Shown here: positions 1-64,000 of the stretch, one piece after another
How positions within the stretch are numbered: the stretch's first letter is position 1
Layout of the letters: every line of letters starts with the position of its first letter
DNA from: Prevotella sp.
GTDB taxonomy: Bacteria > Bacteroidota > Bacteroidia > Bacteroidales > Bacteroidaceae
Direction: 5' to 3'
Assembly: GCA_016287755.1 (NCBI GenBank)
Contig: JAEEWT010000003.1
Span: forward strand, 180,193 to 244,192
Length of the DNA stretch: 64,000 nucleotides
Program-made: the position numbers and the translations under genes
The notes under the pieces: generated by a model
What the model was told of the DNA's origin: nothing
The model's input: the letters and a program-made list of their open reading frames with translations, nothing else
Databases searched by the model: none

Positions 1-2
1 AA

Positions 3-596
3 CTGAGCGGTACCTCTGTGGCTCGTGACTTCGTTGAGATGCCTTCGCAGTTCAACGAGTCGTTTGCTGCTATCCCAGAGGTATTCGATCATTATGCCCG
101 TCATTACAAGACTGGAGAGCCCATGCCTGCCGATCTGAAGGAGCGTATGCTGAAGAGTATCAATTTCCAACCGTGCTATGCCCTGGGTGAGAATCTTGCT
201 GCCACCTGTGTCGATCTGGCTTGGCACATGCTCTCATCGAAGGATATCCCAACGGCTGAAAAGGCGATTGAGTTCGAGACAGAGTCGTTGCGTAAGGTGG
301 GACTTCTGAATCCTTTTATTCCAATTCCGCCACGCTATCACACTAGTTACTTCAATCATGTGTGGGGTGGTGGTTATGCAGCAGGTTACTATAGTTATCT
401 GTGGACAGAGGTGCTGGCTGACAACATTGCTGATGTCTTTGCAAAGCGTGGTCCGCTGCTTCCTGAAACGGGTCAGGACTTCCGCGATAAGATATTGAGT
501 CGGGGTAATACAGGCGACCTGATGCAGATGTTTACTGATTTTACTGGAATGAAGAGTCCCGATGTTTCCAGCTTACTCAGGGCAAGGGGATTATAA
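3..596 (+). CDS. dcp: Peptidyl-dipeptidase Dcp-like M3 metallopeptidase, C-terminal part (5' end outside window)
   Basis: The frame is open from the window edge (codons from base 3, LSGTSVARDF...), so the GTG start at 18 in the ORF track is an artefact of truncation. The visible ~197 residues match the C-terminal lobe of M3 zinc oligopeptidases. They include the motif VARDFVEMPSQ that follows the active-site helix in the Dcp/oligopeptidase A family, and the substrate-side region SYFNHVWGGGYAAGYYSYLW. The HExxH zinc motif would lie upstream of the window. Family members remove C-terminal dipeptides and act in peptide turnover; in Bacteroidota they are often periplasmic, but the N-terminus is not visible here, so location is unknown. 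The next gene starts 18 bp after the TAA. Confidence 0.9.
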   Translation: MSGTSVARDFVEMPSQFNESFAAIPEVFDHYARHYKTGEPMPADLKERMLKSINFQPCYALGENLAATCVDLAWHMLSSKDIPTAEKAIEFETESLRKVGLLNPFIPIPPRYHTSYFNHVWGGGYAAGYYSYLWTEVLADNIADVFAKRGPLLPETGQDFRDKILSRGNTGDLMQMFTDFTGMKSPDVSSLLRARGL

Positions 597-614
597 TATA
601 TATTTATAATAGGT

Positions 615-1838
615 ATGAAAAAACGTATATACTGCCTGTTGGCAATGATGGTGATGCTAAGCACTGCCATGGCGCAGAAACTGGTTCTTGTTGGTCGTTA
701 CGGTAAAGTCTGGAAGACGGAAAGCGTGTCTAACAAGAATAAGCCTAATGGTAACATGTTCCGACTTCGTCAGGATGTGCAGCGCACCGATCTGCCTCGG
801 GTGCCTGAGACCGAAGGCTTGGAGTTGTATATCTCGGAACCGATAGATATGGGATGGCTGGGGTTCTATAGACTGCCGACAAGTGACGATAACTATAACT
901 TCGTGGTGGTGATCTATAATAACGACCTGAAGCCGATACATGTGCTGAACCTGTGTGATATAGCCAACAACCGCTATTGCGAGGTGCAGGATGTGCGTTG
1001 GGATGCTGATAACCACAACCTGCTGTTCAATATGGCTTGTCCGAGTTATGCAGAGTTGATTAACGGTAAAGGCAGTAAACTTTATTGCTATAGCGTAGCC
1101 GACCAGCGTATTGTCTGGGAAACGGATTATCTGGTAAGCAATGATATCTTCATCCTCAATGATAAATATGTGTTCTGCTCGTATGGCTTTACCTCGGAGA
1201 AGAAGTTCCTGTATATGCTCGACAAGCTGACGGGTAAGGTATATAGTAAGCTTCCCATGGTGTATAAGGTGGAGTATATGGAGCTGCAGGAGGTGAACGG
1301 TAAGGAGATGCTCTATGTTGTTGATTACAATGACAATCTCTATACTTACAACATCAGTAAAGGACAGACTGCTGCGAGAAGCAGCGGCATGCAGAAACCG
1401 AAGGTATTCACGGTGGTCTATGCTACATCTAATGACGGTTTCCTGAATGTCAGGGCAGGGGCTTCAACCAAGTCGAAGGTCTTGACAAAGCTATATGGAC
1501 AGATGCATGGCCTTGGCTCAGGCGTATTACTGGAGAAGGGAAACACATGGAGTAAGATCAGTGTGGATCGTGTGACGGGCTGGGTATATAACAAATACCT
1601 GGGATCTCAGAACTGGTATGATGGCAGTGGCAAGACGGTCTTGATTGCCAATCGCGACAATATGCCTATCTATGGGGAGAACTATGTGGGTGAAGGCGAT
1701 GATCCAGTGTTCACTACTGTTCCTAAAGGAACTGTTATAGCCGACCAATATGATGAGCATGGCGACTACTATGAACTGAGGACAGGGCATGATTATCTGT
1801 TCATCAAGAAGAATGATGTGAGGATCGAGAAGAGATGA
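615..1838 (+). CDS. Secreted protein with SH3b domain
   Basis: 407 aa. A signal peptide is evident (KKR followed by a hydrophobic stretch ending at AMAQ, about residue 21). Residues ~40-240 form an unrecognised beta-rich region with propeller-like W and Y repeats. Residues ~265-335 read as a bacterial SH3 (SH3b) domain (DGFLNVRAG, then GWVYNKYLG), a module that often binds peptidoglycan peptides. The last ~75 residues may be a second degenerate SH3-like unit. The stop overlaps the start of the downstream S66 peptidase by ATGA, so the two are probably translationally coupled. Pairing of a wall-binding module with an LD-carboxypeptidase suggests a shared peptidoglycan role, which is inference. 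Confidence 0.7.
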   Translation: MKKRIYCLLAMMVMLSTAMAQKLVLVGRYGKVWKTESVSNKNKPNGNMFRLRQDVQRTDLPRVPETEGLELYISEPIDMGWLGFYRLPTSDDNYNFVVVIYNNDLKPIHVLNLCDIANNRYCEVQDVRWDADNHNLLFNMACPSYAELINGKGSKLYCYSVADQRIVWETDYLVSNDIFILNDKYVFCSYGFTSEKKFLYMLDKLTGKVYSKLPMVYKVEYMELQEVNGKEMLYVVDYNDNLYTYNISKGQTAARSSGMQKPKVFTVVYATSNDGFLNVRAGASTKSKVLTKLYGQMHGLGSGVLLEKGNTWSKISVDRVTGWVYNKYLGSQNWYDGSGKTVLIANRDNMPIYGENYVGEGDDPVFTTVPKGTVIADQYDEHGDYYELRTGHDYLFIKKNDVRIEKR

Positions 1839-2833
1839 GAAAGCAGGTAACCAGACTTCTCTTGATGGCATTGTTGACTTCAGTCACTTTATGTGTTGAG
1901 GCTCAACAAAGGATAGTGATGCCTACGCCTATGAAGACTGGTGATACCATTGCTGTAATCTCTCCATCGAGCGTTCCTGATTCTGCTACGGTGGCAAAAG
2001 GTTGCGCTACGCTTCGCTCATGGGGCTATGTGCCTGTGGTGGGAGCCCATGCGTTAAACAGTTATCATGGCTTTGCAGGAACGGCAGATGAACGGGCTGC
2101 AGATTTGCTATGGGCCTTGAGGGAACCTTCCGTCAAGGCCATCATCTGCAGTCGAGGGGGCGATGGTGCCGTACAAGTACTACAGCGCATTCCCTTAAAG
2201 GAGTTCCGTAATCATCCAAAGTGGATCATGGGGTTCAGTGATGTAACGGCTTTACATAGTGCTGAGGTTGCAGCGGGCGTGATGAGTATCCATAGTTCGA
2301 TGTGTGACGGCATCGCCATGAGAGGGGAACGCGACTCGGTGAATATGATTCTTCGTAAGCTGTTACAAGGTGAGCTTCCTACTTATCAGGCACCTGTCCA
2401 TCCCTTGAACCAACAAGGGGAGGCCTCAGGAATACTCGTTGGTGGTAACTTTTCTGTTTTCTGCGGTTTGGCTGGTTCGGAATATGATTTCCTGAACCGG
2501 GCGGATGAGGGTCTGATACTTTTCATTGAAGATACTGATGAGTCGATGACAAAGGTTGACCGGATGTTACATCAGTTAGAGATTCGTGGTGTTCTCTCTA
2601 AGCTCAATGGCATCATTGTAGGACATTTCTCCAAATACAAATCTCCAGAGAATGGTTTTGCTGATATGTACGAGATGCTTCACGAGTACTTACAGCACTA
2701 CCATATCCCTGTCTGCTATGATTTCCCCGTAGGTCATCATAGCGGCAAGAACTATCCGATGGTGGAAGGTTGTAGGGTGAATCTAAAAGTAGGGCAGGAT
2801 GGTACGCTGATTCAGTTCGTACATCCTGAATGA
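1835..2833 (+). CDS. LD-carboxypeptidase (peptidase family S66, LdcA/MccF type), exported
   Basis: 332 aa with an N-terminal signal peptide (cleavage likely after VEA, residue ~23). The S66 fold signatures are complete: GDTIAVISPSS at the start of the domain, RGGDGAV, the nucleophile elbow GFSD (Ser ~135), the acid in IEDTDES (Glu ~232) and the base in GHHSGKNYP (His ~301). S66 enzymes cleave the L-Lys/mDAP-D-Ala bond of murein tetrapeptides in recycling, or inactivate microcin C-like conjugates. LdcA of enterobacteria is cytoplasmic, so the signal peptide points to a periplasmic version here. It overlaps the upstream SH3b gene by ATGA and converges with the oxidoreductase gene 10 bp away. 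Confidence 0.88.
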   Translation: MRKQVTRLLLMALLTSVTLCVEAQQRIVMPTPMKTGDTIAVISPSSVPDSATVAKGCATLRSWGYVPVVGAHALNSYHGFAGTADERAADLLWALREPSVKAIICSRGGDGAVQVLQRIPLKEFRNHPKWIMGFSDVTALHSAEVAAGVMSIHSSMCDGIAMRGERDSVNMILRKLLQGELPTYQAPVHPLNQQGEASGILVGGNFSVFCGLAGSEYDFLNRADEGLILFIEDTDESMTKVDRMLHQLEIRGVLSKLNGIIVGHFSKYKSPENGFADMYEMLHEYLQHYHIPVCYDFPVGHHSGKNYPMVEGCRVNLKVGQDGTLIQFVHPE

Positions 2834-2842
2834 TGAGAGGAA

Positions 2843-3832
2843 TCAGAACTCATCGTCCATGGGGTAGTGTACGCCCCATTTCTTCCGGAAATCATCCATC
2901 AGCTGCATGATATAGAGCGTTTCCTCATGCGGCATTTCCCGAGGCTCCAGGAGTCCTTCAATCAGTGCTTCACGACAAGCTAAGAACTGATACTCATAGC
3001 CTGTGATCTGTTGTGGTACATGGATATCCTCTACGAACTCACGATCGTGGGTGTTCACGGTAATCTTCTGCGGATTATTGATATTGTCGATAATCAGATT
3101 CCCGTCGGTACCTGCAATCACACCGATGTTATCACCTACACAGGCAGCACTCGACTGCAGGTTACAAAGTAAGCCATCCTCGAGTACCAGACTGATGGCA
3201 TTCGTGAGATCCATGCCCGTTTTGCTCTTCACGCACTGACTCTCTATCTGAACAATGTTTGCAGGGAAGAACATACGCACGAAATTCAGGGCATAAACAC
3301 CTAAATCCAACAAGGCACCGCCACAGAGGTCGGCCCGCATGATACGAGGCTTATCGCCCATGGAATAGCCTAAGGTGGCTGTAACGAGTCGTGGTGTTCC
3401 AATGCGACCACTGCTGATCAGATCACGCACCATCTTGACCACTGGCTGATATCGTGTCCAGATGGCCTCAGCCAGGAACACCTTTCGTTCGTGAGCCAAT
3501 TGGATTATCTCTGCCGACTGTCGGTAGTTTGCCATGAAAGCCTTCTCCACCAGACAAGGTTTATCATTCAGCAATGCCTCTTTGGTCACATCAAAGTGGT
3601 GCGAATGAGGCGTGCCCACATATACAAGGTCGACCGCCTCATCCGCAATCAGTTCGCTATAGGAACCATACGCCTTCTTCACCTTCCATTGCTTGGCAAA
3701 AGCCTCAGCCTTCTCCAATGTACGTGAAGCAACGGCATAGCATTCACACTCAGTGAGTCCGTTTAACGTGATGGCTGCCTTCTCGGCAATCCATCCTGTT
3801 CCTATAATGCCTACACGCAGAATCTTCTCCAT
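2843..3832 (-). CDS. Gfo/Idh/MocA family NAD(P)-dependent oxidoreductase
   Basis: 329 aa from the start chosen here. The ORF track begins 29 codons earlier, but that part lies inside the upstream gene. The ATG at 3832 overlaps its stop as TAATG and is followed directly by the Rossmann strand ILRVGIIGTGWIAEK. The N-terminal half binds NAD(P) (GTGWIA); the Lys of the usual EKP motif is seen as VEKAF; the C-terminal half has CGGALLDLGVYALNF, typical of dihydrodiol-dehydrogenase-like members. No signal peptide is seen, so it is cytoplasmic. It is the last gene of the xylanase operon, which suggests oxidation or reduction of a released sugar or sugar acid. The actual substrate cannot be read from the sequence. 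Confidence 0.88.
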   Translation of the reverse strand: MEKILRVGIIGTGWIAEKAAITLNGLTECECYAVASRTLEKAEAFAKQWKVKKAYGSYSELIADEAVDLVYVGTPHSHHFDVTKEALLNDKPCLVEKAFMANYRQSAEIIQLAHERKVFLAEAIWTRYQPVVKMVRDLISSGRIGTPRLVTATLGYSMGDKPRIMRADLCGGALLDLGVYALNFVRMFFPANIVQIESQCVKSKTGMDLTNAISLVLEDGLLCNLQSSAACVGDNIGVIAGTDGNLIIDNINNPQKITVNTHDREFVEDIHVPQQITGYEYQFLACREALIEGLLEPREMPHEETLYIMQLMDDFRKKWGVHYPMDDEF

Positions 3833-4344
3833 TACTTTACTCTCCATACATTCAGTACGATACCTTGGAAGCCCTGTGAGAACGAGGGAGCGCAAAGGAA
3901 GAGAGAGTTGTTCAGCCACGCATACTTACTATCTGAGGGTGCCTCAAACTGAGGAGCACATCTGAAATAGAAAGACGGTCTGCCTTCTTCTGCTTGACCA
4001 GAGGCGATGATACCTCTGTTACGGATATGGATATAGATGCCATCATCGGTCTTGATGCTGTAGATGGCCTCAATCTCCGTACGTCCTCCATTTGCCAACT
4101 GATAGTCGGCTCCGCCATTCAGAATGGTTCCTTTGATGTTAGGACCCTCAAAGGTGCCGCCCGTAATGGGGATAACGGTACGACGGCCGTGTTGTGTCTC
4201 ACCGCAGGAGTAGGTTTCTCCCAAAGTTACTTTCAGTTGCATGACAAACTCCAGTTGAGGAGCGTCAGCACCCACCTGATTCTGTGCGCTGACATTCAGT
4301 ACGAATGCCAGCAGCACAGCGATCAATGTTATAGTCTTTTTCAT
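3832..4344 (-). CDS. DUF3237-family secreted protein
   Basis: 170 aa with a clear signal peptide (MKKTITLIAVLLAF...VSAQ, about 21 residues). The remainder matches my recollection of the DUF3237 beta-barrel-like family: LEFVMQLKVTLGE, the GRRTVIPITGGTFEGP segment, LNGGADYQ, and a later IHIRNRG motif. Function of the family is poorly known. The ATG directly follows the xylanase TAA with no spacer, and its own stop overlaps the oxidoreductase start (TAATG). All three genes are therefore likely coupled on one mRNA, and a role in xylan-derived sugar or ester handling in the periplasm is plausible but unproven. Confidence 0.78.
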   Translation of the reverse strand: MKKTITLIAVLLAFVLNVSAQNQVGADAPQLEFVMQLKVTLGETYSCGETQHGRRTVIPITGGTFEGPNIKGTILNGGADYQLANGGRTEIEAIYSIKTDDGIYIHIRNRGIIASGQAEEGRPSFYFRCAPQFEAPSDSKYAWLNNSLFLCAPSFSQGFQGIVLNVWRVK

Positions 4345-6972
4345 TTATTTATTGATGATTTTCTTACCGTTCTGGATGATGATGCCCTTATAGCTGTCGT
4401 TCACCTTACGTCCGAAGAGATCGTAGCTGCCCTGCTGTGAGGCTGCATCGTTATTGATATCAATGATACCAGTGGCTGTATTGGTGAACTGGATCTTGTC
4501 GATATTACAGTTAGAACCCGTAATAACGATACGAAGAATCTGCTCGCCGGCCTCCAATGGCTGACTAAGTGTTCCCTCTACCACTCTGTAGGTATCCCAG
4601 CTGTTACTACCGGTCTGAGGAACCTTGATGTCAGCCAGCTTCGTAATCTTACCGTTCTTATTCAGGTTGATAGAGAAGCCAGAGTTGTTGACACCAGAAG
4701 AGACGGTGGCCTTGAAGGAATAGTTTCCTGCTTCCTGTACATCGATGGTGTATTCCACCCATTCGCCAGTACTTGTATAACCGAGGGCCCTGCCGCCATT
4801 ACCGTTTACGATATCCACGCCTTCGCTGGCTCGGTAGTTGGCATCGCCTTGGTTCTGAGCATCGTTATCATGATAAGCAGCGCCTTCACCACCCTTGTCA
4901 TAATACTCAGTCTGAAGAGTTCCAGGAAGAGTAGCGGGCTTACCAGCTGTGAACGGCTCACGCTTGGCAGTCACTTTCATTGTATAGGATGCAGAATTAG
5001 AGCGACCTTCAGCATCTGTAGCGATAGCCATAACGGTAACTTTACCATTTCCTGTTGGTTCATATTCAACGGCGTAAGGAGCCTCCGTCAGCGTGGCAAC
5101 CAGCAGGTTGTTGATATATACCTTCACGTTATTGATGGTACTTGTCTTTGAAGAAGCATCCACTGTGATAGTGGCTTTCTCGCCTCCAAGAATCTCGGCA
5201 GGTGAATCAACAAAGCTAACACTGATATTCTCATCCTGTTCTTCTTTCTGGAACGCTATACTCTTGATATAGAAACCACCCTTGTCGATATTCAGACAGA
5301 TTCTATGTTGACCAGCAGTCAACGGCATCTTCAATTCTCCATGCATCACCTGGAAGTCAGTTGTACTACCTGTATTTGGCACTGCAATGAAATCAGAAAG
5401 ATACTTCAGTCCGTCGAGAGAATACTCTGCCAGGTGGAAGACACCAGATGAGCTTGTTGAGGCAACCTCAGCATCGAACGAATAGATGCCATCTTCCTTT
5501 ACGTCAACCGTATATTCCATCCAGCCGTCAGATTGCATGGATGATGTGGCAGTGCGAGATGCTTTGTTGTAAGAAACAGTCTGAGCACCTTTATCGAATT
5601 CAGTCACATTAATAGTACCAGGCAGTTCAACCGGAGTTCCATTGAAAGGCTCTCTCAGCTCGGTTGAATTGAGCACATTGAAGCGTGAGTAACGCTCGTA
5701 GGTAGAGCCATCGGTAGCTGTAATGACAGCCTTCAGTTCCTTCCATCCTGCTTCAGCATCTGCGGGAACAGCATATTCTGTGAGATAAGGAGCCTCTGTC
5801 AAGGTGGCAATCAGCTCTTCACCCACATAGAGGTCGATCTTCTCGATGGTCTTGGTGGCCATGCTTGCACGAAGCTTGATAGGCAGCTTGTCGCCTTTAG
5901 CCACATTCATATCTGCCGGTCGGATATAAACCGAAGCCTCTTTCTTCATTCCAGGGAACGGACTCTTGGCATTCTTAGCAGCATCACTTTGCATATACTC
6001 ACGCAACCAGGTCATGGCAGGACGGTCCTTACCGTTCTTGATGATACCCGAGTTATCCACCCAGGTGGCACCATGAATATATCCCCAGATGGTAACACCG
6101 GCACACTGTTCTGCTTCCCACATAATAGGGAAGATATTCTCATATTGCTTCTTTTGTTTATTGTCGTCAGCGACGTTGATATCCAACTCCGTGATATACA
6201 TCGGCATCTTCAATCCGTCATTCAGCGTTTTCATCGAGCTTTTCAGCTTATCCACGCTGATATCATCCACATCATGCGACTGGTTTCCATAGGCATCAAT
6301 GGGAGCTCCGAAATCACGCAGTGTTCTTACAAGTTCCAGATAGCTATTGGTGTCATGCTGGAAGGTGTTGAAGTCGTTGTAGATCAAGATAGCATCGGGA
6401 TAACGCTCATAAGCCATCTCAAAGGCTCTGATGAGCCAGTCGTAACCGGTTTTTCCACCACCGCCCAACGACTCCTTCATCAAGGGGTTGCCTTGCTGGT
6501 GCATACCTACGGCTTCGTTCACCACATCAATCATGGGCAACTCAGGATACTTTTTCTTTACGGCATCAAACCATGTGACAATGGCTTTATAGCGTTCGCT
6601 GATGGACATTCTGTTACTAAACCAATTGGGATACTGTGCTCCCCAAACGAAAGCATGGAACTTATAGGTGAACCCATATTTCTTAGCATAGTTGAAGGGA
6701 GTGTCGCATCCCCAGTTGAAGCTACCTCTTGTTCCTTCAACCGATCCCCACTTTGATTCGTTCTCAGGAGTTACTTGGTTCCAGAGCTTGTAATACGGAT
6801 CTACACCGCCTCCAGCATCCATCTGGTACCTTGTTGTGATGTTCCCAAGGAACTTATCAGGGTTAGACGACAACTGGGCATTGACTTTCATCGGAGAAAG
6901 GCAAGCCAACATGGTTACGTAACAAAGAGTTCTCTGTTTTCGAGAGCGTAGTAAGGTAGAAATTTTCATCAT
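4345..6972 (-). CDS. Secreted endo-1,4-beta-xylanase, GH10 with two Ig-like and two CBM6-like modules and a C-terminal sorting-like tail
   Basis: 875 aa. The signal peptide runs to about KVNAQ (residue 33). The GH10 barrel spans ~38-335, with acid/base Glu ~153 in DVVNEAV and nucleophile Glu ~262 in ITELDI, so the enzyme should hydrolyse xylan backbones with retention. An Ig-like linker (~345-435), a CBM6-like module (~445-575, YTVDVKEDGIYSF), a second Ig-like domain and a second CBM6-like module (~670-810, WVEYTIDVQEAGNYSF) follow. The last residues (YDLFGRKV...GIIIQNGKKIINK) resemble the type A tail of type IX-exported Bacteroidota proteins, implying secretion or surface display. It is the first gene of a three-gene operon. 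Confidence 0.95.
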   Translation of the reverse strand: MMKISTLLRSRKQRTLCYVTMLACLSPMKVNAQLSSNPDKFLGNITTRYQMDAGGGVDPYYKLWNQVTPENESKWGSVEGTRGSFNWGCDTPFNYAKKYGFTYKFHAFVWGAQYPNWFSNRMSISERYKAIVTWFDAVKKKYPELPMIDVVNEAVGMHQQGNPLMKESLGGGGKTGYDWLIRAFEMAYERYPDAILIYNDFNTFQHDTNSYLELVRTLRDFGAPIDAYGNQSHDVDDISVDKLKSSMKTLNDGLKMPMYITELDINVADDNKQKKQYENIFPIMWEAEQCAGVTIWGYIHGATWVDNSGIIKNGKDRPAMTWLREYMQSDAAKNAKSPFPGMKKEASVYIRPADMNVAKGDKLPIKLRASMATKTIEKIDLYVGEELIATLTEAPYLTEYAVPADAEAGWKELKAVITATDGSTYERYSRFNVLNSTELREPFNGTPVELPGTINVTEFDKGAQTVSYNKASRTATSSMQSDGWMEYTVDVKEDGIYSFDAEVASTSSSGVFHLAEYSLDGLKYLSDFIAVPNTGSTTDFQVMHGELKMPLTAGQHRICLNIDKGGFYIKSIAFQKEEQDENISVSFVDSPAEILGGEKATITVDASSKTSTINNVKVYINNLLVATLTEAPYAVEYEPTGNGKVTVMAIATDAEGRSNSASYTMKVTAKREPFTAGKPATLPGTLQTEYYDKGGEGAAYHDNDAQNQGDANYRASEGVDIVNGNGGRALGYTSTGEWVEYTIDVQEAGNYSFKATVSSGVNNSGFSINLNKNGKITKLADIKVPQTGSNSWDTYRVVEGTLSQPLEAGEQILRIVITGSNCNIDKIQFTNTATGIIDINNDAASQQGSYDLFGRKVNDSYKGIIIQNGKKIINK

Positions 6973-7014
6973 GTTGTTTTAAATGATAATTGTTAGTAAG
7001 TACATATTACGTTG

Positions 7015-7022
7015 CAAAGATA
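7015..7022 (-). promoter_or_regulatory. Probable -7 promoter box of the xylanase operon
   Basis: On the minus strand TATCTTTG (then C) matches the Bacteroidota -7 consensus TAnnTTTG and lies about 43 bp upstream of the xylanase ATG. A TTTG -33 box at the canonical distance is not obvious, so an activator may be needed. Confidence 0.55.
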
Positions 7023-7090
7023 TAAAAAACTTGTAATAGTTGTTTTGTAAATCGTAATAAAAATGTTATTCTGTGAATCATTTCTTACTG

Positions 7091-7109
7091 AAAAAGCCCG
7101 ATAACGGGC
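7091..7109 (-). terminator. Rho-independent-like terminator, minus strand
   Basis: A GCCCG-ATAA-CGGGC hairpin is followed on the minus strand by five T residues. It stands downstream of the CoA-transferase gene and just upstream of the xylanase promoter, so it may insulate the two minus-strand units. Confidence 0.55.
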
Positions 7110-7117
7110 ATACATGA

Positions 7118-7197
7118 TAAAAAAACTACGAGAGAATTCATGAGGAAGTGGCATACTTTCAGATGGAAAGTGCCATAGTTTCTCACAAATTCTCTCG
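7118..7197 (-). terminator. Large imperfect hairpin with T-run downstream of the CoA-transferase gene
   Basis: The outer arms CGAGAGAATT (7129-7138) and AATTCTCTCG (7188-7197) are perfectly complementary. Inside them TGGCA.. CTTTC pairs with GAAAG TGCCA, and TGAGGAA nearly pairs with TTTCTCA. On the minus strand the structure is followed by a run of seven Ts, so it can act as a terminator for the CoA-transferase mRNA. The inner TGGCACTTTC-type motif recurs near 20.4 and 32.8 kb. A further small palindrome (CGCCAC-TTG-GTGGCG) lies at 7217-7231. Confidence 0.55.
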
Positions 7198-7257
7198 AGA
7201 ATGATTCAGTAAGTGCGCCACTTGGTGGCGGCATCTTACTTGCTATGTTTTGCTAAC

Positions 7258-8763
7258 TTATTTTACGTACTCTGCAAAGTCGGTCAGCTTCATGTCGCCC
7301 TTGCGAGCCAATGTGTCGTGCATAGCGAAGGCGGCAGGCAGATTATGACGAGTCTGTCCCATCTTCGCAATCTTCAGGTAATCCCACAGCAGCTGCTTAT
7401 AGTCAGGATGAGCACAATTCTCGATGATCGTTTCTGCGCGCTGGATGGGACCCTTACCACGAAGGTCGGCCACACCCTGCTCGGTTACGATAATGTTCAC
7501 ATCGTGCTCTGAGCTGTCCTGATGTGAGACGAACGGAACGATGGAAGAGATGACACCGCCCTTGGCCACTGACGGACAAGTGAAGATGGACAGATAAGCG
7601 TTGCGGATGAAGTCGCCTGAACCGCCAATACCGTTCATCATCTTCGTTCCACTGATATGGGTGGAGTTCACATTTCCGTAGAGATCGGCCTCGATGGCAG
7701 TGTTGATAGCAATAACACCTAATCGGCGAATAATCTCAGGACTATTGGAGATCTCGCTTTGACGCAGGGTGAGGTGGTTCTTGAAGTAGTCCATATTGTC
7801 GTATACCTGCATCAAGCACTCGTTGCTTACTGTCAGAGAGCAGGCAGAAGCATCCTTTACACGACCGCTAAGCATCATGGCCACCACGCTGTCTTGCAGC
7901 ACTTCGGTGTAGATATTGAAGTCGGGTACGTGCTTATCCTGTCCAAGAGCGCCGAGGATGGCATTGGCTGTAGAACCCACACCACTCTGTAACGGAAGGA
8001 ATTCCTTGGGGATACGACCCTTGTGCATCTCCTCTACGAGGAACTCAGCTGTAAGGAAACCAATCTTATCAGTAACAGGATCTGAATCCTTGAAGGCGCG
8101 AGCCTCATCGGGGATATTGCATTCTACCACGCATACCACCTTCTCTTTCGGGATGGAAACGTATGGTACACCAATGCGATCGCTTACATGCTCAATGGGA
8201 ATAGCCTTGCGGTAAGGCGGATCGAGCGGTTCATATACATCATGGATGTGCTTTGCGTTCGGATTGTGGAAAGAGTTCAGCTCCAGAATCACATGCTTGG
8301 CCAGACGGGCAGCAGTAGGAGAGATACCACCTGCAGCAGTCAGGTATACATGATAGTCGTTACCTACTTCCTCAATGTCGCACACCTCAAGGATAGCCCA
8401 GTCAACATCTCCATAGAAGCCATAGCGAAGCTCCTGTGCCATATGGCTCAGGTGCAGGTCGTTATAGGGGATTTCACCCAAGTTGACATGCTTGCGGAAA
8501 TCAGGATTGGTGGTGTAGGGAGCACGATAAAGGATAGCCTGGGCATTGGCCAGGTCGCCATCAGTGCTCTGTCCTGTTGAGGCTCCGGTAAAGATAGCTA
8601 CTTTGAATTCCCTTCCAGCCTCATGTTCGGCAACGGCGATTTTTGCTAACTCCTTTGTAGTGGCTTTGGCAACACCAGCAGGTGTGAAGCCACTCATGGC
8701 GATATGGTCACCATTTTTAATCAGTGCTGCAGCTTCGGCAGCGGTCATACGTGTATAAGCCAT
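7258..8763 (-). CDS. Acetyl-CoA hydrolase/transferase family protein, probably succinyl-CoA:acetate CoA-transferase
   Basis: 501 aa when started at MAYTRMTAAEAA; the 13 residues before it in the ORF track fall between promoter and start. The sequence is typical of class I CoA-transferases of the Cat1/AarC group: an N-terminal domain with GDHIAMSGFTPAGVAK, a glycine-rich GVGSTANAILGAL loop, and YTEVLQDSVV, where the Glu is the likely covalent CoA-thioester residue. GSGDFIRNAY and IVTEQGVADLRG are also well conserved. In succinate-forming Bacteroidota such enzymes move CoA between succinate/propionate and acetate; substrate choice cannot be settled from sequence alone. The protein is cytoplasmic. 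The gene is monocistronic, with its own consensus promoter and downstream hairpin. Confidence 0.88.
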   Translation of the reverse strand: MAYTRMTAAEAAALIKNGDHIAMSGFTPAGVAKATTKELAKIAVAEHEAGREFKVAIFTGASTGQSTDGDLANAQAILYRAPYTTNPDFRKHVNLGEIPYNDLHLSHMAQELRYGFYGDVDWAILEVCDIEEVGNDYHVYLTAAGGISPTAARLAKHVILELNSFHNPNAKHIHDVYEPLDPPYRKAIPIEHVSDRIGVPYVSIPKEKVVCVVECNIPDEARAFKDSDPVTDKIGFLTAEFLVEEMHKGRIPKEFLPLQSGVGSTANAILGALGQDKHVPDFNIYTEVLQDSVVAMMLSGRVKDASACSLTVSNECLMQVYDNMDYFKNHLTLRQSEISNSPEIIRRLGVIAINTAIEADLYGNVNSTHISGTKMMNGIGGSGDFIRNAYLSIFTCPSVAKGGVISSIVPFVSHQDSSEHDVNIIVTEQGVADLRGKGPIQRAETIIENCAHPDYKQLLWDYLKIAKMGQTRHNLPAAFAMHDTLARKGDMKLTDFAEYVK

Positions 8764-8799
8764 GATCTGATAATAAAATTGTATATTGATTATTTGGTG

Positions 8800-8830
8800 C
8801 AAAGGTACTTCAAATCAGCGGGATTACAAA
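8800..8830 (-). promoter_or_regulatory. Consensus promoter of the CoA-transferase gene
   Basis: On the minus strand TTTG (8830-8827), a 19-nt spacer and TACCTTTG (8807-8800) form an exact Bacteroidota -33/-7 pair. The ATG is 37 bp downstream of the -7 box. Confidence 0.85.
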
Positions 8831-8900
8831 ATTTCTATATGTTTTTTTAGAATATCATGTCACAAATTCCGTTATATTACGTAATAAGGGTAAACAAGTC

Positions 8901-9374
8901 ATGATGACGCAAGAGGAATTCAAACAGGAAGTGAAACGGATCAGATCCCATCTGGTGATAACCGCCCAGCGGTATCTCCATGATGCCGACGAGGCGGAAG
9001 ACATCGTACAGGATGTGCTGCTGCAGCTTTGGCAGATGATCGAAACCTTGCGGATTCCTTTTGATTCCCTGGCTGGAATCCTGGTGCGAAACCGCTGTAT
9101 TGACAAGGTGAGACGGCAAAAGCCTGTAGTACGGATGGAACAGCTGGTGGATGTTTATGAGGAAGATGTTGATTATGACCTGTTGGAACGCACCATGCGC
9201 ATGGTGGAAACATTGCCTGATATGCAGCAGACCATTATCCGGCTCCGCCATATGGAGGGAATGCAGATGAGTGAAATAGCACAGCTAACAGGTTCCACTG
9301 AGGTGGCAGTGCGGAAAGCTTTGAGCAGGGCACGTAAAGCCCTGGCGATGAAAGTTAAAGGTTTGGATTATTAG
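8901..9374 (+). CDS. ECF-type RNA polymerase sigma factor
   Basis: 157 aa. Region 2 is visible as AQRYLHDADEAEDIVQDVLLQLW and FDSLAGILVRNRCIDKVRR. Region 4 follows after a short linker as LPDMQQTIIRLRHMEGMQMSEIAQLTGSTEVAVRKALSRARKAL, a complete helix-turn-helix. The length is normal for ECF sigma factors, and no extra domain is present. An ATTACGTAAT palindrome (8876-8885) lies 15 bp upstream of the ATG and could be a regulatory site. The next gene encodes a small single-TM protein likely to be the anti-sigma partner, followed by two secreted proteins, so the set resembles an envelope-stress sigma operon. Confidence 0.92.
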   Translation: MMTQEEFKQEVKRIRSHLVITAQRYLHDADEAEDIVQDVLLQLWQMIETLRIPFDSLAGILVRNRCIDKVRRQKPVVRMEQLVDVYEEDVDYDLLERTMRMVETLPDMQQTIIRLRHMEGMQMSEIAQLTGSTEVAVRKALSRARKALAMKVKGLDY

Positions 9375-9404
9375 TTAGAGGATTAGAAATAAGGAGATTG
9401 AGAT

Positions 9405-9833
9405 ATGAGTAATATATTGAGAATACGGACATTGACCGATCGTTTCCTGGAAGGAGAGACGACACTGGAAGAAGAGCGCGAGCTGTATGCGTTCTACCGC
9501 AGTGAGGAAGTCCCTGACGACCTGCTGTCTTTACGACCGCTGTTCGTTGGTCTGGAAGAGATACAGTTAGAAACTCCATCCATCACTCCCAAGAAAAAGA
9601 CGGGTGACTGGCGTAAGTGGGTGATGATTGCTGCATCTGTTCTTGTGCTCTTCCTCCTTGGCGGAAGCTTCCTCTGGCAGCAACAGCAGAACGAATGTGT
9701 GGCGTATGTCTATGGTGAAAGAGTAACCGATCGTGATTTGATCATGCAAGAGATGGAACGAAGCATCGGAACCATGACCGAAGGTCAGAACGATATAGAG
9801 AATCAGTTAAACGATATGTTCAATATAAACTAA
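9405..9833 (+). CDS. Small single-pass membrane protein, putative anti-sigma factor
   Basis: 142 aa, not assigned to a named family. The N-terminal ~65 residues are charged and helical (LTDRFLEGETTLEEERELYAFYR), which resembles the short cytoplasmic sigma-binding part of Bacteroidota anti-sigma proteins. One membrane segment is clear at ~73-91 (WVMIAASVLVLFLLGGSFLW), leaving a ~50-residue periplasmic tail. Its position 30 bp after an ECF sigma gene is the main support for the role. It lacks the zinc-binding HxxxCxxC motif of ZAS-type anti-sigmas. Confidence 0.6.
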   Translation: MSNILRIRTLTDRFLEGETTLEEERELYAFYRSEEVPDDLLSLRPLFVGLEEIQLETPSITPKKKTGDWRKWVMIAASVLVLFLLGGSFLWQQQQNECVAYVYGERVTDRDLIMQEMERSIGTMTEGQNDIENQLNDMFNIN

Positions 9834-9840
9834 GTATAAC

Positions 9841-10287
9841 ATGAAAAGAATAGGTATCATACTTGTCATATTACATGCTGCGCTATTGGTACATGCGCAG
9901 CAAGGATTGCCGATAGATAAGCTGTTTCAAGGACAGGTGATTCCTCAGGAACGGATGATGGAGACAAAGGTACGTGGGAAGATGGTTGCCAAATACCAAC
10001 TGTCGTACTTCCATAGTCTGAGGTTCTTTGCTACTCCTAGCGAGGCGCACCTCATCATGACCCTTATTGACATGGGTGACCCCCACAAAGAATCCAAGCA
10101 GGAGAAGAGCGTGATGAGTACCAATACCACAGAAACCCGTATGATCCGTTTGGAACCGCAAGGGAAACAGAACCGTTATCTCTGTGCGAAAATGAATAAG
10201 AAAAACTCGAAGCGGGTCGAGATGGTGGTTATCTACATGGAAGGCGCCCTCTCATCGTTGGAGAAAATGAAAGAGATACTAAAATAA
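9841..10287 (+). CDS. Secreted protein of unknown function in the ECF sigma operon
   Basis: 148 aa starting 7 bp after the previous stop. It has a signal peptide (KRIGIILVILHAALLVHAQQ) and a mature part of ~128 residues with no motif I recognise. The mature region is basic, with predicted strands around VAKYQLSYFHSLRFFAT and a C-terminal helix SLEKMKEILK. Position suggests that it is a target or sensor of the sigma/anti-sigma pair at the envelope. Call is limited to secreted, function unknown. Confidence 0.65.
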   Translation: MKRIGIILVILHAALLVHAQQGLPIDKLFQGQVIPQERMMETKVRGKMVAKYQLSYFHSLRFFATPSEAHLIMTLIDMGDPHKESKQEKSVMSTNTTETRMIRLEPQGKQNRYLCAKMNKKNSKRVEMVVIYMEGALSSLEKMKEILK

Positions 10288-10329
10288 AACGTAAACACTT
10301 AATACCGTAATAACAAAAAGATCAATAAT

Positions 10330-11208
10330 ATGGAAAGGTTTATTATTTTGATGGCAGCAGCATTACTGCAAACATCGGCTTTTGCCCAGTCGAACAACAA
10401 TACTGTAGTGATTAACAATCCGAAAAGGGTAACCATCGTCACAGGTGATTCCATCCAAAAGGTCATCGTGAAAGGTAAGGAGGGTGATGATAACTACGAG
10501 TATAGCAGCACGATCCAGTTGGTGGACAGTAATTATGTGAGTAAAGAGGAGATCAACAAAGACAGTTGGTTCCTGAAGGACATCTTTCCTTCTGTCAGCA
10601 TGACTGGCAATAATGAGCAGAAAGGTGGAGCAGAAGTGATTCTCGGTGGTCCCCTAATGATTGGTTTCACAGCGCCCACTCATACCGATTCAGGCACAGA
10701 CTTCAGTACGTTCCGTTCTTGGGAGTTTGCCCTGCCGTTCATTGAGGCCACAGCCTTTTTCGATAAGAGTCATAGGAACGCCATTGCTGTTCAGACCTTC
10801 TTCAACTGGCGAAATTATCGTATGACGGGTGATACACGCTTCGTGAAAAACGAACATGGAAACGTGGAATTAGCGCCCTATCCAGAAGGATCTAAGCCCA
10901 AGTTCTCGCGTGTCAAGGTATTCAGCTTCTCTGGTGCGCTTCTCTACTCCTACAGTAACAAAAAATGGGGATTCTCCATCGGACCGGTTATCAACTTCAA
11001 TACCTATGCCAGTCTGAAGACCCGCTATAGAATCGATGGTGGAAAATACAAGGATGTGGATAAGCATATCAACCAGCGGAAGGTTACCTTCGATATTATG
11101 GGTATTCTGGAGACACCCGAGATTGATCTGTATCTGAAGTACAGTCCGAATAACGTATTGAAAGATGGCGTGAAGTTCCGCTCACTTACTTTTGGTGTAG
11201 CATTATAA
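10330..11208 (+). CDS. Secreted, probably outer-membrane beta-barrel protein
   Basis: 292 aa with signal peptide (LMAAALLQTSAFAQ, ~20 residues). Residues ~25-70 form a soluble segment rich in V/I strands. From ~100 onward alternating aromatic/polar stretches (SWEFALPFIEATAFF, AIAVQTFFNWRNYRM, FSFSGALLYSYSN) and a C-terminus ending in a hydrophobic residue (FRSLTFGVAL) suggest transmembrane strands. It is the last gene of the ECF sigma operon and is followed by a strong terminator. No named family recognised. Confidence 0.6.
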   Translation: MERFIILMAAALLQTSAFAQSNNNTVVINNPKRVTIVTGDSIQKVIVKGKEGDDNYEYSSTIQLVDSNYVSKEEINKDSWFLKDIFPSVSMTGNNEQKGGAEVILGGPLMIGFTAPTHTDSGTDFSTFRSWEFALPFIEATAFFDKSHRNAIAVQTFFNWRNYRMTGDTRFVKNEHGNVELAPYPEGSKPKFSRVKVFSFSGALLYSYSNKKWGFSIGPVINFNTYASLKTRYRIDGGKYKDVDKHINQRKVTFDIMGILETPEIDLYLKYSPNNVLKDGVKFRSLTFGVAL

Positions 11209-11240
11209 AATACCTCTCGTTCTATTGTTTGATTCATGAT

Positions 11241-11269
11241 GCCTTCGGATTCATTCCGAAGGCTTTTTT
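11241..11269 (+). terminator. Rho-independent terminator after the ECF sigma operon
   Basis: A perfect 9-bp stem GCCTTCGGA/TCCGAAGGC with a 5-nt loop is followed by TTTTTT. It ends the 8.9-11.2 kb transcription unit. Confidence 0.9.
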
Positions 11270-11311
11270 CGTAAATTCTTCACGTTCAAGCAAACAAATG
11301 TAAATGTTTCC

Positions 11312-11342
11312 TTTTCACTTACTCAGAATTTTAGTACCTTTG
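11312..11342 (+). promoter_or_regulatory. Promoter of cysS
   Basis: TACCTTTG (11335-11342) is an exact -7 box 20 bp upstream of the cysS ATG. At 19-nt spacing the -33 position reads TTTT rather than TTTG. Confidence 0.7.
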
Positions 11343-11362
11343 CACCCAAAATGTAAAGGATT

Positions 11363-12853
11363 ATGGAACAGACATTATTGATATACAACACCCTTCATCG
11401 TCAGAAGGAGCGTTTCGAACCTCTTCATGCCCCCAATGTGGGCATGTATGTATGTGGCCCTACCGTGTATGGTGATCCCCATTTGGGACATGCCCGTCCT
11501 GCTATCACCTTCGATATCCTCTTCCGTTACCTGAAGCATCTGGGATATAAGGTGCGCTATGTGCGAAACATCACCGATGTGGGTCATCTGGAGCATGATG
11601 CAGACGAGGGTGAGGATAAGATTGCCAAGAAGGCACGATTGGAGCAGCTGGAGCCGATGGAGATTGCACAGTATTACACCAACCGCTACCATCAGGCCAT
11701 GGAGGCACTGAATGTGTTGCCGCCAAGTATTGAGCCACATGCCACAGGACATATCATCGAGCAGCAGCAGCTGGTGCAGGAGATTCTCGACAATGGCTTC
11801 GCCTATATCAGTAATGGCAGTGTGTATTTCGATATTGAGGCATATAACAAGAAATACCATTACGGTAAGCTGTCTGGTCGTTCCTTGGAGAACGTCATCA
11901 ACGAGAGTCGTGCCCTTGATGGCATAGGCGAGAAGCGCAACCAAGCCGACTTCGCCTTGTGGAAGAAAGCTTCACCAGAGCATATCATGCGCTGGCCGAG
12001 TCATTGGAGTGAGGGCTTCCCCGGCTGGCACTGTGAATGTACGGCCATGGGACGAAAATACTTAGGCAATCATTTCGACATTCACGGTGGAGGTATGGAT
12101 CTGGTATTCCCACACCATGAGTGTGAGATTGCACAAGCCACAGCTTCTCAGGGTGACGATATGGTGAAGTACTGGATGCACAATAACATGATTACCATCA
12201 ACGGACAGAAGATGGGTAAATCGTTGGGCAACTTCATTACCTTGGAGCAGTTCTTCACAGGTAACCATGAGCTGTTGAGTCAGCCCTATTCACCCATGAC
12301 CATCCGCTTCTTCATCCTCTCTGCCCACTATCGTAGCACGGTAGATTTTTCGGATGAGGCTTTGAAGGCCAGTGAGAAAGGATTGGAACGATTGATGAAC
12401 GGCATCAACGACCTGCAGCGTGTTCCTGTATCTGATAAGTGTGATCCTGAAACAGAGCAGTTTGTGAAGTCACTGCGTCAGAAGTGCTATGATGCGATGA
12501 ACGATGATTTCCTGACACAGATCGTAATCAGTCATCTCTTCGAGGCCTGTCGTGTGGTGAACACCTTGCTCGACCATAAGGCACAGATTTGCGCCGATTG
12601 TCTGAAGGAACTCTCTGACACCATGCATCTCTTTGCAATCGACCTCTTAGGACTCCGCAATGACAAGGGTTCTAACAACGATGCCCGTGAGGAGGCCTAT
12701 GGTAAGGTGGTGGATATGGTTCTCGATCTGCGTGCCAAGGCTAAGGCATCCAAGGATTGGGCCACCAGCGACCAGATCCGTGATGCCCTTGCAGCCGCGG
12801 GATTCGAGGTGAAGGACACCAAGGATGGGGTGACGTGGAAACTGAATGTTTAA
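11363..12853 (+). CDS. cysS: Cysteinyl-tRNA synthetase
   Basis: 496 aa, normal length. The class I signature motifs are present: HLGH (residues ~40-43, with preceding CGPTV) and KMGKS (~283-287). The zinc ligands of the family can be placed at Cys31, Cys226 in WHCEC, His251 and Glu255 in PHHECE. The enzyme charges tRNA-Cys in the cytoplasm. The gene is monocistronic behind its own promoter and overlaps the 3' end of the convergent rnr by 4 bp. Confidence 0.97.
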
Positions 12854-15078
12854 TCAACAATCGTAAAATCAAGCTGTCGCTTTTCGATATTCGCTTTGGC
12901 TACCTTAATACGGATGGGGTCGCCTAACATATATTTGTTATGGCGCCTCCGTCCCACTAACTGGTAGTTCCTCTCATCAAAGTCGTAGTAGTCATCATCG
13001 AGGTCGTGCAAAGGTATCATACCCTCGCAATGGTTCTCGTCGATTTCCGCATAGATGCCGAAGGCGGTGATGCCGCTGATATGCGCATCGAACTCTTCCC
13101 CGATATATTCCGACATAAACTCCACCATCTTATATTTAATGGAGTCGCGTTCTGCATTCTGTGCAATCTGCTCCATGTCACTGCTGTGCTCGCAGAGTTC
13201 CTCATAATGGTCGCGGTTAGCACTTCGTCCTCCTTCCTGATAGCGGGTAAGCAGACGGTGGACCATCGTGTCAGGATAACGACGTATAGGAGAAGTGAAA
13301 TGTGTATAGTAATCAAAGGCCAGTCCGTAGTGCCCGATATTGAACACGCTGTACTTTGCCTTCATCATGGCCCTCAGCGCCACACTCTCAATCACATTCT
13401 GTTCCCGTTTACCGTTCACATCGTCCATCAGTTTGTTCAGACTCTTCGAGATATCCTCTTTAGAGCCCGTGGTCTTCACCTTATAGCCGAAATGAGTAAT
13501 GAACTCACGCAGTCGTTCCAGCTTGGTGGGATCCGGCTGGTCGTGTATTCGGTAGGGTAGCGTCTTGGCTTTCTCGCCTCTCTTCACCTTACCTATTGAT
13601 TCAGCCACCTGACGGTTGGCCAAGAGCATGAACTCCTCGATGAGCTTGTTAGCATCTTTCGACTTCTTGAAATAAGCGCGTGTGGGCTTACCGTTCTCAT
13701 CTACATCGAAGTGCAGCTCCTCACGGTCGAACTTCACCGATCCGTTCTTGAAACGTTTCTTTCGCAGCTCTTTGGCAAGCGCATCCAAAGTAATCAATTC
13801 CTTCGCGTATTCACCCTCATAGCTCTTGCGGGCAGGTGCAGGTTCGCCTGTTCCATCTTTCACACCATTCTTCTCCAAGATCTCCTGAACCTCCTCGTAT
13901 GCAAAGCGGCGGTTACTCTTGATGACCGTATGGGCCAAATGCCAGTCCTTGATGTTCGCCTCACCGTCGAGAACGAAGATTACGCTATAGCACAACTTCT
14001 CCTCATCAGGGCGCAAGGAACAGATAAAGTTACACAGACGTTCGGGTAACATCGGAATGGTGCGGTCAACGAGATACACACTGGTAGCCCTCTTCTGAGC
14101 TTCCTTGTCGATAACGGAGCCTTCCTTGACATAGTGGGAAACATCAGCGATATGAACACCTACCTCCCACAGTTTCGGGGGTGCGGAGGTGCGGGAGTGC
14201 GGGAGTGCGAGATTACCTTCGTACTCTCGTATAGATAGTGCATCATCAAAGTCCTTGGCATCCTTGGGGTCGATGGTAAAGGTAGTAACATCACGGAAGT
14301 CCTCTCTTCGGGCAATCTCCTGCTCAGTGATGCCCGGATCGATTCTATTGGCCGCCTCCTCCACGTTCTTCGGGTACTTATACGGCAGTCCGTATTGAGC
14401 AAGAATAGCATGCATCTCAGCATTGTTCTCGCCAATCTTTCCCAATACGTCAATCACTTCGCCCACAATGTTCTTCGACTCCTTTGAAGGCCATTGTGTG
14501 ATCTTTACAACCGCCTTATCATCCGTCTTACCCCCCTTCAGTTTCTTCTTGGGGATGAAGATATCGTGAACGAACAAGTTTCCATCGGGAATCAGGAAGG
14601 CAAAATCGCGTTCCACCTGCAGTCTTCCCACCACCTGGTCATGAGCCCTGCGAATAATCTCCGTGACCATTGCCTCCTTGATATGCTTCTCGCGGCGTGC
14701 CATCATCGTAACCTTAACACGGTCGCCATTGAGTGCAAACATCGAGTTGCGTTCAGCAATAAACACAGGCTTGTCACTTCCATCGGCAAGGAACGAGTTC
14801 TTTCCATTGGCCTTACGGATGAAAATACCTTCGGCCACCTGTCCTCTTAAGTTCAGTCGGTAGCTATGCTCAGAGGGCTTACTCAAGAAATCGTCCCAGC
14901 TCATATCCTCGAGGATATCCATGGCAAGCATCTTCGAGGGATGGTTGTCAAGGTGCAGTGTCTTGAAGATCTGCTTGATGGTATATGTTTCGTTAGGGTT
15001 CTGTTGGAATAAGGTCTGCAGCATTTCGCTCAGCTTATTCTTGGTGAGGCGTTTGCCTTTGTTCTTACCTTTTGCCAT
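12850..15078 (-). CDS. rnr: Ribonuclease R (RNB-family 3'-5' exoribonuclease)
   Basis: 742 aa from [15 protein letters not shown]; the 80 residues before it in the ORF track overlap the divergent promoter region. The N-terminal winged-helix and cold-shock regions are followed by the RNB catalytic domain with [13 protein letters not shown] (~270-282, metal-binding Asp cluster) and [13 protein letters not shown]-terminal S1 domain (~655-735) contains [20 protein letters not shown]. An unusual proline-rich insertion of about 15 residues (around [15 protein letters not shown]) splits the RNB core between [11 protein letters not shown] and [10 protein letters not shown]. It is encoded by a GTGCGGGA-type 8-bp tandem repeat in frame. 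Confidence 0.95.
14175..14210. repeat. Octanucleotide tandem repeat inside rnr
   Basis: Three to four copies of GTGCGGGA/GTGCGGAG on the plus strand lie in the RNB-domain coding sequence. The 24-bp periodic core keeps the reading frame. It resembles in composition the CACTCC-type tracts in miaB and after dusB. Confidence 0.75.
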
Positions 15079-15106
15079 AGTCGTTATGTTTAATAGAATC
15101 GTGATG

Positions 15107-15164
15107 CAAATATACATAATTTCCATGAAAGGAGTGTTTTTTTGCCTAAAAATATGTACTTTTG
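15107..15164. promoter_or_regulatory. Divergent promoters of rnr (minus) and the epimerase gene (plus)
   Basis: TATATTTG on the minus strand (15114-15107) is the -7 box for rnr, 29 bp from its ATG. TACTTTTG on the plus strand (15157-15164) is the -7 box for the epimerase, 9 bp from its ATG, giving a nearly leaderless mRNA. Canonical -33 boxes are not obvious. Confidence 0.6.
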
Positions 15165-15172
15165 CAGTCAAA

Positions 15173-16171
15173 ATGGATAAGATACTGATTACAGGCGCCT
15201 CAGGATTCATCGGTAGCTTTATCGTGGAAGAGGCATTGAAACGCAACATGGAAGTATGGGCAGCCGTCAGGAGAAGCAGTTCTCGCGAATGGCTGCAGGA
15301 TGAACGTATCCATTTCATTGAACTGAATCTTTCCTCCGAGGACGAGCTGAAGAAGCAGCTTCAGGATCATGTCTTCGATTATGTGGTTCATGCCGCAGGT
15401 GTAACGAAATGTCTTCGTAAAGAGCAGTTCTATGCGGTGAACACCGAGGGAACGAAACATCTGGTGAATGCCTTACTCGCTTTGCAGATGCCTTTGAAGA
15501 AGTTCATCTACCTGAGCAGTCTGAGTATCTTCGGAGCCATTCGTGAACAGCAGCCTTACGAGGCCATCCGTGAAACCGATACGCCTCTGCCTAACACGGA
15601 ATATGGTAAGAGTAAATTGGAGGCAGAAACCTTCCTGAAGGAAGCAGCCGATAGACTCCCTTACGTCATCTTGCGCCCCACAGGTGTCTATGGTCCTCGC
15701 GAAAAAGACTATTTCCTGATGGTAAAGAGTATCCAGTCGCATTCGGATTTCTCCGTGGGCTTCAAACGTCAGGATATCACCTTTGTTTATGTTAAAGATG
15801 TGGTGCAGGCCATATTTCTGGCCATGGAACGCGGTAAGAGCGGCAGGTGCTATTTCCTGAGTGATGGCCAGGTGTATCAGTCGGCTACGTTCAGTAATCT
15901 GCTTATCCGCGAACTTGGCAACCCCTGGTGTCTGCGCATCAAAGCCCCCATCTGGGTACTGCGCATTGTTACCTTCTTTGGCGAGCAGGTGGGTAGGATA
16001 ACGGGAAAGATATCCGCGCTGAACAACGATAAGTATCATATCCTGAAGCAGCGCAACTGGCGGTGCGATATTCAGCCAGCAATCGATGAACTGGGCTATC
16101 AGCCGGAATACCAACTGGAGCGTGGGGTAAAGGAAACGGTTGCGTGGTATAAGGAGCATCATTGGATATAA
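15173..16171 (+). CDS. NAD(P)-dependent epimerase/dehydratase (extended SDR)
   Basis: 332 aa from MDKILITGASGFIG; the upstream 84 codons of the ORF track are antisense to rnr. The Rossmann glycine motif GASGFIG is at the N-terminus, with the catalytic Tyr-x3-Lys as YGKSK (~144-148) and a conserved RPTGVYGPREKDY segment. These are hallmarks of nucleotide-sugar epimerases/dehydratases and 3-beta-HSD-like enzymes; substrate unknown. It precedes the PAP2-family membrane gene by ~110 bp with a repeat tract between, so co-transcription is possible. A lipid- or glycan-modifying role is inference. Confidence 0.85.
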   Translation: MDKILITGASGFIGSFIVEEALKRNMEVWAAVRRSSSREWLQDERIHFIELNLSSEDELKKQLQDHVFDYVVHAAGVTKCLRKEQFYAVNTEGTKHLVNALLALQMPLKKFIYLSSLSIFGAIREQQPYEAIRETDTPLPNTEYGKSKLEAETFLKEAADRLPYVILRPTGVYGPREKDYFLMVKSIQSHSDFSVGFKRQDITFVYVKDVVQAIFLAMERGKSGRCYFLSDGQVYQSATFSNLLIRELGNPWCLRIKAPIWVLRIVTFFGEQVGRITGKISALNNDKYHILKQRNWRCDIQPAIDELGYQPEYQLERGVKETVAWYKEHHWI

Positions 16172-16172
16172 T

Positions 16173-16212
16173 AGAAGCAAGAGGCAAGAGGCAAGAAGCA
16201 AGAAGCAAGAAC
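16173..16212. repeat. Heptanucleotide tandem repeat (AGARGCA)n
   Basis: Five consecutive 7-bp units AGAAGCA/AGAGGCA begin at the base after the epimerase stop region. Same period as the other purine-rich tracts in this window but with a different unit. Confidence 0.85.
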
Positions 16213-16216
16213 TTTT

Positions 16217-16262
16217 GGAGCAGCGAGTGCCACCATGCTTGCATGATTGGCCGAGTCGTGAC
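16217..16262. repeat. Hairpin element E, copy 1
   Basis: Conserved left flank GGAGCAGCGAGTGC and right flank GCCGAGTCGTGAC enclose a stem-loop (GCCA.CATGC / GCATG..TGGC). The same flanks with a different stem recur at 51707-51756. It lies just before the PAP2-family gene. Confidence 0.7.
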
Positions 16263-16282
16263 GAAAGTCAACGAAGTTAAAA

Positions 16283-17233
16283 ATGAGAAATCTGTTTGCG
16301 ATAGAGAAGAAACCCTATAAGGGGTTGTTTGCGTATGAGTGGGTGGTGGCAGCTTATCTGTTGCTCACCCTGATCGTCATCTTCTTTTGTTATACCAAGA
16401 TGCCGAATGCGCAGGCAATGATTTGGGGACGAGTGAGAGTGGTTGTTACAACGGCAGCCATGATTCTGATCTATCGACTCATTCCTTGTCGTTTTACCCG
16501 TTTGGCGCGTGCCACCCTTCAGCTGGCATTACTTTCCTGGTGGTATCCCGATACCTATGAAATCAACCGCGTCTTCCCCAACCTCGATCATCTTTTTGCC
16601 CAATGGGAACAGCAGCTCTTCAGCTGTCAGCCAGCATTCCACTTCTCGCAGCTGATGCCTTGGCCGTGGTTCAGCGAACTGATGGATTTAGGCTATGTGT
16701 CGTATTTCCCCATGATAGTCACGGTGGTCATCTTCTATTTCTTCTTCCGTTACGAAGAGTTCCATCGCACCGTATTCATCATTTTAGGCGCCTTCTTCAT
16801 CTACTATGTCATCTTCATCTTCCTGCCAGTAACAGGTCCGCAATATTACTATGGAGCCATTGGAATGGATCAGGTGGCGCAAGGTATTTTCCCCAACATA
16901 CACGACTATTTCAACTTCTCGATGGAGCGAATGACGAGTCCTGGATATGCCAAAGGAATTTTCTACCAGATGGTGGAAGATGCACATAATGCAGGCGAAC
17001 GCCCAACGGCAGCCTTCCCCAGCAGTCATGTGGGCATCACTACCGTACTCATGTTCCTCGCTTGGCACAGCAAGAGCAAACGTCTGTTCTTCATCCTTTT
17101 ACCCTTCTTCATCCTGATGTTTTTTGCCACGGTTTATATCCAGGCACACTATGCCATTGATGCCCTTGCCGGATTGCTTACAGGAGCCTTATTATATGGC
17201 GTTTTGAGCAGATTTTGTACCTACAAATGGTGA
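16283..17233 (+). CDS. PAP2-superfamily membrane phosphatase/transferase
   Basis: 316 aa with about six membrane segments (first at ~18-40). The PAP2 active-site signatures are in the C-terminal half: PTAAFPSSHVG (motif 2, histidine in SSH) and AHYAIDALAG (motif 3, histidine and aspartate). The spacing matches membrane lipid phosphatases and the AUR1-like inositol-phosphorylceramide synthases found in Bacteroidota. It may dephosphorylate a lipid or transfer a head group; the substrate is not determinable. The upstream epimerase is a possible partner. Confidence 0.8.
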   Translation: MRNLFAIEKKPYKGLFAYEWVVAAYLLLTLIVIFFCYTKMPNAQAMIWGRVRVVVTTAAMILIYRLIPCRFTRLARATLQLALLSWWYPDTYEINRVFPNLDHLFAQWEQQLFSCQPAFHFSQLMPWPWFSELMDLGYVSYFPMIVTVVIFYFFFRYEEFHRTVFIILGAFFIYYVIFIFLPVTGPQYYYGAIGMDQVAQGIFPNIHDYFNFSMERMTSPGYAKGIFYQMVEDAHNAGERPTAAFPSSHVGITTVLMFLAWHSKSKRLFFILLPFFILMFFATVYIQAHYAIDALAGLLTGALLYGVLSRFCTYKW

Positions 17234-17293
17234 TATAGGGTTAATAAATCTTAATTTCTTGGTTTTTTTGGTATAACGCATGCGAATAAATTG

Positions 17294-17301
17294 TATATTT
17301 G
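17294..17301 (+). promoter_or_regulatory. Probable -7 box of the large secreted protein gene
   Basis: TATATTTG lies 43 bp upstream of the ATG. A TTTG occurs 23 bp further upstream, slightly longer than the usual 19-21 bp spacing. Confidence 0.55.
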
Positions 17302-17344
17302 TGCGTTCTATCAAATATAATTAATTCAAGAAATTGGTGTCCCT

Positions 17345-19930
17345 ATGGATAAGAAGAAGTATTATAGTATATTCCTTATTGCCCTATTCCTGAGCATTTT
17401 ACCGCTATGTAAATTGGCTGCACAAGAACAGACAGAAGATACACATGCCCATGCCTCAAGTCTGAAGTGGAAAGGTATTGATATAGACGAAGTATTTGGT
17501 AACACTGACTATCTGGCTACCAAAGATAATTATTCTAATAAGAATGGTATGCGATTCTTTCTCTATAACGTGGGTACAGGCCGATTTGTTATAGAGGGAG
17601 GCAACTGGGGAATGGAAGGCAGACTCTTTCATGAGACCTTCGGGCGACCGATGGAACTGCTCTACTTACAATTGAATGGTAATAAATATGGAATTGTAAA
17701 AAGTGGAATTAGCGAAAGCACGGATAAAAATTTATTTGGTTGCAATGCACCAGGTGCTTTTCATACTCAATCTAATTGGGAGAATTATGAACAATACAGT
17801 TTCACTATCATGATGGATGCAAGCAAGACCAAACGGAATGGATGGACTTTTGAGCGTGTGGATGGTGAAACAGGAGACACATACACCTACTATATGTACG
17901 AAACTTCCAATCAAAATAATTATAAAAACAACAAGTATTATCTAGGAGCAGTGTATGGTGATTGGAAGAAAGATAATAGTAATACCGAAACTGATAAGCT
18001 TGTATATAGAGACTATGATCGTGCAACATGGACAACCAAAGAAGACGTAAAAAACATAACAACAAAATATGAGGTTAAAGAAGAGTTTAAAACGGAGATG
18101 ATTCCTTTAAACGAACTTTACCAATGGCGACTTGTGCCAGAAAAAGAATTTCTGGATATGCTTGATAATGATGAAATCGGACTGAATCCCAGTGTCTCTG
18201 TTCAGATTTACGATCGTGACTTCACGCGAAATGCAGAGCAATTTAGTACAAATTGGATAACGGAGAACAAAAGTGGTGTAAATTATAATGTTAAAGGTCG
18301 GTATGGGTTTACTTTTGGATCTACTGGTAATAAATACAATACTCAGCAAAAACAGTATAACAATGATGCATGGAATAAACCATTGAGACTGAAAAACATA
18401 TTCGAAAAGGTTGACGGATCACAAGCAGAAAATTTTAAATACGGACTGAAGAATGGAAAGTATGGCTTCCTTACCTTCGAGGGGATTGGACGCACTTATA
18501 CAAAGGTGGAGGTGCCAAGAGCTGGATGGTATCTTGTTCAGTGCTACGGATTTGTGTATAGTGATTCTGGACATGATGCTTACCTCTTTGCAAAAGTTGA
18601 GGGTAGTAATGAGACATCTTCAACTGGAGGGGAATCAAAGAATAATCTTCGTCATATAAGTACTAGTACTCTAAGTAATGAAATATTAACGGGGAAAAAT
18701 GATAGAGAAAAATGTCTTAAGGTGGGCAAGTTTCTTACGCAACCAAAAACAAGTGAGAGCGAAGGAGAAACGAAAGAAGACTATTTGACTACGTTGTGGA
18801 TTTGTATAACCGAAGAACAGTTCGAGAATGGAATCAAAACATTACAGATAGGTGTTGGTAAAGACGAGGCAACACAAAGCGAGGGGATAGTGAACAATGG
18901 AAAAACCTATTACTACGACACCGACTGGGTATGTGTTGACGACTTCCGCATGTCATACCTTGGTCTTCGTCCTGCGTTCTTCTATGAGGAAGAGGAAAAT
19001 CTCAACTATTTGGATCCCACCTCATCCGATTATATCGATTCTGAAACAAACAAAGCGAAACAGTATCAGGGTGCTTCACCCACAGGACAATATGCCGGTG
19101 CGATATGTATTGAGCGTTCGCTATTGACAGACCAGTGGAATACGTTCAGTTTCCCACTAAATCTGACAGGTGAGCAGATACGCCAAGCATTTGGCGAAGA
19201 TGCACAATTGGCGTATATACATAGCGTTGGCGGTTTGTCACAACATGATAATGTCATCGACTTCCAGACTAAAACATTGTTTACGTCAGAGACTGTGGTA
19301 GAGCCAGGACAGTTCTATTTGCTGAAGCCGACAAAACTCCCTCTCAAGGGCATCGATCCACGGGGACGCGAAGCAGAGTATTATGAACTGGGTCGGAAAT
19401 ACTTTTCAGTTAATGACGAACCTGATAGTTATAAACACGACCTCTTGGCAGCCGGAACAAAGATGGAGAACAAAGAGACCATTAAGATGGGTGACGGTAG
19501 ACAAGGCGGCACAGCATCGGTGACCTACGTGCAAACCTCTGATGTGACAAATTTCCATGTGAATTCAGATGGTATCTATACCGGAACCAATATCTATGCT
19601 CCCAAAGGTTCTTACGCTGTGAGTGTCAAATCCGACAAAGCCACCATCTTCCATTTAAAGAGAGATACTCCTATCAAGGGCTTCAGGGGCTGGATCAATC
19701 TGGATAATGAGTTAGATCAGCAGTCGTCGAAAGAATTCTCGATGGAAATATACGGTATGTTCTTTAAAGAGCCTTCAGGAGTGACTACTGATGCTGAACT
19801 ACCAAGTATACAGATTCTGAGCAACGATGAGGCTGTCTATGACCTTACCGGACGTAAGGTGGGAACCCTTGGTAAGAACCTGCCTAAGGGAATTTATATC
19901 GTGAAGGGCAAAAAGTTCTTCGTGAATTAG
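17345..19930 (+). CDS. Large secreted protein with C-terminal sorting-like tail, function unknown
   Basis: 861 aa. It has a signal peptide (KKKYYSIFLIALFLSILPLCKLAAQ, ~26 residues). The N-terminal part has repeated aromatic beta segments (YNVGTGRFVIEGGNWGMEGRL) of a kind seen in lectin-like Prevotella surface proteins. The middle contains jelly-roll-like strands (YTKVEVPRAGWYLVQCYGF). The C-terminus EAVYDLTGRKVGTLGKNLPKGIYIVKGKKFFVN is a typical Bacteroidota type A-like tail, implying export to the surface. I cannot assign a catalytic family. Codon use in the middle is visibly more AT-rich than in neighbouring genes, which may reflect transfer or relaxed selection. A 59-aa peptide gene follows. 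Confidence 0.7.
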   Translation: MDKKKYYSIFLIALFLSILPLCKLAAQEQTEDTHAHASSLKWKGIDIDEVFGNTDYLATKDNYSNKNGMRFFLYNVGTGRFVIEGGNWGMEGRLFHETFGRPMELLYLQLNGNKYGIVKSGISESTDKNLFGCNAPGAFHTQSNWENYEQYSFTIMMDASKTKRNGWTFERVDGETGDTYTYYMYETSNQNNYKNNKYYLGAVYGDWKKDNSNTETDKLVYRDYDRATWTTKEDVKNITTKYEVKEEFKTEMIPLNELYQWRLVPEKEFLDMLDNDEIGLNPSVSVQIYDRDFTRNAEQFSTNWITENKSGVNYNVKGRYGFTFGSTGNKYNTQQKQYNNDAWNKPLRLKNIFEKVDGSQAENFKYGLKNGKYGFLTFEGIGRTYTKVEVPRAGWYLVQCYGFVYSDSGHDAYLFAKVEGSNETSSTGGESKNNLRHISTSTLSNEILTGKNDREKCLKVGKFLTQPKTSESEGETKEDYLTTLWICITEEQFENGIKTLQIGVGKDEATQSEGIVNNGKTYYYDTDWVCVDDFRMSYLGLRPAFFYEEEENLNYLDPTSSDYIDSETNKAKQYQGASPTGQYAGAICIERSLLTDQWNTFSFPLNLTGEQIRQAFGEDAQLAYIHSVGGLSQHDNVIDFQTKTLFTSETVVEPGQFYLLKPTKLPLKGIDPRGREAEYYELGRKYFSVNDEPDSYKHDLLAAGTKMENKETIKMGDGRQGGTASVTYVQTSDVTNFHVNSDGIYTGTNIYAPKGSYAVSVKSDKATIFHLKRDTPIKGFRGWINLDNELDQQSSKEFSMEIYGMFFKEPSGVTTDAELPSIQILSNDEAVYDLTGRKVGTLGKNLPKGIYIVKGKKFFVN

Positions 19931-19947
19931 GTTAGAGGTTAGAAGAG

Positions 19948-20127
19948 ATGAAGAAGGAGTACATAGCACCTGAGATGTGGGTAACCCCGTATGAGGCTAC
20001 CCACATCCTTGCGCGTTCAAAGCCGGGCTATGCCATCGATAATGAAGAACATGACGATAGCAATATCATCGACATTGAGGAAGATCCGTGGGATGGCGAT
20101 GACGACGAATGGCTCGATTTGTGGTAA
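19948..20127 (+). CDS. Small acidic peptide (59 aa), not in the ORF track
   Basis: ATG at 19948 opens a frame of 59 codons ending at TAA 20127. The peptide begins MKKEYIAPEMWVTPYEATHILA and ends in a very acidic stretch rich in D, E and W (GDDDEWLDLW). Short peptides starting MKK.Y..PEM, often following secreted-protein genes, are common in Prevotella; this is recollection of a type, not a search result. It starts 17 bp after the large secreted protein, and a GTTAGAG-type repeat lies in the gap, so it is likely co-transcribed. Function unknown; the N-terminus is not a classical signal peptide. Confidence 0.6.
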   Translation: MKKEYIAPEMWVTPYEATHILARSKPGYAIDNEEHDDSNIIDIEEDPWDGDDDEWLDLW

Positions 20128-20329
20128 TTGTGACATTTGTGACATGTGACATTTGTGACAATAAGCTTTTTTACATGTGGATTTGAAGGGTTATATTATA
20201 TATATAATATAAAATATAATTACTTATAATATATAATCTAATGTTCATTTCTCAACATCGAAAATCATCGTTTCTCAACATCGAAAATCCTTAATGTCAC
20301 AAATGTCACATGTCACAAATGTCACAATT
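20126..20329. mobile_element. 204-bp palindromic element with perfect 35-bp terminal inverted repeats
   Basis: The left arm (20126-20160) is built of TGTGACATT repeats and is exactly the reverse complement of the right arm (20295-20329). The centre is very AT-rich, with TATATATAATAT-type palindromes, and includes a direct repeat TTTCTCAACATCGAAAATC at 20248 and 20271 (period 23 bp). The left arm overlaps the stop of the small peptide gene. No coding potential. It is MITE-like and may also act as a transcription terminator. Confidence 0.75.
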
Positions 20330-20387
20330 TGTATCGGAATGTCGAGGTGTCGTTATAACTTATAACGTAATCCCGTAATAACGAAAA

Positions 20388-20446
20388 GGGAAAGTGCCAC
20401 ACTTTGCGCTAAAAACTATGGCAGTTTCCAATTGAAAGTGCCTCAA
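20388..20446. repeat. GAAAGTGCC-type hairpin motif, copy 2
   Basis: GGCAGTTTC-caatt-GAAAGTGCC forms a stem with one mismatch, preceded by another GAAAGTGCCA. The same motif occurs in the hairpin at 7.15 kb and in tandem at 32.8 kb. The rest of the 20330-20555 gap shows no gene. Confidence 0.5.
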
Positions 20447-20555
20447 ACGCTGATTGTGGGAACGTCATTCTCTGATAGCGTTTACGGCGTTCAGTGTTTT
20501 TTAACGTTAGAATCTTGTTTGTTAAAGGATTTTCACGCGCTGTAGGGGGTCGATA

Positions 20556-20587
20556 TTTGGTGGTTACAATAATTATACGTACCTTTG
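20556..20587 (+). promoter_or_regulatory. Promoter of miaB
   Basis: TTTG (20556-20559), a 20-bp spacer and TACCTTTG (20580-20587) match the consensus. The TTG start used in the ORF track is part of this -7 box, which rules it out as the true start. Confidence 0.8.
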
Positions 20588-20605
20588 TCACCAAATAACA
20601 AAATA

Positions 20606-22009
20606 GTGAAGAAACTCTATATAGAAACATATGGGTGCCAGATGAACGTGGCCGACTCAGAGGTTGTTGCCTCTGTGATGCAGATGGCCGACTATGAGGT
20701 CACCACAGATATTCAGGATGCAGATGCGGTATTCTTGAACACCTGTTCGGTAAGAGACAATGCCGAACAGAAGATCTACCACCGCTTGGAAGAGCTGAAT
20801 GCGATGCGCAATAAGCGCACCAGCGACTCAAACGGCGCTCCACACACCACACCCCACACTCCTCGGTTAATCATAGGTGTTCTTGGCTGTATGGCCGAGC
20901 GGGTGAAGGATGATCTGATTAAGAACCATCATGTGGATCTGGTGGCAGGACCGGATGCCTATCTTTCGTTGCCCGACTTGATTGCGCAGTGCGAACTGGG
21001 GCAGAAAGCAATCAATATCGAACTCTCCAATACCGAAACCTACCGTGATATTCTTCCCCAACGACTGCATACTGCCAAGGTGGGCGGCTTCGTGAGTATC
21101 ATGCGCGGCTGTAATAACTTCTGTCATTACTGCATCGTGCCTTATACCCGAGGAAGGGAACGCTCAAGAGATGTGGAGAGTATTTTGCGCGAGGTTCAAG
21201 ACCTGCAGCAGCGGGGATTCAAAGAGGTGACGCTGTTGGGACAGAATGTGAACAGCTATGGATTGTCTCCCAGCGGGAAACCACTGCCCGATGGAACGAG
21301 TTTTGCTGAACTGCTGAGAAAGGTGGCAAAGGCTGTTCCTGAGATGCGCGTGCGTTTTACCACATCCAATCCCGAGGATATGAGCGAGGACATCCTCCAC
21401 GCCATTGCCGAGGAACCGAATCTGTGTCGACATATCCACTTCCCGGCGCAAAGCGGAAGTAACCATACCCTGAAACTGATGAACCGCAAATATACGCGTG
21501 AGGACTATCTGAACAAGGTGGAGGCCATCAGAAGGATTATCCCTGATTGCGGTCTTTCAACAGATATCTTCGTGGGCTACTGCGATGAAACGGAAGAGGA
21601 CTTCCAGCAGACACTCTCGTTGGTGCGTGAGGTGCAGTTCGATTCCGCGTTTATGTTCAAATACTCGGAACGACCAGGTACCTATGCTGCCAAGCACTTG
21701 GCGGATAATGTGCCTGAGGAGGAGAAGATTCGCCGACTGAACGAGCTGATAACGCTGCAGACACAGATCTCAGCCGACCGTAATAAGCTGGATGTGGGAA
21801 AGGTGTTCGACGTGCTGGTGGAAGGATTCAGTAAGCGCTCTCGTGAGCAGCTGATGGGACGCAACGAGCAGAACAAGGCCGTGGTGTTCAACAAAGACGG
21901 GCATCATATCGGTGAAACGGTTCGTGTAAAAATCACTGAGAGTTCCAGCGCCACGCTGAAAGGTACTATTATCGACGAAGGAGGAAGGAGGAAGGACGAA
22001 GGAGAATAG
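20606..22009 (+). CDS. miaB: tRNA-2-methylthio-N6-dimethylallyladenosine synthase
   Basis: 467 aa from GTG at 20606 (KKLYIETYGCQMN), chosen because the ORF-track TTG lies inside the promoter. The N-terminal MTTase domain has the three iron-sulfur cysteines (YGCQMN, NTCSVR, GCMAER). The radical SAM domain has CNNFCHYC (~169-176). A C-terminal TRAM domain precedes the end. It methylthiolates i6A37 of tRNAs. Oddities: an insertion of about 12-15 residues (NGAPHTTPHTPR) between the MTTase cysteines, encoded by a CACAC/CACTCC tract, and a C-terminus (DEGGRRKDEGE) encoded by the GAAGGAG arm of repeat R3. Confidence 0.96.
   Translation: MKKLYIETYGCQMNVADSEVVASVMQMADYEVTTDIQDADAVFLNTCSVRDNAEQKIYHRLEELNAMRNKRTSDSNGAPHTTPHTPRLIIGVLGCMAERVKDDLIKNHHVDLVAGPDAYLSLPDLIAQCELGQKAINIELSNTETYRDILPQRLHTAKVGGFVSIMRGCNNFCHYCIVPYTRGRERSRDVESILREVQDLQQRGFKEVTLLGQNVNSYGLSPSGKPLPDGTSFAELLRKVAKAVPEMRVRFTTSNPEDMSEDILHAIAEEPNLCRHIHFPAQSGSNHTLKLMNRKYTREDYLNKVEAIRRIIPDCGLSTDIFVGYCDETEEDFQQTLSLVREVQFDSAFMFKYSERPGTYAAKHLADNVPEEEKIRRLNELITLQTQISADRNKLDVGKVFDVLVEGFSKRSREQLMGRNEQNKAVVFNKDGHHIGETVRVKITESSSATLKGTIIDEGGRRKDEGE
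20835..20865. repeat. CACTCC-type simple-sequence insertion inside miaB
   Basis: A C/A-rich tract (CCACACACCACACCCCACACTCC) lies in frame where other MiaB proteins have only a short loop before IIGVLGC. Composition resembles the tracts in rnr and downstream of dusB. Confidence 0.6.
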
Positions 22010-22090
22010 AATAGAGATACAAATAAGGGGTATAGAGGTCCTGATGCATGATGCAAATCTCCTTCCTCTTTCCTCCTTCCTCCTTCCTCG
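21976..22090. mobile_element. MITE-like repeat R3 with GAAGGAG heptamer inverted repeats
   Basis: A 115-bp element with left arm CGAAGGAGGAAGGAGGAAGG... and a right arm that is its near reverse complement, ending CCTTCCTCG. Read on the minus strand it shares TTGTATCTC and the CTCCTTCGTCC junction with R1 and R2. The left arm encodes the last ~11 codons of miaB and the right arm ends 19 bp before the MsbA-like gene. Confidence 0.75.
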
Positions 22091-22108
22091 AAAAAAATAT
22101 TAGAAAGC

Positions 22109-23944
22109 ATGAAAGAATTCTTAAAGGTATTAAAACGCTTCATACCACCCTACAGGAAGTATTTGTTCCTAACGGTGCTCTTCAATATCCTCAGTGCGGT
22201 ATTGAATATCTTCTCATTCATGACCATCATCCCCTTGCTGAACATCCTCTTCCAGACGGAATCGGGTATGCGCCAGACGGAATGGATAGAGTGGGGCGAG
22301 ATGAACCTGAAGAACTGCACCGAGGTGGTAAGCAACAATGCGAACTGTCTGGTACAGGATATGGTGCTGAACTTAGGTGCTACCACGTCGTTGCTGGTTA
22401 TCGGACTCTTCCTGGCGTTCATGACCTTCCTGAAGACGGGTGCTTACTTCTTGTCGTCGGCCACCATCATCCCCATTAGAACAGGTGTGGTGCGTGATAT
22501 CCGTAACCAGCTGTACCAGAAAATCACTTCGCTGCCTTTAGGTTTCTTCAGCGAGGAACGCAAGGGTGACATCATTGCACGTATGAGTGGTGATGTACAG
22601 GAAATAGAAACATCCATCATGGCGAGTCTTGATATGTTGTTCAAGAACCCCATCCTGATCATCGCCTATTTCACCACATTGCTCATCGTTTCATGGAAAC
22701 TCACCCTCTTCACCATTATCTTCGCCCCGCTTTTCGGCTGGTTCATGGGCTTTGTGGGCAGGAAACTGAAGGCCAAGAGTATCAGGGCACAGTCGTTGTG
22801 GAGCGATACGATGAGTCAGGTGGAGGAGACCTTAGGTGGCTTGCGTATCATCAAGGCCTTCAACGCTGAGGAGAAGATGAACCGCAGGTTCGACCATGTG
22901 AACTCTTCGTATCGTAACGATATCATGCGCGTGAATATCCGTCAGCAGATGGCGCACCCCATGAGTGAGTTCTTGGGAACGGTAATGATTGTTATCGTGC
23001 TCTGGTTCGGTGGTATCCAGGTGTTGAACAATGCCTCCATCAGCGGACCAACCTTTATCTACTACCTCGTCATTCTCTACAGCATCATCAATCCGCTGAA
23101 AGAGTTCTCCAAGGCCAGCTATAACATCCCCAAGGGATTGGCTTCGATGGAGCGTGTGGATAAGATTCTGCTGGCCGAGAATAATATTAAGGAGCCCGAG
23201 AATCCCAAGCATATCGATAGCTTCGAACATCAGATAGAGTTCCGTAACGTGTCGTTCAAATATGCCGACCAATGGGTGCTGCGCGACATCAATCTGGTTA
23301 TTGAGAAAGGTAAGACCATCGCTTTGGTGGGACAGAGCGGTGGCGGAAAATCTACATTGGTGGATCTGATTCCGCGCTATTACGATGTGCAGGAAGGTGA
23401 GGTGCTGATAGATGGCATCAACGTGAAGGATCTGGGTATTCACGACCTGCGTAAGCTGATCGGTAATGTGAACCAGGAGGCCATCCTCTTCAACGACACC
23501 TTCTTCAATAATATCTCCTTCGGCGTGGAAAATGCTACACGCGAAGAGGTGGAACATGCGGCAAAGATTGCCAATGCCCACCAGTTCATTATGGCTGCCG
23601 AACAGGGGTATGATACGAATATCGGTGATCGTGGCGACCGCCTCAGTGGCGGTCAGCGCCAACGTGTAAGTATTGCCCGGGCCATCCTGAAGAACCCGCC
23701 TATCTTGATTCTCGATGAGGCTACATCGGCACTGGATACGGAAAGTGAACGACTGGTGCAGGATGCGCTCGAACGACTGATGAAGACGCGTACCACTGTG
23801 GCCATTGCGCACCGTTTGAGTACCATCAAGAACTCGGATGAGATCTGCGTGCTCCATGAAGGACGCATCGTTGAACGCGGCTCGCATGAGCAGTTGCTCA
23901 ACAGCGACGGATATTACAAGAAACTCCATGAGATGCAATCGTAG
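22109..23944 (+). CDS. ABC transporter with fused permease and ATPase domains, MsbA-like
   Basis: 611 aa. The N-terminal ~330 residues carry about six membrane helices of an ABC type IV exporter. The ATPase domain has Walker A GQSGGGKST (~409-417), signature LSGGQRQR (~512), Walker B ILILDEATSALD (~533) and the H-loop AIAHRLST. The protein should work as a homodimer in the inner membrane. Its place just before an LpxL-like acyltransferase and a Kdo-kinase-like gene supports lipid A flipping (MsbA role), although drug or lipid export cannot be excluded. The start lies just after repeat R3; the acyltransferase follows 3 bp after the stop. Confidence 0.88.
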   Translation: MKEFLKVLKRFIPPYRKYLFLTVLFNILSAVLNIFSFMTIIPLLNILFQTESGMRQTEWIEWGEMNLKNCTEVVSNNANCLVQDMVLNLGATTSLLVIGLFLAFMTFLKTGAYFLSSATIIPIRTGVVRDIRNQLYQKITSLPLGFFSEERKGDIIARMSGDVQEIETSIMASLDMLFKNPILIIAYFTTLLIVSWKLTLFTIIFAPLFGWFMGFVGRKLKAKSIRAQSLWSDTMSQVEETLGGLRIIKAFNAEEKMNRRFDHVNSSYRNDIMRVNIRQQMAHPMSEFLGTVMIVIVLWFGGIQVLNNASISGPTFIYYLVILYSIINPLKEFSKASYNIPKGLASMERVDKILLAENNIKEPENPKHIDSFEHQIEFRNVSFKYADQWVLRDINLVIEKGKTIALVGQSGGGKSTLVDLIPRYYDVQEGEVLIDGINVKDLGIHDLRKLIGNVNQEAILFNDTFFNNISFGVENATREEVEHAAKIANAHQFIMAAEQGYDTNIGDRGDRLSGGQRQRVSIARAILKNPPILILDEATSALDTESERLVQDALERLMKTRTTVAIAHRLSTIKNSDEICVLHEGRIVERGSHEQLLNSDGYYKKLHEMQS

Positions 23945-23947
23945 GAA

Positions 23948-24919
23948 ATGAAAGGGGGGATAGGATATAAGTTGCTATATGGTTGTGCCTATGCGGTATC
24001 GTTGTTGCCGTATAGCATCTTGTATGTGGTCTCCGATTTCTTCTATCTGCTGGTGTATCACCTTGTGGGCTATCGTAAGAAGGTGGTCAGAAAGAACCTG
24101 TCTTCTTCGTTCCCCGAGAAGGATAAACAGGAACTGAAGAAGATCGAGAAGGCCTTCTATCACTGGTTGTGCGACTACTTCGTTGAGACGTTGAAACTGC
24201 TGAGTGTATCGGATGAGACGCTGCTGAAGCACATCGAGTTCCGCAATGCCGAAGAGATAGAGCAGTGCTTCGACAAAGGACAGTCGTGCGCGGCCTTCCT
24301 GGGGCATTACTGCAATTGGGAACTGCTATCTACAACAGCCTTGGCCATGTCGCGCTGGAAAGAAACCACGAACGAACGGCAGTCGGCTGTAATGGGACTG
24401 ATTTACCATCCGCTCAGGAACAAGGCGTTCGACCGTCTGTTCATCCAGCTACGACAGAAGAAACAGGGTACTTGTATCCCCAAGAAGGAGATTCTTCGCT
24501 ATCTGGCTAAATACAGAAAGGAGCAGCGGATGTCGCTGTTCGGCTATATCGCCGACCAGAATCCGAAGTGGGAGAATATCCATCTGTGGCTGCCGTTCCT
24601 GAATCATGACACGCCTGTGTTTACCGGCGCAGAGAGGATCGTAAGGAAAATGAACAATGCGGTGTTCTATGTCGATATGGAACGACCTGAACGGGGGAAG
24701 TATATCTGTACTTTCAAGCGGATGAGTGATGCGCCGGGACAACTGGAGGAATATGAACTGACACGACAGTTCTTCCAGATGCTCGAGGAAACGATTCGTA
24801 GGGCACCGCAATACTACCTCTGGACGCATAACCGATGGAAGCGGACGCATGAAGAGTTTGATAGGAGGAAGGACGAAGGAGGAGGGAGGAAGGATTCCCT
24901 CCGGGAAGGACGAAGTTGA
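23948..24919 (+). CDS. Lipid A biosynthesis acyltransferase (LpxL/HtrB family)
   Basis: 323 aa. It has an N-terminal membrane anchor (~8-35) and the family catalytic dyad HxxxxE as HYCNWE (~120-125). The downstream FGYIADQNPKWENIHLWLPFLN and FTGAERIVRKMNNAVFYV blocks are characteristic. It transfers an acyl chain from ACP to lipid A on the cytoplasmic face of the inner membrane. The last ~20 residues (RRKDEGGGRKDSLREGRS) are encoded by a GGAAGGA-type repeat tract and look appended to the normal C-terminus. The next gene's ATG follows the TGA directly, so the cluster is probably one operon. Confidence 0.9.
   Translation: MKGGIGYKLLYGCAYAVSLLPYSILYVVSDFFYLLVYHLVGYRKKVVRKNLSSSFPEKDKQELKKIEKAFYHWLCDYFVETLKLLSVSDETLLKHIEFRNAEEIEQCFDKGQSCAAFLGHYCNWELLSTTALAMSRWKETTNERQSAVMGLIYHPLRNKAFDRLFIQLRQKKQGTCIPKKEILRYLAKYRKEQRMSLFGYIADQNPKWENIHLWLPFLNHDTPVFTGAERIVRKMNNAVFYVDMERPERGKYICTFKRMSDAPGQLEEYELTRQFFQMLEETIRRAPQYYLWTHNRWKRTHEEFDRRKDEGGGRKDSLREGRS
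24862..24916. repeat. GGAAGGA-type repeat tract at the 3' end of the acyltransferase gene
   Basis: Short purine-rich units (GGAGGAAGGACGAAGGAGGA) with an internal hairpin GGAGGGA/TCCCTCC. Related in sequence to the arms of R1-R3 but without a complete element. Confidence 0.65.
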
Positions 24920-25675
24920 ATGAGTAGAAAACTGATTCTCAGAGAGAAATACAAGGACCTGAAAGAGTTTGTGGCACAGATTCCCAGACGGTTTGAACAA
25001 GAGGGCCGCACCATCTACAAGGGGCGGAACCTCATCAAGGTGTTTGATGGACCTAACGACTTGCAGATGAACGTAAAACGCTATCGCATCCCTAAGGGCA
25101 TCAACCGCCTTGTCTATTCCCTCGGCATCCGCAAGGCGAAGGGTCTGCGGGGCTATCAGTATCCGCGGGTCTTATTGGAAAAGGGAATAGATACACCTGA
25201 GCCTATTGCCTATATCGAGGATAGGAAAGGCGGACTCATCACCTATTCTTATCTCATTACCGTGCAAAGCAAGCTGCAACATACCTTGTATGAGTTCGGT
25301 AATGCGCCGAAAGAGCAATGGTTGCCGATGGTGGAGCCCCTTGCTGCCTTTGCTGCCAAGATCCATGAGCAAAACCTCATGCACCGCGATTTCTCTCCAG
25401 GCAATGTGCTGTGGGACGTGATTGACGGTACTTATCAGTTCTCAGTGGTGGATATCAACCGTATGTATTTCGGTGAGGTGGACATGAAGCAGGGATGTGA
25501 GAACTTCGCTCGTCTCTGGGGACCGAAGGAGTTCTTCTGTGAGTTGATACGTTCCTACGCCAAAAACCGCCATTTCAACGAGGAAGAGGCTATACGCATT
25601 GCCCTGTCTGCCAGGGAACGCTTTTGGACAAGATACCGGAAAAGGCATGAGGTGATGTTTGATCTGGAACTGTAA
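24920..25675 (+). CDS. Lipopolysaccharide core kinase-like protein (Kdo/WaaP/InaA family)
   Basis: 251 aa. The kinase-like fold is recognised by the catalytic loop HRDFSPGNVLW (~155-165) and the metal-binding segment FSVVDINRM (Asp in the DFG-like position). The N-terminal half has the lysine-rich strand expected for ATP binding, less conserved. Family members phosphorylate Kdo or heptose in the LPS inner core at the cytoplasmic face. Location directly after the LpxL-like gene supports an LPS role. Cytoplasmic; no signal peptide. Confidence 0.8.
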   Translation: MSRKLILREKYKDLKEFVAQIPRRFEQEGRTIYKGRNLIKVFDGPNDLQMNVKRYRIPKGINRLVYSLGIRKAKGLRGYQYPRVLLEKGIDTPEPIAYIEDRKGGLITYSYLITVQSKLQHTLYEFGNAPKEQWLPMVEPLAAFAAKIHEQNLMHRDFSPGNVLWDVIDGTYQFSVVDINRMYFGEVDMKQGCENFARLWGPKEFFCELIRSYAKNRHFNEEEAIRIALSARERFWTRYRKRHEVMFDLEL

Positions 25676-25693
25676 CGATGATTGTATTGAGCG

Positions 25694-26728
25694 ATGATGA
25701 ACCGATTATGTTTTATTTCAAGAAACTACCGCGGCACGAGTAGTGCGGGTAATAAGGCAAAGACCGATTACGAACAGATCCTGCGCGATATGGGGGCAAC
25801 GAATCTCGGATTAGAGACCACGTTCTCCACCAGTCAGGTGGTTTCGTTCGTACGTAACCTCATGGGCATCATCCATATGTCCTCCAAGGTGCAGAAGGGT
25901 GATATCATCGTCCTCCAGTATCCCGTCAAGAAATATTTCAGTCTGATTTGCCGCATTGCCCATCGTCGTGGGGCGAAAACCATTGCGCTCATACACGATT
26001 TGGGCTGCATGCGCAGGAAGAAGCTTACCGAGCAGGAGGAGATCAACCGACTGATGCATGCGGATGGTGTGATAGCCACCAATGCGGTCATGATGCAATG
26101 GCTCAAGGAGAAAGGATATACGAAGACGTTGGATTACTTAGGGTTGCACGACTACCTCTCGGATTCTGTTTCACGACCGCCTGTTCAGCACTCGCCCTTA
26201 AAGGTTGTTTATGCCGGAACGCTTGCCCTGCGCAAGAATGCCTTCTTGATGGATATGGCTAAGCAAGTGGGTAATTACGAGCTGGTGATCTACGGAAAGC
26301 ACAAGGGTTTGCCACGCCTTCAAACCCGTGGTCATGTAAAGGTGAACCCCTTCCTCTCTGCCGATACGTTCATCCGTGAGGTGGAAGGTGACTTCGGTTT
26401 GGTGTGGGATGGTGATTCCCTCGATACATGCAGCGGTCATTTCGGGGAGTATCTTCGTTGGAACACGCCCCATAAAGTGTCGTTCTATATACGTGCCGGA
26501 TTGCCCATGATTGTGTGGCGACAGTCGGCTGTCGCCCCCATTGTGCAGCAGGAAGGTATCGGTTTCTGTATTGATTCGATAGAAGAGCTGAACACCCTTC
26601 TTCCTACCATTACTCCTGAACAGTTATCCGAGATGCGCCAGCGGGTGGCCAACGTGAGTTCACGAATGGCCCAAGGCTGCTATCTCAAAGAGGCGGTCGG
26701 AAGAATTCTTCAATCTTTCAATTCTTAG
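25694..26728 (+). CDS. Glycosyltransferase, galactofuranosyltransferase-like
   Basis: 344 aa. The two-domain GT-B-like pattern is visible: N-terminal region with GDIIVLQYPVKKYFS and ALIHDLGCMRRKK, and a C-terminal half with VYAGTLALRKNAFL and GLVWDGDSLDTCSG..GEYLRWNTPHK. These blocks resemble bacterial beta-1,6-galactofuranosyltransferases as I recall them. It probably adds a sugar to LPS or another cell-surface glycan. It follows the kinase gene by 18 bp and is the last gene of the envelope cluster. The C-terminal residues (LQSFNS) run into a TTCAATTC repeat. Confidence 0.75.
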   Translation: MMNRLCFISRNYRGTSSAGNKAKTDYEQILRDMGATNLGLETTFSTSQVVSFVRNLMGIIHMSSKVQKGDIIVLQYPVKKYFSLICRIAHRRGAKTIALIHDLGCMRRKKLTEQEEINRLMHADGVIATNAVMMQWLKEKGYTKTLDYLGLHDYLSDSVSRPPVQHSPLKVVYAGTLALRKNAFLMDMAKQVGNYELVIYGKHKGLPRLQTRGHVKVNPFLSADTFIREVEGDFGLVWDGDSLDTCSGHFGEYLRWNTPHKVSFYIRAGLPMIVWRQSAVAPIVQQEGIGFCIDSIEELNTLLPTITPEQLSEMRQRVANVSSRMAQGCYLKEAVGRILQSFNS

Positions 26729-26736
26729 CTTCGTTA

Positions 26737-26770
26737 ACTTCAATTTTTCAATTCTTCAATTCTTCAATTT
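26737..26770. repeat. TTCAATTC octanucleotide tandem repeat between convergent genes
   Basis: Several TTCAATTC/TTCAATTT units fill the gap between the glycosyltransferase and the convergent LTA-synthase-family gene and extend into the ends of both. Confidence 0.75.
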
Positions 26771-28678
26771 TCTAAATAAGAACTCCGCTGTCTGTTCCAT
26801 GGCAAACACATAACGGCGCAGCGAAGCAAAGGGTTCTTCGTTGTGCGTCTGGATGAGCTGTCCGTCCTGACTGATATCATAGCAGAAACTCTTTTTCATC
26901 TGAGGATGATAGAGGAAACAGCGGGTGGAATCCCTTGCCACAATCTGGTTATCGGCCGAATAGAACACCATCTGTCGCTGCTGGTGTAGCAAATCCGTAC
27001 CGAAACCGTTGTAGTCGTAGTCGATACCTAACATATTTAATAAGGTAGGCATCACATCTACCTGCATACCCAGTTGCGTATATTCTTGCGATGGAATGCC
27101 TGCGCCGAAGATCATCAGTGGGATATGGTTATACGACTGCGGTAGCTCGGAGTCGGCCGTCCCTACCAGCTTACCATGATCAGCCAGCACAACAAACACC
27201 GTATTGTCGTACCAACTCTCCTTCTTTGCCTTCTTCAGGAAATCACCGATACACCAGTCGGCATACTCCACAATCTGTGTTTCTGGCTCTTTCGACGAAG
27301 ACTTGAACCAATCGGGAATGATATACGGCGGATGGTTACTGATGGTGAGCAGGGTGGCCATGAACGGCTGCTGCTGTTTTGCTGTGTTGTTCAGTTTCCC
27401 TAAGGCAAAGTCAAAGAGGAAATGATCCGACACCCCGAAACTGTTCACGATTTCCTCCTTCGGATAGTCCTCCTGAGCGTAGATTTCGTCGTAGCCGTTG
27501 GTACGGAAGAACGCGTTCATGTTATCATACTGCGCCTCATGCGTCATGAAGAACAGGTTATGCCAGCCGTTCTGTTTCAGCACCGTGGGCAGTCCGTCGC
27601 GTTTAGGTGTTACGGTACCCTTCATCAGGTTCCTTTTCATCAGGGCCGGGAACGAATACAGCGTGGCGGTCATGCCATGGTTGGTATGAATACCTGCCGA
27701 GTAGAAGTTACTGAAGTAGAGCGATTGTGTCTTCAAACTGTCGAGTACGGGTGTATAACCCTTTCCTAAGAGTGCCGATGACATCGATTCCATGAGGATG
27801 ATCACGATGTTCGGCTTTGTGACGGTCAATATCTTCTCCTCCTTCTGATCACTGTTCCTCATCTGTCGCAACAGGATTTGTGTTGAATCAGCAGGACCTG
27901 TGATATTCAACGAATTGCGCACATAGGTAATAGCCTCGTCATACGGCATCAGCATCAGCTCCGCATTCTCCTTCCGCATGTCATCCAGCGCACTGGTAAG
28001 CAGGTTAAAGGCAGGATTGATGCCCAGCTGATTCAGGAACGGGTCGTTGCTGTAGTATGCCTGACTGATCTTGATGGGGTTATAACCCGTTCTGCCGCGG
28101 ATGCCGAACAGACAAAGTGCTATCAAGGCCACCGTTATCAGTAGCGAGGGCAGCCAGTGTTTCCTGCTCGTTGTCGTAAGGGTGGTTCTTTCCATGATCT
28201 TCCACACCAACCAGCAGAACACCGCTGTCAGCACGAAGTACAAGGCAATATACACCCACCACGTCTTCTCTTGGAACACCATCCCCGCTGTTGTACCCGT
28301 ATAGCCAAACCACTCGAAGATCGACGAGTTGATGTTCTTGAAGAAATAGGCAAAGTAGGGGATATTTGCGGCCGAGGCCATCATCAGCAGTGCATACAGC
28401 ACACAGAACCACACAGCTACAGTCCGCAGCATCCACCGTCGGCAGTAGCCAAAACAGGCAGCCAATAATACCAGTGCCAGCGGAATAATCATCACATAGC
28501 AGCCCATCACATTGTCGAACCACAATCCCCTGATAAAGGCAGGAGCAACGGCGGTTGTCTGGTCAGTAATCATGCCCCGCAGCACGAAAAACTCCATGCA
28601 GCGGTAGAAAGAGAGGAACAGTAAGCCCAGCACATGAATGCCCAGCAAACTCCCAAGTATGCGTAAAAACTGTTTCAT
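26756..28678 (-). CDS. LTA-synthase-family membrane sulfatase/phosphotransferase
   Basis: 640 aa. Five N-terminal membrane helices (~1-210) are followed by a periplasmic alkaline-phosphatase-fold domain. Family marks are NIVIILMESMSSALLGKG (metal-binding Glu), HTNHGMTATLYSFPA with the probable nucleophile Thr, and VFVVLADHGK (metal ligands Asp-His). In Gram-negative bacteria such enzymes transfer phosphoglycerol or phosphoethanolamine to glycans or lipid A. The gene ends the minus-strand run that begins with the thioesterase; a GAGGTGA repeat lies just upstream. Substrate unknown. Confidence 0.85.
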   Translation of the reverse strand: MKQFLRILGSLLGIHVLGLLFLSFYRCMEFFVLRGMITDQTTAVAPAFIRGLWFDNVMGCYVMIIPLALVLLAACFGYCRRWMLRTVAVWFCVLYALLMMASAANIPYFAYFFKNINSSIFEWFGYTGTTAGMVFQEKTWWVYIALYFVLTAVFCWLVWKIMERTTLTTTSRKHWLPSLLITVALIALCLFGIRGRTGYNPIKISQAYYSNDPFLNQLGINPAFNLLTSALDDMRKENAELMLMPYDEAITYVRNSLNITGPADSTQILLRQMRNSDQKEEKILTVTKPNIVIILMESMSSALLGKGYTPVLDSLKTQSLYFSNFYSAGIHTNHGMTATLYSFPALMKRNLMKGTVTPKRDGLPTVLKQNGWHNLFFMTHEAQYDNMNAFFRTNGYDEIYAQEDYPKEEIVNSFGVSDHFLFDFALGKLNNTAKQQQPFMATLLTISNHPPYIIPDWFKSSSKEPETQIVEYADWCIGDFLKKAKKESWYDNTVFVVLADHGKLVGTADSELPQSYNHIPLMIFGAGIPSQEYTQLGMQVDVMPTLLNMLGIDYDYNGFGTDLLHQQRQMVFYSADNQIVARDSTRCFLYHPQMKKSFCYDISQDGQLIQTHNEEPFASLRRYVFAMEQTAEFLFRKLKN

Positions 28679-28684
28679 ATTTTA

Positions 28685-28745
28685 GAGGTGAGAGGTGAGA
28701 AGTGAGAGGTGAGAACTCCCCCTCCCTATGGAGGGGCTAGGGGTG
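28685..28745. repeat. GAGGTGA heptamer repeat plus CCCCTCC/GGAGGGG hairpin at the terC 3' end
   Basis: Four 7-bp units (GAGGTGA, GAAGTGA) precede a hairpin CCCCTCC-CTAT-GGAGGGG at 28719-28736. The terC stop codon and last residues lie in the GGGG(C)TAGGGGTGG flank. The unit occupies almost the whole gap between terC and the downstream gene. Confidence 0.7.
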
Positions 28746-29765
28746 GCTTAATTTCTTCGTCGCTAATGTCGAGAGTACCATCGAGAGCACCAACGTGCCG
28801 AAAATGATGCTCAAAGAGAGACCAGTAGATATCTCCACATGCGGCATGGTAACAGGGATTCCGAGCCATGCCAGTACCGCATTCACATATTCGTTCATGG
28901 CCAACAGCATCTTCACTCCCACGAAGATCAGGATGATGCCCAATCCATATTTCAGATACTGGAAATACTTGGCGATGGCAGCTAAGGCGAAGTAGAGCGC
29001 CCGCAAGCCGAGAATAGCGAAGATATTACTGGTGAGCAGGATAAACGGATCGCACGACACGCTGAACACCGCAGGGATAGAATCCACGGCAAAGGCCACA
29101 TCCGAGGTCTCAATGGTGATCAAGGCAATCAGCAGCGGTGTCACCATCAGCTTTCCGTTCTCACGTACCGTAAAGCGGTCACCATGCAGTTGCATGGTCA
29201 CGGGAAACAGTCGGTTACACCATCTCACAATCACGTTCTTCGACAGGTCATCGGTCTGCTCCTCCTGATGGGTGAACATCTTCGCTCCCGTATAGAGCAG
29301 GAAGAGACCGAAGATGCCCAGCACCCATTCAAAGCGTTGCACCACGGCCACGCCCGCAAAGATGAAGATGCTGCGCAGTACCAAGGCCCCGAAGATTCCC
29401 CAGAAGAGCACCTCGTGCTGGTATTTGCGTTCAATGCCGAAGAACGAGAACAGCATCAGAAACACGAAGAGGTTATCCATCGATAGCGACTTCTCGATGA
29501 GGTAGGCCGACAGGAACTCCATGGCTTTCTCATGACTGTCCACGGGATAGAACAGATAGATGCCTGCGCAGAAGATGAGTGAAACGATAATCCATACCGC
29601 CGTCATCTTCAGGGCTTCGCCCACGTTCACCTCATGCTGTCCTTTCCGCCCGAACATCTTCAGGTCGGCCACCAGCATCAGGATGACCAATATATAGAAA
29701 AGCACCCATCCCCATGCGGGAATCACTTCCGAGTGGAATGCACTTGTTGCTAATAGGTTTATCAT
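28737..29765 (-). CDS. TerC-family integral membrane protein
   Basis: 342 aa with about nine membrane helices. Family signatures include an acidic residue-containing first helix (VILMLVADLKMF), the LIEKSLSMDNLFVFLMLFSFF block and EFS-like TSDVAFAVDSIPAVFSVSCDPFILLTSN with conserved acidic residues in the membrane. TerC/Alx proteins are linked to manganese export and tellurite resistance; those links come from other organisms. The start MINLLATSAF lies 16 bp downstream (on the minus strand) of repeat R1. It is probably transcribed with dusB through the element. Confidence 0.92.
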   Translation of the reverse strand: MINLLATSAFHSEVIPAWGWVLFYILVILMLVADLKMFGRKGQHEVNVGEALKMTAVWIIVSLIFCAGIYLFYPVDSHEKAMEFLSAYLIEKSLSMDNLFVFLMLFSFFGIERKYQHEVLFWGIFGALVLRSIFIFAGVAVVQRFEWVLGIFGLFLLYTGAKMFTHQEEQTDDLSKNVIVRWCNRLFPVTMQLHGDRFTVRENGKLMVTPLLIALITIETSDVAFAVDSIPAVFSVSCDPFILLTSNIFAILGLRALYFALAAIAKYFQYLKYGLGIILIFVGVKMLLAMNEYVNAVLAWLGIPVTMPHVEISTGLSLSIIFGTLVLSMVLSTLATKKLSHP

Positions 29766-29781
29766 CTTGTTTTATTATTGT

Positions 29782-29926
29782 CGAGGAAGGAGGAAGGAGG
29801 AACGAGGAAGGAGAATACCTTTGTGTACAATATTCATTCCTTCGATTCCTATTTCCTATTCTTCCACTTTTTTATCTTGTATCTCAGTATCATATCTCAC
29901 TCCTCACTCCACACTCCTCACTCCTC
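29782..29926. mobile_element. MITE-like repeat R1 (145 bp)
   Basis: Left arm of GAGGAAG heptamers (CGAGGAAGGAGGAAGGAGG...), a core conserved with R2 (AATACCTTTGTGTACA... and CTTGTATCTCAGTATCATATCTC), and a right arm made instead of ACTCCTC heptamers. The right arm therefore does not pair well with the left, unlike R2. Its end supplies the stop codon and last two Glu codons of dusB. The core carries a TACCTTTG promoter-like box on the plus strand. Confidence 0.8.
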
Positions 29927-30985
29927 GAAATACTTCTCACGGCAGTGAGAAAGTATTCCCTCCAGTTCCTCCAGCGTATTTGCCCGCAGCATGGCGATGC
30001 GCGTCTGGCGGAAATCGGGAATGCCTTTGAAGATCGGTGTGGCAGCCAGGTGCCGACGGGTATGCAGGATGCCCCGATACTCGTTCTCGCTGATATCCTT
30101 ACCCTTGATGGCATGGATGCGCTCAATGTTGATGTGCAGCTGCTCAATCAGGATATCCAGCTTCTCAGAGTTCGTCAGTGGATGAGGAATTCCTTCCTCC
30201 TTCGTCCTTGGCTTTCCCCGTAGGCGCCGACCGTTGGTTCCTCCTTCGTCGAGATAATCCCTGATCTCCTGGAATATCCATGGTCTTCCAAAGGTGGCAC
30301 GTCCAATCATCACCGCATCCACCCCATAGCGTTCAAACGCCTGTTTGGCCTGCTCGGGGGTGGTGATATCACCATTGCCGATGATAGGGATATGGATGCG
30401 CGGGTTTGCTTTCACCTCACCTATCAAGGTCCAGTCGGCCTCGCCTGTGTACATCTGCGAACGCGTTCTGCCATGAATGGTCAGTGCCTGTATGCCGCAG
30501 TCCTGCAGCTGTTCTGCCAGCGTGGTAATCACCAGTTGCTCCTTGTTCCACCCCAGTCGTGTCTTTACCGTTACGGGTGTCTTTACCGCCTTCACCACCT
30601 CGCGTGTGATGTCCAGCAGCAGCGGAATGTTCTGCAGCATGCCAGCTCCAGCGCCTTTGCCCGCCACCTTCTTCACCGGGCATCCGAAGTTCAGGTCGAT
30701 CACGTCGGGATGCGCCTGTTCCTCTACGATTTGTGCTGCCTCCACCATCTGTGGCACATCACGTCCATAGATTTGTATGCCCACAGGTCGTTCCGCATCA
30801 TCGATGGTCAGCTTACTAATGGTGCTCTTCACCGAACGCACCAATGCCTCGGCGCTCACGAACTCCGTATATACCATAGCCGCGCCGAAGCGTTTGCATA
30901 GCTGTCGGAATCCGATATCCGTCACATCCTCCATCGGTGCGAGGAACAGCGGTCTGTCTCCAAATTGTATATTACCAATGTTCAT
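29918..30985 (-). CDS. dusB: tRNA-dihydrouridine synthase B
   Basis: 355 aa, starting MNIGNIQFGDRPLFLAPMEDVTD. The flavin-binding TIM barrel shows APMEDVTD, the catalytic Cys in DLNFGCPVKKV, and GNGDITTPEQA with GRATFGRPW at the phosphate site. It reduces uridine in the tRNA D-loop. Two features are odd. A ~25-residue insertion (EGGTNGRRLRGKPRTKEEG) between DYLD and the C-terminal helical domain is encoded by GACGAAGGAGGAA repeats. The C-terminus ends inside repeat R1. The ATG abuts the dprA stop. Confidence 0.94.
   Translation of the reverse strand: MNIGNIQFGDRPLFLAPMEDVTDIGFRQLCKRFGAAMVYTEFVSAEALVRSVKSTISKLTIDDAERPVGIQIYGRDVPQMVEAAQIVEEQAHPDVIDLNFGCPVKKVAGKGAGAGMLQNIPLLLDITREVVKAVKTPVTVKTRLGWNKEQLVITTLAEQLQDCGIQALTIHGRTRSQMYTGEADWTLIGEVKANPRIHIPIIGNGDITTPEQAKQAFERYGVDAVMIGRATFGRPWIFQEIRDYLDEGGTNGRRLRGKPRTKEEGIPHPLTNSEKLDILIEQLHINIERIHAIKGKDISENEYRGILHTRRHLAATPIFKGIPDFRQTRIAMLRANTLEELEGILSHCREKYFEE
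30189..30252. repeat. In-frame GACGAAGGAGGAA repeats inside dusB
   Basis: Two copies of GACGAAGGAGGAA (read on the minus strand) bracket a G/C-rich 33-bp segment within the coding region. The unit is the same as in the R3 left arm at the end of miaB. Confidence 0.7.
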
Positions 30986-32110
30986 TTACATCAAATGATA
31001 TCCTCCTCCCGCCAACGTCCTTACCATACCCTTCATCTCCATTTCGAAGAGGAGAGAGGTAAGATGCCCCACGGGGATATTCGTGTTCACAGCCAGTCGG
31101 TTCACCGGCTGATCATTTTGTTTCTTCAGTGCTTCAAAAACCGCGGTTTCATCGGGTGACAGTTCGGGAAACAGACTGCGTTCTATTCCCTGCTGCTGGG
31201 CCTTTACCAGTGCGGCATCCTCCTCCCATCCCATGGCGTGGATGAAATCCTCCGCATTATTGATCAAGGCTGCCCCATTGTCGCGTATCAGGTTGTTACA
31301 CCCCTCAGAGTAACGATCGTTCGTTCTGCCTGGGAAAGCGAATACGTCGCGGTTATACTCGCGCGACAGCCGACAGGTAATCAATCCACCGCCTCTGGCT
31401 GCACTCTCCACGAGGATACAAGCATCGCTCATCCCCGCCACGATGCGGTTTCTTCTTACGAAATTCATCTTCTCTGCATTCGTCTGCGTGAAATGCTCCG
31501 TCAGCAGTCCGCCCTGTGTCAGCATTTCCTTAGCCGTTGCCTTGTGCTGTTGCGGGTAGAGGTAGTCGAGGCCATGCGCCAGTACGGCCACTGTCTCATA
31601 CCCATTCTGCAACGCCTCTCGGTGCGCGTGGATATCCACGCCGTAGGCCATTCCGCTCACGATGAGCACCTGTGGACAATATTGTCTCAGTTCCTGTACA
31701 AACCGTCGGATAACATCCTGACCGTAGGCCGTGCAATGGCGTGTTCCCACGATATTGATCACCCTTTGCTGGTTCAGGTCGGCTGTACCCATGTAGAACA
31801 GTACCAACGGAGCATCTTCACACTCCTTCAACCGTTGTGGGTAACGATTGTCGTTCATGGTAATGACCTGTATGCCATATCGCTGGTCATACTCCCATTC
31901 CGTTTCCGCTCGTTTCATCGCGTCTCCAAGGTCCTTTAGACCGCTTAGCAGTCGCGGTGAAACCTCAGGAATCATCTCCTTAAGGTGTTCCTGGTTCTCA
32001 ACAATCGCCGTCGCACTTCCCAACTCCCTATACAGCTGCAGCAGCCCTGCCAGGTTGAAGTAGTTCATGCGCGTCAGCGCCATCGTGTATATCGTCTCCT
32101 GTTCGTTCAT
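30986..32110 (-). CDS. dprA: DNA-processing protein DprA
   Basis: 374 aa. The Rossmann-like core has the DprA hallmarks: INIVGTRHCTAYG, IVSGMAYGVDIHAHREAL, TVAVLAHGLDYLYPQQH and ARGGGLITCRLSREYNRDVFAFPG. An N-terminal helical region and a C-terminal winged-helix (LSPDETAVFEAL...) complete the normal architecture. DprA loads RecA on incoming single-stranded DNA during transformation. It sits directly upstream of dusB with no spacer and is separated from the thioesterase by repeat R2. Confidence 0.95.
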   Translation of the reverse strand: MNEQETIYTMALTRMNYFNLAGLLQLYRELGSATAIVENQEHLKEMIPEVSPRLLSGLKDLGDAMKRAETEWEYDQRYGIQVITMNDNRYPQRLKECEDAPLVLFYMGTADLNQQRVINIVGTRHCTAYGQDVIRRFVQELRQYCPQVLIVSGMAYGVDIHAHREALQNGYETVAVLAHGLDYLYPQQHKATAKEMLTQGGLLTEHFTQTNAEKMNFVRRNRIVAGMSDACILVESAARGGGLITCRLSREYNRDVFAFPGRTNDRYSEGCNNLIRDNGAALINNAEDFIHAMGWEEDAALVKAQQQGIERSLFPELSPDETAVFEALKKQNDQPVNRLAVNTNIPVGHLTSLLFEMEMKGMVRTLAGGGYHLM

Positions 32111-32116
32111 TGTTTT

Positions 32117-32262
32117 CGAGGAAGGAGGAAGGAGGAACGAGGAAGGAGAATACCTTTGTGTACAGTATTCATTCTCTCGATTCCTATCTCCTGTTCTTCC
32201 ACTATTATTTCTTGTATCTCAGTATCATATCTCCTTCGTCCCTCCTCCTTCCTCCTTCCTCG
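32117..32262. mobile_element. MITE-like repeat R2 (146 bp)
   Basis: The most complete copy: left arm CGAGGAAGGAGGAAGGAGG... and right arm ending CCTCCTTCCTCCTTCCTCG are inverted repeats of about 33 bp. The core matches R1 at most positions (AATACCTTTGTGTACAGTATTC, CTTGTATCTCAGTATCATAT). It fills the gap between the thioesterase stop and the dprA start. Confidence 0.85.
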
Positions 32263-32271
32263 ATATGCGCG

Positions 32272-32664
32272 TTAGCGCAGTAGCGCCTTGTCGTATTCCT
32301 CGCTCTCTCCCAGTTTCCCATTCACCAGGCACACCAGTTCCACATTTGCGCGGAAGCACAGTTTATTGTCTGATGCGCGGTTGATTTGCTGGTAGAAGAT
32401 ATACTTGATGCCCTCTTTCTTCAGTGCCAGTCGTGAGTAGAACTCATCGTCGCAGCGCAGGGGCACCTTGAACTGCATATTGACTCTGGCCACCACTGCA
32501 TCAACACCTTTGTTATGCATCTCCGCGAAGCTCAGTCCGCGTTCCTTTAGGAAGAGGTGACGTGTATGTTCAATGTAATGCAGGTAGTTGGCATTGTTTA
32601 CAATGCCTTCGATGTCGCACTCATAGTCGCGAACCATCATCTTTGTTTCAAATATATACTCCAT
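32272..32664 (-). CDS. Acyl-CoA thioesterase (hotdog fold, 4HBT type)
   Basis: 130 aa, a normal single hotdog domain. The active-site region DYECDIEGIVNNANYLHYIEHTRH matches the 4HBT pattern (Asp followed by G.V.N..Y). It probably hydrolyses acyl-CoA or acyl-ACP thioesters in the cytoplasm. It is the first gene of the minus-strand run thioesterase-dprA-dusB-terC and has its own consensus promoter. Confidence 0.85.
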   Translation of the reverse strand: MEYIFETKMMVRDYECDIEGIVNNANYLHYIEHTRHLFLKERGLSFAEMHNKGVDAVVARVNMQFKVPLRCDDEFYSRLALKKEGIKYIFYQQINRASDNKLCFRANVELVCLVNGKLGESEEYDKALLR

Positions 32665-32680
32665 AATCAGAATTGTGGTG

Positions 32681-32711
32681 CAAAGATACTATGTTTTCAT
32701 GGGAAACCAAA
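32681..32711 (-). promoter_or_regulatory. Consensus promoter of the thioesterase/dprA run
   Basis: On the minus strand TTTG (32711-32708), an exact 19-bp spacer and TATCTTTG (32688-32681); the ATG is 16 bp downstream. Confidence 0.85.
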
Positions 32712-32795
32712 AAAACGGGGGTGTGCATCGCGTAAAATTCTGTTAACAAATGGAAGATATTCCGTTAAATAAACTTAGTGCGTTACTTACTATCA

Positions 32796-32836
32796 CAAAG
32801 TATGGCACTTTCTGAAAGAAAGTATGGCACTTTTTT
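32796..32836. repeat. Tandem GTATGGCACTTT motif, copy 3 of the GAAAGTGCC family
   Basis: GTATGGCACTTTC and GAAAGTATGGCACTTT lie in tandem around a CTTTC/GAAAG hairpin. The 7.15- and 20.4-kb gaps carry the same TGGCACTTTC word. It lies upstream of rbfA and between two divergent promoters. Confidence 0.55.
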
Positions 32837-32869
32837 TCATAAAAATGTGGAATATTGCACGTTTTTCAT

Positions 32870-32877
32870 TACTTTTG
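32870..32877 (+). promoter_or_regulatory. -7 box of rbfA
   Basis: TACTTTTG lies 23 bp upstream of the rbfA ATG. A TGTG at 20-bp spacing is the best -33 candidate. Confidence 0.6.
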
Positions 32878-32899
32878 CATTCAAAAATAAGAATATAAC

Positions 32900-33235
32900 A
32901 TGCAAGAGACAAGACAAAACAGGATATCCCGTCTGCTGCAGAAGGAGCTGAGTCTCATCTTCCAAAGTCAGACACGCATGATGCATGGGGTGATGGTGAG
33001 TGTGACGAGAGTGAAGATCTCGCCCGACCTGAGCGTCTGCACCGCCTATCTCAGCATCTTCCCCAGCGACAAAGGAGAGGAGTTGCTGACGAATATCCAG
33101 ACAAACGAGAAGACCATTAGGTACGAATTGGGAACACGAGTAAGGAATCAGCTGCGCATCATTCCCGAGCTGCGTTTCTTTATTGACGACTCGCTCGACT
33201 ACATCGAGCATATCGATGAACTGCTCAAGAAGTGA
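32900..33235 (+). CDS. rbfA: Ribosome-binding factor A
   Basis: 111 aa, full length. The KH-like fold is recognised from RQNRISRLLQKELSLIFQ, VSVTRVKISPDLSVCTAYLSIFP and RYELGTRVRNQLRIIPELRFFIDDSLDYIEHIDELL. RbfA matures the 16S rRNA 5' end and 30S subunit in the cytoplasm. It is followed after 10 bp by a LolE-like permease, an order I recall as common in Bacteroidota. Confidence 0.95.
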   Translation: MQETRQNRISRLLQKELSLIFQSQTRMMHGVMVSVTRVKISPDLSVCTAYLSIFPSDKGEELLTNIQTNEKTIRYELGTRVRNQLRIIPELRFFIDDSLDYIEHIDELLKK

Positions 33236-33245
33236 GAAGTGATTC

Positions 33246-34475
33246 ATGAATTTCCCGTTCTACATAGCCAAACGGTATTTATTCTCGAAGAAGAGCACGA
33301 ATGCCATTAACCTGATCAGTGCTATCAGCGTGATCGGTGTGGCGGTTGCCACCATGGCACTGGTGGTGACACTGAGTGTGTTCAATGGGTTTCATGACAT
33401 GGTAGCTACGTTCTTTACGGCCTTTGATCCGCAACTGAAGATAACCCCTGTAACGGGAAAAACAGCTCCTGCTGATGATCCTGTTCTTACGCAGATTCGT
33501 CAGTTGCCACAGGTGGATGTAGCTACGGAGAGTCTGGAAGATAATGCCCTTGCCATGTATCGCGACCGACAGGCCATGGTGGTAGTGAAAGGTGTGGATG
33601 ATAACTTCGCCGAGCTTACACACATCACCGAGATTCTCTATGGCGATGGAGAGTTTGAGCTTCAGGCTGCCAACCTGCAGTATGGTGTATTGGGTTTAAG
33701 ACTGGCTGCGGAACTGGCCACCGGTGCCCGATGGAACGACTATCTGAAGGTGTATGCACCGAAGCGTGAAGGACAGTTGGATATGTCGAACCCTGAAGAG
33801 GCCTTTGTGGAGGATTCGCTACTCTCGCCAGGAGTGATCTTCTCGGTGAAACAGGCGAAATACGATAAGAACTACATGATTGTTCCCATTGCCTTTGCTC
33901 GCAACCTCTTCTGGCAGGAGGGGATGATCTCCTCGCTGGAACTGCGACTGAAACAAGGTAGTGATATTGATGCCGTGAAGAAGCAGATGCAGAAAATAGC
34001 AGGGGATAAATACAAGGTAGAGGACCGCTATGAGCAGCAGGCTGACACTTTCCGCATCATGGAGATCGAGAAGTTCATTGCCTATATTTTCCTCACCTTT
34101 ATCCTGGTGGTGGCCTGCTTCAACATCATCGGTTCACTCTCGATGCTCATTATCGACAAGAAAGATGATGTGGTGACACTGAGAAATCTGGGCGCGAGCG
34201 ATAAGCAGATCATCAGGATCTTCCTCTTTGAGGGGCGACTGATTTCTTTCTTCGGTGCGGTGATTGGTATTGCGGTAGGATTGCTTTTGTGCTGGCTGCA
34301 GCAAACCTTCGGACTGGTGAGTTTAGGACAGTCGAGCGGTTCCTTTGTGGTGGATGCCTACCCCGTAAGTGTTCATCCTACGGATATCATCCTGGTATTC
34401 TTCACCGTGCTCGTTGTGGGATTCCTTGCAGTTTGGTATCCTGTGCGGTATTTTGCAAGAAGACTGCTGGAGTAG
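33246..34475 (+). CDS. ABC transporter permease, LolC/LolE (lipoprotein release) type
   Basis: 409 aa. The first membrane helix (~25-50) contains NLISAISVIGVAVATMALVVTLSVFNG, typical of LolC/E. A large periplasmic domain (~60-275) is followed by three further helices with FIGSLSMLIIDKKDDVVTLRNLGAS-type FtsX signature. It would extract lipoproteins from the inner membrane with a LolD ATPase encoded elsewhere. It is co-directional with rbfA and the LTA-synthase-family gene. Confidence 0.88.
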   Translation: MNFPFYIAKRYLFSKKSTNAINLISAISVIGVAVATMALVVTLSVFNGFHDMVATFFTAFDPQLKITPVTGKTAPADDPVLTQIRQLPQVDVATESLEDNALAMYRDRQAMVVVKGVDDNFAELTHITEILYGDGEFELQAANLQYGVLGLRLAAELATGARWNDYLKVYAPKREGQLDMSNPEEAFVEDSLLSPGVIFSVKQAKYDKNYMIVPIAFARNLFWQEGMISSLELRLKQGSDIDAVKKQMQKIAGDKYKVEDRYEQQADTFRIMEIEKFIAYIFLTFILVVACFNIIGSLSMLIIDKKDDVVTLRNLGASDKQIIRIFLFEGRLISFFGAVIGIAVGLLLCWLQQTFGLVSLGQSSGSFVVDAYPVSVHPTDIILVFFTVLVVGFLAVWYPVRYFARRLLE

Positions 34476-34518
34476 GGTTGAATGGAGTAAATGTGAAACG
34501 TAAAAAGAAAATACAGAT

Positions 34519-36453
34519 ATGAAGGAAAGGATTTTTTATTTGATTAGGATTTACGTCTTCATGGTATTGATGCTGATTCTGGCCAAGCCGGCATTCATGC
34601 TTTATCACCATGCTAATCATTCGTTTACTTTCGGCGACGTGATGCAGGTTATCGGTCATGGAATCACGCTCGATTTGTCAACGGCGTTGTATCTGATCAT
34701 CGTTCCTTTCCTTATCATCCTCCTCTCCATCTGGCTTTGGAGCTGGAATGGTCTTTACCGGTTGCTGAAGGTGTATTATGTGCTCGCGGCCTTTGTGCTG
34801 GCACTGGCATTCGTCTCGGATACCAGTCTGTATGAGTTCTGGGGCTTCAAACTGGATGCTTCCGTGCTTCCATATCTGTCAACGCCCAAGGAAGCTTTTG
34901 CCAGTGTGTCTGTATGGTATCTGTTGATACGCGGACTGGTCATCCTTCTTCTCACATTCATTTTCTATAAGATCATGGTTTGGCTCACCCCAGTGCAACG
35001 GGAAAGGCGCCGTAGTATCAGTCAGATCGGCTACTCCAGAAGGAGTCAGAGGCAGCATGGATTATTCTTCATCAGTCCTGTAAAACCCATAGGCACTCGT
35101 CTGCTCAGCACCCTTATCGGAATCTTGCTCATTCCGTTGTTTGTAGTAGGAATGCGGGGTGGAACCAGTGTATCAACCAGTAATGTAGGACAGGTTTATT
35201 TCTCGCAGGATCAGTTCTTGAACCACTCTGCTGTAAACCCGATCTTCAGTTTCCTCTCATCGATAGGTAAGACGGCTACGGCAGTGAAGACGAATAAAGA
35301 CGAGAAGGGTGAATATGAATACTTCAGTCAGAAAGCACTGAAGAAACAGCTCAAAGGAATCTTCGATACGCAAAGCGTTGATCCTGATACGCTGCTGAAC
35401 ACCAAACGCCCCAATGTCTTGGTGATTATCATGGAGAGCTGCGGCAGTATCTTTACTGAGGCCAATGGTAACGGACATGTAACGCCTAACCTGACAAAAC
35501 TGATGCAGGAGGGTGTGTATTTCACCAATTGCGTGGCTAATAGCTGGCGAACCGACCGCGGTATGGTTAGCATTCTGAGCGGTTATCCAGCCTTCCCTGA
35601 TAAGTCGGTCATGAAGATGGCACAGAAATGTGAGACACTTCCTTCTATAGCCCGCACACTGAAAGCGAACGGCTACTCCACCACATTCCTTTATGGCGGT
35701 GATGCAAACTTCACCAATACCCGTGGCTATCTGATGAGTACAGGCTACGAGAAGATCATCAGCGAGGATGATTTCTCGAAGAAGGAAAGAGGCGACTCGA
35801 AATGGGGCGTGAACGACTGGGTGGTATTCGGTCGTTTGTTAGATATCATCAAAGAGAAAACAGCAGCAGAACAAGGTGAATCAACGGCTAATCCATGGTT
35901 CACTACGATGCTCACCCTAAGTAGTCATGAACCTTGGACGGTTCCGATGAAAAAGAAGTTCGATGATCCGATCTTCAATGCATTCTACTTCCTGGATATC
36001 TGCTTAGGCGACTTCATCAACAAACTGAAGAAAACCCCCGCATGGGAGAACACACTCGTGGTGATTCTGCCCGACCATAGTGTGCAGTACAAGGATATTG
36101 ATCAGACCAAGCCTATGCGCCATATGATTCCGATGATCTGGACGGGTGGTGCTGTGAAGACTGCTAAGCGCATCGGAATGGCATGTAACCAAACCGACCT
36201 GCCTGCTACGTTGTTCGGACAGATGGGCATCAAGCACGACGATTTCACTTTCAGTCGTGATATCCTCAGCAAGACTTACCAACGGCAGTTTGCCATGACC
36301 AACTGGACAGAGGGCTTTGCTACTTATGATGCCTCGGGCTTCAATGCCTATAACCTGAAGAGTAAGCAGGTGGTGGCAGGTAAGGATGGTGAAGCCATCG
36401 AGATTGGAAAGGCCATCTTGCAGATCACCAATGAGGATCTGGCAAATAGATAG
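34519..36453 (+). CDS. LTA-synthase-family membrane sulfatase/phosphotransferase (second paralogue)
   Basis: 644 aa. Five N-terminal helices (~1-225) precede a periplasmic catalytic domain with NVLVIIMESCGSIF (Glu ligand), NSWRTDRGMVSILSGYPAFPDKS (Thr nucleophile region) and VVILPDHSVQYKD (metal ligands). Compared with the 26.8-kb paralogue it keeps all key positions but differs in the middle. Probably transfers phosphoglycerol or a similar head group at the cell envelope. It lies between the lolE-like gene and a patatin gene; the substrate is unknown. Confidence 0.85.
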   Translation: MKERIFYLIRIYVFMVLMLILAKPAFMLYHHANHSFTFGDVMQVIGHGITLDLSTALYLIIVPFLIILLSIWLWSWNGLYRLLKVYYVLAAFVLALAFVSDTSLYEFWGFKLDASVLPYLSTPKEAFASVSVWYLLIRGLVILLLTFIFYKIMVWLTPVQRERRRSISQIGYSRRSQRQHGLFFISPVKPIGTRLLSTLIGILLIPLFVVGMRGGTSVSTSNVGQVYFSQDQFLNHSAVNPIFSFLSSIGKTATAVKTNKDEKGEYEYFSQKALKKQLKGIFDTQSVDPDTLLNTKRPNVLVIIMESCGSIFTEANGNGHVTPNLTKLMQEGVYFTNCVANSWRTDRGMVSILSGYPAFPDKSVMKMAQKCETLPSIARTLKANGYSTTFLYGGDANFTNTRGYLMSTGYEKIISEDDFSKKERGDSKWGVNDWVVFGRLLDIIKEKTAAEQGESTANPWFTTMLTLSSHEPWTVPMKKKFDDPIFNAFYFLDICLGDFINKLKKTPAWENTLVVILPDHSVQYKDIDQTKPMRHMIPMIWTGGAVKTAKRIGMACNQTDLPATLFGQMGIKHDDFTFSRDILSKTYQRQFAMTNWTEGFATYDASGFNAYNLKSKQVVAGKDGEAIEIGKAILQITNEDLANR

Positions 36454-36482
36454 AAGGTCTCTTGGAAACGTTTATAGAATAA

Positions 36483-37334
36483 ATGAGGAAGGGGCTGGTA
36501 TTGGAAGGAGGCGCCATGCGGGGATTGTTCTCTGCAGGTGTGATGGATGTGATGATGGAAAGAGGCGTGACCTTCGATGGCATCATCGGTGTTTCTGCCG
36601 GGGCTGCCTTCGGCTGTAACTATAAGTCAGGGCAGATAGGGCGCGCCATCCGCTATAACATGCGATTTGCCCACGACAAGAAGTATTGCAGCCTGCAGTC
36701 ATACCTGAAAACAGGCGATCTCTTTGGAGCGGAATATGCTTACCATATAGTTCCCGAGGAATATGATAAGTTCGACAACGAAGCCTTTGAGCGGAACCCT
36801 ATGGAGTTCTATGTTGTTTGTACGGATGTGAAGACGGGTAAGCCTATATATAAGAAATGTACGCGAGGAGGACATCAGACATACGACTGGATTCGGGCTT
36901 CGGCCTCCATGCCCGTGGTGTCGCATGTGGTGGAGTTGGAAGGATACCAGCTACTCGATGGTGGGATGACCGACAGTATTCCTTTGGCTTACTTCCAGCA
37001 GATCGGATTCCAGCGGAATGTCGTGATTCTCACACAGCCGATGGGATATCAGAAAACGCCTAACCCGCTCATGCCACTGATCAAAGTAGGATTGCGCCAC
37101 TATCCCCAAGCATTGGCGGCCATGCGTAATCGACCAGAGATGTATAACCGTCAGCTGGCCTATCTTGAACAGGAGGAGCAGAAAGGAGACACGCTTGTCA
37201 TCCGACCGCAGGAGAAATTGCCCATCGGTCATATATCACATAATCCAGAAGAAATGAAACGTGTTTATGATATCGGTCGTGAAATGGGTGAACAACGCAT
37301 CCAAGAAATCCGCGATTTCTTAATTGATAATTAA
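36483..37334 (+). CDS. Patatin-like phospholipase
   Basis: 283 aa, RssA-like. The oxyanion hole glycine motif GGAMRG (~9-14), nucleophile GVSAG (Ser38) and DGGMTDS (Asp159) complete the Ser-Asp dyad. No signal peptide, so probably cytoplasmic or membrane-associated. It hydrolyses acyl-ester bonds; the physiological lipid is unknown. It starts 29 bp after the LTA-synthase-family gene. Confidence 0.9.
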   Translation: MRKGLVLEGGAMRGLFSAGVMDVMMERGVTFDGIIGVSAGAAFGCNYKSGQIGRAIRYNMRFAHDKKYCSLQSYLKTGDLFGAEYAYHIVPEEYDKFDNEAFERNPMEFYVVCTDVKTGKPIYKKCTRGGHQTYDWIRASASMPVVSHVVELEGYQLLDGGMTDSIPLAYFQQIGFQRNVVILTQPMGYQKTPNPLMPLIKVGLRHYPQALAAMRNRPEMYNRQLAYLEQEEQKGDTLVIRPQEKLPIGHISHNPEEMKRVYDIGREMGEQRIQEIRDFLIDN

Positions 37335-37360
37335 ATATTAATAATTGAAAATTAAGAAGA

Positions 37361-38296
37361 ATGAAAATTCTAATTGTCATACCTTGTTACCATGAGGAAG
37401 AAGTACTGCCGCTCACGATGGAGAAGATGCAGGTTGTTATCGGACGACTGAAGGATGAGCTGCAGGTTGAGGGCAGGATCCTGTTCGTTGACGATGGAAG
37501 CAAAGACCGTACCTGGCAGATCATCTCGGCCTTTTGTGCTCAGAACGATGCTGTATCGGGCATCAAGCTTTCTCACAACCGCGGTCATCAGAACGCCCTT
37601 TGGGCTGGCATGGAAGAGAGCATCGACAAATGTGATGCAATGGTCTCCATTGATGCCGACTTGCAAGATGACGAGCAGGTTATTGTTGATATGGCCCGGC
37701 AGGTAAAGGAGGGGTGTGACATTGTGTATGGGGTAAGGAAGGAACGCAAGACCGACACCTTCTTCAAGCGGTTTACGGCACAGATGTTCTATCGTTTGAT
37801 GCGCAGCACCGACAAGGAGATTATCTATAACCATGCAGATTTCCGCATGATGAGTAACCGTACCGTGAAGGCGCTGATGGAATATCCGGAAAGGAATGTT
37901 TTCCTGCGAGGACTAGTACGGCAATTAGGATTCAAGGAGGGTTTCGTGTATTACGACCGAAAGGCTCGCGAGGCAGGAGAGTCTAAATACCCGTTGAAGA
38001 AGATGCTGAGCTTCTCTGTTGACGGTATTACCTCTTTCTCTGTAGCCCCCTTGAAGTTCATTTCTGTGGCAGGTATCTTAATGACATTGGTTGCCCTTGT
38101 CGTGATGATCTATGCACTTATCAGCTATTCCCGTCACAACGTCATTCAAGGATGGACTTCCATCCTCATCTCACTTTGGTTCATTGGTGGGGTGGTGACA
38201 ACAGGTGTCGGCATCACAGGTATCTATATCGGTAAGATCTACACCGAGGTGAAACGCCGTCCCCGCTATTTTATCGAGGAGCGGTTGAACCTGTAG
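37361..38296 (+). CDS. Glycosyltransferase family 2, polyprenyl-phosphate type
   Basis: 311 aa. The GT-A domain shows FVDDGSKDRTWQ (~43-52), the DAD metal motif in SIDADLQDD (~96-104) and HRG-like SHNRGHQNAL. Two C-terminal membrane helices (~232-258 and ~265-290) are typical of DPM1/GtrB/ArnC-like enzymes that charge a polyprenyl phosphate with a sugar. The neighbour on the opposite strand is a GT39-type transferase that could use such a donor. Its 3' end overlaps that gene by 31 bp (convergent). Confidence 0.9.
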   Translation: MKILIVIPCYHEEEVLPLTMEKMQVVIGRLKDELQVEGRILFVDDGSKDRTWQIISAFCAQNDAVSGIKLSHNRGHQNALWAGMEESIDKCDAMVSIDADLQDDEQVIVDMARQVKEGCDIVYGVRKERKTDTFFKRFTAQMFYRLMRSTDKEIIYNHADFRMMSNRTVKALMEYPERNVFLRGLVRQLGFKEGFVYYDRKAREAGESKYPLKKMLSFSVDGITSFSVAPLKFISVAGILMTLVALVVMIYALISYSRHNVIQGWTSILISLWFIGGVVTTGVGITGIYIGKIYTEVKRRPRYFIEERLNL

Positions 38297-39927
38297 AAAT
38301 ACACCGTGTCTTTCATCTCTGACATCCGTCGTTTGGTTCGTTCAACAGGGACAAAAGAATAATCACTGAACCTGCTGAAGAACTCATCACGGTCTTTACC
38401 CACAATCATGAGTACTCCCTGATCGGGCTTAGTACGCAGGAACTGTCCCATCTTGTCACCTGTATAGAAGTTCGTGCCGAAGAAATGAAGCATATCAATA
38501 GAGGTGTACATATATACTTTCTCTCCCTGATCGATAAAGTCTTTCTTCACCCTGTTGGCTAAAGTCCTGTCGCTGCGAGTGTTCAACGCAGTGGGTTGGA
38601 AGAGTCCGTCAAGGGAAGCAAAGATAACAAAGATGGCGAGTAGGGCAGACAACAGGGTACGTCTCCGCAAGGCATAGACTCCTGCAGCGAGCAGAGCAAC
38701 TAATACGATCACCATCCAAACACCTTGGGTGTTCTCCAAGGCGGAAAGCATTTGGATATTCTCTGCAGCATGCTTCCCATGGAAAAGGGAATGGGGAACC
38801 CATCCCGCCTTAACGATAACGAAGGCTGCTGTGAGTAAAAGGGCAATCGCTCCCATGACACCAGCGAAGATTTTCATGGATAAGACATGGCGACGTACCA
38901 GCCACAAGACATATTGTGCCAGTAGATAGGCCATGAAGGGATATACCGGTAGGAGATACACGCTACGCTTACTCTTGGGGATACAGTAGAAGAACAGGAT
39001 GAGCAGGAATGCCAACCAAGTAAAGAGCTGAACTGCCGACATCTTCTTCCACGAGAAATGACGGAGTGATGTACGCTTCGTATAGAGTACCGGTAAGGAG
39101 ATGAGCAACAGGACTGTCCAGGGAAGCCATCCGGTAATCAACGTGATGAAGTTATAGTAGAAAGGGTTCTCGTGCGACTCATAGGTCATCTTCCCCATAA
39201 ACCGTCCGAGGTTCTCTTCCTTTACCAGGTCGAGGAACGCATCTCCTCCCTGTTGCCAGGCAGCCACATACCATAAGGCAGGAAGGATACAGGCAAGTAC
39301 CGCAAAGAGAAACAATTGTCCGACAATGCCCCAGAAGCGTTCTTTCCGTAGCAGTAGGAAAACGCCCATGACGAAGCAGGGAAGGATAATCCCCACAGGA
39401 CCTTTGGTCAGCGTACCCATACTCATGCAGAGGATGGCAAGCCACGGTACACTGTTACGCCCCTTTTCATACCATCGATACAATAAGTAGAGGGCGCATA
39501 CGATACAAGCGGTAAGTACCATATCCACCCTGCAGTTCATTCCTGCACGATGGACCTCGAAGGCGGTCAGTGTGAGAAAAGAAGCAACAAAGGCCGTAGG
39601 TTCATCACCACGACGGGCAAAGAACCGATAACCCATCACCACCATTACAATCAAGGCTAAAGCCGACGGTAATCGGGCAGTGAACTCACTCACATAGCCA
39701 GGCAGTAACGAGAATAAGGCGATGAGCCAATGGAAGAACGGGGGTTTGTAGGGTATATCACCGCCATTGTTGATAGGCAGGATCCAGTTCCCGTCGTTGA
39801 TCATTGACAAGGCAACAACAGCCTCCCGGGGCTCACCCTTGGTATTAAACTCCGTTAATCCGATAAACGGCAATAATGTGACTGCCGCAATGGCCAGAAT
39901 CAGCCAGCATCGTTTATTGTTCATCAT
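38266..39927 (-). CDS. Glycosyltransferase family 39 (ArnT/PMT-like) membrane protein
   Basis: 553 aa with about eleven to twelve membrane helices. The first periplasmic loop carries the acidic GEPREAVVALSM motif expected for catalysis, followed by GGDIPYKPPFFHW, highly characteristic of ArnT-like transferases. These use polyprenyl-phosphate sugars to modify lipid A or proteins in the periplasm. The convergent GT2 gene could make its donor. The start follows an adequate promoter at 39960-39967. Confidence 0.88.
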   Translation of the reverse strand: MMNNKRCWLILAIAAVTLLPFIGLTEFNTKGEPREAVVALSMINDGNWILPINNGGDIPYKPPFFHWLIALFSLLPGYVSEFTARLPSALALIVMVVMGYRFFARRGDEPTAFVASFLTLTAFEVHRAGMNCRVDMVLTACIVCALYLLYRWYEKGRNSVPWLAILCMSMGTLTKGPVGIILPCFVMGVFLLLRKERFWGIVGQLFLFAVLACILPALWYVAAWQQGGDAFLDLVKEENLGRFMGKMTYESHENPFYYNFITLITGWLPWTVLLLISLPVLYTKRTSLRHFSWKKMSAVQLFTWLAFLLILFFYCIPKSKRSVYLLPVYPFMAYLLAQYVLWLVRRHVLSMKIFAGVMGAIALLLTAAFVIVKAGWVPHSLFHGKHAAENIQMLSALENTQGVWMVIVLVALLAAGVYALRRRTLLSALLAIFVIFASLDGLFQPTALNTRSDRTLANRVKKDFIDQGEKVYMYTSIDMLHFFGTNFYTGDKMGQFLRTKPDQGVLMIVGKDRDEFFSRFSDYSFVPVERTKRRMSEMKDTVYFYRFNRSSIK

Positions 39928-39959
39928 TCCACGTTTTTATTGTCTTCTTTGTTAGGCGA

Positions 39960-39967
39960 CAAAGGTA
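39960..39967 (-). promoter_or_regulatory. -7 box of the GT39 gene
   Basis: TACCTTTG on the minus strand, 33 bp upstream of the ATG; the -33 position at 19 bp reads TTAG. Confidence 0.6.
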
Positions 39968-40040
39968 ACAAAAAAATGGATGAAAACTAAAGAAATCCTT
40001 CTTTTTTTGCCAAAGAGTATCCTATCATTGTTTTTTTTAC

Positions 40041-40048
40041 TATATTTG
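40041..40048 (+). promoter_or_regulatory. -7 box of the pantothenate kinase gene
   Basis: TATATTTG, 62 bp upstream of the coaW ATG, in the gap divergent to the GT39 gene. Confidence 0.6.
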
Positions 40049-40109
40049 CACATTCTTAGGATACTCATATCCTGTGACGATGTCGTAAACCTAACTAAAA
40101 TAGTATAAA

Positions 40110-40925
40110 ATGGTTATTGGAATAGACGTGGGCACCAGTACCACAAAGATTGTAGGACTACGTGACAATGAAGTGATTTCACCGATTCGCATCAGGGCAA
40201 CCGACCCTGTGACTTCTCTTTATGGTGCATTCGGAAAGTTCCTGCACGACAATGGTATCTCGCTCAACGAGATCAAACAGGTAATGCTGACTGGTGTTGG
40301 AAGTGCGTATGTCAACGAGCCTATTTACGGACTGTCCACCAGCAAGGCCGAGGAGTTTATGGCTGATGGTCTTGGTGCGCAGTTTGAATCGAAGCAGGAC
40401 CGTATGCTGGTAGTGAGTATGGGTACGGGTACTTCCATCGTCAAGGTGGAAGGAAACGATATCAAGCACATCGGTGGTATGGGTATCGGTGGCGGTACAC
40501 TGAAAGGTTTGGCTCAACTGCTGTTGAATACCGACGACATGAAGCTGGTGGCACAGATGGCTGAAGGGGGCGATTTCAATAATGTCAACCTGAACATCGG
40601 TGATATCAGTAACGTACCATTACCTGGTCTGCCCCTTGATGTGACAGCTTCTATTCTTGGTAAGGTAACCAGCAATTCCCGTCGTGAGGATATCGCTGCT
40701 GGATTGATCTGTACCGTGATACAGACCATCGGTTCAGCCACCTATCTTGCATCATTGGGCAGCGGCATCAAGGAATTCGTCATGATTGGTAATCTTACCC
40801 TGATGCCCCAATGCCACCAGATCTTCCCTATGATGGAAAAGCTCTACAATGTGCATTTCATTGTCCCTGAGTATGCTGAGTTCTGCACGGCTATTGGTGC
40901 AGCATTATGCTATAAGAAACTTTAA
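40110..40925 (+). CDS. coaW: Type II pantothenate kinase
   Basis: 271 aa. The acetate/sugar kinase fold shows the first phosphate loop GIDVGTSTTKIVG, the second VSMGTGTSIVKV and the glycine-rich GGMGIGGGTLKGLAQLLL. This is the eukaryote-like PanK-II group rather than CoaA or CoaX, and is usual for Bacteroidota. It phosphorylates pantothenate as the first step of CoA synthesis in the cytoplasm. Monocistronic, followed by a hairpin. Confidence 0.9.
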   Translation: MVIGIDVGTSTTKIVGLRDNEVISPIRIRATDPVTSLYGAFGKFLHDNGISLNEIKQVMLTGVGSAYVNEPIYGLSTSKAEEFMADGLGAQFESKQDRMLVVSMGTGTSIVKVEGNDIKHIGGMGIGGGTLKGLAQLLLNTDDMKLVAQMAEGGDFNNVNLNIGDISNVPLPGLPLDVTASILGKVTSNSRREDIAAGLICTVIQTIGSATYLASLGSGIKEFVMIGNLTLMPQCHQIFPMMEKLYNVHFIVPEYAEFCTAIGAALCYKKL

Positions 40926-40987
40926 GAGGGTATGTCAGTACACCATAGTATGGCGTAAAGACACACCCTCTTAAAGGTGTTTTTTTC
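40922..40987 (+). terminator. Terminator after coaW
   Basis: TTAAGAGGGT (overlapping the stop) pairs with ACCCTCTTAA 33 nt downstream, followed by GGTGTTTTTTT. It may serve the convergent OMP gene as well. Confidence 0.6.
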
Positions 40988-40993
40988 ATGGAA

Positions 40994-41689
40994 TCAGAAG
41001 TTCACACCCAGACTGAGCATCAATGCTCCGTTCTTACTGGTGTCGAAATCATCTTTGCAGATATTAGCCAGACCTAAGTCGTAACTGAGTTCGGCATAGA
41101 ACATGTCTATCTGCAAACCGCAACCTGTTCTCAATCCTGCATCCATACGACGGAAGGAGTAAGGACTGTCGGAAAAGGAGTTATAGGCAGCCCGTTCACC
41201 AAAGTCCTTGATCTTACCACCAATACCGCAGGCAACATATCCTCCTAAGAACGGCTGGATTGAGCAATAGCGGTCGATGTCGATGTAATACTTCATCACC
41301 AGTGGCATTTCCAGATAGTTGAGGTTATAGGTGAACTTGTCGCCTGCAACATTTCCTTTACCACCCTTCTCGGTGTAGTACAATCCTGTTTCAAGATACA
41401 AAGGACCGCGAGGCATCACAGAGAAGCCTGCTGCCATTCCTACGTTCAGACCGGCCTTCACATCGCTTCCATCGAGATACTTGTCATCACTGTTCACAGT
41501 AGTGAAGGCAGGACCGAGTCGGAAGCCGAAAAACGCATCGTCGTTCCAATAGTAGCCACGGTGATTGCGGTGACTGTAGTCAAGACGACCGCTACGCTGG
41601 TTGTAGTACTTACTATGGCGATAGCTTTGCGCCTGTATGGGCATGACAGTCAGCAGACTGAGCATGGTCATGATAATAGTCTTTTTCAT
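40994..41689 (-). CDS. Outer-membrane beta-barrel protein
   Basis: 231 aa with signal peptide (LSLLTVMPIQAQ, ~21 residues). The mature part has alternating strands with glycine/aromatic patterns (FFGFRLGPAFTTV, LNVGMAAGFSVMPRGPLYLETGLYYTEKGG, ELSYDLGLANI) and ends LMLSLGVNF with a terminal Phe, as expected for an OMP. It is of the small PorT/OmpW-like size class; no specific cargo can be named. Confidence 0.75.
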   Translation of the reverse strand: MKKTIIMTMLSLLTVMPIQAQSYRHSKYYNQRSGRLDYSHRNHRGYYWNDDAFFGFRLGPAFTTVNSDDKYLDGSDVKAGLNVGMAAGFSVMPRGPLYLETGLYYTEKGGKGNVAGDKFTYNLNYLEMPLVMKYYIDIDRYCSIQPFLGGYVACGIGGKIKDFGERAAYNSFSDSPYSFRRMDAGLRTGCGLQIDMFYAELSYDLGLANICKDDFDTSKNGALMLSLGVNF

Positions 41690-41743
41690 TCTCTCTTCGG
41701 GTTTTAGTACAACAATCTTTTCTTTATCGGTGGCAAAGTAACG

Positions 41744-41774
41744 AAAAACCCCGCAAACGCTTGCGGGGTTTTTT
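41744..41774. terminator. Strong bidirectional-looking terminator
   Basis: AAAAACCCCGCAA-acgc-TTGCGGGGTTTTTT forms a GC-rich stem with a T-run on both strands. It ends the Na/Pi symporter transcript on the minus strand upstream of the OMP gene's promoter. Confidence 0.85.
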
Positions 41775-41800
41775 CCTAATTGTTAAGGGGAAATCCCTAT

Positions 41801-43513
41801 TTATGCCTCTCGTTGCTTGGTACCCATACGAGCCTCAACAACGTTGATGATGTAGTCGCCCAGTTTCTCGCACTCACTGATGATATCCATGTAGATGGTA
41901 CCGATGCCGTAGGTATAGACATGGTTGTTCACATCGTTGATGTTCTGACTCTTCAGCTGGTCGCGGAAATTGTTGATCTCGTTCTCGATATTGAACGAAC
42001 GGTTCACATTAAAGCTCTCCTTTCGTCCGCCCATCAAGTTGTTCAACTGTGTGAGGGCGCTGTCGGTAAGTTCCATCATCTGGTGCATGTGCTCATATTG
42101 ACGGGTGGTGAAGTGTTCGTTCTTACCTTGCACCTTACGGTTAATGGTGCGGGCCATATTGTAGCATGAATCACCGATACTCTCCAGCTCGGAGATCTCA
42201 CGGAGCATGGCACGGATCTTACCTTTGGTTTCGTCAGAGAGATGTGCATCGGAAACCTGTTCCAGATAGGAGGCTATCTCTATCTCCATATTATCGGAAA
42301 TGCTCTCATATTTCTCGATGCGTGTAAAGAGCTTGGTGAATTTCTGGTCATCTTTCTCAGTCAACAGCTCACGTACCATTCCGAACATCCTTTGCATACG
42401 TTCACTGAAACTGACGATCTCTTTCTGAGCCTCCAGCACGGAAAGTTCCGGGGTCTTCAACAGACCGGCAGTAATGAAGTGCAGACGGAAGTCCTCTTCC
42501 TCATCCACCTTCTTAGTCTTGATGACCCAGCACACGAAGCGCTCAATCTGAGGAATCAACCAGATCAGGATGCCGGCGTTGATGATGTTGAAACAAGAGT
42601 GGAAGGCTGCCAGCACGAAATTCAGCTTCTCGTTGGAATCCATATTGTTCATATCCTTACCCAGCAGGTTTCCTACATAGTCAACGAGCCATACCACACC
42701 ATCGATGAACCAATGGAAGACGAACAGGATCCAGATTACACCGAACACATTAAAGAACATATGGGCTAAAGCAGCTCGACGGGCCTGGGTGTTAGCTGAC
42801 AATGCAGCGAGGTTTGAGGTAATGGTGGTACCGATATTCTCACCCAGCACCAAAGCGATACCCTGATAGATAGGCATGGCGCCAGTGGAACAGAGTAACA
42901 TGGTAATGGCCATGACGGCAGCACTAGATTGCACGCAGAAGGTCATGATACCACCTAAGAACAGGAAGATGATCGTTGTGAGGAACGAGTTAGGATCGAA
43001 CGACCGGAAGAAAGCTGTTACTGCCTCATTATGACCTAAGTCCATGGCTGTACCCGTGGCTTTCAGGGTTGTCAGACCCAGTAGTAGGAAGGCCAGACCG
43101 AAGAGGAAGTCACCGATATACCGGTGTTTCTTCAGATAGATCAGGATAATGCCGAGGAAGAAACCGGGATAGACGGCCACGCTGATGTCGAACGATGTTC
43201 CCAGCGCCATGATCCATGCCGTAAGCGTGGTACCGATATTGGCACCCATGATGACGGAGATAGCCTGCGCCAACGTGAGCAGTCCGGCATTAACAAACGA
43301 TACAGTCATGACAGTTGTTGCTGTTGATGACTGTACGGAAGCTGTGACGACAGCACCTGTTAGGAGCCCGGTGAAACGATTGGTGGTCATAGCACCCAAG
43401 GCGTGTCGTAACTGCGGACCTGCCATCTTCTGCAGGGCCTCACTCATTGACTTCATACCGAACATCAGCAAAGCCAATGAGCCTAAAAGCTTAAAGACAA
43501 TCCAAATAGACAT
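41801..43513 (-). CDS. Na/Pi cotransporter family protein with C-terminal PhoU-like domain
   Basis: 570 aa. Two inverted repeats of the NptA fold are visible, each with a QSSxA/T motif (TASVQSSTATTVM near residue 60 and FCVQSSAAVMAI near 175). These are followed by a helical PhoU-like domain (~350-560, e.g. ELESIGDSCYNMARTI). It should move phosphate with sodium across the inner membrane, similar to YjbB-type proteins that can also act in export. Monocistronic on the minus strand. Confidence 0.9.
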   Translation of the reverse strand: MSIWIVFKLLGSLALLMFGMKSMSEALQKMAGPQLRHALGAMTTNRFTGLLTGAVVTASVQSSTATTVMTVSFVNAGLLTLAQAISVIMGANIGTTLTAWIMALGTSFDISVAVYPGFFLGIILIYLKKHRYIGDFLFGLAFLLLGLTTLKATGTAMDLGHNEAVTAFFRSFDPNSFLTTIIFLFLGGIMTFCVQSSAAVMAITMLLCSTGAMPIYQGIALVLGENIGTTITSNLAALSANTQARRAALAHMFFNVFGVIWILFVFHWFIDGVVWLVDYVGNLLGKDMNNMDSNEKLNFVLAAFHSCFNIINAGILIWLIPQIERFVCWVIKTKKVDEEEDFRLHFITAGLLKTPELSVLEAQKEIVSFSERMQRMFGMVRELLTEKDDQKFTKLFTRIEKYESISDNMEIEIASYLEQVSDAHLSDETKGKIRAMLREISELESIGDSCYNMARTINRKVQGKNEHFTTRQYEHMHQMMELTDSALTQLNNLMGGRKESFNVNRSFNIENEINNFRDQLKSQNINDVNNHVYTYGIGTIYMDIISECEKLGDYIINVVEARMGTKQREA

Positions 43514-43585
43514 ACTGATAGTATAATAATTCTTAATTCCTCATCCTTCATTCGAATTTTTGAAGGCTCTCCTCCAAAAAATCCC

Positions 43586-43593
43586 TATCTTTG
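43586..43593 (+). promoter_or_regulatory. -7 box of the nucleoside-kinase-like gene
   Basis: TATCTTTG lies 18 bp upstream of the ATG at 43612. It contains the TTG that the ORF track uses as start, so that start is rejected. Confidence 0.7.
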
Positions 43594-43611
43594 TCAAAAA
43601 AAAGATCGAAT

Positions 43612-45273
43612 ATGGCTAAAACCATCCAAATTTTCTGCAAAAATAATAATAAAAAATTAGAAATCCCCATCGGAAGCACACTTTCTGACATTTTTTCTGC
43701 ATTCGGGCTTGAAATGAAGTACGGACCGATCTGTGCAAGGGTGAATAACAAGGTGGAAGGGATGCATTTTCGTGTCTATAATCCCAAAACGGTGGAGTTC
43801 CTCGACATCACCGCTCCCAGTGGGGCACGTACCTATACTCGTACGCTGTTCTTTGTGCTCTGCAAGGCCATGCACGACCTCTACGACGAGTGTTCGGTGA
43901 GCATCGACACACCTGTGAGCAACGGTTACTACGTGGATCTGGAGATTGGCAGACCCGTCACCTTGAAAGATGTGGGCGATATCCGAGCCCGTATGAACGA
44001 GATTATCCAGGCCGCCCTGCCCATCCACCGTCATGAGACCACTACCGAGGAGGCCATCAGTCTGTTCGAGAAAATCGGTGCCACCTCGAAGGTGAAGCTT
44101 CTCAAGAGTACGGGAAAGTGCTACACTGTGTTCTACGACATCGATGGTTACTACGACTACTATTACGGGGCACTGCTCACCAATACGTCACAGCTGTACC
44201 TGTTCGGTGTGGAGAAATACTTCGACGGTCTGCTGCTTCGTATCCCCTCGAATACAGAGCCTGACGAGCTGGGTGAGATTACCCATCAGGACAAGATGTT
44301 CAGCATCTTCCGTGAACACCATAGCTGGCAGAAGATTCTTGGTATGCGCACCATTGGTGATCTGAACGAGCTGATTGAAAAAGGATGGGCTTCGCAGCTT
44401 ATTCAGGTGTCGGAAGCCTTGCAGGAGAAAAAGATTGCCCAGATTGCCGACGAGATAGCCAACAGGAAGGGCATACGCATGGTGTTGATTGCCGGTCCTT
44501 CATCATCAGGTAAGACAACCACCTGCAAACGACTGTCGGTGCAGCTGGTTACCAACGGTTACAAGCCGGTGCCCATCTCGCTTGACGACTACTTTGTGGA
44601 TCGGGAGAAAACACCGCGTGATGAAACGGGCGACTATGACTACGAGCATCTTCATTCACTGAACCTTCCTTTGTTGAACGAGCAACTCAAGGCCCTCTTT
44701 GCTGGAGAGGAGATTCAGTTACCCAAATATAATTTCCAGACAGGTAAGAGCACGATGAACGGACGGCGTCTGCAGTTGCACGACGATGAGATCCTGATTG
44801 TGGAGGGTATCCATGCCCTGAACCCCGAGTTGACGGCAGAAATCCCTCGCAACCAGATATACCGCGTGTATGCTTCGGCCCTTACCACCTTGCTGCTCGA
44901 TGCACATAATTATATACCCACCACCGACAACCGTTTGCTGCGCCGCATCATCCGCGACCATAAGTACCGCGGGGTAAGTGCTCGTGAAACCATCCATCGA
45001 TGGGCAAGCGTCAGGGCGGGCGAGAACAAATGGATCTTCCCCTTCCAGGAGAATGCCGATGCGATGTTCAACACCGCCATGCTCTTTGAGCTGGCCGTGA
45101 TTAAAGGACAGGCGGAGCCGATGCTCGAACAGGTTCCTGAGAACTGTGTCGAATATGCAGAAGCCCATCGTCTGCTGAAGTTCCTGAAATACATCAAACC
45201 TATTCCCGATAGTGACATTCCTCCTACCTCTTTATTAAGAGAGTTCCTTGGAGGATCATCATTTAAGTATTAA
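43612..45273 (+). CDS. Uridine-kinase-like nucleoside kinase fused to TGS and threonyl-tRNA-synthetase-type editing-like domains
   Basis: 553 aa from MAKTIQIFCKNN. Residues ~1-65 form a ubiquitin-like TGS domain (TLSDIFSAFGLE). Residues ~70-230 resemble the second domain of threonyl-tRNA synthetases (HRHETTTEEAISLF). The C-terminal half is a P-loop kinase of the uridine kinase/phosphoribulokinase group, with AGPSSSGKTTTCKRL, SLDDYFVDREKTP and IVEGIHAL. Uridine phosphorylation is the usual annotation for this architecture; the tRNA-synthetase-like part suggests a regulatory or RNA-linked role that is untested. Cytoplasmic, monocistronic. Confidence 0.85.
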   Translation: MAKTIQIFCKNNNKKLEIPIGSTLSDIFSAFGLEMKYGPICARVNNKVEGMHFRVYNPKTVEFLDITAPSGARTYTRTLFFVLCKAMHDLYDECSVSIDTPVSNGYYVDLEIGRPVTLKDVGDIRARMNEIIQAALPIHRHETTTEEAISLFEKIGATSKVKLLKSTGKCYTVFYDIDGYYDYYYGALLTNTSQLYLFGVEKYFDGLLLRIPSNTEPDELGEITHQDKMFSIFREHHSWQKILGMRTIGDLNELIEKGWASQLIQVSEALQEKKIAQIADEIANRKGIRMVLIAGPSSSGKTTTCKRLSVQLVTNGYKPVPISLDDYFVDREKTPRDETGDYDYEHLHSLNLPLLNEQLKALFAGEEIQLPKYNFQTGKSTMNGRRLQLHDDEILIVEGIHALNPELTAEIPRNQIYRVYASALTTLLLDAHNYIPTTDNRLLRRIIRDHKYRGVSARETIHRWASVRAGENKWIFPFQENADAMFNTAMLFELAVIKGQAEPMLEQVPENCVEYAEAHRLLKFLKYIKPIPDSDIPPTSLLREFLGGSSFKY

Positions 45274-45429
45274 GGAATCTGTTGCGCCCAAAACGTATTG
45301 CCATTCAAAAACTATTCATTTTGGGTGGCAATATGTGCATTTTTATTCGAAAATGCTTGGCCGTTTCGCAAAAAATAGCGAACTTTGCACCCGATTTTGC
45401 AAAAATATAGAATTCAAAGACATATACGT

Positions 45430-47277
45430 ATGGCAGAACAACTTGAAGTGAAAGAGCTCGACCAGGTGGTCGTACGCTTCTCTGGTGACTCCGGCGATGG
45501 TATGCAGCTTGCCGGTAACATTTTCTCTACGGTCAGTGCCACCGTAGGTAACGGTATCTCTACGTTTCCCGACTATCCCGCAGATATCCGTGCCCCGCAA
45601 GGATCACTGACAGGTGTGAGCGGATTCCAGGTGCACATCGGTGCTGGAAAGGTTTATACGCCTGGTGATCTGTGTGATGTGTTGGTGGCCATGAATGCCG
45701 CAGCGCTGAAGACTCAGTATCGCTACGCCAAGCCACAGGCTACCATCATCATCGATACAGACTCCTTCGGACCGAATGATCTCAAGAAGGCTGCGTTCCA
45801 GACAGAGGATTATCTGGGAGAGATGGGTATTGATCCCGACCGTGTGATTCAGTGTCCGCTGACAACCATGGTAAAAGAGTGTCTTCAAGACAGCGGTATG
45901 GACAACAAGGCTGTCCTCAAGTGCCGTAATATGTTCGCCCTCGGATTGGTGTGCTGGCTGTTCAACCGTGATCTGAACCTGGTGGCTAATTTCCTTCGTG
46001 AGAAGTTTGCCAAGAAACCAGCTATCGCCGAGAACAACATCAAGGTGGTACAGGCAGGTTTCGACTATGGTCATAACACCCATGCCAGTGTGCCCGCCAC
46101 CTATCGTATTGAATCTAAGGAAAAGGTGCCTGGAAGATATATGGATATCACAGGTAATAAGGCTACCGCCTACGGACTGATTGCTGCTGCTGAGAAAGCA
46201 GGTCTCCGTTTGTATCTGGGTAGTTATCCTATTACTCCTGCCACCGATATCCTTCATGAATTGTCTAAGCATAAGAGCTGCGGTGTTATCACCGTTCAGT
46301 GCGAGGATGAGATCAGCGGTTGTGCCAGTTCTGTAGGTGCTGCCTTTGCAGGTGCCCTGGCTGTAACCTCTACCTCTGGTCCTGGTATCTGTCTGAAGTC
46401 AGAGGCCATGAACCTGGCAGTGATCGATGAGCTCCCTCTGGTAATCGTTGATGTTCAGCGTGGCGGTCCTTCAACAGGTCTTCCCACCAAGAGTGAACAG
46501 ACCGACTTGCTGCAGGCGCTCTATGGAAGAAATGGTGAGAGTCCGATGCCCGTGATTGCAGCTACCAGTCCTACCGACTGCTTTGATGCTGCCTACGAGG
46601 CTTCTAAGATTGCCTTGGAGCATCTTACTCCTGTGGTATTGCTCACCGATGCTTTCATCGCTAATGGCTCTGCCGCTTGGAAACTGCCGAAGATGGAAGA
46701 GCTGCCTGTCATCAAGCCTCACTATGTGACTCCTGAGATGAAGGGTAACTACACTCCGTATTTCCGCGACGAGGAGACCAAGGTACGCTATTGGGCTATT
46801 CCTGGACAGGAAGGCTACACCCACATCCTTGGTGGTCTGGAGAAAGACGGTAAGACAGGTGCTATCTCTACAGAGCCTGAGAACCATGATATGATGTGCC
46901 GTCTGCGTGCAGAGAAGGTGGCTAAGATTCCTGTTCCTGACCTGACGGTTGAAGGCGACAAGGATGCCGACCTGCTCATTGTGGGCTTCGGTTCAACCTA
47001 CGGTCATCTGCATGCTGCCATGGACGAGCTTCGTGCAAAAGGCAACAAGGTGGCCTTGGCCCAGTTCAAGTACATCAACCCGCTGCCGAAGAATACAGCA
47101 GAGGTGCTCTCTAAGTTTAAGAAAGTGGTGGTAGCAGAACAGAATCTCGGACAGCTTGCCGCATACCTGCGTTCCAAGGTAGATGGTTTCGTTCCCTATC
47201 AGTTCAATCAGGTAAAGGGACAGCCTTTCGTGGTGAGTGAACTCGTAAATGCATTCGAACAGATAATCAAGAATTAA
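45430..47277 (+). CDS. korA: 2-oxoacid:ferredoxin oxidoreductase alpha subunit (fused gamma-alpha), KorA type
   Basis: 615 aa from MAEQLEVKELDQ; the ORF-track start adds 15 codons close to the promoter. The N-terminal ~190 residues are the gamma domain (VVRFSGDSGDGMQLAGNIFS). The alpha part begins near GNKATAYGLIAAAEKAGLRLYLGSYPITPATDI and includes QCEDEISGCASSVGAAFAGALAVTSTSGPG. With KorB it oxidatively decarboxylates a 2-oxoacid, probably 2-oxoglutarate, reducing ferredoxin; in fermenting Bacteroidota it may run in the reductive direction. KorB starts directly after its stop. Confidence 0.92.
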   Translation: MAEQLEVKELDQVVVRFSGDSGDGMQLAGNIFSTVSATVGNGISTFPDYPADIRAPQGSLTGVSGFQVHIGAGKVYTPGDLCDVLVAMNAAALKTQYRYAKPQATIIIDTDSFGPNDLKKAAFQTEDYLGEMGIDPDRVIQCPLTTMVKECLQDSGMDNKAVLKCRNMFALGLVCWLFNRDLNLVANFLREKFAKKPAIAENNIKVVQAGFDYGHNTHASVPATYRIESKEKVPGRYMDITGNKATAYGLIAAAEKAGLRLYLGSYPITPATDILHELSKHKSCGVITVQCEDEISGCASSVGAAFAGALAVTSTSGPGICLKSEAMNLAVIDELPLVIVDVQRGGPSTGLPTKSEQTDLLQALYGRNGESPMPVIAATSPTDCFDAAYEASKIALEHLTPVVLLTDAFIANGSAAWKLPKMEELPVIKPHYVTPEMKGNYTPYFRDEETKVRYWAIPGQEGYTHILGGLEKDGKTGAISTEPENHDMMCRLRAEKVAKIPVPDLTVEGDKDADLLIVGFGSTYGHLHAAMDELRAKGNKVALAQFKYINPLPKNTAEVLSKFKKVVVAEQNLGQLAAYLRSKVDGFVPYQFNQVKGQPFVVSELVNAFEQIIKN

Positions 47278-48285
47278 ATGAGTATGTTTACAGCAAATGA
47301 TTATAAAAAGGGACAGCCCCGTTGGTGTCCCGGTTGCGGCGATCACTTCTTCCTTGCTTCGCTGCATAAGGCCATGGCCGAGGTAGGTGTTGCACCTCAT
47401 GAGATGGCCGTGATCTCAGGTATCGGTTGTTCCAGCCGTCTGCCTTATTATGTCAGCACTTATGCCATGCAGACCATTCATGGTCGTGCTGCTTCTATTG
47501 CCACTGGTGCCAAGGTTGTCAATCCCGACCTCACCATCTGGCAGATCTCAGGCGATGGTGACGGACTGGCTATTGGTGGTAACCACTTCATCCATGCCAT
47601 GCGCCGTAATATCGACCTGAACATGATTCTGCTGAACAACAGGATCTATGGTTTGACCAAGGGACAGTACTCGCCGACCTCTCCTCGCGGATTCGTCAGC
47701 AAGTCATCTCCTTATGGTACAGTAGAAGATCCGTTCCGTCCTGCTGAGCTCTGCTTCGGTGCTCGCGGTAAGTTCTTTGCCCGTTCAGTGGCTACCGATA
47801 ATGCCGAGACAGTGGAGATCCTGAAGGCTGCCTACAACCATAAAGGTGCTGCTGTGTGCGAGATTCTGCAGAACTGCGTCATCTTCAACAACGGCTGTTA
47901 CGATCCCATCTATACCAAAGAAGGTAGAAAGAAGAACTGTATCTATGTACGCCACGGCGAGAAACTGGTGTTCGGCGAGAACAACGAGTTCGGTCTGGTA
48001 CAGGAGGGTTTCGGTCTGAAGGTAGTAACAATCGGTCAGGATGGTTATACCCTTGATGATGTATTGGTACATGATGCTCACTGCGAGGATGATACCCTGC
48101 AACTGAAGCTCGCTATGATGGACAATGAGCATGGCTTCCCCGTAGCACTTGGTGTGATTCGCGATGTGGCTGCTCCTACCTATAACGAAGCCGTGCATGC
48201 ACAGCTCGCTGAGGTCTCAGAACAGAAGAAGTACCATAACTTCATGGAATTGCTTGAAACGAACGATACTTGGGAGGTGAAATAA
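47278..48285 (+). CDS. korB: 2-oxoacid:ferredoxin oxidoreductase beta subunit, KorB type
   Basis: 335 aa; an internal ATG two codons on is an equal candidate. The thiamine diphosphate site is seen as ISGDGDGLAIGGNHFIHAMRRN followed by LLNNRIYGLTKGQYSPTS. The CPGCGDH motif near the N-terminus is typical of KorB. No ferredoxin domain is fused. It forms the catalytic complex with KorA encoded immediately upstream. Confidence 0.93.
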   Translation: MSMFTANDYKKGQPRWCPGCGDHFFLASLHKAMAEVGVAPHEMAVISGIGCSSRLPYYVSTYAMQTIHGRAASIATGAKVVNPDLTIWQISGDGDGLAIGGNHFIHAMRRNIDLNMILLNNRIYGLTKGQYSPTSPRGFVSKSSPYGTVEDPFRPAELCFGARGKFFARSVATDNAETVEILKAAYNHKGAAVCEILQNCVIFNNGCYDPIYTKEGRKKNCIYVRHGEKLVFGENNEFGLVQEGFGLKVVTIGQDGYTLDDVLVHDAHCEDDTLQLKLAMMDNEHGFPVALGVIRDVAAPTYNEAVHAQLAEVSEQKKYHNFMELLETNDTWEVK

Positions 48286-48351
48286 TCACCCCCCAAGTAC
48301 CTATCTCTCTGAAATAACTATTTACTTTTTACTAACTAACAATCCTTGCTT

Positions 48352-48993
48352 ATGAAGCGCATTCTCTTTACAATGATTCTCATGCTGGCGATGCTGAAAG
48401 GTGTTGCCCAGCAGATCACGTCTGCCCTTACTGTCTATCAGGATTTCCGTCCGGCTACTATTCTGTTGACAAACGGGGGTAAGCTGAAGGTTCCTTTGGC
48501 AAACATTTTCTTGAAAAACAGTTCCCTTCTTTACATGAGTGACAAGCTGGTCAAAGAGGCCGACATGAAGAGGGTGATGCAAGTCGATTTCGACGACCGC
48601 ACCTATATCCGCATCGACAGCGTGTTAGCTTATCAGGTGGGAGCCGTCGGAGAGAATGCGCTCTATTGTGCCAACGTAATCGATCTGAAATCCTATAAAC
48701 AGACGATTGCCAATAGTGCGAACATCACGAACTTCGACCTGAGCAATCTCACCAACTTGAACATGCTCAGCTTCAACACCATTGATGCTATCGGAAAGGA
48801 TAGTGTGCAGTTCCCTGTTATCCCTATCTACTATTTCCGCATAGACAACAAGTTCGTGCTTGTTCATGAGCGGCATCTCAAGCGCTTCCTGTCCAAAGAG
48901 AAAGTCAGACTCATGGAGTCGGCCACGAATCTTCCGAAATTCAGCTGGACCGATGAGCAGTCGCTGCTGAAGATGCTGGAGATGCTCAAATAG
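48352..48993 (+). CDS. Secreted protein of unknown function
   Basis: 213 aa from ATG 48352; the TTG in the ORF track is two codons earlier and less likely. Signal peptide KRILFTMILMLAMLKGVAQQ (cleavage ~residue 19). The mature domain contains regular beta strands (ATILLTNGGKLKVPLANIFLKNSSLLYMS) and a short DFDDRTYIRIDSVLAY segment. No family recognised. It stands alone between korB and the convergent upp. Confidence 0.65.
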   Translation: MKRILFTMILMLAMLKGVAQQITSALTVYQDFRPATILLTNGGKLKVPLANIFLKNSSLLYMSDKLVKEADMKRVMQVDFDDRTYIRIDSVLAYQVGAVGENALYCANVIDLKSYKQTIANSANITNFDLSNLTNLNMLSFNTIDAIGKDSVQFPVIPIYYFRIDNKFVLVHERHLKRFLSKEKVRLMESATNLPKFSWTDEQSLLKMLEMLK

Positions 48994-48999
48994 GATTTC

Positions 49000-49656
49000 C
49001 TACAATTTCTCGCCGTAACACAGATCACCTGCATCGCCGAATCCGGGAACGATATACTTATGCTCGTTCATACCTGGGTCGATGGCGGCGCACCAAACAA
49101 TAGCGTTTTCAGGTAAGGTCTGTTTCACCATGTCTATGCCTTCCGGTGTGGCAATCACGCAGGCTACATGAATCTGCTTGGGCTTGCCTGTTTTCACCAG
49201 GGCCTCAATGGCAGCAGCCATGCTTCCACCAGTGGCGAGCATGGGGTCGGCAATAATCAGTGTCTTTCCCTTCACGCTGGGCGAAGCCATATATTCCGTA
49301 TGGATACCCACCTCGGTATGTTCACGATTGGTGTACATACGATAGGCTGATACGAAGGCATTCTCAGCCTTGTCGAAAACCTGCAGGAAACCTTCGTGGA
49401 ACGGTAATCCGGCCCTAAGCACTGTAGCCACCACAATCTCATCCTTTGGTAAGGGGATGTCGAGGGTTCCCAGCGGAGTGGTTACGGTCTTCGACTTGTA
49501 TTCCAATGTCTTCGACAGCTCAAAGGCCATCATCTCGCCAACCCGTTTGATATTGTTTCTGAAAAGCAGGCGGTTCTGCTGATACTTCTTGTCGCGCAAT
49601 TCAGCCATGTACTGGTTCATGATGCTGTTGCTTTCACTGAAATTGATTACTTGCAT
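49000..49656 (-). CDS. upp: Uracil phosphoribosyltransferase
   Basis: 218 aa from MQVINFSE; the eight codons before it lie in the leader. The PRPP-binding loop is ADPMLATGGSM, and the uracil-binding C-terminus has DAGDLCYGE. Converts uracil and PRPP to UMP for pyrimidine salvage. The promoter is a TATCTTTG box at 49678-49685. Confidence 0.95.
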   Translation of the reverse strand: MQVINFSESNSIMNQYMAELRDKKYQQNRLLFRNNIKRVGEMMAFELSKTLEYKSKTVTTPLGTLDIPLPKDEIVVATVLRAGLPFHEGFLQVFDKAENAFVSAYRMYTNREHTEVGIHTEYMASPSVKGKTLIIADPMLATGGSMAAAIEALVKTGKPKQIHVACVIATPEGIDMVKQTLPENAIVWCAAIDPGMNEHKYIVPGFGDAGDLCYGEKL

Positions 49657-49677
49657 AGTTGTATATGAAATTAAGCG

Positions 49678-49709
49678 CAAAGATACTTTCGCTCGACAAA
49701 GTTAGTAAA
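49678..49709 (-). promoter_or_regulatory. Promoter of upp, sharing the repeat-B outer word
   Basis: TATCTTTG on the minus strand (49685-49678), with TTTA at a 20-bp spacing as -33. The plus strand here reads GATACTTTCGCTCGACAA, the same word that begins repeat B in the 54-60 kb array. Confidence 0.65.
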
Positions 49710-49843
49710 AGTTGAAACAATTTTGCAAAGTCAGTTTTGCAAAAGAGCGAAGTCGGTCGGAATTTTTAATTTCTTTAACCTAAAAAGAATTGTGTGCGCG
49801 CAAAATAATCTAATTTCTTGATTCTTAATTCTTAATAAATTCG

Positions 49844-49851
49844 TAACTTTG
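49844..49851 (+). promoter_or_regulatory. -7 box of pckA
   Basis: TAACTTTG, followed by a leader of about 75 nt to the pckA ATG. The gap 49686-49843 shows no gene. Confidence 0.6.
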
Positions 49852-49932
49852 CAGCCGTGATTAAAGGTATTAGGTTTTCCCTTCTACTGAAAGATTGATT
49901 GAGGATTCATAACTTAAATTTTTATAGATAAT

Positions 49933-51546
49933 ATGGCAAAGTTAGATTTGACACAGTATGGCATCACTGGTTCAACCGTGATTGCTCATAACCCGTCGTA
50001 TGAATTCCTTTTCGAGGAGGAAATGAAGTCTGAACTGACTGGCTTTGACAAGGGCCAACTCACTGAATTGGATGCCGTGAACGTGATGACTGGTATCTTC
50101 ACCGGACGTTCACCTAAGGACAAGTACATCGTGAAGGATGCCCAGAGCGAGGATAAGGTGTGGTGGACCACCGAGGAATATCCTAACGACAACCACCCCA
50201 TGAGCGAGGAGGTTTGGGCAAAGGTAAAGGAAATCGCCATCAAGGAGCTCTGCAACAAGAATCTGTATGTAGTGGACGCTTTCTGCGGTGCCAACGAGGC
50301 AACACGTCTGCGTGTTCGTTTCATCGTTGAGGTGGCTTGGCAGGCTCACTTCGTGAAGAACATGTTCATCCAGCCTACCGCTGAGGAACTGGAGAGCTTC
50401 GAGCCTAACTTCGTGATCTACAATGCTTCTAAGGCAAAGGTTGAGAACTTCAAGGAGCTGGGAATGCGCAGCGAGACTTGCGCAGCCTTCAATACCACTA
50501 GCCGCGAGCAGGTTATCATCAACACCTGGTACGGTGGTGAGATGAAGAAGGGTATGTTCTCTATGATGAACTACTATCTGCCGCTGCAGGGTATCGCTTC
50601 TATGCACTGCTCTGCTAACACCGATATGGAGGGTAAGAACACCGCTATCTTCTTCGGTCTGTCTGGTACAGGTAAGACCACTTTGTCAACCGATCCTAAG
50701 CGTCTGCTGATTGGTGACGACGAGCACGGATGGGACGATGAGGGTGTATTCAACTTCGAGGGTGGCTGCTATGCTAAGGTCATCAACCTTGACAAGGAGA
50801 GCGAGCCCGATATCTACAACGCTATCCGCCGCGACGCTCTGCTCGAGAACGTGACTGTTGACGCCAACGGTAAGATCGACTTCGCCGACAAGAGCGTAAC
50901 CGAGAATACTCGCGTGAGCTATCCAATCAACCATATTGAGAAGATTGCCCAGAAGGTAAATGGTAAGAGTGCTGGTCCTGAGGCCAAGAACGTGATCTTC
51001 CTCAGTGCTGATGCATTCGGTGTACTGCCTCCGGTTTCTATCCTGACTCCTGAGCAGACCAAGTACTACTTCCTCTCTGGCTTCACCGCTAAGCTGGCTG
51101 GTACAGAGCGTGGTATCACAGAGCCTACTCCTACCTTCAGCGCTTGCTTCGGTCAGGCATTCCTCGAGCTGCATCCTACAAAGTATGCTGAGGAGCTCGT
51201 AAAGAAGATGGAGAAGAGCGGTGCTAAGGCATATCTCGTAAACACTGGTTGGAACGGAACAGGCAAGCGTATCTCTATCAAGGATACTCGTGGTATCATC
51301 GATGCTATCCTGGGTGGTGCTATCCTGAAGGCTCCTACCAAGAAGATTCCTTACTTCGACTTCGAGGTTCCCACAGAGCTCGAGGGCGTAGCTACCAACA
51401 TCCTCGATCCGCGCGACACTTATGCAGATGCTGCTGAGTGGAACAAGAAGGCTGAGGATCTGGCTGCCCGCTTCATCAAGAATTTCAAGAAGTACGAGGG
51501 TAACGAGGCTGGTAAGGCACTTGTAGCTGCTGGTCCGAAACTCTAA
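49933..51546 (+). CDS. pckA: Phosphoenolpyruvate carboxykinase (ATP)
   Basis: 537 aa, full length. The PCK signature motifs are present: the [12 protein letters not shown]-loop (~240-250), the metal-binding [11 protein letters not shown] region, and [14 protein letters not shown] near the N-terminus. In succinate-producing Bacteroidota the enzyme works mostly in the carboxylating direction, fixing CO2 onto PEP. The codon bias is strongly that of a highly expressed gene. Own promoter and terminator. Confidence 0.97.
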
Positions 51547-51588
51547 TTTCAGACAAAGACAGGAAGTAACAAACTTCCATCCATTCAT

Positions 51589-51619
51589 AACTCCATCACT
51601 TTCGTGGTGGAGTTTTTTT
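51589..51619 (+). terminator. Terminator after pckA
   Basis: AACTCCATCAC-tttc-GTGGTGGAGTT stem (one G-T pair) followed by TTTTT. Confidence 0.85.
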
Positions 51620-51706
51620 GTGGAACAGATGAGTTAGAGAAAGATCCAACCTGTGCTAAAATTGCACAAGTTCGTCGACTTAGAAATGGCCATGGCGAGA
51701 ACCGAT

Positions 51707-51756
51707 GGAGCAGCGAGTGCAATGCCAAATGTATTTGGGCGTTGCCGAGTCGTGAC
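51707..51756. repeat. Hairpin element E, copy 2
   Basis: Same flanks as copy 1 (GGAGCAGCGAGTGC and GCCGAGTCGTGAC) but the enclosed stem is different in sequence: GCAATGCC.AAAT pairs with ATTTGGGCGTTGC. An AGAAATGGCCATGGCGAGA segment shared with repeat A lies directly before it. The 51620-51796 gap otherwise shows nothing coding. Confidence 0.7.
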
Positions 51757-51796
51757 TGAGGAAGAATAAAATTCAAAAAGTCTAACGAATGTGAAC

Positions 51797-51935
51797 TTTT
51801 TCGATAAGCCAAATGAGCCATTCAAGCTTGCTTAGAAATGGCCATGGCGAGAAAAAGTCTAACGAATGTGAACTTTTGTGAACTTTTTCCCTGCGATTTA
51901 TTTGGAACTTTCATTGGTCGTTTCTATCTTTGCAC
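51797..51935 (+). repeat. Repeat A, copy A1 (promoter part only)
   Basis: Contains the upstream block TTCGATAAGCCAAATGAGCC..., the GTGAACTTTT repeats and a consensus promoter TTTG (51901-51904)-20 bp-TATCTTTG (51925-51932). The transcribed leader found in A2-A5 is missing; the gene starts 19 bp after the -7 box. Confidence 0.75.
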
Positions 51936-51950
51936 GATTTATGTAAAGAT

Positions 51951-53708
51951 ATGAAGCGAATTGCGTATATTGTTGTTATTTTATGCATGTTCCTGTCTTG
52001 CGGCATAAGACGGGAGTATAAAGATGCCTTGCTGCGGGCAGAGGCGGTCATGGACGAGCACCCTGATTCTGCCCTGCAGATTCTCGACAGCTTGGGACAA
52101 TACGAGAGTGAGTTCACCCGCCACTTCCGTATGCAGTATCAGCTGCATCGGCAGAACGCCGTGAACAAGACCAGCGATAAGTTCACTTCCGACTCCCTTT
52201 GCCAGGTGCTTGTTAGCTACTTCGACCGCCACGGCACCGTTAATGAACGCGTACTCGCCCACTATCTCTTAGGCCGTGCCTACACGGATATGGGGGACGC
52301 CCCGCAAGCTATTAGTAGTTATCAGGATGCCATTAGTGCGGCAGATACAACAGTTACTGGTTTCAAATTCAGCACGTTGAATCGTATCTATGCACAGATG
52401 GCAGATATTTATCATCATCAACTCCTTTTGACTGATGAAATAGAAACACGTAAAAAGGCCAGTTACTATGCTTTCCGTGCCAACCAGCCTAAATGGGGCA
52501 TTTACAATCAAGCCATGATGGCAAATGCCTACATTCTTTTAAACCAGAAAGACACTGCTGAAACCATTCTAAAAGCTGTACGTGAACAGTTTCGTAAACA
52601 CGGCTATACCCAAGAGGCATTGCGGTATTCAAGACCACTTATGCATCTCTATACCAACCCACCTCAGCGACTGACTGAGGCTAAGGCATTGATGGATCAG
52701 TTTGAGGCAGAGTCTGAATTGTTTGACGAGCGCCACGAGCTCCCGCCCTCACAACGCAAATACTACGAATACAAAGGCAAGTACTATGAGGGCATCAACA
52801 AGCTTGACTCGGCAGAGTTTTATTACAGGAAAACAAGATACCCTAATATGGATTATACCGCGCAAGACCCGATGTACAAAGGTCTTCTGAGTGTATTTAC
52901 CAAGCGGCATCAGGCGGACTCCATTGCCAAATATGCCCGATTGTATTGCATGGCTAACGACTCCTCCATCGCCCTCAAGGATCGGGACGCTGTGGCCCAG
53001 ATGACCGCCACATACAACTACAGCCGACTGCAAAAGGAGGCGCACGAGAATGAGGTTAAGGCCTACAAGACACTGCTTGGCCTAATTATCGCGGCTGCTG
53101 TTGCCGTTCTTGCCTTGGTGGCTGTTTTCCTCGTTTGGAAACGATTCCGCAGGAAGTATCAACAGGAGATTATGCAGTTAAAGACGGAGTATGCCAACGC
53201 TTCCTACGAATATGAGGAGAACCTGCGTGAGCTGCAGCTGCTTGAATCTGCCCATCAAGAAAACGAGAGTGAGAGGAAGAGACTTCTGGACGAGAACGTG
53301 GAGTTGCAGAGCAGGATCCGGGAGCTCCAGAAGGAAAAGGCCATATCCAGGAACCTTTCTGCTTCCGCATTGTTTGCGGAAGAACCCATTGTCAAAAGGT
53401 TCCATGAAATAGCCGTTCAGCCGTTGGCGAACGTGAAAGAGGAGGAATGGGCAGAGCTGACAGACACGTTTGCCAACAGTTATCCGGATTTGTTCCTCGA
53501 CCTTTGTCAGTATTGCAACACCCCGCAGAGCATCCGTGTCTGCATGCTGACGGTCATGGGTCTCGGCAACAACGAGCAGGCGAATCTGCTGGGTACCACC
53601 AGTTCGAGAATATCCAATGTCAAGCTGGCTCTTAACAAGGCCCTCTTCAATGAATCATCCTCACGCACCCTGAACAAGAACTTGTTAATGCAGTATAGTG
53701 TGTATTAA
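51951..53708 (+). CDS. Membrane-spanning TPR regulator with cytoplasmic coiled coil and C-terminal HTH
   Basis: 585 aa from MKRIAYIVVI. A lipobox-like MFLSCG (Cys17) is present at the end of the first hydrophobic stretch. TPR-like helices fill ~25-340 (e.g. VLAHYLLGRAYTDMGDAPQAI). One membrane helix follows at ~375-397 (LIIAAAVAVLALVAVFLVW), then a coiled coil to ~470. The end (SIRVCMLTVMGLGNNEQANLLGTTSSRISNVKLALNKALF) reads as a LuxR/sigma-4-like helix-turn-helix. This is a known Bacteroidota regulator layout in which a periplasmic TPR sensor controls a cytoplasmic DNA-binding tail. It is the first gene of the A/T/B array and may control it; that is inference. Confidence 0.75.
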   Translation: MKRIAYIVVILCMFLSCGIRREYKDALLRAEAVMDEHPDSALQILDSLGQYESEFTRHFRMQYQLHRQNAVNKTSDKFTSDSLCQVLVSYFDRHGTVNERVLAHYLLGRAYTDMGDAPQAISSYQDAISAADTTVTGFKFSTLNRIYAQMADIYHHQLLLTDEIETRKKASYYAFRANQPKWGIYNQAMMANAYILLNQKDTAETILKAVREQFRKHGYTQEALRYSRPLMHLYTNPPQRLTEAKALMDQFEAESELFDERHELPPSQRKYYEYKGKYYEGINKLDSAEFYYRKTRYPNMDYTAQDPMYKGLLSVFTKRHQADSIAKYARLYCMANDSSIALKDRDAVAQMTATYNYSRLQKEAHENEVKAYKTLLGLIIAAAVAVLALVAVFLVWKRFRRKYQQEIMQLKTEYANASYEYEENLRELQLLESAHQENESERKRLLDENVELQSRIRELQKEKAISRNLSASALFAEEPIVKRFHEIAVQPLANVKEEEWAELTDTFANSYPDLFLDLCQYCNTPQSIRVCMLTVMGLGNNEQANLLGTTSSRISNVKLALNKALFNESSSRTLNKNLLMQYSVY

Positions 53709-53750
53709 GCCACCCATCATGCCATGACAGGCAAATGGGTGGTTTCGTTT
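53707..53750 (+). terminator. Terminator T1 (CCACCCAT family)
   Basis: CCACCCAT ... ATGGGTGG stem with an inner TGCC/GGCA pair, followed by TTTCGTTT. One of four near-identical hairpins at 53.7, 57.6, 59.5 and 63.6 kb. Confidence 0.8.
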
Positions 53751-53801
53751 ACGCAGCGCAAATTACGCATTTTTCTAGTAAACCACCAAATACCTGCCCA
53801 C

Positions 53802-54002
53802 ATTTATTTTGTATTGTGCTCGCTTAATCGTACATTGGCTTTGCCGAAGATACTCTCGCTCGACTATAAAAATAAATACAAATTTATTTTGTATTGTGCT
53901 CGCTTAATCGTACATTGGCTTTGCCGAAGATACTTTCGCTCGACAATAAAAATAAATACAAATTTATTTTGTATTGTGCTCGCTTAATCGTATCTTTGCA
54001 GC
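53802..54002 (+). repeat. Repeat B, three tandem 80-bp units (B1a-c)
   Basis: TTTATTTTGTATTGTGCTCG begins at 53803, 53883 and 53963, an exact 80-bp period. Each unit includes GATACTNTCGCTCGAC and the palindromic ACAATA...TATTGT region. Only the last unit ends in a functional promoter: TTTG (53968-53971)-19 bp-TATCTTTG (53991-53998). In the first two the -7 position reads TACATTGG. Confidence 0.85.
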
Positions 54003-54006
54003 ACCA

Positions 54007-54037
54007 TTACGCAATTTGCGTTACGCAATTTGCGTAA
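54007..54037. promoter_or_regulatory. Tandem TTACGCAATTTGCG sites in the ATPase leader
   Basis: Two directly repeated, near-palindromic 14-bp sites begin 9 bp after the -7 box and end 20 bp before the start codon. Placement just downstream of the transcription start suits a repressor operator. A partial related sequence (TTACGCAGCGCAAATTACGC) occurs at 53749. Confidence 0.5.
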
Positions 54038-54056
54038 TAAACATAAACTGCATGAT

Positions 54057-55184
54057 ATGAACAAGATAGAAAATCCTTTCCTCGTTTATGGCTATGAGGG
54101 GCCAACCTATTTCTGCGACAGACAGAAAGAAACTGATGATGTTATTTCTGCATTGACCAATGGATGCAATCTAACATTGATGAGTCCGCGGCGCTATGGG
54201 AAGACAGGGCTTATCCATAATGTTTTCCATCGACTAAAAGAACAGGATAAAAATATATCTTGTTTCTATGTAGATATCTATGCAACAAATACGCTGAGTG
54301 ATTTTGTGCGTGTATTAGGTAAGTCCGTCGTTGGTAAGTTGGATACGCCATTGCAGAAGGCAGAAGGACTTATAAGTAAGTTCTTTAGGAATAGTCAGAT
54401 TACCATGTCACAAGATCCTTTAACGGGTCTTCCACAACTTGGACTCGCGTTTAATCCCCAACAAGCAGAACAGACGCTCGAAGAAATCTTCGCATATCTT
54501 TCGCATACAAACCGATCTTGTTTCATTGCCATTGACGAGTTCCAGCAAATTGCAGAGTATCCGGAGAAGAACGTGGAAGCCTTGTTGCGGACTTATGTCC
54601 AGCAATTGCATCAAGTACATTTCATATTTGCTGGAAGCAAGATGCATATGATGTCTGAAATGTTCGATTCCCCCAAGCATCCATTCTATAAGAGTACGGA
54701 AAAACTGTATCTTGATGTAATCCGGGAAGCTGATTACTATGAGTTCGCTGCTGAAAAGATGAAGGAAAAGAGTATCGTATTATCTGCTGAGGCTTTTCAT
54801 CAGATATATAGTATGGTGGATGGCGTTACCTGGTTTGTGCAGTCTGTTCTGAATCGACTTTATCGATTTGAACCTGGCGTGATTACAGATGTTGAGCTCC
54901 GTCAGGCTGTTGGTCAGATTATTTCCACTGAGGAGGAAAACTATAAACGAATATTCCACCTTCTTACTCAGAACCAGACACAGTTGCTAAAAGCAATTGC
55001 CATGGAAGGTTTAGTTAAGGAACCTCTTTCTGGACTTTTCCTGCGGACACATCATTTGAAGTCGTCAAGTAGTGTGCAGAGGGCATTACAGTTCCTAACA
55101 GAAAAAGAGTATGTTTACCAAACTGGAGACGGATTCATTGTATATGACCGCTTTTTCAGCATGTGGTTAAGAAATAAAGATTAA
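54057..55184 (+). CDS. AAA ATPase (ATPase_2 / archaeal-type ATPase family)
   Basis: 375 aa from MNKIENPFLVYGYEGPTYFCDR; the nine codons before it in the ORF track run through the operator-like repeat. Walker A is SPRRYGKTG (~43-51), Walker B CFIAIDEFQQI (~154-164), and the arginine-containing sensor region is FIFAGSKMHMM. A winged-helix-like C-terminal part ends in VYDRFFSMWLRN, the usual end of this family. These ATPases are often autonomous regulators of unknown function, sometimes linked to toxin or defence loci. It is driven by repeat B and followed by repeat A2. Confidence 0.8.
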   Translation: MNKIENPFLVYGYEGPTYFCDRQKETDDVISALTNGCNLTLMSPRRYGKTGLIHNVFHRLKEQDKNISCFYVDIYATNTLSDFVRVLGKSVVGKLDTPLQKAEGLISKFFRNSQITMSQDPLTGLPQLGLAFNPQQAEQTLEEIFAYLSHTNRSCFIAIDEFQQIAEYPEKNVEALLRTYVQQLHQVHFIFAGSKMHMMSEMFDSPKHPFYKSTEKLYLDVIREADYYEFAAEKMKEKSIVLSAEAFHQIYSMVDGVTWFVQSVLNRLYRFEPGVITDVELRQAVGQIISTEEENYKRIFHLLTQNQTQLLKAIAMEGLVKEPLSGLFLRTHHLKSSSSVQRALQFLTEKEYVYQTGDGFIVYDRFFSMWLRNKD

Positions 55185-55224
55185 GATTTCTGGCCATCAT
55201 ACAAGTTGTATATACGAATGTGCC

Positions 55225-55477
55225 TTTTTTCGATAAGCCAAATGAGCCATTCAAGCTTGCTTAGAAATGGCCATGGCGAGGAAAAGTCTAACGATGTGAA
55301 CTTTTGTGAACTTTTTTCTCGCGAATTATTTGGAACTATCATTTGTAGTATCTATATTTGCACCGGATTCGTGGGGTTCACTTTAGAAGTGTTCCTTCGA
55401 TTCACAAATGAAGTATACACTTTATATGGTGTTTAACATTATTTCTTATTTGCAGATGCAGTATTTCGCAATCTTCG
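55225..55477 (+). repeat. Repeat A, copy A2 (promoter plus conserved leader)
   Basis: Full copy: TTCGATAAGCC block, GTGAACTTTT repeats, promoter TTTG (55329-55332)-20 bp-TATATTTG (55353-55360), then a ~115-nt conserved leader (CACCGGATTCGTGGGGTTCAC... to GCAGTATTTCGCAATCTTCG). The leader holds a CACTT-tag-AAGTG hairpin and an ATTCGTG/CAC(A/G)AAT closing pair. It drives the serpin gene. Confidence 0.85.
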
Positions 55478-55531
55478 TGTTTAGAGTTAAGAGAATTGTA
55501 AACCATATAGAAAACAAATAAAACTACAACA

Positions 55532-56812
55532 ATGATGAAAAAGGTGTTTTTTATTTCGTTATTTTTAGGCTTTGCCCTGGTGAGCTGTAATAGCGATCCG
55601 GAGGAAAACATCGGGGAACAGCCTAACCAGCCCAACCAGACAGAGGAATCTGTCAAGAACGATGATCAGAAAGAGGAAATGGAGGAGCTGGAATCCTTGA
55701 TACTTACCCGTGCTCAGATGAATCAGGTAAGTGTGAGCAACGACTTTGCATTCCGTCTGGCGCAAGCCACTATGCAAAGCAATACAAGTGAAGTTCTTTC
55801 TCCTCTCAGCGTATCCTATGTGGTAGGTATGCTGGCCAACGGCGTGAGTGAGAAGACTCTAGGTGAAGTGACTGCTGCTATGGGTATGGACAATATGACG
55901 CTCAGCGAGATAAACGATTACTTCGAATTAATGCTGAAAGACCTACCCCGTCTTGACCTGTCATCCGAACTACTTCAAAGCAATGCGATCTTTGTGAATC
56001 GCGATTATTCATTGCTTGATGACTATGTTAATACTGTGGGCAAGACGTATTCAGCTGATTTCACCTCGCTTGATTTCAGGTTAGACAGTTCCGTGGATTA
56101 CATCAACCTGTGGGCATCTGACCATACCAAAGGCATGATCGACGAAGTGGTTAATTTTTTAAACCCGGCTGCTGTGGCATACGGTCTCAATGCTGTATAT
56201 TTCAAAGGCAGTTGGGTGGATAAGTTCGATGTAAACAATACGAAGGATGAAGCGTTCGGCAAGGGAGGTAAGCAGGTACCCATGATGCACCTTGAAGCCC
56301 AACTTAAATACGCATCTAACGAATACTGCCAGCTCTTGCAGATGCCCTATGGCAACGGTGCATTCCAGATGACTGTATTGCTGCCTAATGAAGGGATTAG
56401 TACCACTGAGTTGATGGGTATGATGAACGACAAACAGTTCAATAATATGTTGTATGGTCTAAGCAGGTGTAAGACGGATGTGAAGATTCCTCGTTTTGAA
56501 ACATCATGCAAACTGGGACTGAATGATGCACTGAAGAAAATAGGTTTGTCTTCACTCTACTCTCCTGAAGAGCGTTATGACAAGATGTCCATGGAAAAAC
56601 TCGTTCTGGAAAAAGTGGCTCAGACAGCTCGTATCAGGGTTGATGAGGAAGGCTCAGAAGCAGCCGCAGTCACCCATTGGGAGGCTACCAGCTCTGGTAA
56701 AGAGCAAGAGGTGAAGAACGCAGTCTTCCATGCCAACCGTCCGTTTATTTATCTCATCAGCGAGAAGGATCACGGCATCATCCTGTTTGTTGGTCACTAC
56801 GAAGGAGAGTAA
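55532..56812 (+). CDS. Serpin (serine protease inhibitor), lipoprotein
   Basis: 426 aa. A lipoprotein signal (ISLFLGFALVSC, Cys ~19) is followed by an acidic linker to ~65. The serpin fold is evident: NAVYFKGSWVDKFD, PMMHLEAQLKYA, LPYGNGAFQMTVLLP-type strand, and the C-terminal reactive-loop hinge VDEEGSEAAAVTHWEATSS followed by ANRPFIYLISEKDHGIILFVG. The hinge composition suggests an inhibitory serpin. Surface serpins of gut Bacteroidota may block host or competitor proteases. Its leader is repeat A2; the next gene is an OMP. Confidence 0.92.
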   Translation: MMKKVFFISLFLGFALVSCNSDPEENIGEQPNQPNQTEESVKNDDQKEEMEELESLILTRAQMNQVSVSNDFAFRLAQATMQSNTSEVLSPLSVSYVVGMLANGVSEKTLGEVTAAMGMDNMTLSEINDYFELMLKDLPRLDLSSELLQSNAIFVNRDYSLLDDYVNTVGKTYSADFTSLDFRLDSSVDYINLWASDHTKGMIDEVVNFLNPAAVAYGLNAVYFKGSWVDKFDVNNTKDEAFGKGGKQVPMMHLEAQLKYASNEYCQLLQMPYGNGAFQMTVLLPNEGISTTELMGMMNDKQFNNMLYGLSRCKTDVKIPRFETSCKLGLNDALKKIGLSSLYSPEERYDKMSMEKLVLEKVAQTARIRVDEEGSEAAAVTHWEATSSGKEQEVKNAVFHANRPFIYLISEKDHGIILFVGHYEGE

Positions 56813-56882
56813 AGTCTTTGGCCCATTTAGGCTTCTCAATCTTTGCATTTATGATAATAGAATCAAACAAATATAGAAGAAT

Positions 56883-57542
56883 ATGAAAAGAAGAATCATC
56901 ATTATCTGTGCAGGATTGCTGATAGCACTCCCTATTGTAGCGCAGGAGTTCAGGCCAGGTGTTCTGGCAGGATTGAATCTCAATGCGCCAAGTAACATGG
57001 AGTCTAGATATGGTTTCCGTATGGGCGTAAAGGGTGAACTGACATTCCCCAAGGTGGTCAAAGGTCTTTACGCTGAATCCGGTCTGATTCTCTCTTCCCT
57101 TCCATGGAAGTCAGAGAAGCACATTTACCCCAAAATAGGGATTGTATCGCAGACTAAGGCAACTCCTTACTACCTGAACATCCCTCTTCGTGCCGGATTC
57201 AAACTGAACTGCGGAAGGTTTGCAAAATTCTATGTAAATGCTGGTCCGTATTTGAATATTGGACTCTTTGGTAATATCAAAGAGTTTCTGAGATCCGCGA
57301 ATAACGAGCCATTACCTTGGTATAATGCGGACTCCAGTGGTTATTTCGATTATGTGGGTAGCGATCATATAGTTGACTGGGGCTTGGGGTTCGGCACAGG
57401 CATTGAAGTGGCAAGTCACTATCAGGTATCATTGGGTTACGAGTGGGGCATGCGTGACATTATGAAGTCTTCGTTTGACGACCGTATAATATACGATTCC
57501 CGTATGCGAACCTTCACGCTTCAACTTGCCTATATGTTCTGA
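56883..57542 (+). CDS. Porin-family outer-membrane beta-barrel protein
   Basis: 219 aa with signal peptide (IIIICAGLLIALPIVAQ). The mature part shows strands FRPGVLAGLNLNAPSNM, YGFRMGVKGELTFP, YLNIPLRAGFKLNCG, VDWGLGFGTGIEVASHYQVSLGYEWGM and ends LQLAYMF with terminal Phe. Same size class as PorT/OmpX-like barrels. It follows the serpin by 70 bp and precedes terminator T2, so the two probably share a transcript. Confidence 0.8.
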   Translation: MKRRIIIICAGLLIALPIVAQEFRPGVLAGLNLNAPSNMESRYGFRMGVKGELTFPKVVKGLYAESGLILSSLPWKSEKHIYPKIGIVSQTKATPYYLNIPLRAGFKLNCGRFAKFYVNAGPYLNIGLFGNIKEFLRSANNEPLPWYNADSSGYFDYVGSDHIVDWGLGFGTGIEVASHYQVSLGYEWGMRDIMKSSFDDRIIYDSRMRTFTLQLAYMF

Positions 57543-57566
57543 GCTTTTTAAAGTCTTTCTGATATT

Positions 57567-57609
57567 AAGCCACCCATCTTGCCATGACAGGCAAATGGGT
57601 GGTTCTTTG
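57567..57609 (+). terminator. Terminator T2 (CCACCCAT family)
   Basis: Same CCACCCAT/ATGGGTGG hairpin as T1, preceded by TTAAG and followed by TTCTTTG. Ends the serpin-OMP unit. Confidence 0.8.
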
Positions 57610-57665
57610 TTTCAGAAAACAGTCTATAATTTTGGACGTTTCAAAGGAAAACCAAAACAAGCTTT

Positions 57666-57740
57666 TTAGATACTTTCGCTCGACAATAAAAATAAACTCA
57701 CATTTATTTTGTATTGTGCTCGCTTAATCGTATCTTTGCA
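57666..57740 (+). repeat. Repeat B, copy B2
   Basis: GATACTTTCGCTCGACAATA ... promoter TTTG (57708-57711)-19 bp-TATCTTTG (57731-57738). Single unit, nearly identical to B3 and continuing to match it up to the RhuM start codon. Confidence 0.85.
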
Positions 57741-57783
57741 CAAGTTTTGTAGCAACTATAGTATAACTATTAAATTTGACATT

Positions 57784-58638
57784 ATGGAGAACATAGAATC
57801 CTGCAAGGGTGAGATTGTGATGTATCAGCCGGATGAAACCATTCGTCTAGAAGTACGAGTAGAGAATGAGACAGTATGGCTGACTCAACAGCAGATGGCA
57901 GTTTTATTTAATGCCACCAAGCAGAATGTCAGCTTGCATATCAGTAACATCTACAATGAAGGAGAACTTGACGAGATCTCAACTGTCAAGGATTCCTTGA
58001 CTGTTCGTCAAGAAGGTAATAGAACAGTACGACGATATGTCAAATACTATAATCTTGATGTGATCATCTCTGTGGGTTATCGAGTAAAATCATTGAGAGG
58101 AACAAGATTCCGCCAATGGGCAAATCGCATTTTAAAAGACTATTTATTACATGGATATTCTATTAATAGGCGATTTGAGCAGATTGAACACCGTTTAGTA
58201 GTTGCAGAGGGGAAAATCGACTTTTTTGTACAAAAATCTTTACCTCCCGTTGAAGGCATCTTCTACGACGGGCAGATATTCGATGCGTATGCGCAGATTG
58301 TTAGCATGATCAAACAGGCTAAGCGGTCTATTGTTTTGGTGGATAACTATGTTGATGAAACAACTTTGACGATGCTGAGTAAGCGGGGTGCTAATGTATC
58401 AGCAACCATCTACACCAAACAGACTGCTCAGCAGTTCCAACTTGATGTGCAACGGCATAACCAGCAATACCCTCCCATAACGATTCATGCCTGTCAGCAC
58501 AACCACGATAGGTTCCTGATTATCGATGATGTGGTATATCTGTTCGGCGCCAGCCTGAAGGATGCAGGGAAGAAACTCTTTGCCTATATCCAGATGCAGG
58601 AAACATCAGCGGCTGACTTATTGAACTGGATCAGATAG
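57784..58638 (+). CDS. RhuM-family DNA-binding protein with C-terminal PLD-like domain (copy 1)
   Basis: 284 aa from MENIESCKGEIVMYQ; the earlier codons of the ORF track lie in repeat B and the leader. The N-terminal ~130 residues are a RhuM/ORF6N-like DNA-binding domain (TVWLTQQQMAVLFNATKQNVSLHISNIYNEGELDE, then LDVIISVGYRVKSLRGTRFRQWA). The C-terminal ~140 residues have HDRFLIIDDVVYLFGASLKDAGKK, a phospholipase-D-like half-site (H-x-R in place of HxK). Cytoplasmic. First 62 nt and last ~398 nt are nearly identical to copy 2, whereas the middle differs. Confidence 0.85.
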   Translation: MENIESCKGEIVMYQPDETIRLEVRVENETVWLTQQQMAVLFNATKQNVSLHISNIYNEGELDEISTVKDSLTVRQEGNRTVRRYVKYYNLDVIISVGYRVKSLRGTRFRQWANRILKDYLLHGYSINRRFEQIEHRLVVAEGKIDFFVQKSLPPVEGIFYDGQIFDAYAQIVSMIKQAKRSIVLVDNYVDETTLTMLSKRGANVSATIYTKQTAQQFQLDVQRHNQQYPPITIHACQHNHDRFLIIDDVVYLFGASLKDAGKKLFAYIQMQETSAADLLNWIR

Positions 58639-58651
58639 TCTTCTTTTGTGC

Positions 58652-58906
58652 TTTTTTTCGATAAGCCAAATGAGTCATTCAGGCTTGCTTAGAAATGGCC
58701 GTGGCGAGGAAAAGTCTAACGAATGTGAACTTTTGTGAACTTTTTTCTTGCTAATTATTTGGAACTATCATTTGTAGTATCTATATTTGCACCGGATTCG
58801 TGGGGTTCACTTTAGAAGTGTTCCTTCGATTCACAAATGAAGTATACACTTTATATGGTGTTTAACATTATTTATTATTTGCAGAAGCAAGGTTTCGCAA
58901 TCTTCG
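58652..58906 (+). repeat. Repeat A, copy A3
   Basis: Full-length copy with promoter TTTG (58758-58761)-20 bp-TATATTTG (58782-58789) and the conserved leader. Differs from A2 by few bases (GAGTCATTCAGGC, GGCCGTGGCG). Drives the small lipoprotein gene. Confidence 0.85.
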
Positions 58907-58962
58907 CATTTATATAGTAAAGAGAATTGCAAACCCTATAGAAAACAATTAAAACTACAACA

Positions 58963-59445
58963 ATGATGAAAAAGGTTTATCTAATAGTGTCAATTATGTT
59001 CCTGGTTAGTACAGGAATCATACTTACAGCTTGTAGCAGTGATGATGACTCCTCAACAACGTATAGCGAGGCAGATCTTCAGAAGATGGTTGAAACAAGA
59101 ATGGGCAGTGCAAATCAAAATGCCCTTCCTGATGAAGAACTTCCTGAATGGATTAAAGAATGGATGCAGGAGAAAACTGCATCTTTGAGTAAAGATAAAG
59201 AATTCTACAAGGATTTCTCTGAACTCGGATTCTTACAATACCAGTATAGAATATATCAATGTAAGTGGAATGAAGAAGTGTTCTACTTCATCTATCCATA
59301 TGGTGATTCTTGTTTCTGGTGCAATGCTGTTTACAGTGCAGACGGCACAAAAAGGGATTGGGCGAGTGTTGAAGACACGAAAGACTTTGTCACAAATAGT
59401 ACATCATGGAGGTGCGTGGTTGACTTGTTATCAGAAGGGGAATAA
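58963..59445 (+). CDS. Small lipoprotein of unknown function
   Basis: 160 aa. Signal peptide with lipobox ILTACSS (Cys ~24) and an acidic post-lipobox linker (DDDSS), typical of surface lipoproteins in Bacteroidota. The mature part has a helical segment (~37-85) and a C-terminal YRIYQCKWNEEVFYFIYPYGDSCFWCN with four cysteines. I do not recognise the family; the C-terminal block recalls small DUF6970-like secreted domains but only loosely. It lies between A3 and T3 in the array, as a single cargo gene. Confidence 0.7.
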   Translation: MMKKVYLIVSIMFLVSTGIILTACSSDDDSSTTYSEADLQKMVETRMGSANQNALPDEELPEWIKEWMQEKTASLSKDKEFYKDFSELGFLQYQYRIYQCKWNEEVFYFIYPYGDSCFWCNAVYSADGTKRDWASVEDTKDFVTNSTSWRCVVDLLSEGE

Positions 59446-59471
59446 GAAAACATAATAATCCTCTGATTGCG

Positions 59472-59514
59472 AAACCACCCATCATGCCACAACTGGCAGA
59501 TGGGTGGTTCTTTG
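59472..59514 (+). terminator. Terminator T3 (CCACCCAT family)
   Basis: AACCACCCAT/ATGGGTGGTT hairpin with altered loop (CATGCCACAACTGGCAG) that keeps the inner TGCC/GGCA pair. Confidence 0.8.
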
Positions 59515-59550
59515 ACTTTCAAAGGAAAAGCCTATCTTTAAAACTAGTTT

Positions 59551-59626
59551 TTTAGATACTCACGCTCGACAATAAAAATAAACTCACATTTATTTTGTAT
59601 TGTGCTCGCTTAATCGTATTTTTGCA
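59551..59626 (+). repeat. Repeat B, copy B3
   Basis: Promoter TTTG (59594-59597)-19 bp-TATTTTTG (59617-59624), in a unit matching B2 except for GATACTCACGCTCGAC and the -7 box. Drives RhuM copy 2. Confidence 0.85.
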
Positions 59627-59669
59627 CAAGTTTTGTAGCAACTATAGTATAACTATTAAATTTATGATT

Positions 59670-60527
59670 ATGGAGAACATAGAATCCTGCAAGGGTGAGA
59701 TTGTGATGTATCAGCCGGATGAAACCATTCGGTTGGAGGTGAGAATGGGTGAAGATACCGTGTGGCTTAGTGCTAACCAAATGGCATGTTTGTTCGAAAG
59801 AGACGAAAAAACAATAAGAAAGCATATTAACAATGTGTTTTCTGATGAAGAAGTGCCAAAAGATATTAACACGCATTTTTTGCGTGTTGATGGAGTTAAG
59901 CAACCTGTTGCTTTTTACACCCTTGATGTTATTATTTCAGTTGGATACAGGGTGAAGAGCAAACGAGGTACAGCCTTCCGCCAATGGGCAAACAAAGTCC
60001 TAAAAGAGTATCTACTTCAAGGCTATTCCATCAATCATAATTTGAAAGAAGTGCAAAATCAGTTAGGCACACACGACAAAAGAATCAATGCATTAGAGGA
60101 AAAGGTTTCCTTCTTTGTCCGTTCGTCCTTACCTCCCGTAGAGGGAATCTTCTACGACGGTCAGATATTCGATGCGTATGCGCAGATTGTTAGCATGATC
60201 AAACAAGCTAAGCGGTCTATCGTTTTGGTGGATAACTATGTTGATGAAACAACTTTGACGATGTTGAGTAAACGGGGTGCTAATGTATCAGCAACCATCT
60301 ACACCAAACAGACTGCTCAGCAGTTCCAACTTGATGTACAGAGGCATAATCAGCAATACCCACCCATTACGATTCATGCCTGTCAACGTAATCACGACAG
60401 GTTCCTGATTATCGATGATGTGGTATATCTGTTTGGTGCCAGTCTGAAGGATGCAGGGAAGAAACTCTTTGCCTATATCCAGATGCAGGAAACATCAGCG
60501 GCTGACGTATTGAACTGGATAAGATAA
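59670..60527 (+). CDS. RhuM-family DNA-binding protein with C-terminal PLD-like domain (copy 2)
   Basis: 285 aa from MENIESCKGEIVMYQ; an ATG two codons earlier (59664) is possible but the copy-1 alignment favours 59670. The first 62 nt are identical to copy 1, then the RhuM core is different in sequence (TVWLSANQMACLFERDEKTIRKHINNVFSDEE, YTLDVIISVGYRVKSKRG), including a different recognition helix. From tacctcccgt onward (60130) both genes match again over 398 nt with no indel, covering the PLD-like domain. Driven by repeat B3, followed by A4. Confidence 0.85.
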   Translation: MENIESCKGEIVMYQPDETIRLEVRMGEDTVWLSANQMACLFERDEKTIRKHINNVFSDEEVPKDINTHFLRVDGVKQPVAFYTLDVIISVGYRVKSKRGTAFRQWANKVLKEYLLQGYSINHNLKEVQNQLGTHDKRINALEEKVSFFVRSSLPPVEGIFYDGQIFDAYAQIVSMIKQAKRSIVLVDNYVDETTLTMLSKRGANVSATIYTKQTAQQFQLDVQRHNQQYPPITIHACQRNHDRFLIIDDVVYLFGASLKDAGKKLFAYIQMQETSAADVLNWIR

Positions 60528-60540
60528 TCTTCTTTTGTGC

Positions 60541-60790
60541 TTTTTTCGATAAGCCAAATGAGCCATTCAAGCTTGCTTAGAAATGGCCATGGCGAGAAAA
60601 AGTCTAACGAATGTGAACTTTTGTGAACTCTTTTCCTGCGAATTATTTGGAACTATCATTTGTAGTATCTATATTTGCATCGGATTCGTAGGGTTCGTTT
60701 CAAAAGCGTTCCTCCGATTCACGAATGAAGTATACATCCAAGCGGTGTTTAACATTGTTTAATATTGGCAGATGCAGTATTTCGTAATTA
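60541..60790 (+). repeat. Repeat A, copy A4
   Basis: Promoter TTTG (60646-60649)-20 bp-TATATTTG (60670-60677) and a leader with compensatory changes in the hairpins: CGTTT..AAGCG instead of CACTT..AAGTG. Drives the LRR gene. Confidence 0.85.
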
Positions 60791-60829
60791 TCTGATTATC
60801 AGAATAAGAGTCAAACTAAAAAGAAGATT

Positions 60830-62599
60830 ATGAAAAAGTTATTTTCTTTATTATTAATGGTGGTCATCTCCGTTGGTGTAAATGCACAGGCGGTAATTGC
60901 AGAGGTTGATTGGACTCAAGAATCAGACTATTATAATGATGTGTGGTTCTCTCCGTTTACTATTAATTATTCTGTTACCAGTAGAGGACTGGAAATAGAA
61001 TCCCTTTCTCATGACTGTGAACAAATCTGGGAAGCACAGATACCAATCATTGCACATATTAAAGAACTTAAGGGTGGAGGACAGTATCAAGTTAAACTTA
61101 CTATAGATGCTCCTTATGCCAGTGATATTCGTTTGGATTTACGTGACTGGGCAGTTATTCAAGTCAATTATCTAAGTATAGAGGCAGGTGAGCACGAATA
61201 TACTGTTGACTTCCTTGATTATCCTGATGAATGTACTGATGCTTTTTTAATGTACCAGTGTGGTTATTCACCTGGTATACATGTGATTAAGAAAGTTCAG
61301 GTTATTGATCTGGAAGCCGGTCAAGAAAAAGGGATTATTTATAATTACGATACAAACAATAAAACCGCAGTGGTAAAAGGAATTTCCAAGTATTCTCAAG
61401 AAAGAATAGAGATTCCCAAAACGGTTATCCATCAAGGGGAAGAATTCACAGTTACCAGAATCGGAGAAGGTGCTTTTCAGGGTTGCAATGACCTGATTGT
61501 TGTAAAAATCCCCAACAGTGTAACAGCTATCGGCAGTAACGCTTTTGCATATTGCACCAACCTGGCTTTTGTTGATATGCCAAACAGTGTGACTCGTATT
61601 GATGAAGAAGCTTTCTATGGCTGTAGCAGTCTGGTTTCAATAAACTTGCCTGAAAATCTGTCTCGCATCGGCCATTGGGCCTTCGCCAATTGCAGCAGTT
61701 TGGTATCAATAGACATACCCCGAGTAACACCGTTCATTTCCAACCATGCTTTCGCCGGTTGCACCAGTCTGACTTCTGTAACTTTCCGGAATAGTTTCAT
61801 CAACCTCAGTGAGTATGTTTTTTATGGTTGCAGAAGTCTTTCTGAGATAAAGATTGTTGTATATGATGAATATTCATTCTGCCAAAATGCCATTCTAAGT
61901 CAATTGAAGAAAGACAATGTTGATTGTCCAATTACCTTATTAAAAGAAAATGGAAATGAAATCAAAGAACTCAAAATACCCGAACTTGTTACGTCTATCG
62001 GATTTGGAGCTTTCTATAATTGTAAAGGCTTAACGTCCGTAAGTATCCACAATGGAGTAACGTCCATCGGTGAATCAGCATTCGAGAATTGCTCTAATAT
62101 AACTTCTGTGTCAATACCCAATAGTGTAACTTCTATCGGAGGAAGAGCATTTTATAACTGCGCAGGGCTAACCTCCTTAGTTTTACCTTATGATTTATCA
62201 ATTATCAAGAAGCAAGCTTTCTATGGCTGTGCCAACCTAGAAGCCGTTACCATTCCTGCTTCTGTGGAATATATCTTCCAAGAAGCATTCGCGGGATGTA
62301 ATAATATACAACAAGTGAATGCGCTGCCAAAGATTCCACCTTTCATGTTTGCCAACTCTTTCTCCAACTACGATGCCACCTTGAAAGTGCCTGACTCTTC
62401 GATAGATTTATATAAGAACTCTGATCCTTGGAGCAGATTTAAGATGATTGTGACAACATCAATACAGAATCCTTCCGTCGCTACCCATCCTGGTATCATC
62501 TCCGATGTGCCACTCTACGATCTTGGAGGTCGCAGAGTACAGGGTACACCGAAGAAGGGAGTGTATATACAAAACGGTAAAAAACATGTGGTGAGATAA
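60830..62599 (+). CDS. BspA-type leucine-rich repeat surface protein
   Basis: 589 aa. Signal peptide (LFSLLLMVVISVGVNAQ). The N-terminal ~140 residues form a CBM-like or jelly-roll region. From ~205 to ~515 there are about a dozen LRR_5 repeats of the form F.GC..L..V.IP.SVT.IG..AF (BspA/TpLRR type). The tail PLYDLGGRRVQGTPKKGVYIQNGKKHVVR is a type A-like sorting tail. Such proteins bind host or bacterial surface molecules. Driven by A4; A5 starts 16 bp after its stop. Confidence 0.92.
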   Translation: MKKLFSLLLMVVISVGVNAQAVIAEVDWTQESDYYNDVWFSPFTINYSVTSRGLEIESLSHDCEQIWEAQIPIIAHIKELKGGGQYQVKLTIDAPYASDIRLDLRDWAVIQVNYLSIEAGEHEYTVDFLDYPDECTDAFLMYQCGYSPGIHVIKKVQVIDLEAGQEKGIIYNYDTNNKTAVVKGISKYSQERIEIPKTVIHQGEEFTVTRIGEGAFQGCNDLIVVKIPNSVTAIGSNAFAYCTNLAFVDMPNSVTRIDEEAFYGCSSLVSINLPENLSRIGHWAFANCSSLVSIDIPRVTPFISNHAFAGCTSLTSVTFRNSFINLSEYVFYGCRSLSEIKIVVYDEYSFCQNAILSQLKKDNVDCPITLLKENGNEIKELKIPELVTSIGFGAFYNCKGLTSVSIHNGVTSIGESAFENCSNITSVSIPNSVTSIGGRAFYNCAGLTSLVLPYDLSIIKKQAFYGCANLEAVTIPASVEYIFQEAFAGCNNIQQVNALPKIPPFMFANSFSNYDATLKVPDSSIDLYKNSDPWSRFKMIVTTSIQNPSVATHPGIISDVPLYDLGGRRVQGTPKKGVYIQNGKKHVVR

Positions 62600-62615
62600 T
62601 TCAAAATAAGTTGGT

Positions 62616-62744
62616 TGTATCTATATTTGCACCGGATTCGTGGGGTTCACTTTAGAAGTGTTCCTTCGGATTCACGAATGAAGTACATGCCAGCGGCGTT
62701 TAACATTATTTAATGTTGGCGGGTGCAGTATTTCGTAATCTTTG
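62616..62744 (+). repeat. Repeat A, copy A5 (leader part, upstream half missing)
   Basis: Begins at the -7 region GTATCTATATTTGCACCGG (TATATTTG 62622-62629) and keeps the leader, with the better-pairing ATTCACGAAT variant. No -33 TTTG is present, so the gene behind it may depend on read-through from the LRR gene. Confidence 0.8.
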
Positions 62745-62782
62745 AATTAATAGAATAAAAAGTCTACTAAAAACGGACGAAT

Positions 62783-63541
62783 ATGAAAAAGGTTTTGTAT
62801 ATATGGTGCGTTTTTGCTCTGCTCGCCTTTGTAGGCTGCAGTAGCGACAAAGACGACATGGAAGATGATTCTCTGAATGAGGAGGTATTTCTTTCACAGG
62901 CAAATTTAAAACCTGAGTTCAGTAAAGGTTATAGGAGTTCCCGTGGTCAAGACACGAGTTATACTGATGAGAATAATGCTGAGGTAACGCGTGACTGCAA
63001 TGGGGTGGTAAAATTTGTATATTACAACAACACGCCAACAAATAGTCGTCCTCGGTCGCCAGAACAGTTCGTTTCCACCTATTTAGGTGTTGACTTAAAT
63101 GCGAACTTCAAGAAGTATCGAGAGGAAGTGGATGAATATGGTAATCTTCATTCATGGTATAGACAATACTATAAGGATGTAGAAGTTGAGAATCATGGGT
63201 ATGTATTCCATAGCAGCAAGAAAGACTACCGTATTTCAAGTGTCAACGGCTCGTTCCTACCCGTCAGTAATTTGGATGTTGTTCCTGCCTTCAGCGAAAC
63301 AACTGCTCGTAAGATCTATGCCAAGTATTTAAATCTACCCTTGGAATACATAGGAGGACCAATCCTTTACATAGTTGAATTTCCATTATCGGCAGAATCC
63401 GATTTGTGGGCACCGCGTTTGGTATATTATCTCGGTGTCGTTGGCACCGAAGAGATACAATATCTTTCTGATGAAGGACAATGCTATATTGATGCAAAGA
63501 CAGGAAGGATACTCTATGTGTGGCCCAACTACAAACACTGA
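62783..63541 (+). CDS. Lipoprotein resembling a stand-alone FTP/PepSY propeptide
   Basis: 252 aa. Lipobox FVGCSSDKDD (Cys ~19). Residues ~85-150 resemble the FTP domain of thermolysin/fungalysin propeptides (LHSWYRQYYKDVEVENHGYVFHS..., ISSVNGSFLP). Residues ~175-250 resemble PepSY (LVYYLGVVG, YIDAKTGRIL). No peptidase domain follows. As propeptides of this kind inhibit their cognate metallopeptidases, a secreted inhibitor is possible but unproven. Behind leader A5, before T4. Confidence 0.65.
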   Translation: MKKVLYIWCVFALLAFVGCSSDKDDMEDDSLNEEVFLSQANLKPEFSKGYRSSRGQDTSYTDENNAEVTRDCNGVVKFVYYNNTPTNSRPRSPEQFVSTYLGVDLNANFKKYREEVDEYGNLHSWYRQYYKDVEVENHGYVFHSSKKDYRISSVNGSFLPVSNLDVVPAFSETTARKIYAKYLNLPLEYIGGPILYIVEFPLSAESDLWAPRLVYYLGVVGTEEIQYLSDEGQCYIDAKTGRILYVWPNYKH

Positions 63542-63616
63542 CAACGGCTTGAAAAGTGCAGCTCTGTGCTCCTTCCCTGAACTACAAAGAGAAAGCATAA
63601 TAGTCCTCTGATTGTG

Positions 63617-63660
63617 AAACCATCCATCATGCCATGACTGGCAAATGGGTGGTTTCGTTT
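63617..63660 (+). terminator. Terminator T4 (CCACCCAT family)
   Basis: CCATCCAT/ATGGGTGG hairpin; the C-to-T change is compensated by a G-T pair, which keeps the stem. Followed by TTTCGTTTT. It closes the array. Confidence 0.75.
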
Positions 63661-63700
63661 TCTATCCTTCCTCTTCTTGAATGAAGCCGATGCGGCCCTT

Positions 63701-63960
63701 TGTTCATGGTCACAATTTGTGACCTTGAAGAAGCAGAATCTTCCAAGAGTCCTTTGTTCGCAGGACTTTCCAAGGTCACAACTTGCGACCTTGAACGAGC
63801 AAACGTCGCTTCGCATATTTCTCCGCCAGATCAATGTAATTGCATGATTACCAGAAGATTCGTGGCGGAGGATTTTAGTGGGCTTATGTATCAGAAAAGG
63901 GTATGGCCACCAATAGTTTGGGAGCATGATAACACACCTTATCATATAATTGCTCCGCCA
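63701..63960. repeat. Series of hairpins and TGGCGGAG inverted repeats at the window end
   Basis: GGTCACAATTTGTGACC (63708-63724) and AAGGTCACAACTTGCGACCTT are similar palindromes about 60 bp apart, with an AAGAGTCCT...AGGACTTTC hairpin between them. Further on CTCCGCCA and TGGCGGAG occur as inverted and direct copies near 63822, 63864 and 63953. Two overlapping ORFs (90 and 138 aa) in this stretch look like chance. No recognisable gene in 63661-64000. Confidence 0.5.
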
Positions 63961-64000
63961 TCAACTTGCTGACCATAAGTTGATTAGGTATAATAGCGGA

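Follow-up and report, generated by a model that had tools for sequence, protein, structure and literature searches.

The propeptides of M4 metallopeptidases inhibit their own enzymes (PMC5078317, PMC4282423). For PepSY proteins such as YpeB, SspA and those of the BVU2987 type, inhibitory roles have been proposed (PMC4282423, PMC2954215), and the role of PepSY proteins that are not joined to a peptidase is an open question (PMC4282423). In Tannerella, lipoprotein inhibitors are encoded next to protease genes (PMC4404884, PMC7296668).

The window analysed here (the whole stretch of 64,000 nucleotides of Prevotella sp. DNA) comes from a genome of 3.2 Mb, where it forms the end of contig C38. It contains a lipoprotein gene whose product had been taken, in the original prediction, for the propeptide of a thermolysin-type peptidase without the peptidase (Table 1). 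Both the Pfam FTP match and the structural matches described below bear this out. The FTP model (PF07504) was matched over its full length (1-51/51) with 32.1 bits, against a cut-off of 21, which places the protein in the FTP family. The PepSY model (PF03413) reached 18.3 bits against a cut-off of 24, and membership of that family is not indicated by sequence; residues 193-247 are named PepSY-like because their fold resembles PepSY-bearing structures despite the sub-cut-off Pfam score. An NCBIfam M4 thermolysin match at residues 66-175 (E 8e-7) was far below its cut-off. No peptidase domain was found in the window protein, the open reading frame stopping after the propeptide, and it does not classify as an M4 zymogen. 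Peptidase_M4 (PF02868) was absent from its own genome, and this genome contained no second FTP match over the cut-off. In the alignment of relatives Cys19 is nearly invariant. The sequence CSSDKDD after the lipobox resembles the export signal of surface-exposed Bacteroidota lipoproteins. A PDB match to the mannose-6-phosphate receptor (E 0.005) was short, had no support from the fold and was taken as chance.

Table 1. Features of the lipoprotein array at the end of the window
Feature	Position	Strand	Basis and remarks
Leader of the serpin gene, same type as that of the FTP gene	55332..55531	+	-33 TTTG; -7 TATATTTG at 55353
Serpin lipoprotein, miropin relative	55532..56812	+	Pfam PF00079, 1.3e-83; hinge VDEEGSEAAAVT
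Outer-membrane beta-barrel protein, directly after the serpin	56883..57542	+	Pfam OMP_b-brl_2, 2.4e-10
Small lipoprotein, same leader	58963..59445	+	Mature part with 4 Cys, not counting the lipobox Cys
BspA-type leucine-rich-repeat (LRR) secreted protein, same leader	60830..62599	+	Pfam LRR_5, 1.7e-95
Leader of the FTP gene	62611..62782	+	-7 box TATATTTG at 62622-62629; 5' UTR ~150 nt; -33 TTTG missing
Stand-alone FTP/PepSY propeptide-like lipoprotein	62783..63541	+	Exact ORF with ATG start, encoding 252 aa
Signal peptide and lipobox (..FVGC), lipidated Cys19	62783..62839	+	Translation
FTP domain, residues 107-158	63101..63256	+	Pfam PF07504, E 9.9e-8
PepSY-like domain, residues 193-247	63359..63523	+	Sub-cut-off Pfam, E 0.003; Foldseek fold match
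C-terminal tail WPNYKH	63521..63538	+	Alignment to MCP-02 propeptide chain 3nqy_A; tail survey
Cassette-end repeat, imperfect inverted repeat CCATCCATCATGCC..GGCAAATGGGTGG	63613..63654		Repeat family D7; also at 53703, 57563 and 59468

An AlphaFold model was built with an alignment in which the window protein was joined by two relatives (three sequences in all). The mean pLDDT of the model was 67, most blocks of residues 61-160 being at 79-92 and most of those in the FTP domain region at 84-92. Comparison of the model to the PDB with Foldseek gave the autoprocessed propeptide of vibriolysin MCP-02 as best match (3nqz_A, probability 1.00, E 5e-6) and the C-domain of YpeB as second (5boi, probability 1.00); the fungalysin propeptide was also matched (4k90_B, probability 1.00). 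The predicted fold is thus that of an M4-type propeptide (probability 1.00, E 5e-6 to 3e-4), at moderate model confidence and with modest TM-scores (0.30-0.49), and the structure prediction that had been proposed as a check on the FTP/PepSY assignment came out in its favour. By sequence alone, a profile of 11 relatives found the MCP-02 propeptide (2.7e-5), the thermolysin zymogen (3e-4) and, weakly, pro-elastase.

The MCP-02 propeptide chain consists of 180 residues and was aligned up to residue 174. After the last aligned column six residues are left in this autoprocessed chain and in the window protein alike, which places the C-terminal end of the window protein at the cleavage point of the zymogen. 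In this protease family the cut falls between H and A. The C-terminal sequence of the window protein is YIDAKTGRILYVWPNYKH and the corresponding stretch of the related protease Vsm reads YFIDATTGDVLQKWNGLNHAK (PMC5078317, Table 3). All stand-alone members surveyed but one stop 13-24 residues past the start of the terminal PepSY strand (IDAxTG), the exception (G394) having an extra lipocalin-like domain at its C-terminal end. The sequence of the tail is variable across the family (WPNYKH, YRTSYDW, IMITE).

The genus was surveyed in 398 genomes, about 20 of which (one with a truncated copy) contained the stand-alone form; 22 stand-alone relatives were found. Full M4 enzymes with the same prosegment were present in four genomes. 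It had been foreseen that homologues might carry a peptidase domain in place of the stand-alone form; however, the closest relatives are stand-alone, and full M4 enzymes occur only among the more distant ones. None of the 20 genomes holding the stand-alone form contained a full M4 peptidase (G373 has a 31-position fragment), and therefore a helper of a resident thermolysin was ruled out. Across the family, 299 sampled genomes from 27 genera yielded no match other than in the window's own genome. For the window gene and its counterpart in the sister species dN/dS was 0.25, and two further pairs gave 0.3-0.5, from which it follows that the gene is maintained by purifying selection. A pseudogene of an M4 enzyme was rejected on the basis of the first of these values and the similar-sized stand-alone members across the genus.

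Isolate RUG047 of an uncultured Prevotella sp. provided the nearest relative (L004, whose contig is apparently that of the sister genome G178), in which the FTP gene is ~80% identical. In L004 the array is located before purL, and in the window's genome the matching continuation opens contig C46. Relatives of ~405 aa with an added domain N-terminal to the FTP/PepSY part were seen at L023:3836-5056 (minus strand; G000:C42) and L074:1-1218. By eye, the added domain resembles a subtilase prodomain (ANEIYESGDF..SQPD). A Fervidolysin_NPro-like profile run on partner proteins (including those on G090 C46 and G000 C42) gave an E value of 0.02 for one and no match for the others.

Within the window, one leader type consisting of a promoter and a 5' UTR precedes the genes at 55532, 58963, 60830 and 62783, with a mean column identity of 83%; these calls are based on repeat families D6/D8 and an alignment of the four leaders. 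A serpin had been noted about 6 kb upstream under the same type of leader, and is indeed located 5,971 bp upstream of the FTP gene. Three of the four copies have a full promoter (TTTG - 20 bp - TATATTTG), the consensus arrangement of Bacteroidota-type promoters. The FTP copy keeps the -7 box only, and the FTP gene may therefore depend on the preceding gene; the LRR gene ends 183 bp before it. The cassette-end repeat is terminator-like and may act as a terminator. The beta-barrel protein is conserved in the sister genome and 93% identical in L004.

Hairpins are predicted in the shared 5' UTR (55363-55481, 58792-58910, 60680-60797 and 62630-62745). Two compensated pairs among five copies are weak evidence for such a structure, and a search of the leader against Rfam gave no match to a known RNA. 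Copies or parts of this 5' UTR are also present on contigs C42, C44 and C46, near other secreted proteins. In addition, the window contains two RhuM-family genes (57709-58638 and 59595-60527). Together with a RhuM gene in L004 (4697-5608), their 3' halves are 89% identical over 300 nt and their middle parts, with the probable DNA-binding region, differ, which looks like part-gene exchange. Both are preceded by a leader, TTTATTTTGTATTGTGCTCGCTTAATCGTA, which also forms tandem 80-nt repeats at 53768-54000. A palindrome type, GGTCACAAyTTGyGACC, occurs twice in imperfect form near the contig end (63700-63800), the two being ~75 bp apart.

The window serpin was closest in the PDB to miropin (5ncs, E 1.4e-58), and with a Serpin domain and a hinge conforming to ExG[TS]EAAAxT it classifies as an inhibitory serpin. 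Of the 20 genomes that encode the FTP lipoprotein, 19 had serpins, versus 213 of the 398 genus genomes (Fisher P 5e-5). In 8 of the 20, FTP and serpin genes were at most 7 kb apart, where uniform placement expects 0.30. Four genomes had them less than 100 bp apart or overlapping (3 bp in G018, 31 bp in G150, 74 bp in G266 and a stop/start overlap in G394), and in G013 a single lipoprotein gene lies between the two. A close tandem is seen in five genomes. Gene order and orientation vary among the linked loci, and the linked FTP members are found in about six branches of the tree, interspersed with unlinked ones. All eight linked serpins contain a lipobox and the hinge EEG[ST]EAAAVT, which fits the inhibitory consensus (PMC8233489), and their reactive loops vary in length and sequence. 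In the other 12 genomes no serpin was found within 7 kb. The serpin is also missing from the array of sister genome G178, showing that even close relatives differ in the presence of the FTP-serpin pair.

When the neighbouring genes were clustered, an ECF sigma/anti-sigma pair came out on top with 9 genomes, followed by serpins with 8. Six of the nine genomes with the ECF pair also have a linked serpin, and the pair is possibly a regulator of the FTP locus. It was observed near FTP genes in L027, L029, L030, L066, L067, L068, L070 and L075. Lipoproteins with the motif FVINSEEEL..YKG..LP form part of a neighbour cluster in six genomes, and were seen near FTP genes at L005:6822-7469 and 9370-9960, L065:6879-8948 and L023:2262-3761. 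Frames of ~850 aa with two successive serpin domains (double-headed) were noted on G032:C76, G086:C96, G150:C5, G234:C84 and G236:C71.

Lipoprotein genes cluster generally in these genomes, which makes uniform placement too easy a null, so that the P values against it overstate specificity; moreover, the 7 kb limit was set after the spacing in the window was known. For these reasons, another lipoprotein family from the same arrays, present in 32 genomes, was used as a control. With a limit of 7 kb, a serpin was close to this family in 3 of 32 genomes and to FTP in 8 of 20 (P 0.012); with a limit of 1.5 kb the counts were 1 of 32 and 6 of 20 (P 0.010). Leaving out G352, a shared genome, and the discovery genome gave 6 of 18 for FTP and 2 of 31 for the control at 7 kb (P 0.021). 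The link to serpins exceeds the background of the arrays, by a smaller margin than in the naive test.

Two inhibitor-like folds in one array had been noted, with the lipoprotein at 58963 as a possible third inhibitor. The pairing holds, and linkage to a serpin is found again among the relatives (8 of 20 genomes in all), but a third inhibitor is not supported: this lipoprotein matched no Pfam or NCBIfam family over the cut-off and its predicted model was poor (pLDDT 52). A distant relative, the only one in the loci covered, lies between two FTP genes of G220. The lipoprotein belongs to the array; the inhibitor label is without support.

We estimate at about one in two the probability that the FTP lipoprotein acts alongside serpins in the envelope and inhibits thermolysin-like peptidases of foreign origin. 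Its fold, its stand-alone form, the purifying selection, the absence of a resident M4 peptidase and the serpin linkage support this, and the support comes more from the relatives than from the window itself. Points against it are the modest model, the PepSY score below the cut-off, the variable tail and the lack of a serpin in the G178 array and within 7 kb in 12 of the 20 genomes. In such a mechanism a complete M4-type prosegment (FTP and PepSY) would be retained on the envelope as a separate lipoprotein, presumably facing outward at the surface. The FTP/PepSY body would dock on the catalytic domain of a thermolysin-like metallopeptidase from outside the cell, probably made by another organism, and the free C-terminal tail, stopping at the zymogen cut site, would occupy and block the active-site cleft like a product, so that the free prosegment would act as the inhibitor. 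The recurrent locus would add miropin-type lipoprotein serpins, trappers of serine and cysteine proteases, and with the FTP lipoprotein directed at metallopeptidases the two would together cover several protease classes.

The structural match to YpeB also fits a YpeB/SspA-like PepSY regulator, which would hold or control a non-protease partner in the envelope, for example a cell-wall hydrolase or a signalling protein. Known stand-alone PepSY proteins control SleB or affect septation (PMC4282423), and the ECF sigma/anti-sigma genes in nine genomes would suit such a role. However, no hydrolase is repeatedly found next to the gene, the gene that does recur there, regulators aside, encodes a protease inhibitor, and the FTP part matches M4/M36 propeptides; we consider the regulator unlikely. 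A partner could also be sought among the secreted non-M4 peptidases of the same cell, which the lipoprotein would serve in trans as chaperone or inhibitor. The FTP gene of G118 follows the gene of a secreted trypsin-like serine protease (L026:229-2751) by 73 bp, and in G020 putative metallopeptidase genes are nearby, but across the 22 loci no peptidase neighbour recurs and the genomes contain no full M4 partner, which makes this possibility improbable.

Finally, the gene might be carried along neutrally, or as a relic, in a lipoprotein array that is being shuffled, its link to serpins reflecting a general clustering of lipoprotein genes. The reuse of leader and signal peptides before unrelated genes, the FTP leader copy lacking its -33 box and the control lipoprotein that is itself near serpins in three of 32 genomes are in line with this. 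The low dN/dS of the window gene, the excess of FTP linkage over the control at both distances (P 0.01) and the tight tandems, three with short spacings and one overlapping, argue against it, and we regard a passenger as quite improbable.

Returning to inhibition of foreign peptidases, a wider and rather doubtful proposal is that foreign-protease prosegments were turned into free lipoprotein inhibitors and bundled with lipoprotein serpins into a regulated anti-protease coat with interchangeable parts, the bundle adjoining the ECF sigma/anti-sigma pair in some genomes. The known kinds varied here would be the stand-alone PepSY-type proteins and the bacterial lipoprotein inhibitors. With its entire M4 prosegment, its recurring serpin partner and no target in the same genomes, the family allows one function, defence against foreign proteases, to be tested directly with commercial enzymes. 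Should that function be confirmed, a zymogen-derived class of inhibitors would be defined, and the variable lipoprotein arrays of gut and rumen Prevotella would be explained in part.

Compared to the M4/M36 propeptides (MCP-02 3nqy/3nqz, the thermolysin zymogen 5a3y and fungalysin 4k90), the window protein agrees in fold, in having FTP before PepSY and in its length up to the autocleavage point, but it is encoded as a separate lipoprotein gene without a peptidase, in genomes without a full M4 peptidase. The stand-alone PepSY proteins YpeB, Streptomyces SspA and Bacteroides BVU2987 (DUF2874) are likewise of PepSY fold and secreted or lipid-anchored; they are described as PepSY/DUF2874 repeats, whereas the window protein is a full FTP and PepSY prosegment with a link to serpins. 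The potempins of Tannerella are also lipoprotein protease inhibitors of a host-associated member of Bacteroidales (PMC7296668). Their likeness to the window protein is limited to the signal peptides, the mature part being dissimilar, and potempins pair with the protease that they inhibit, whereas the FTP lipoprotein has no recurring protease partner; with a signal-peptide match only and no protease neighbour in this region of the window, membership of the potempins was rejected. The window serpin shares the inhibitory hinge and the lipoprotein form with miropin and the bacterial group T serpins (PMC8233489), and differs from miropin in its reactive loop and in its linkage to the FTP lipoprotein.
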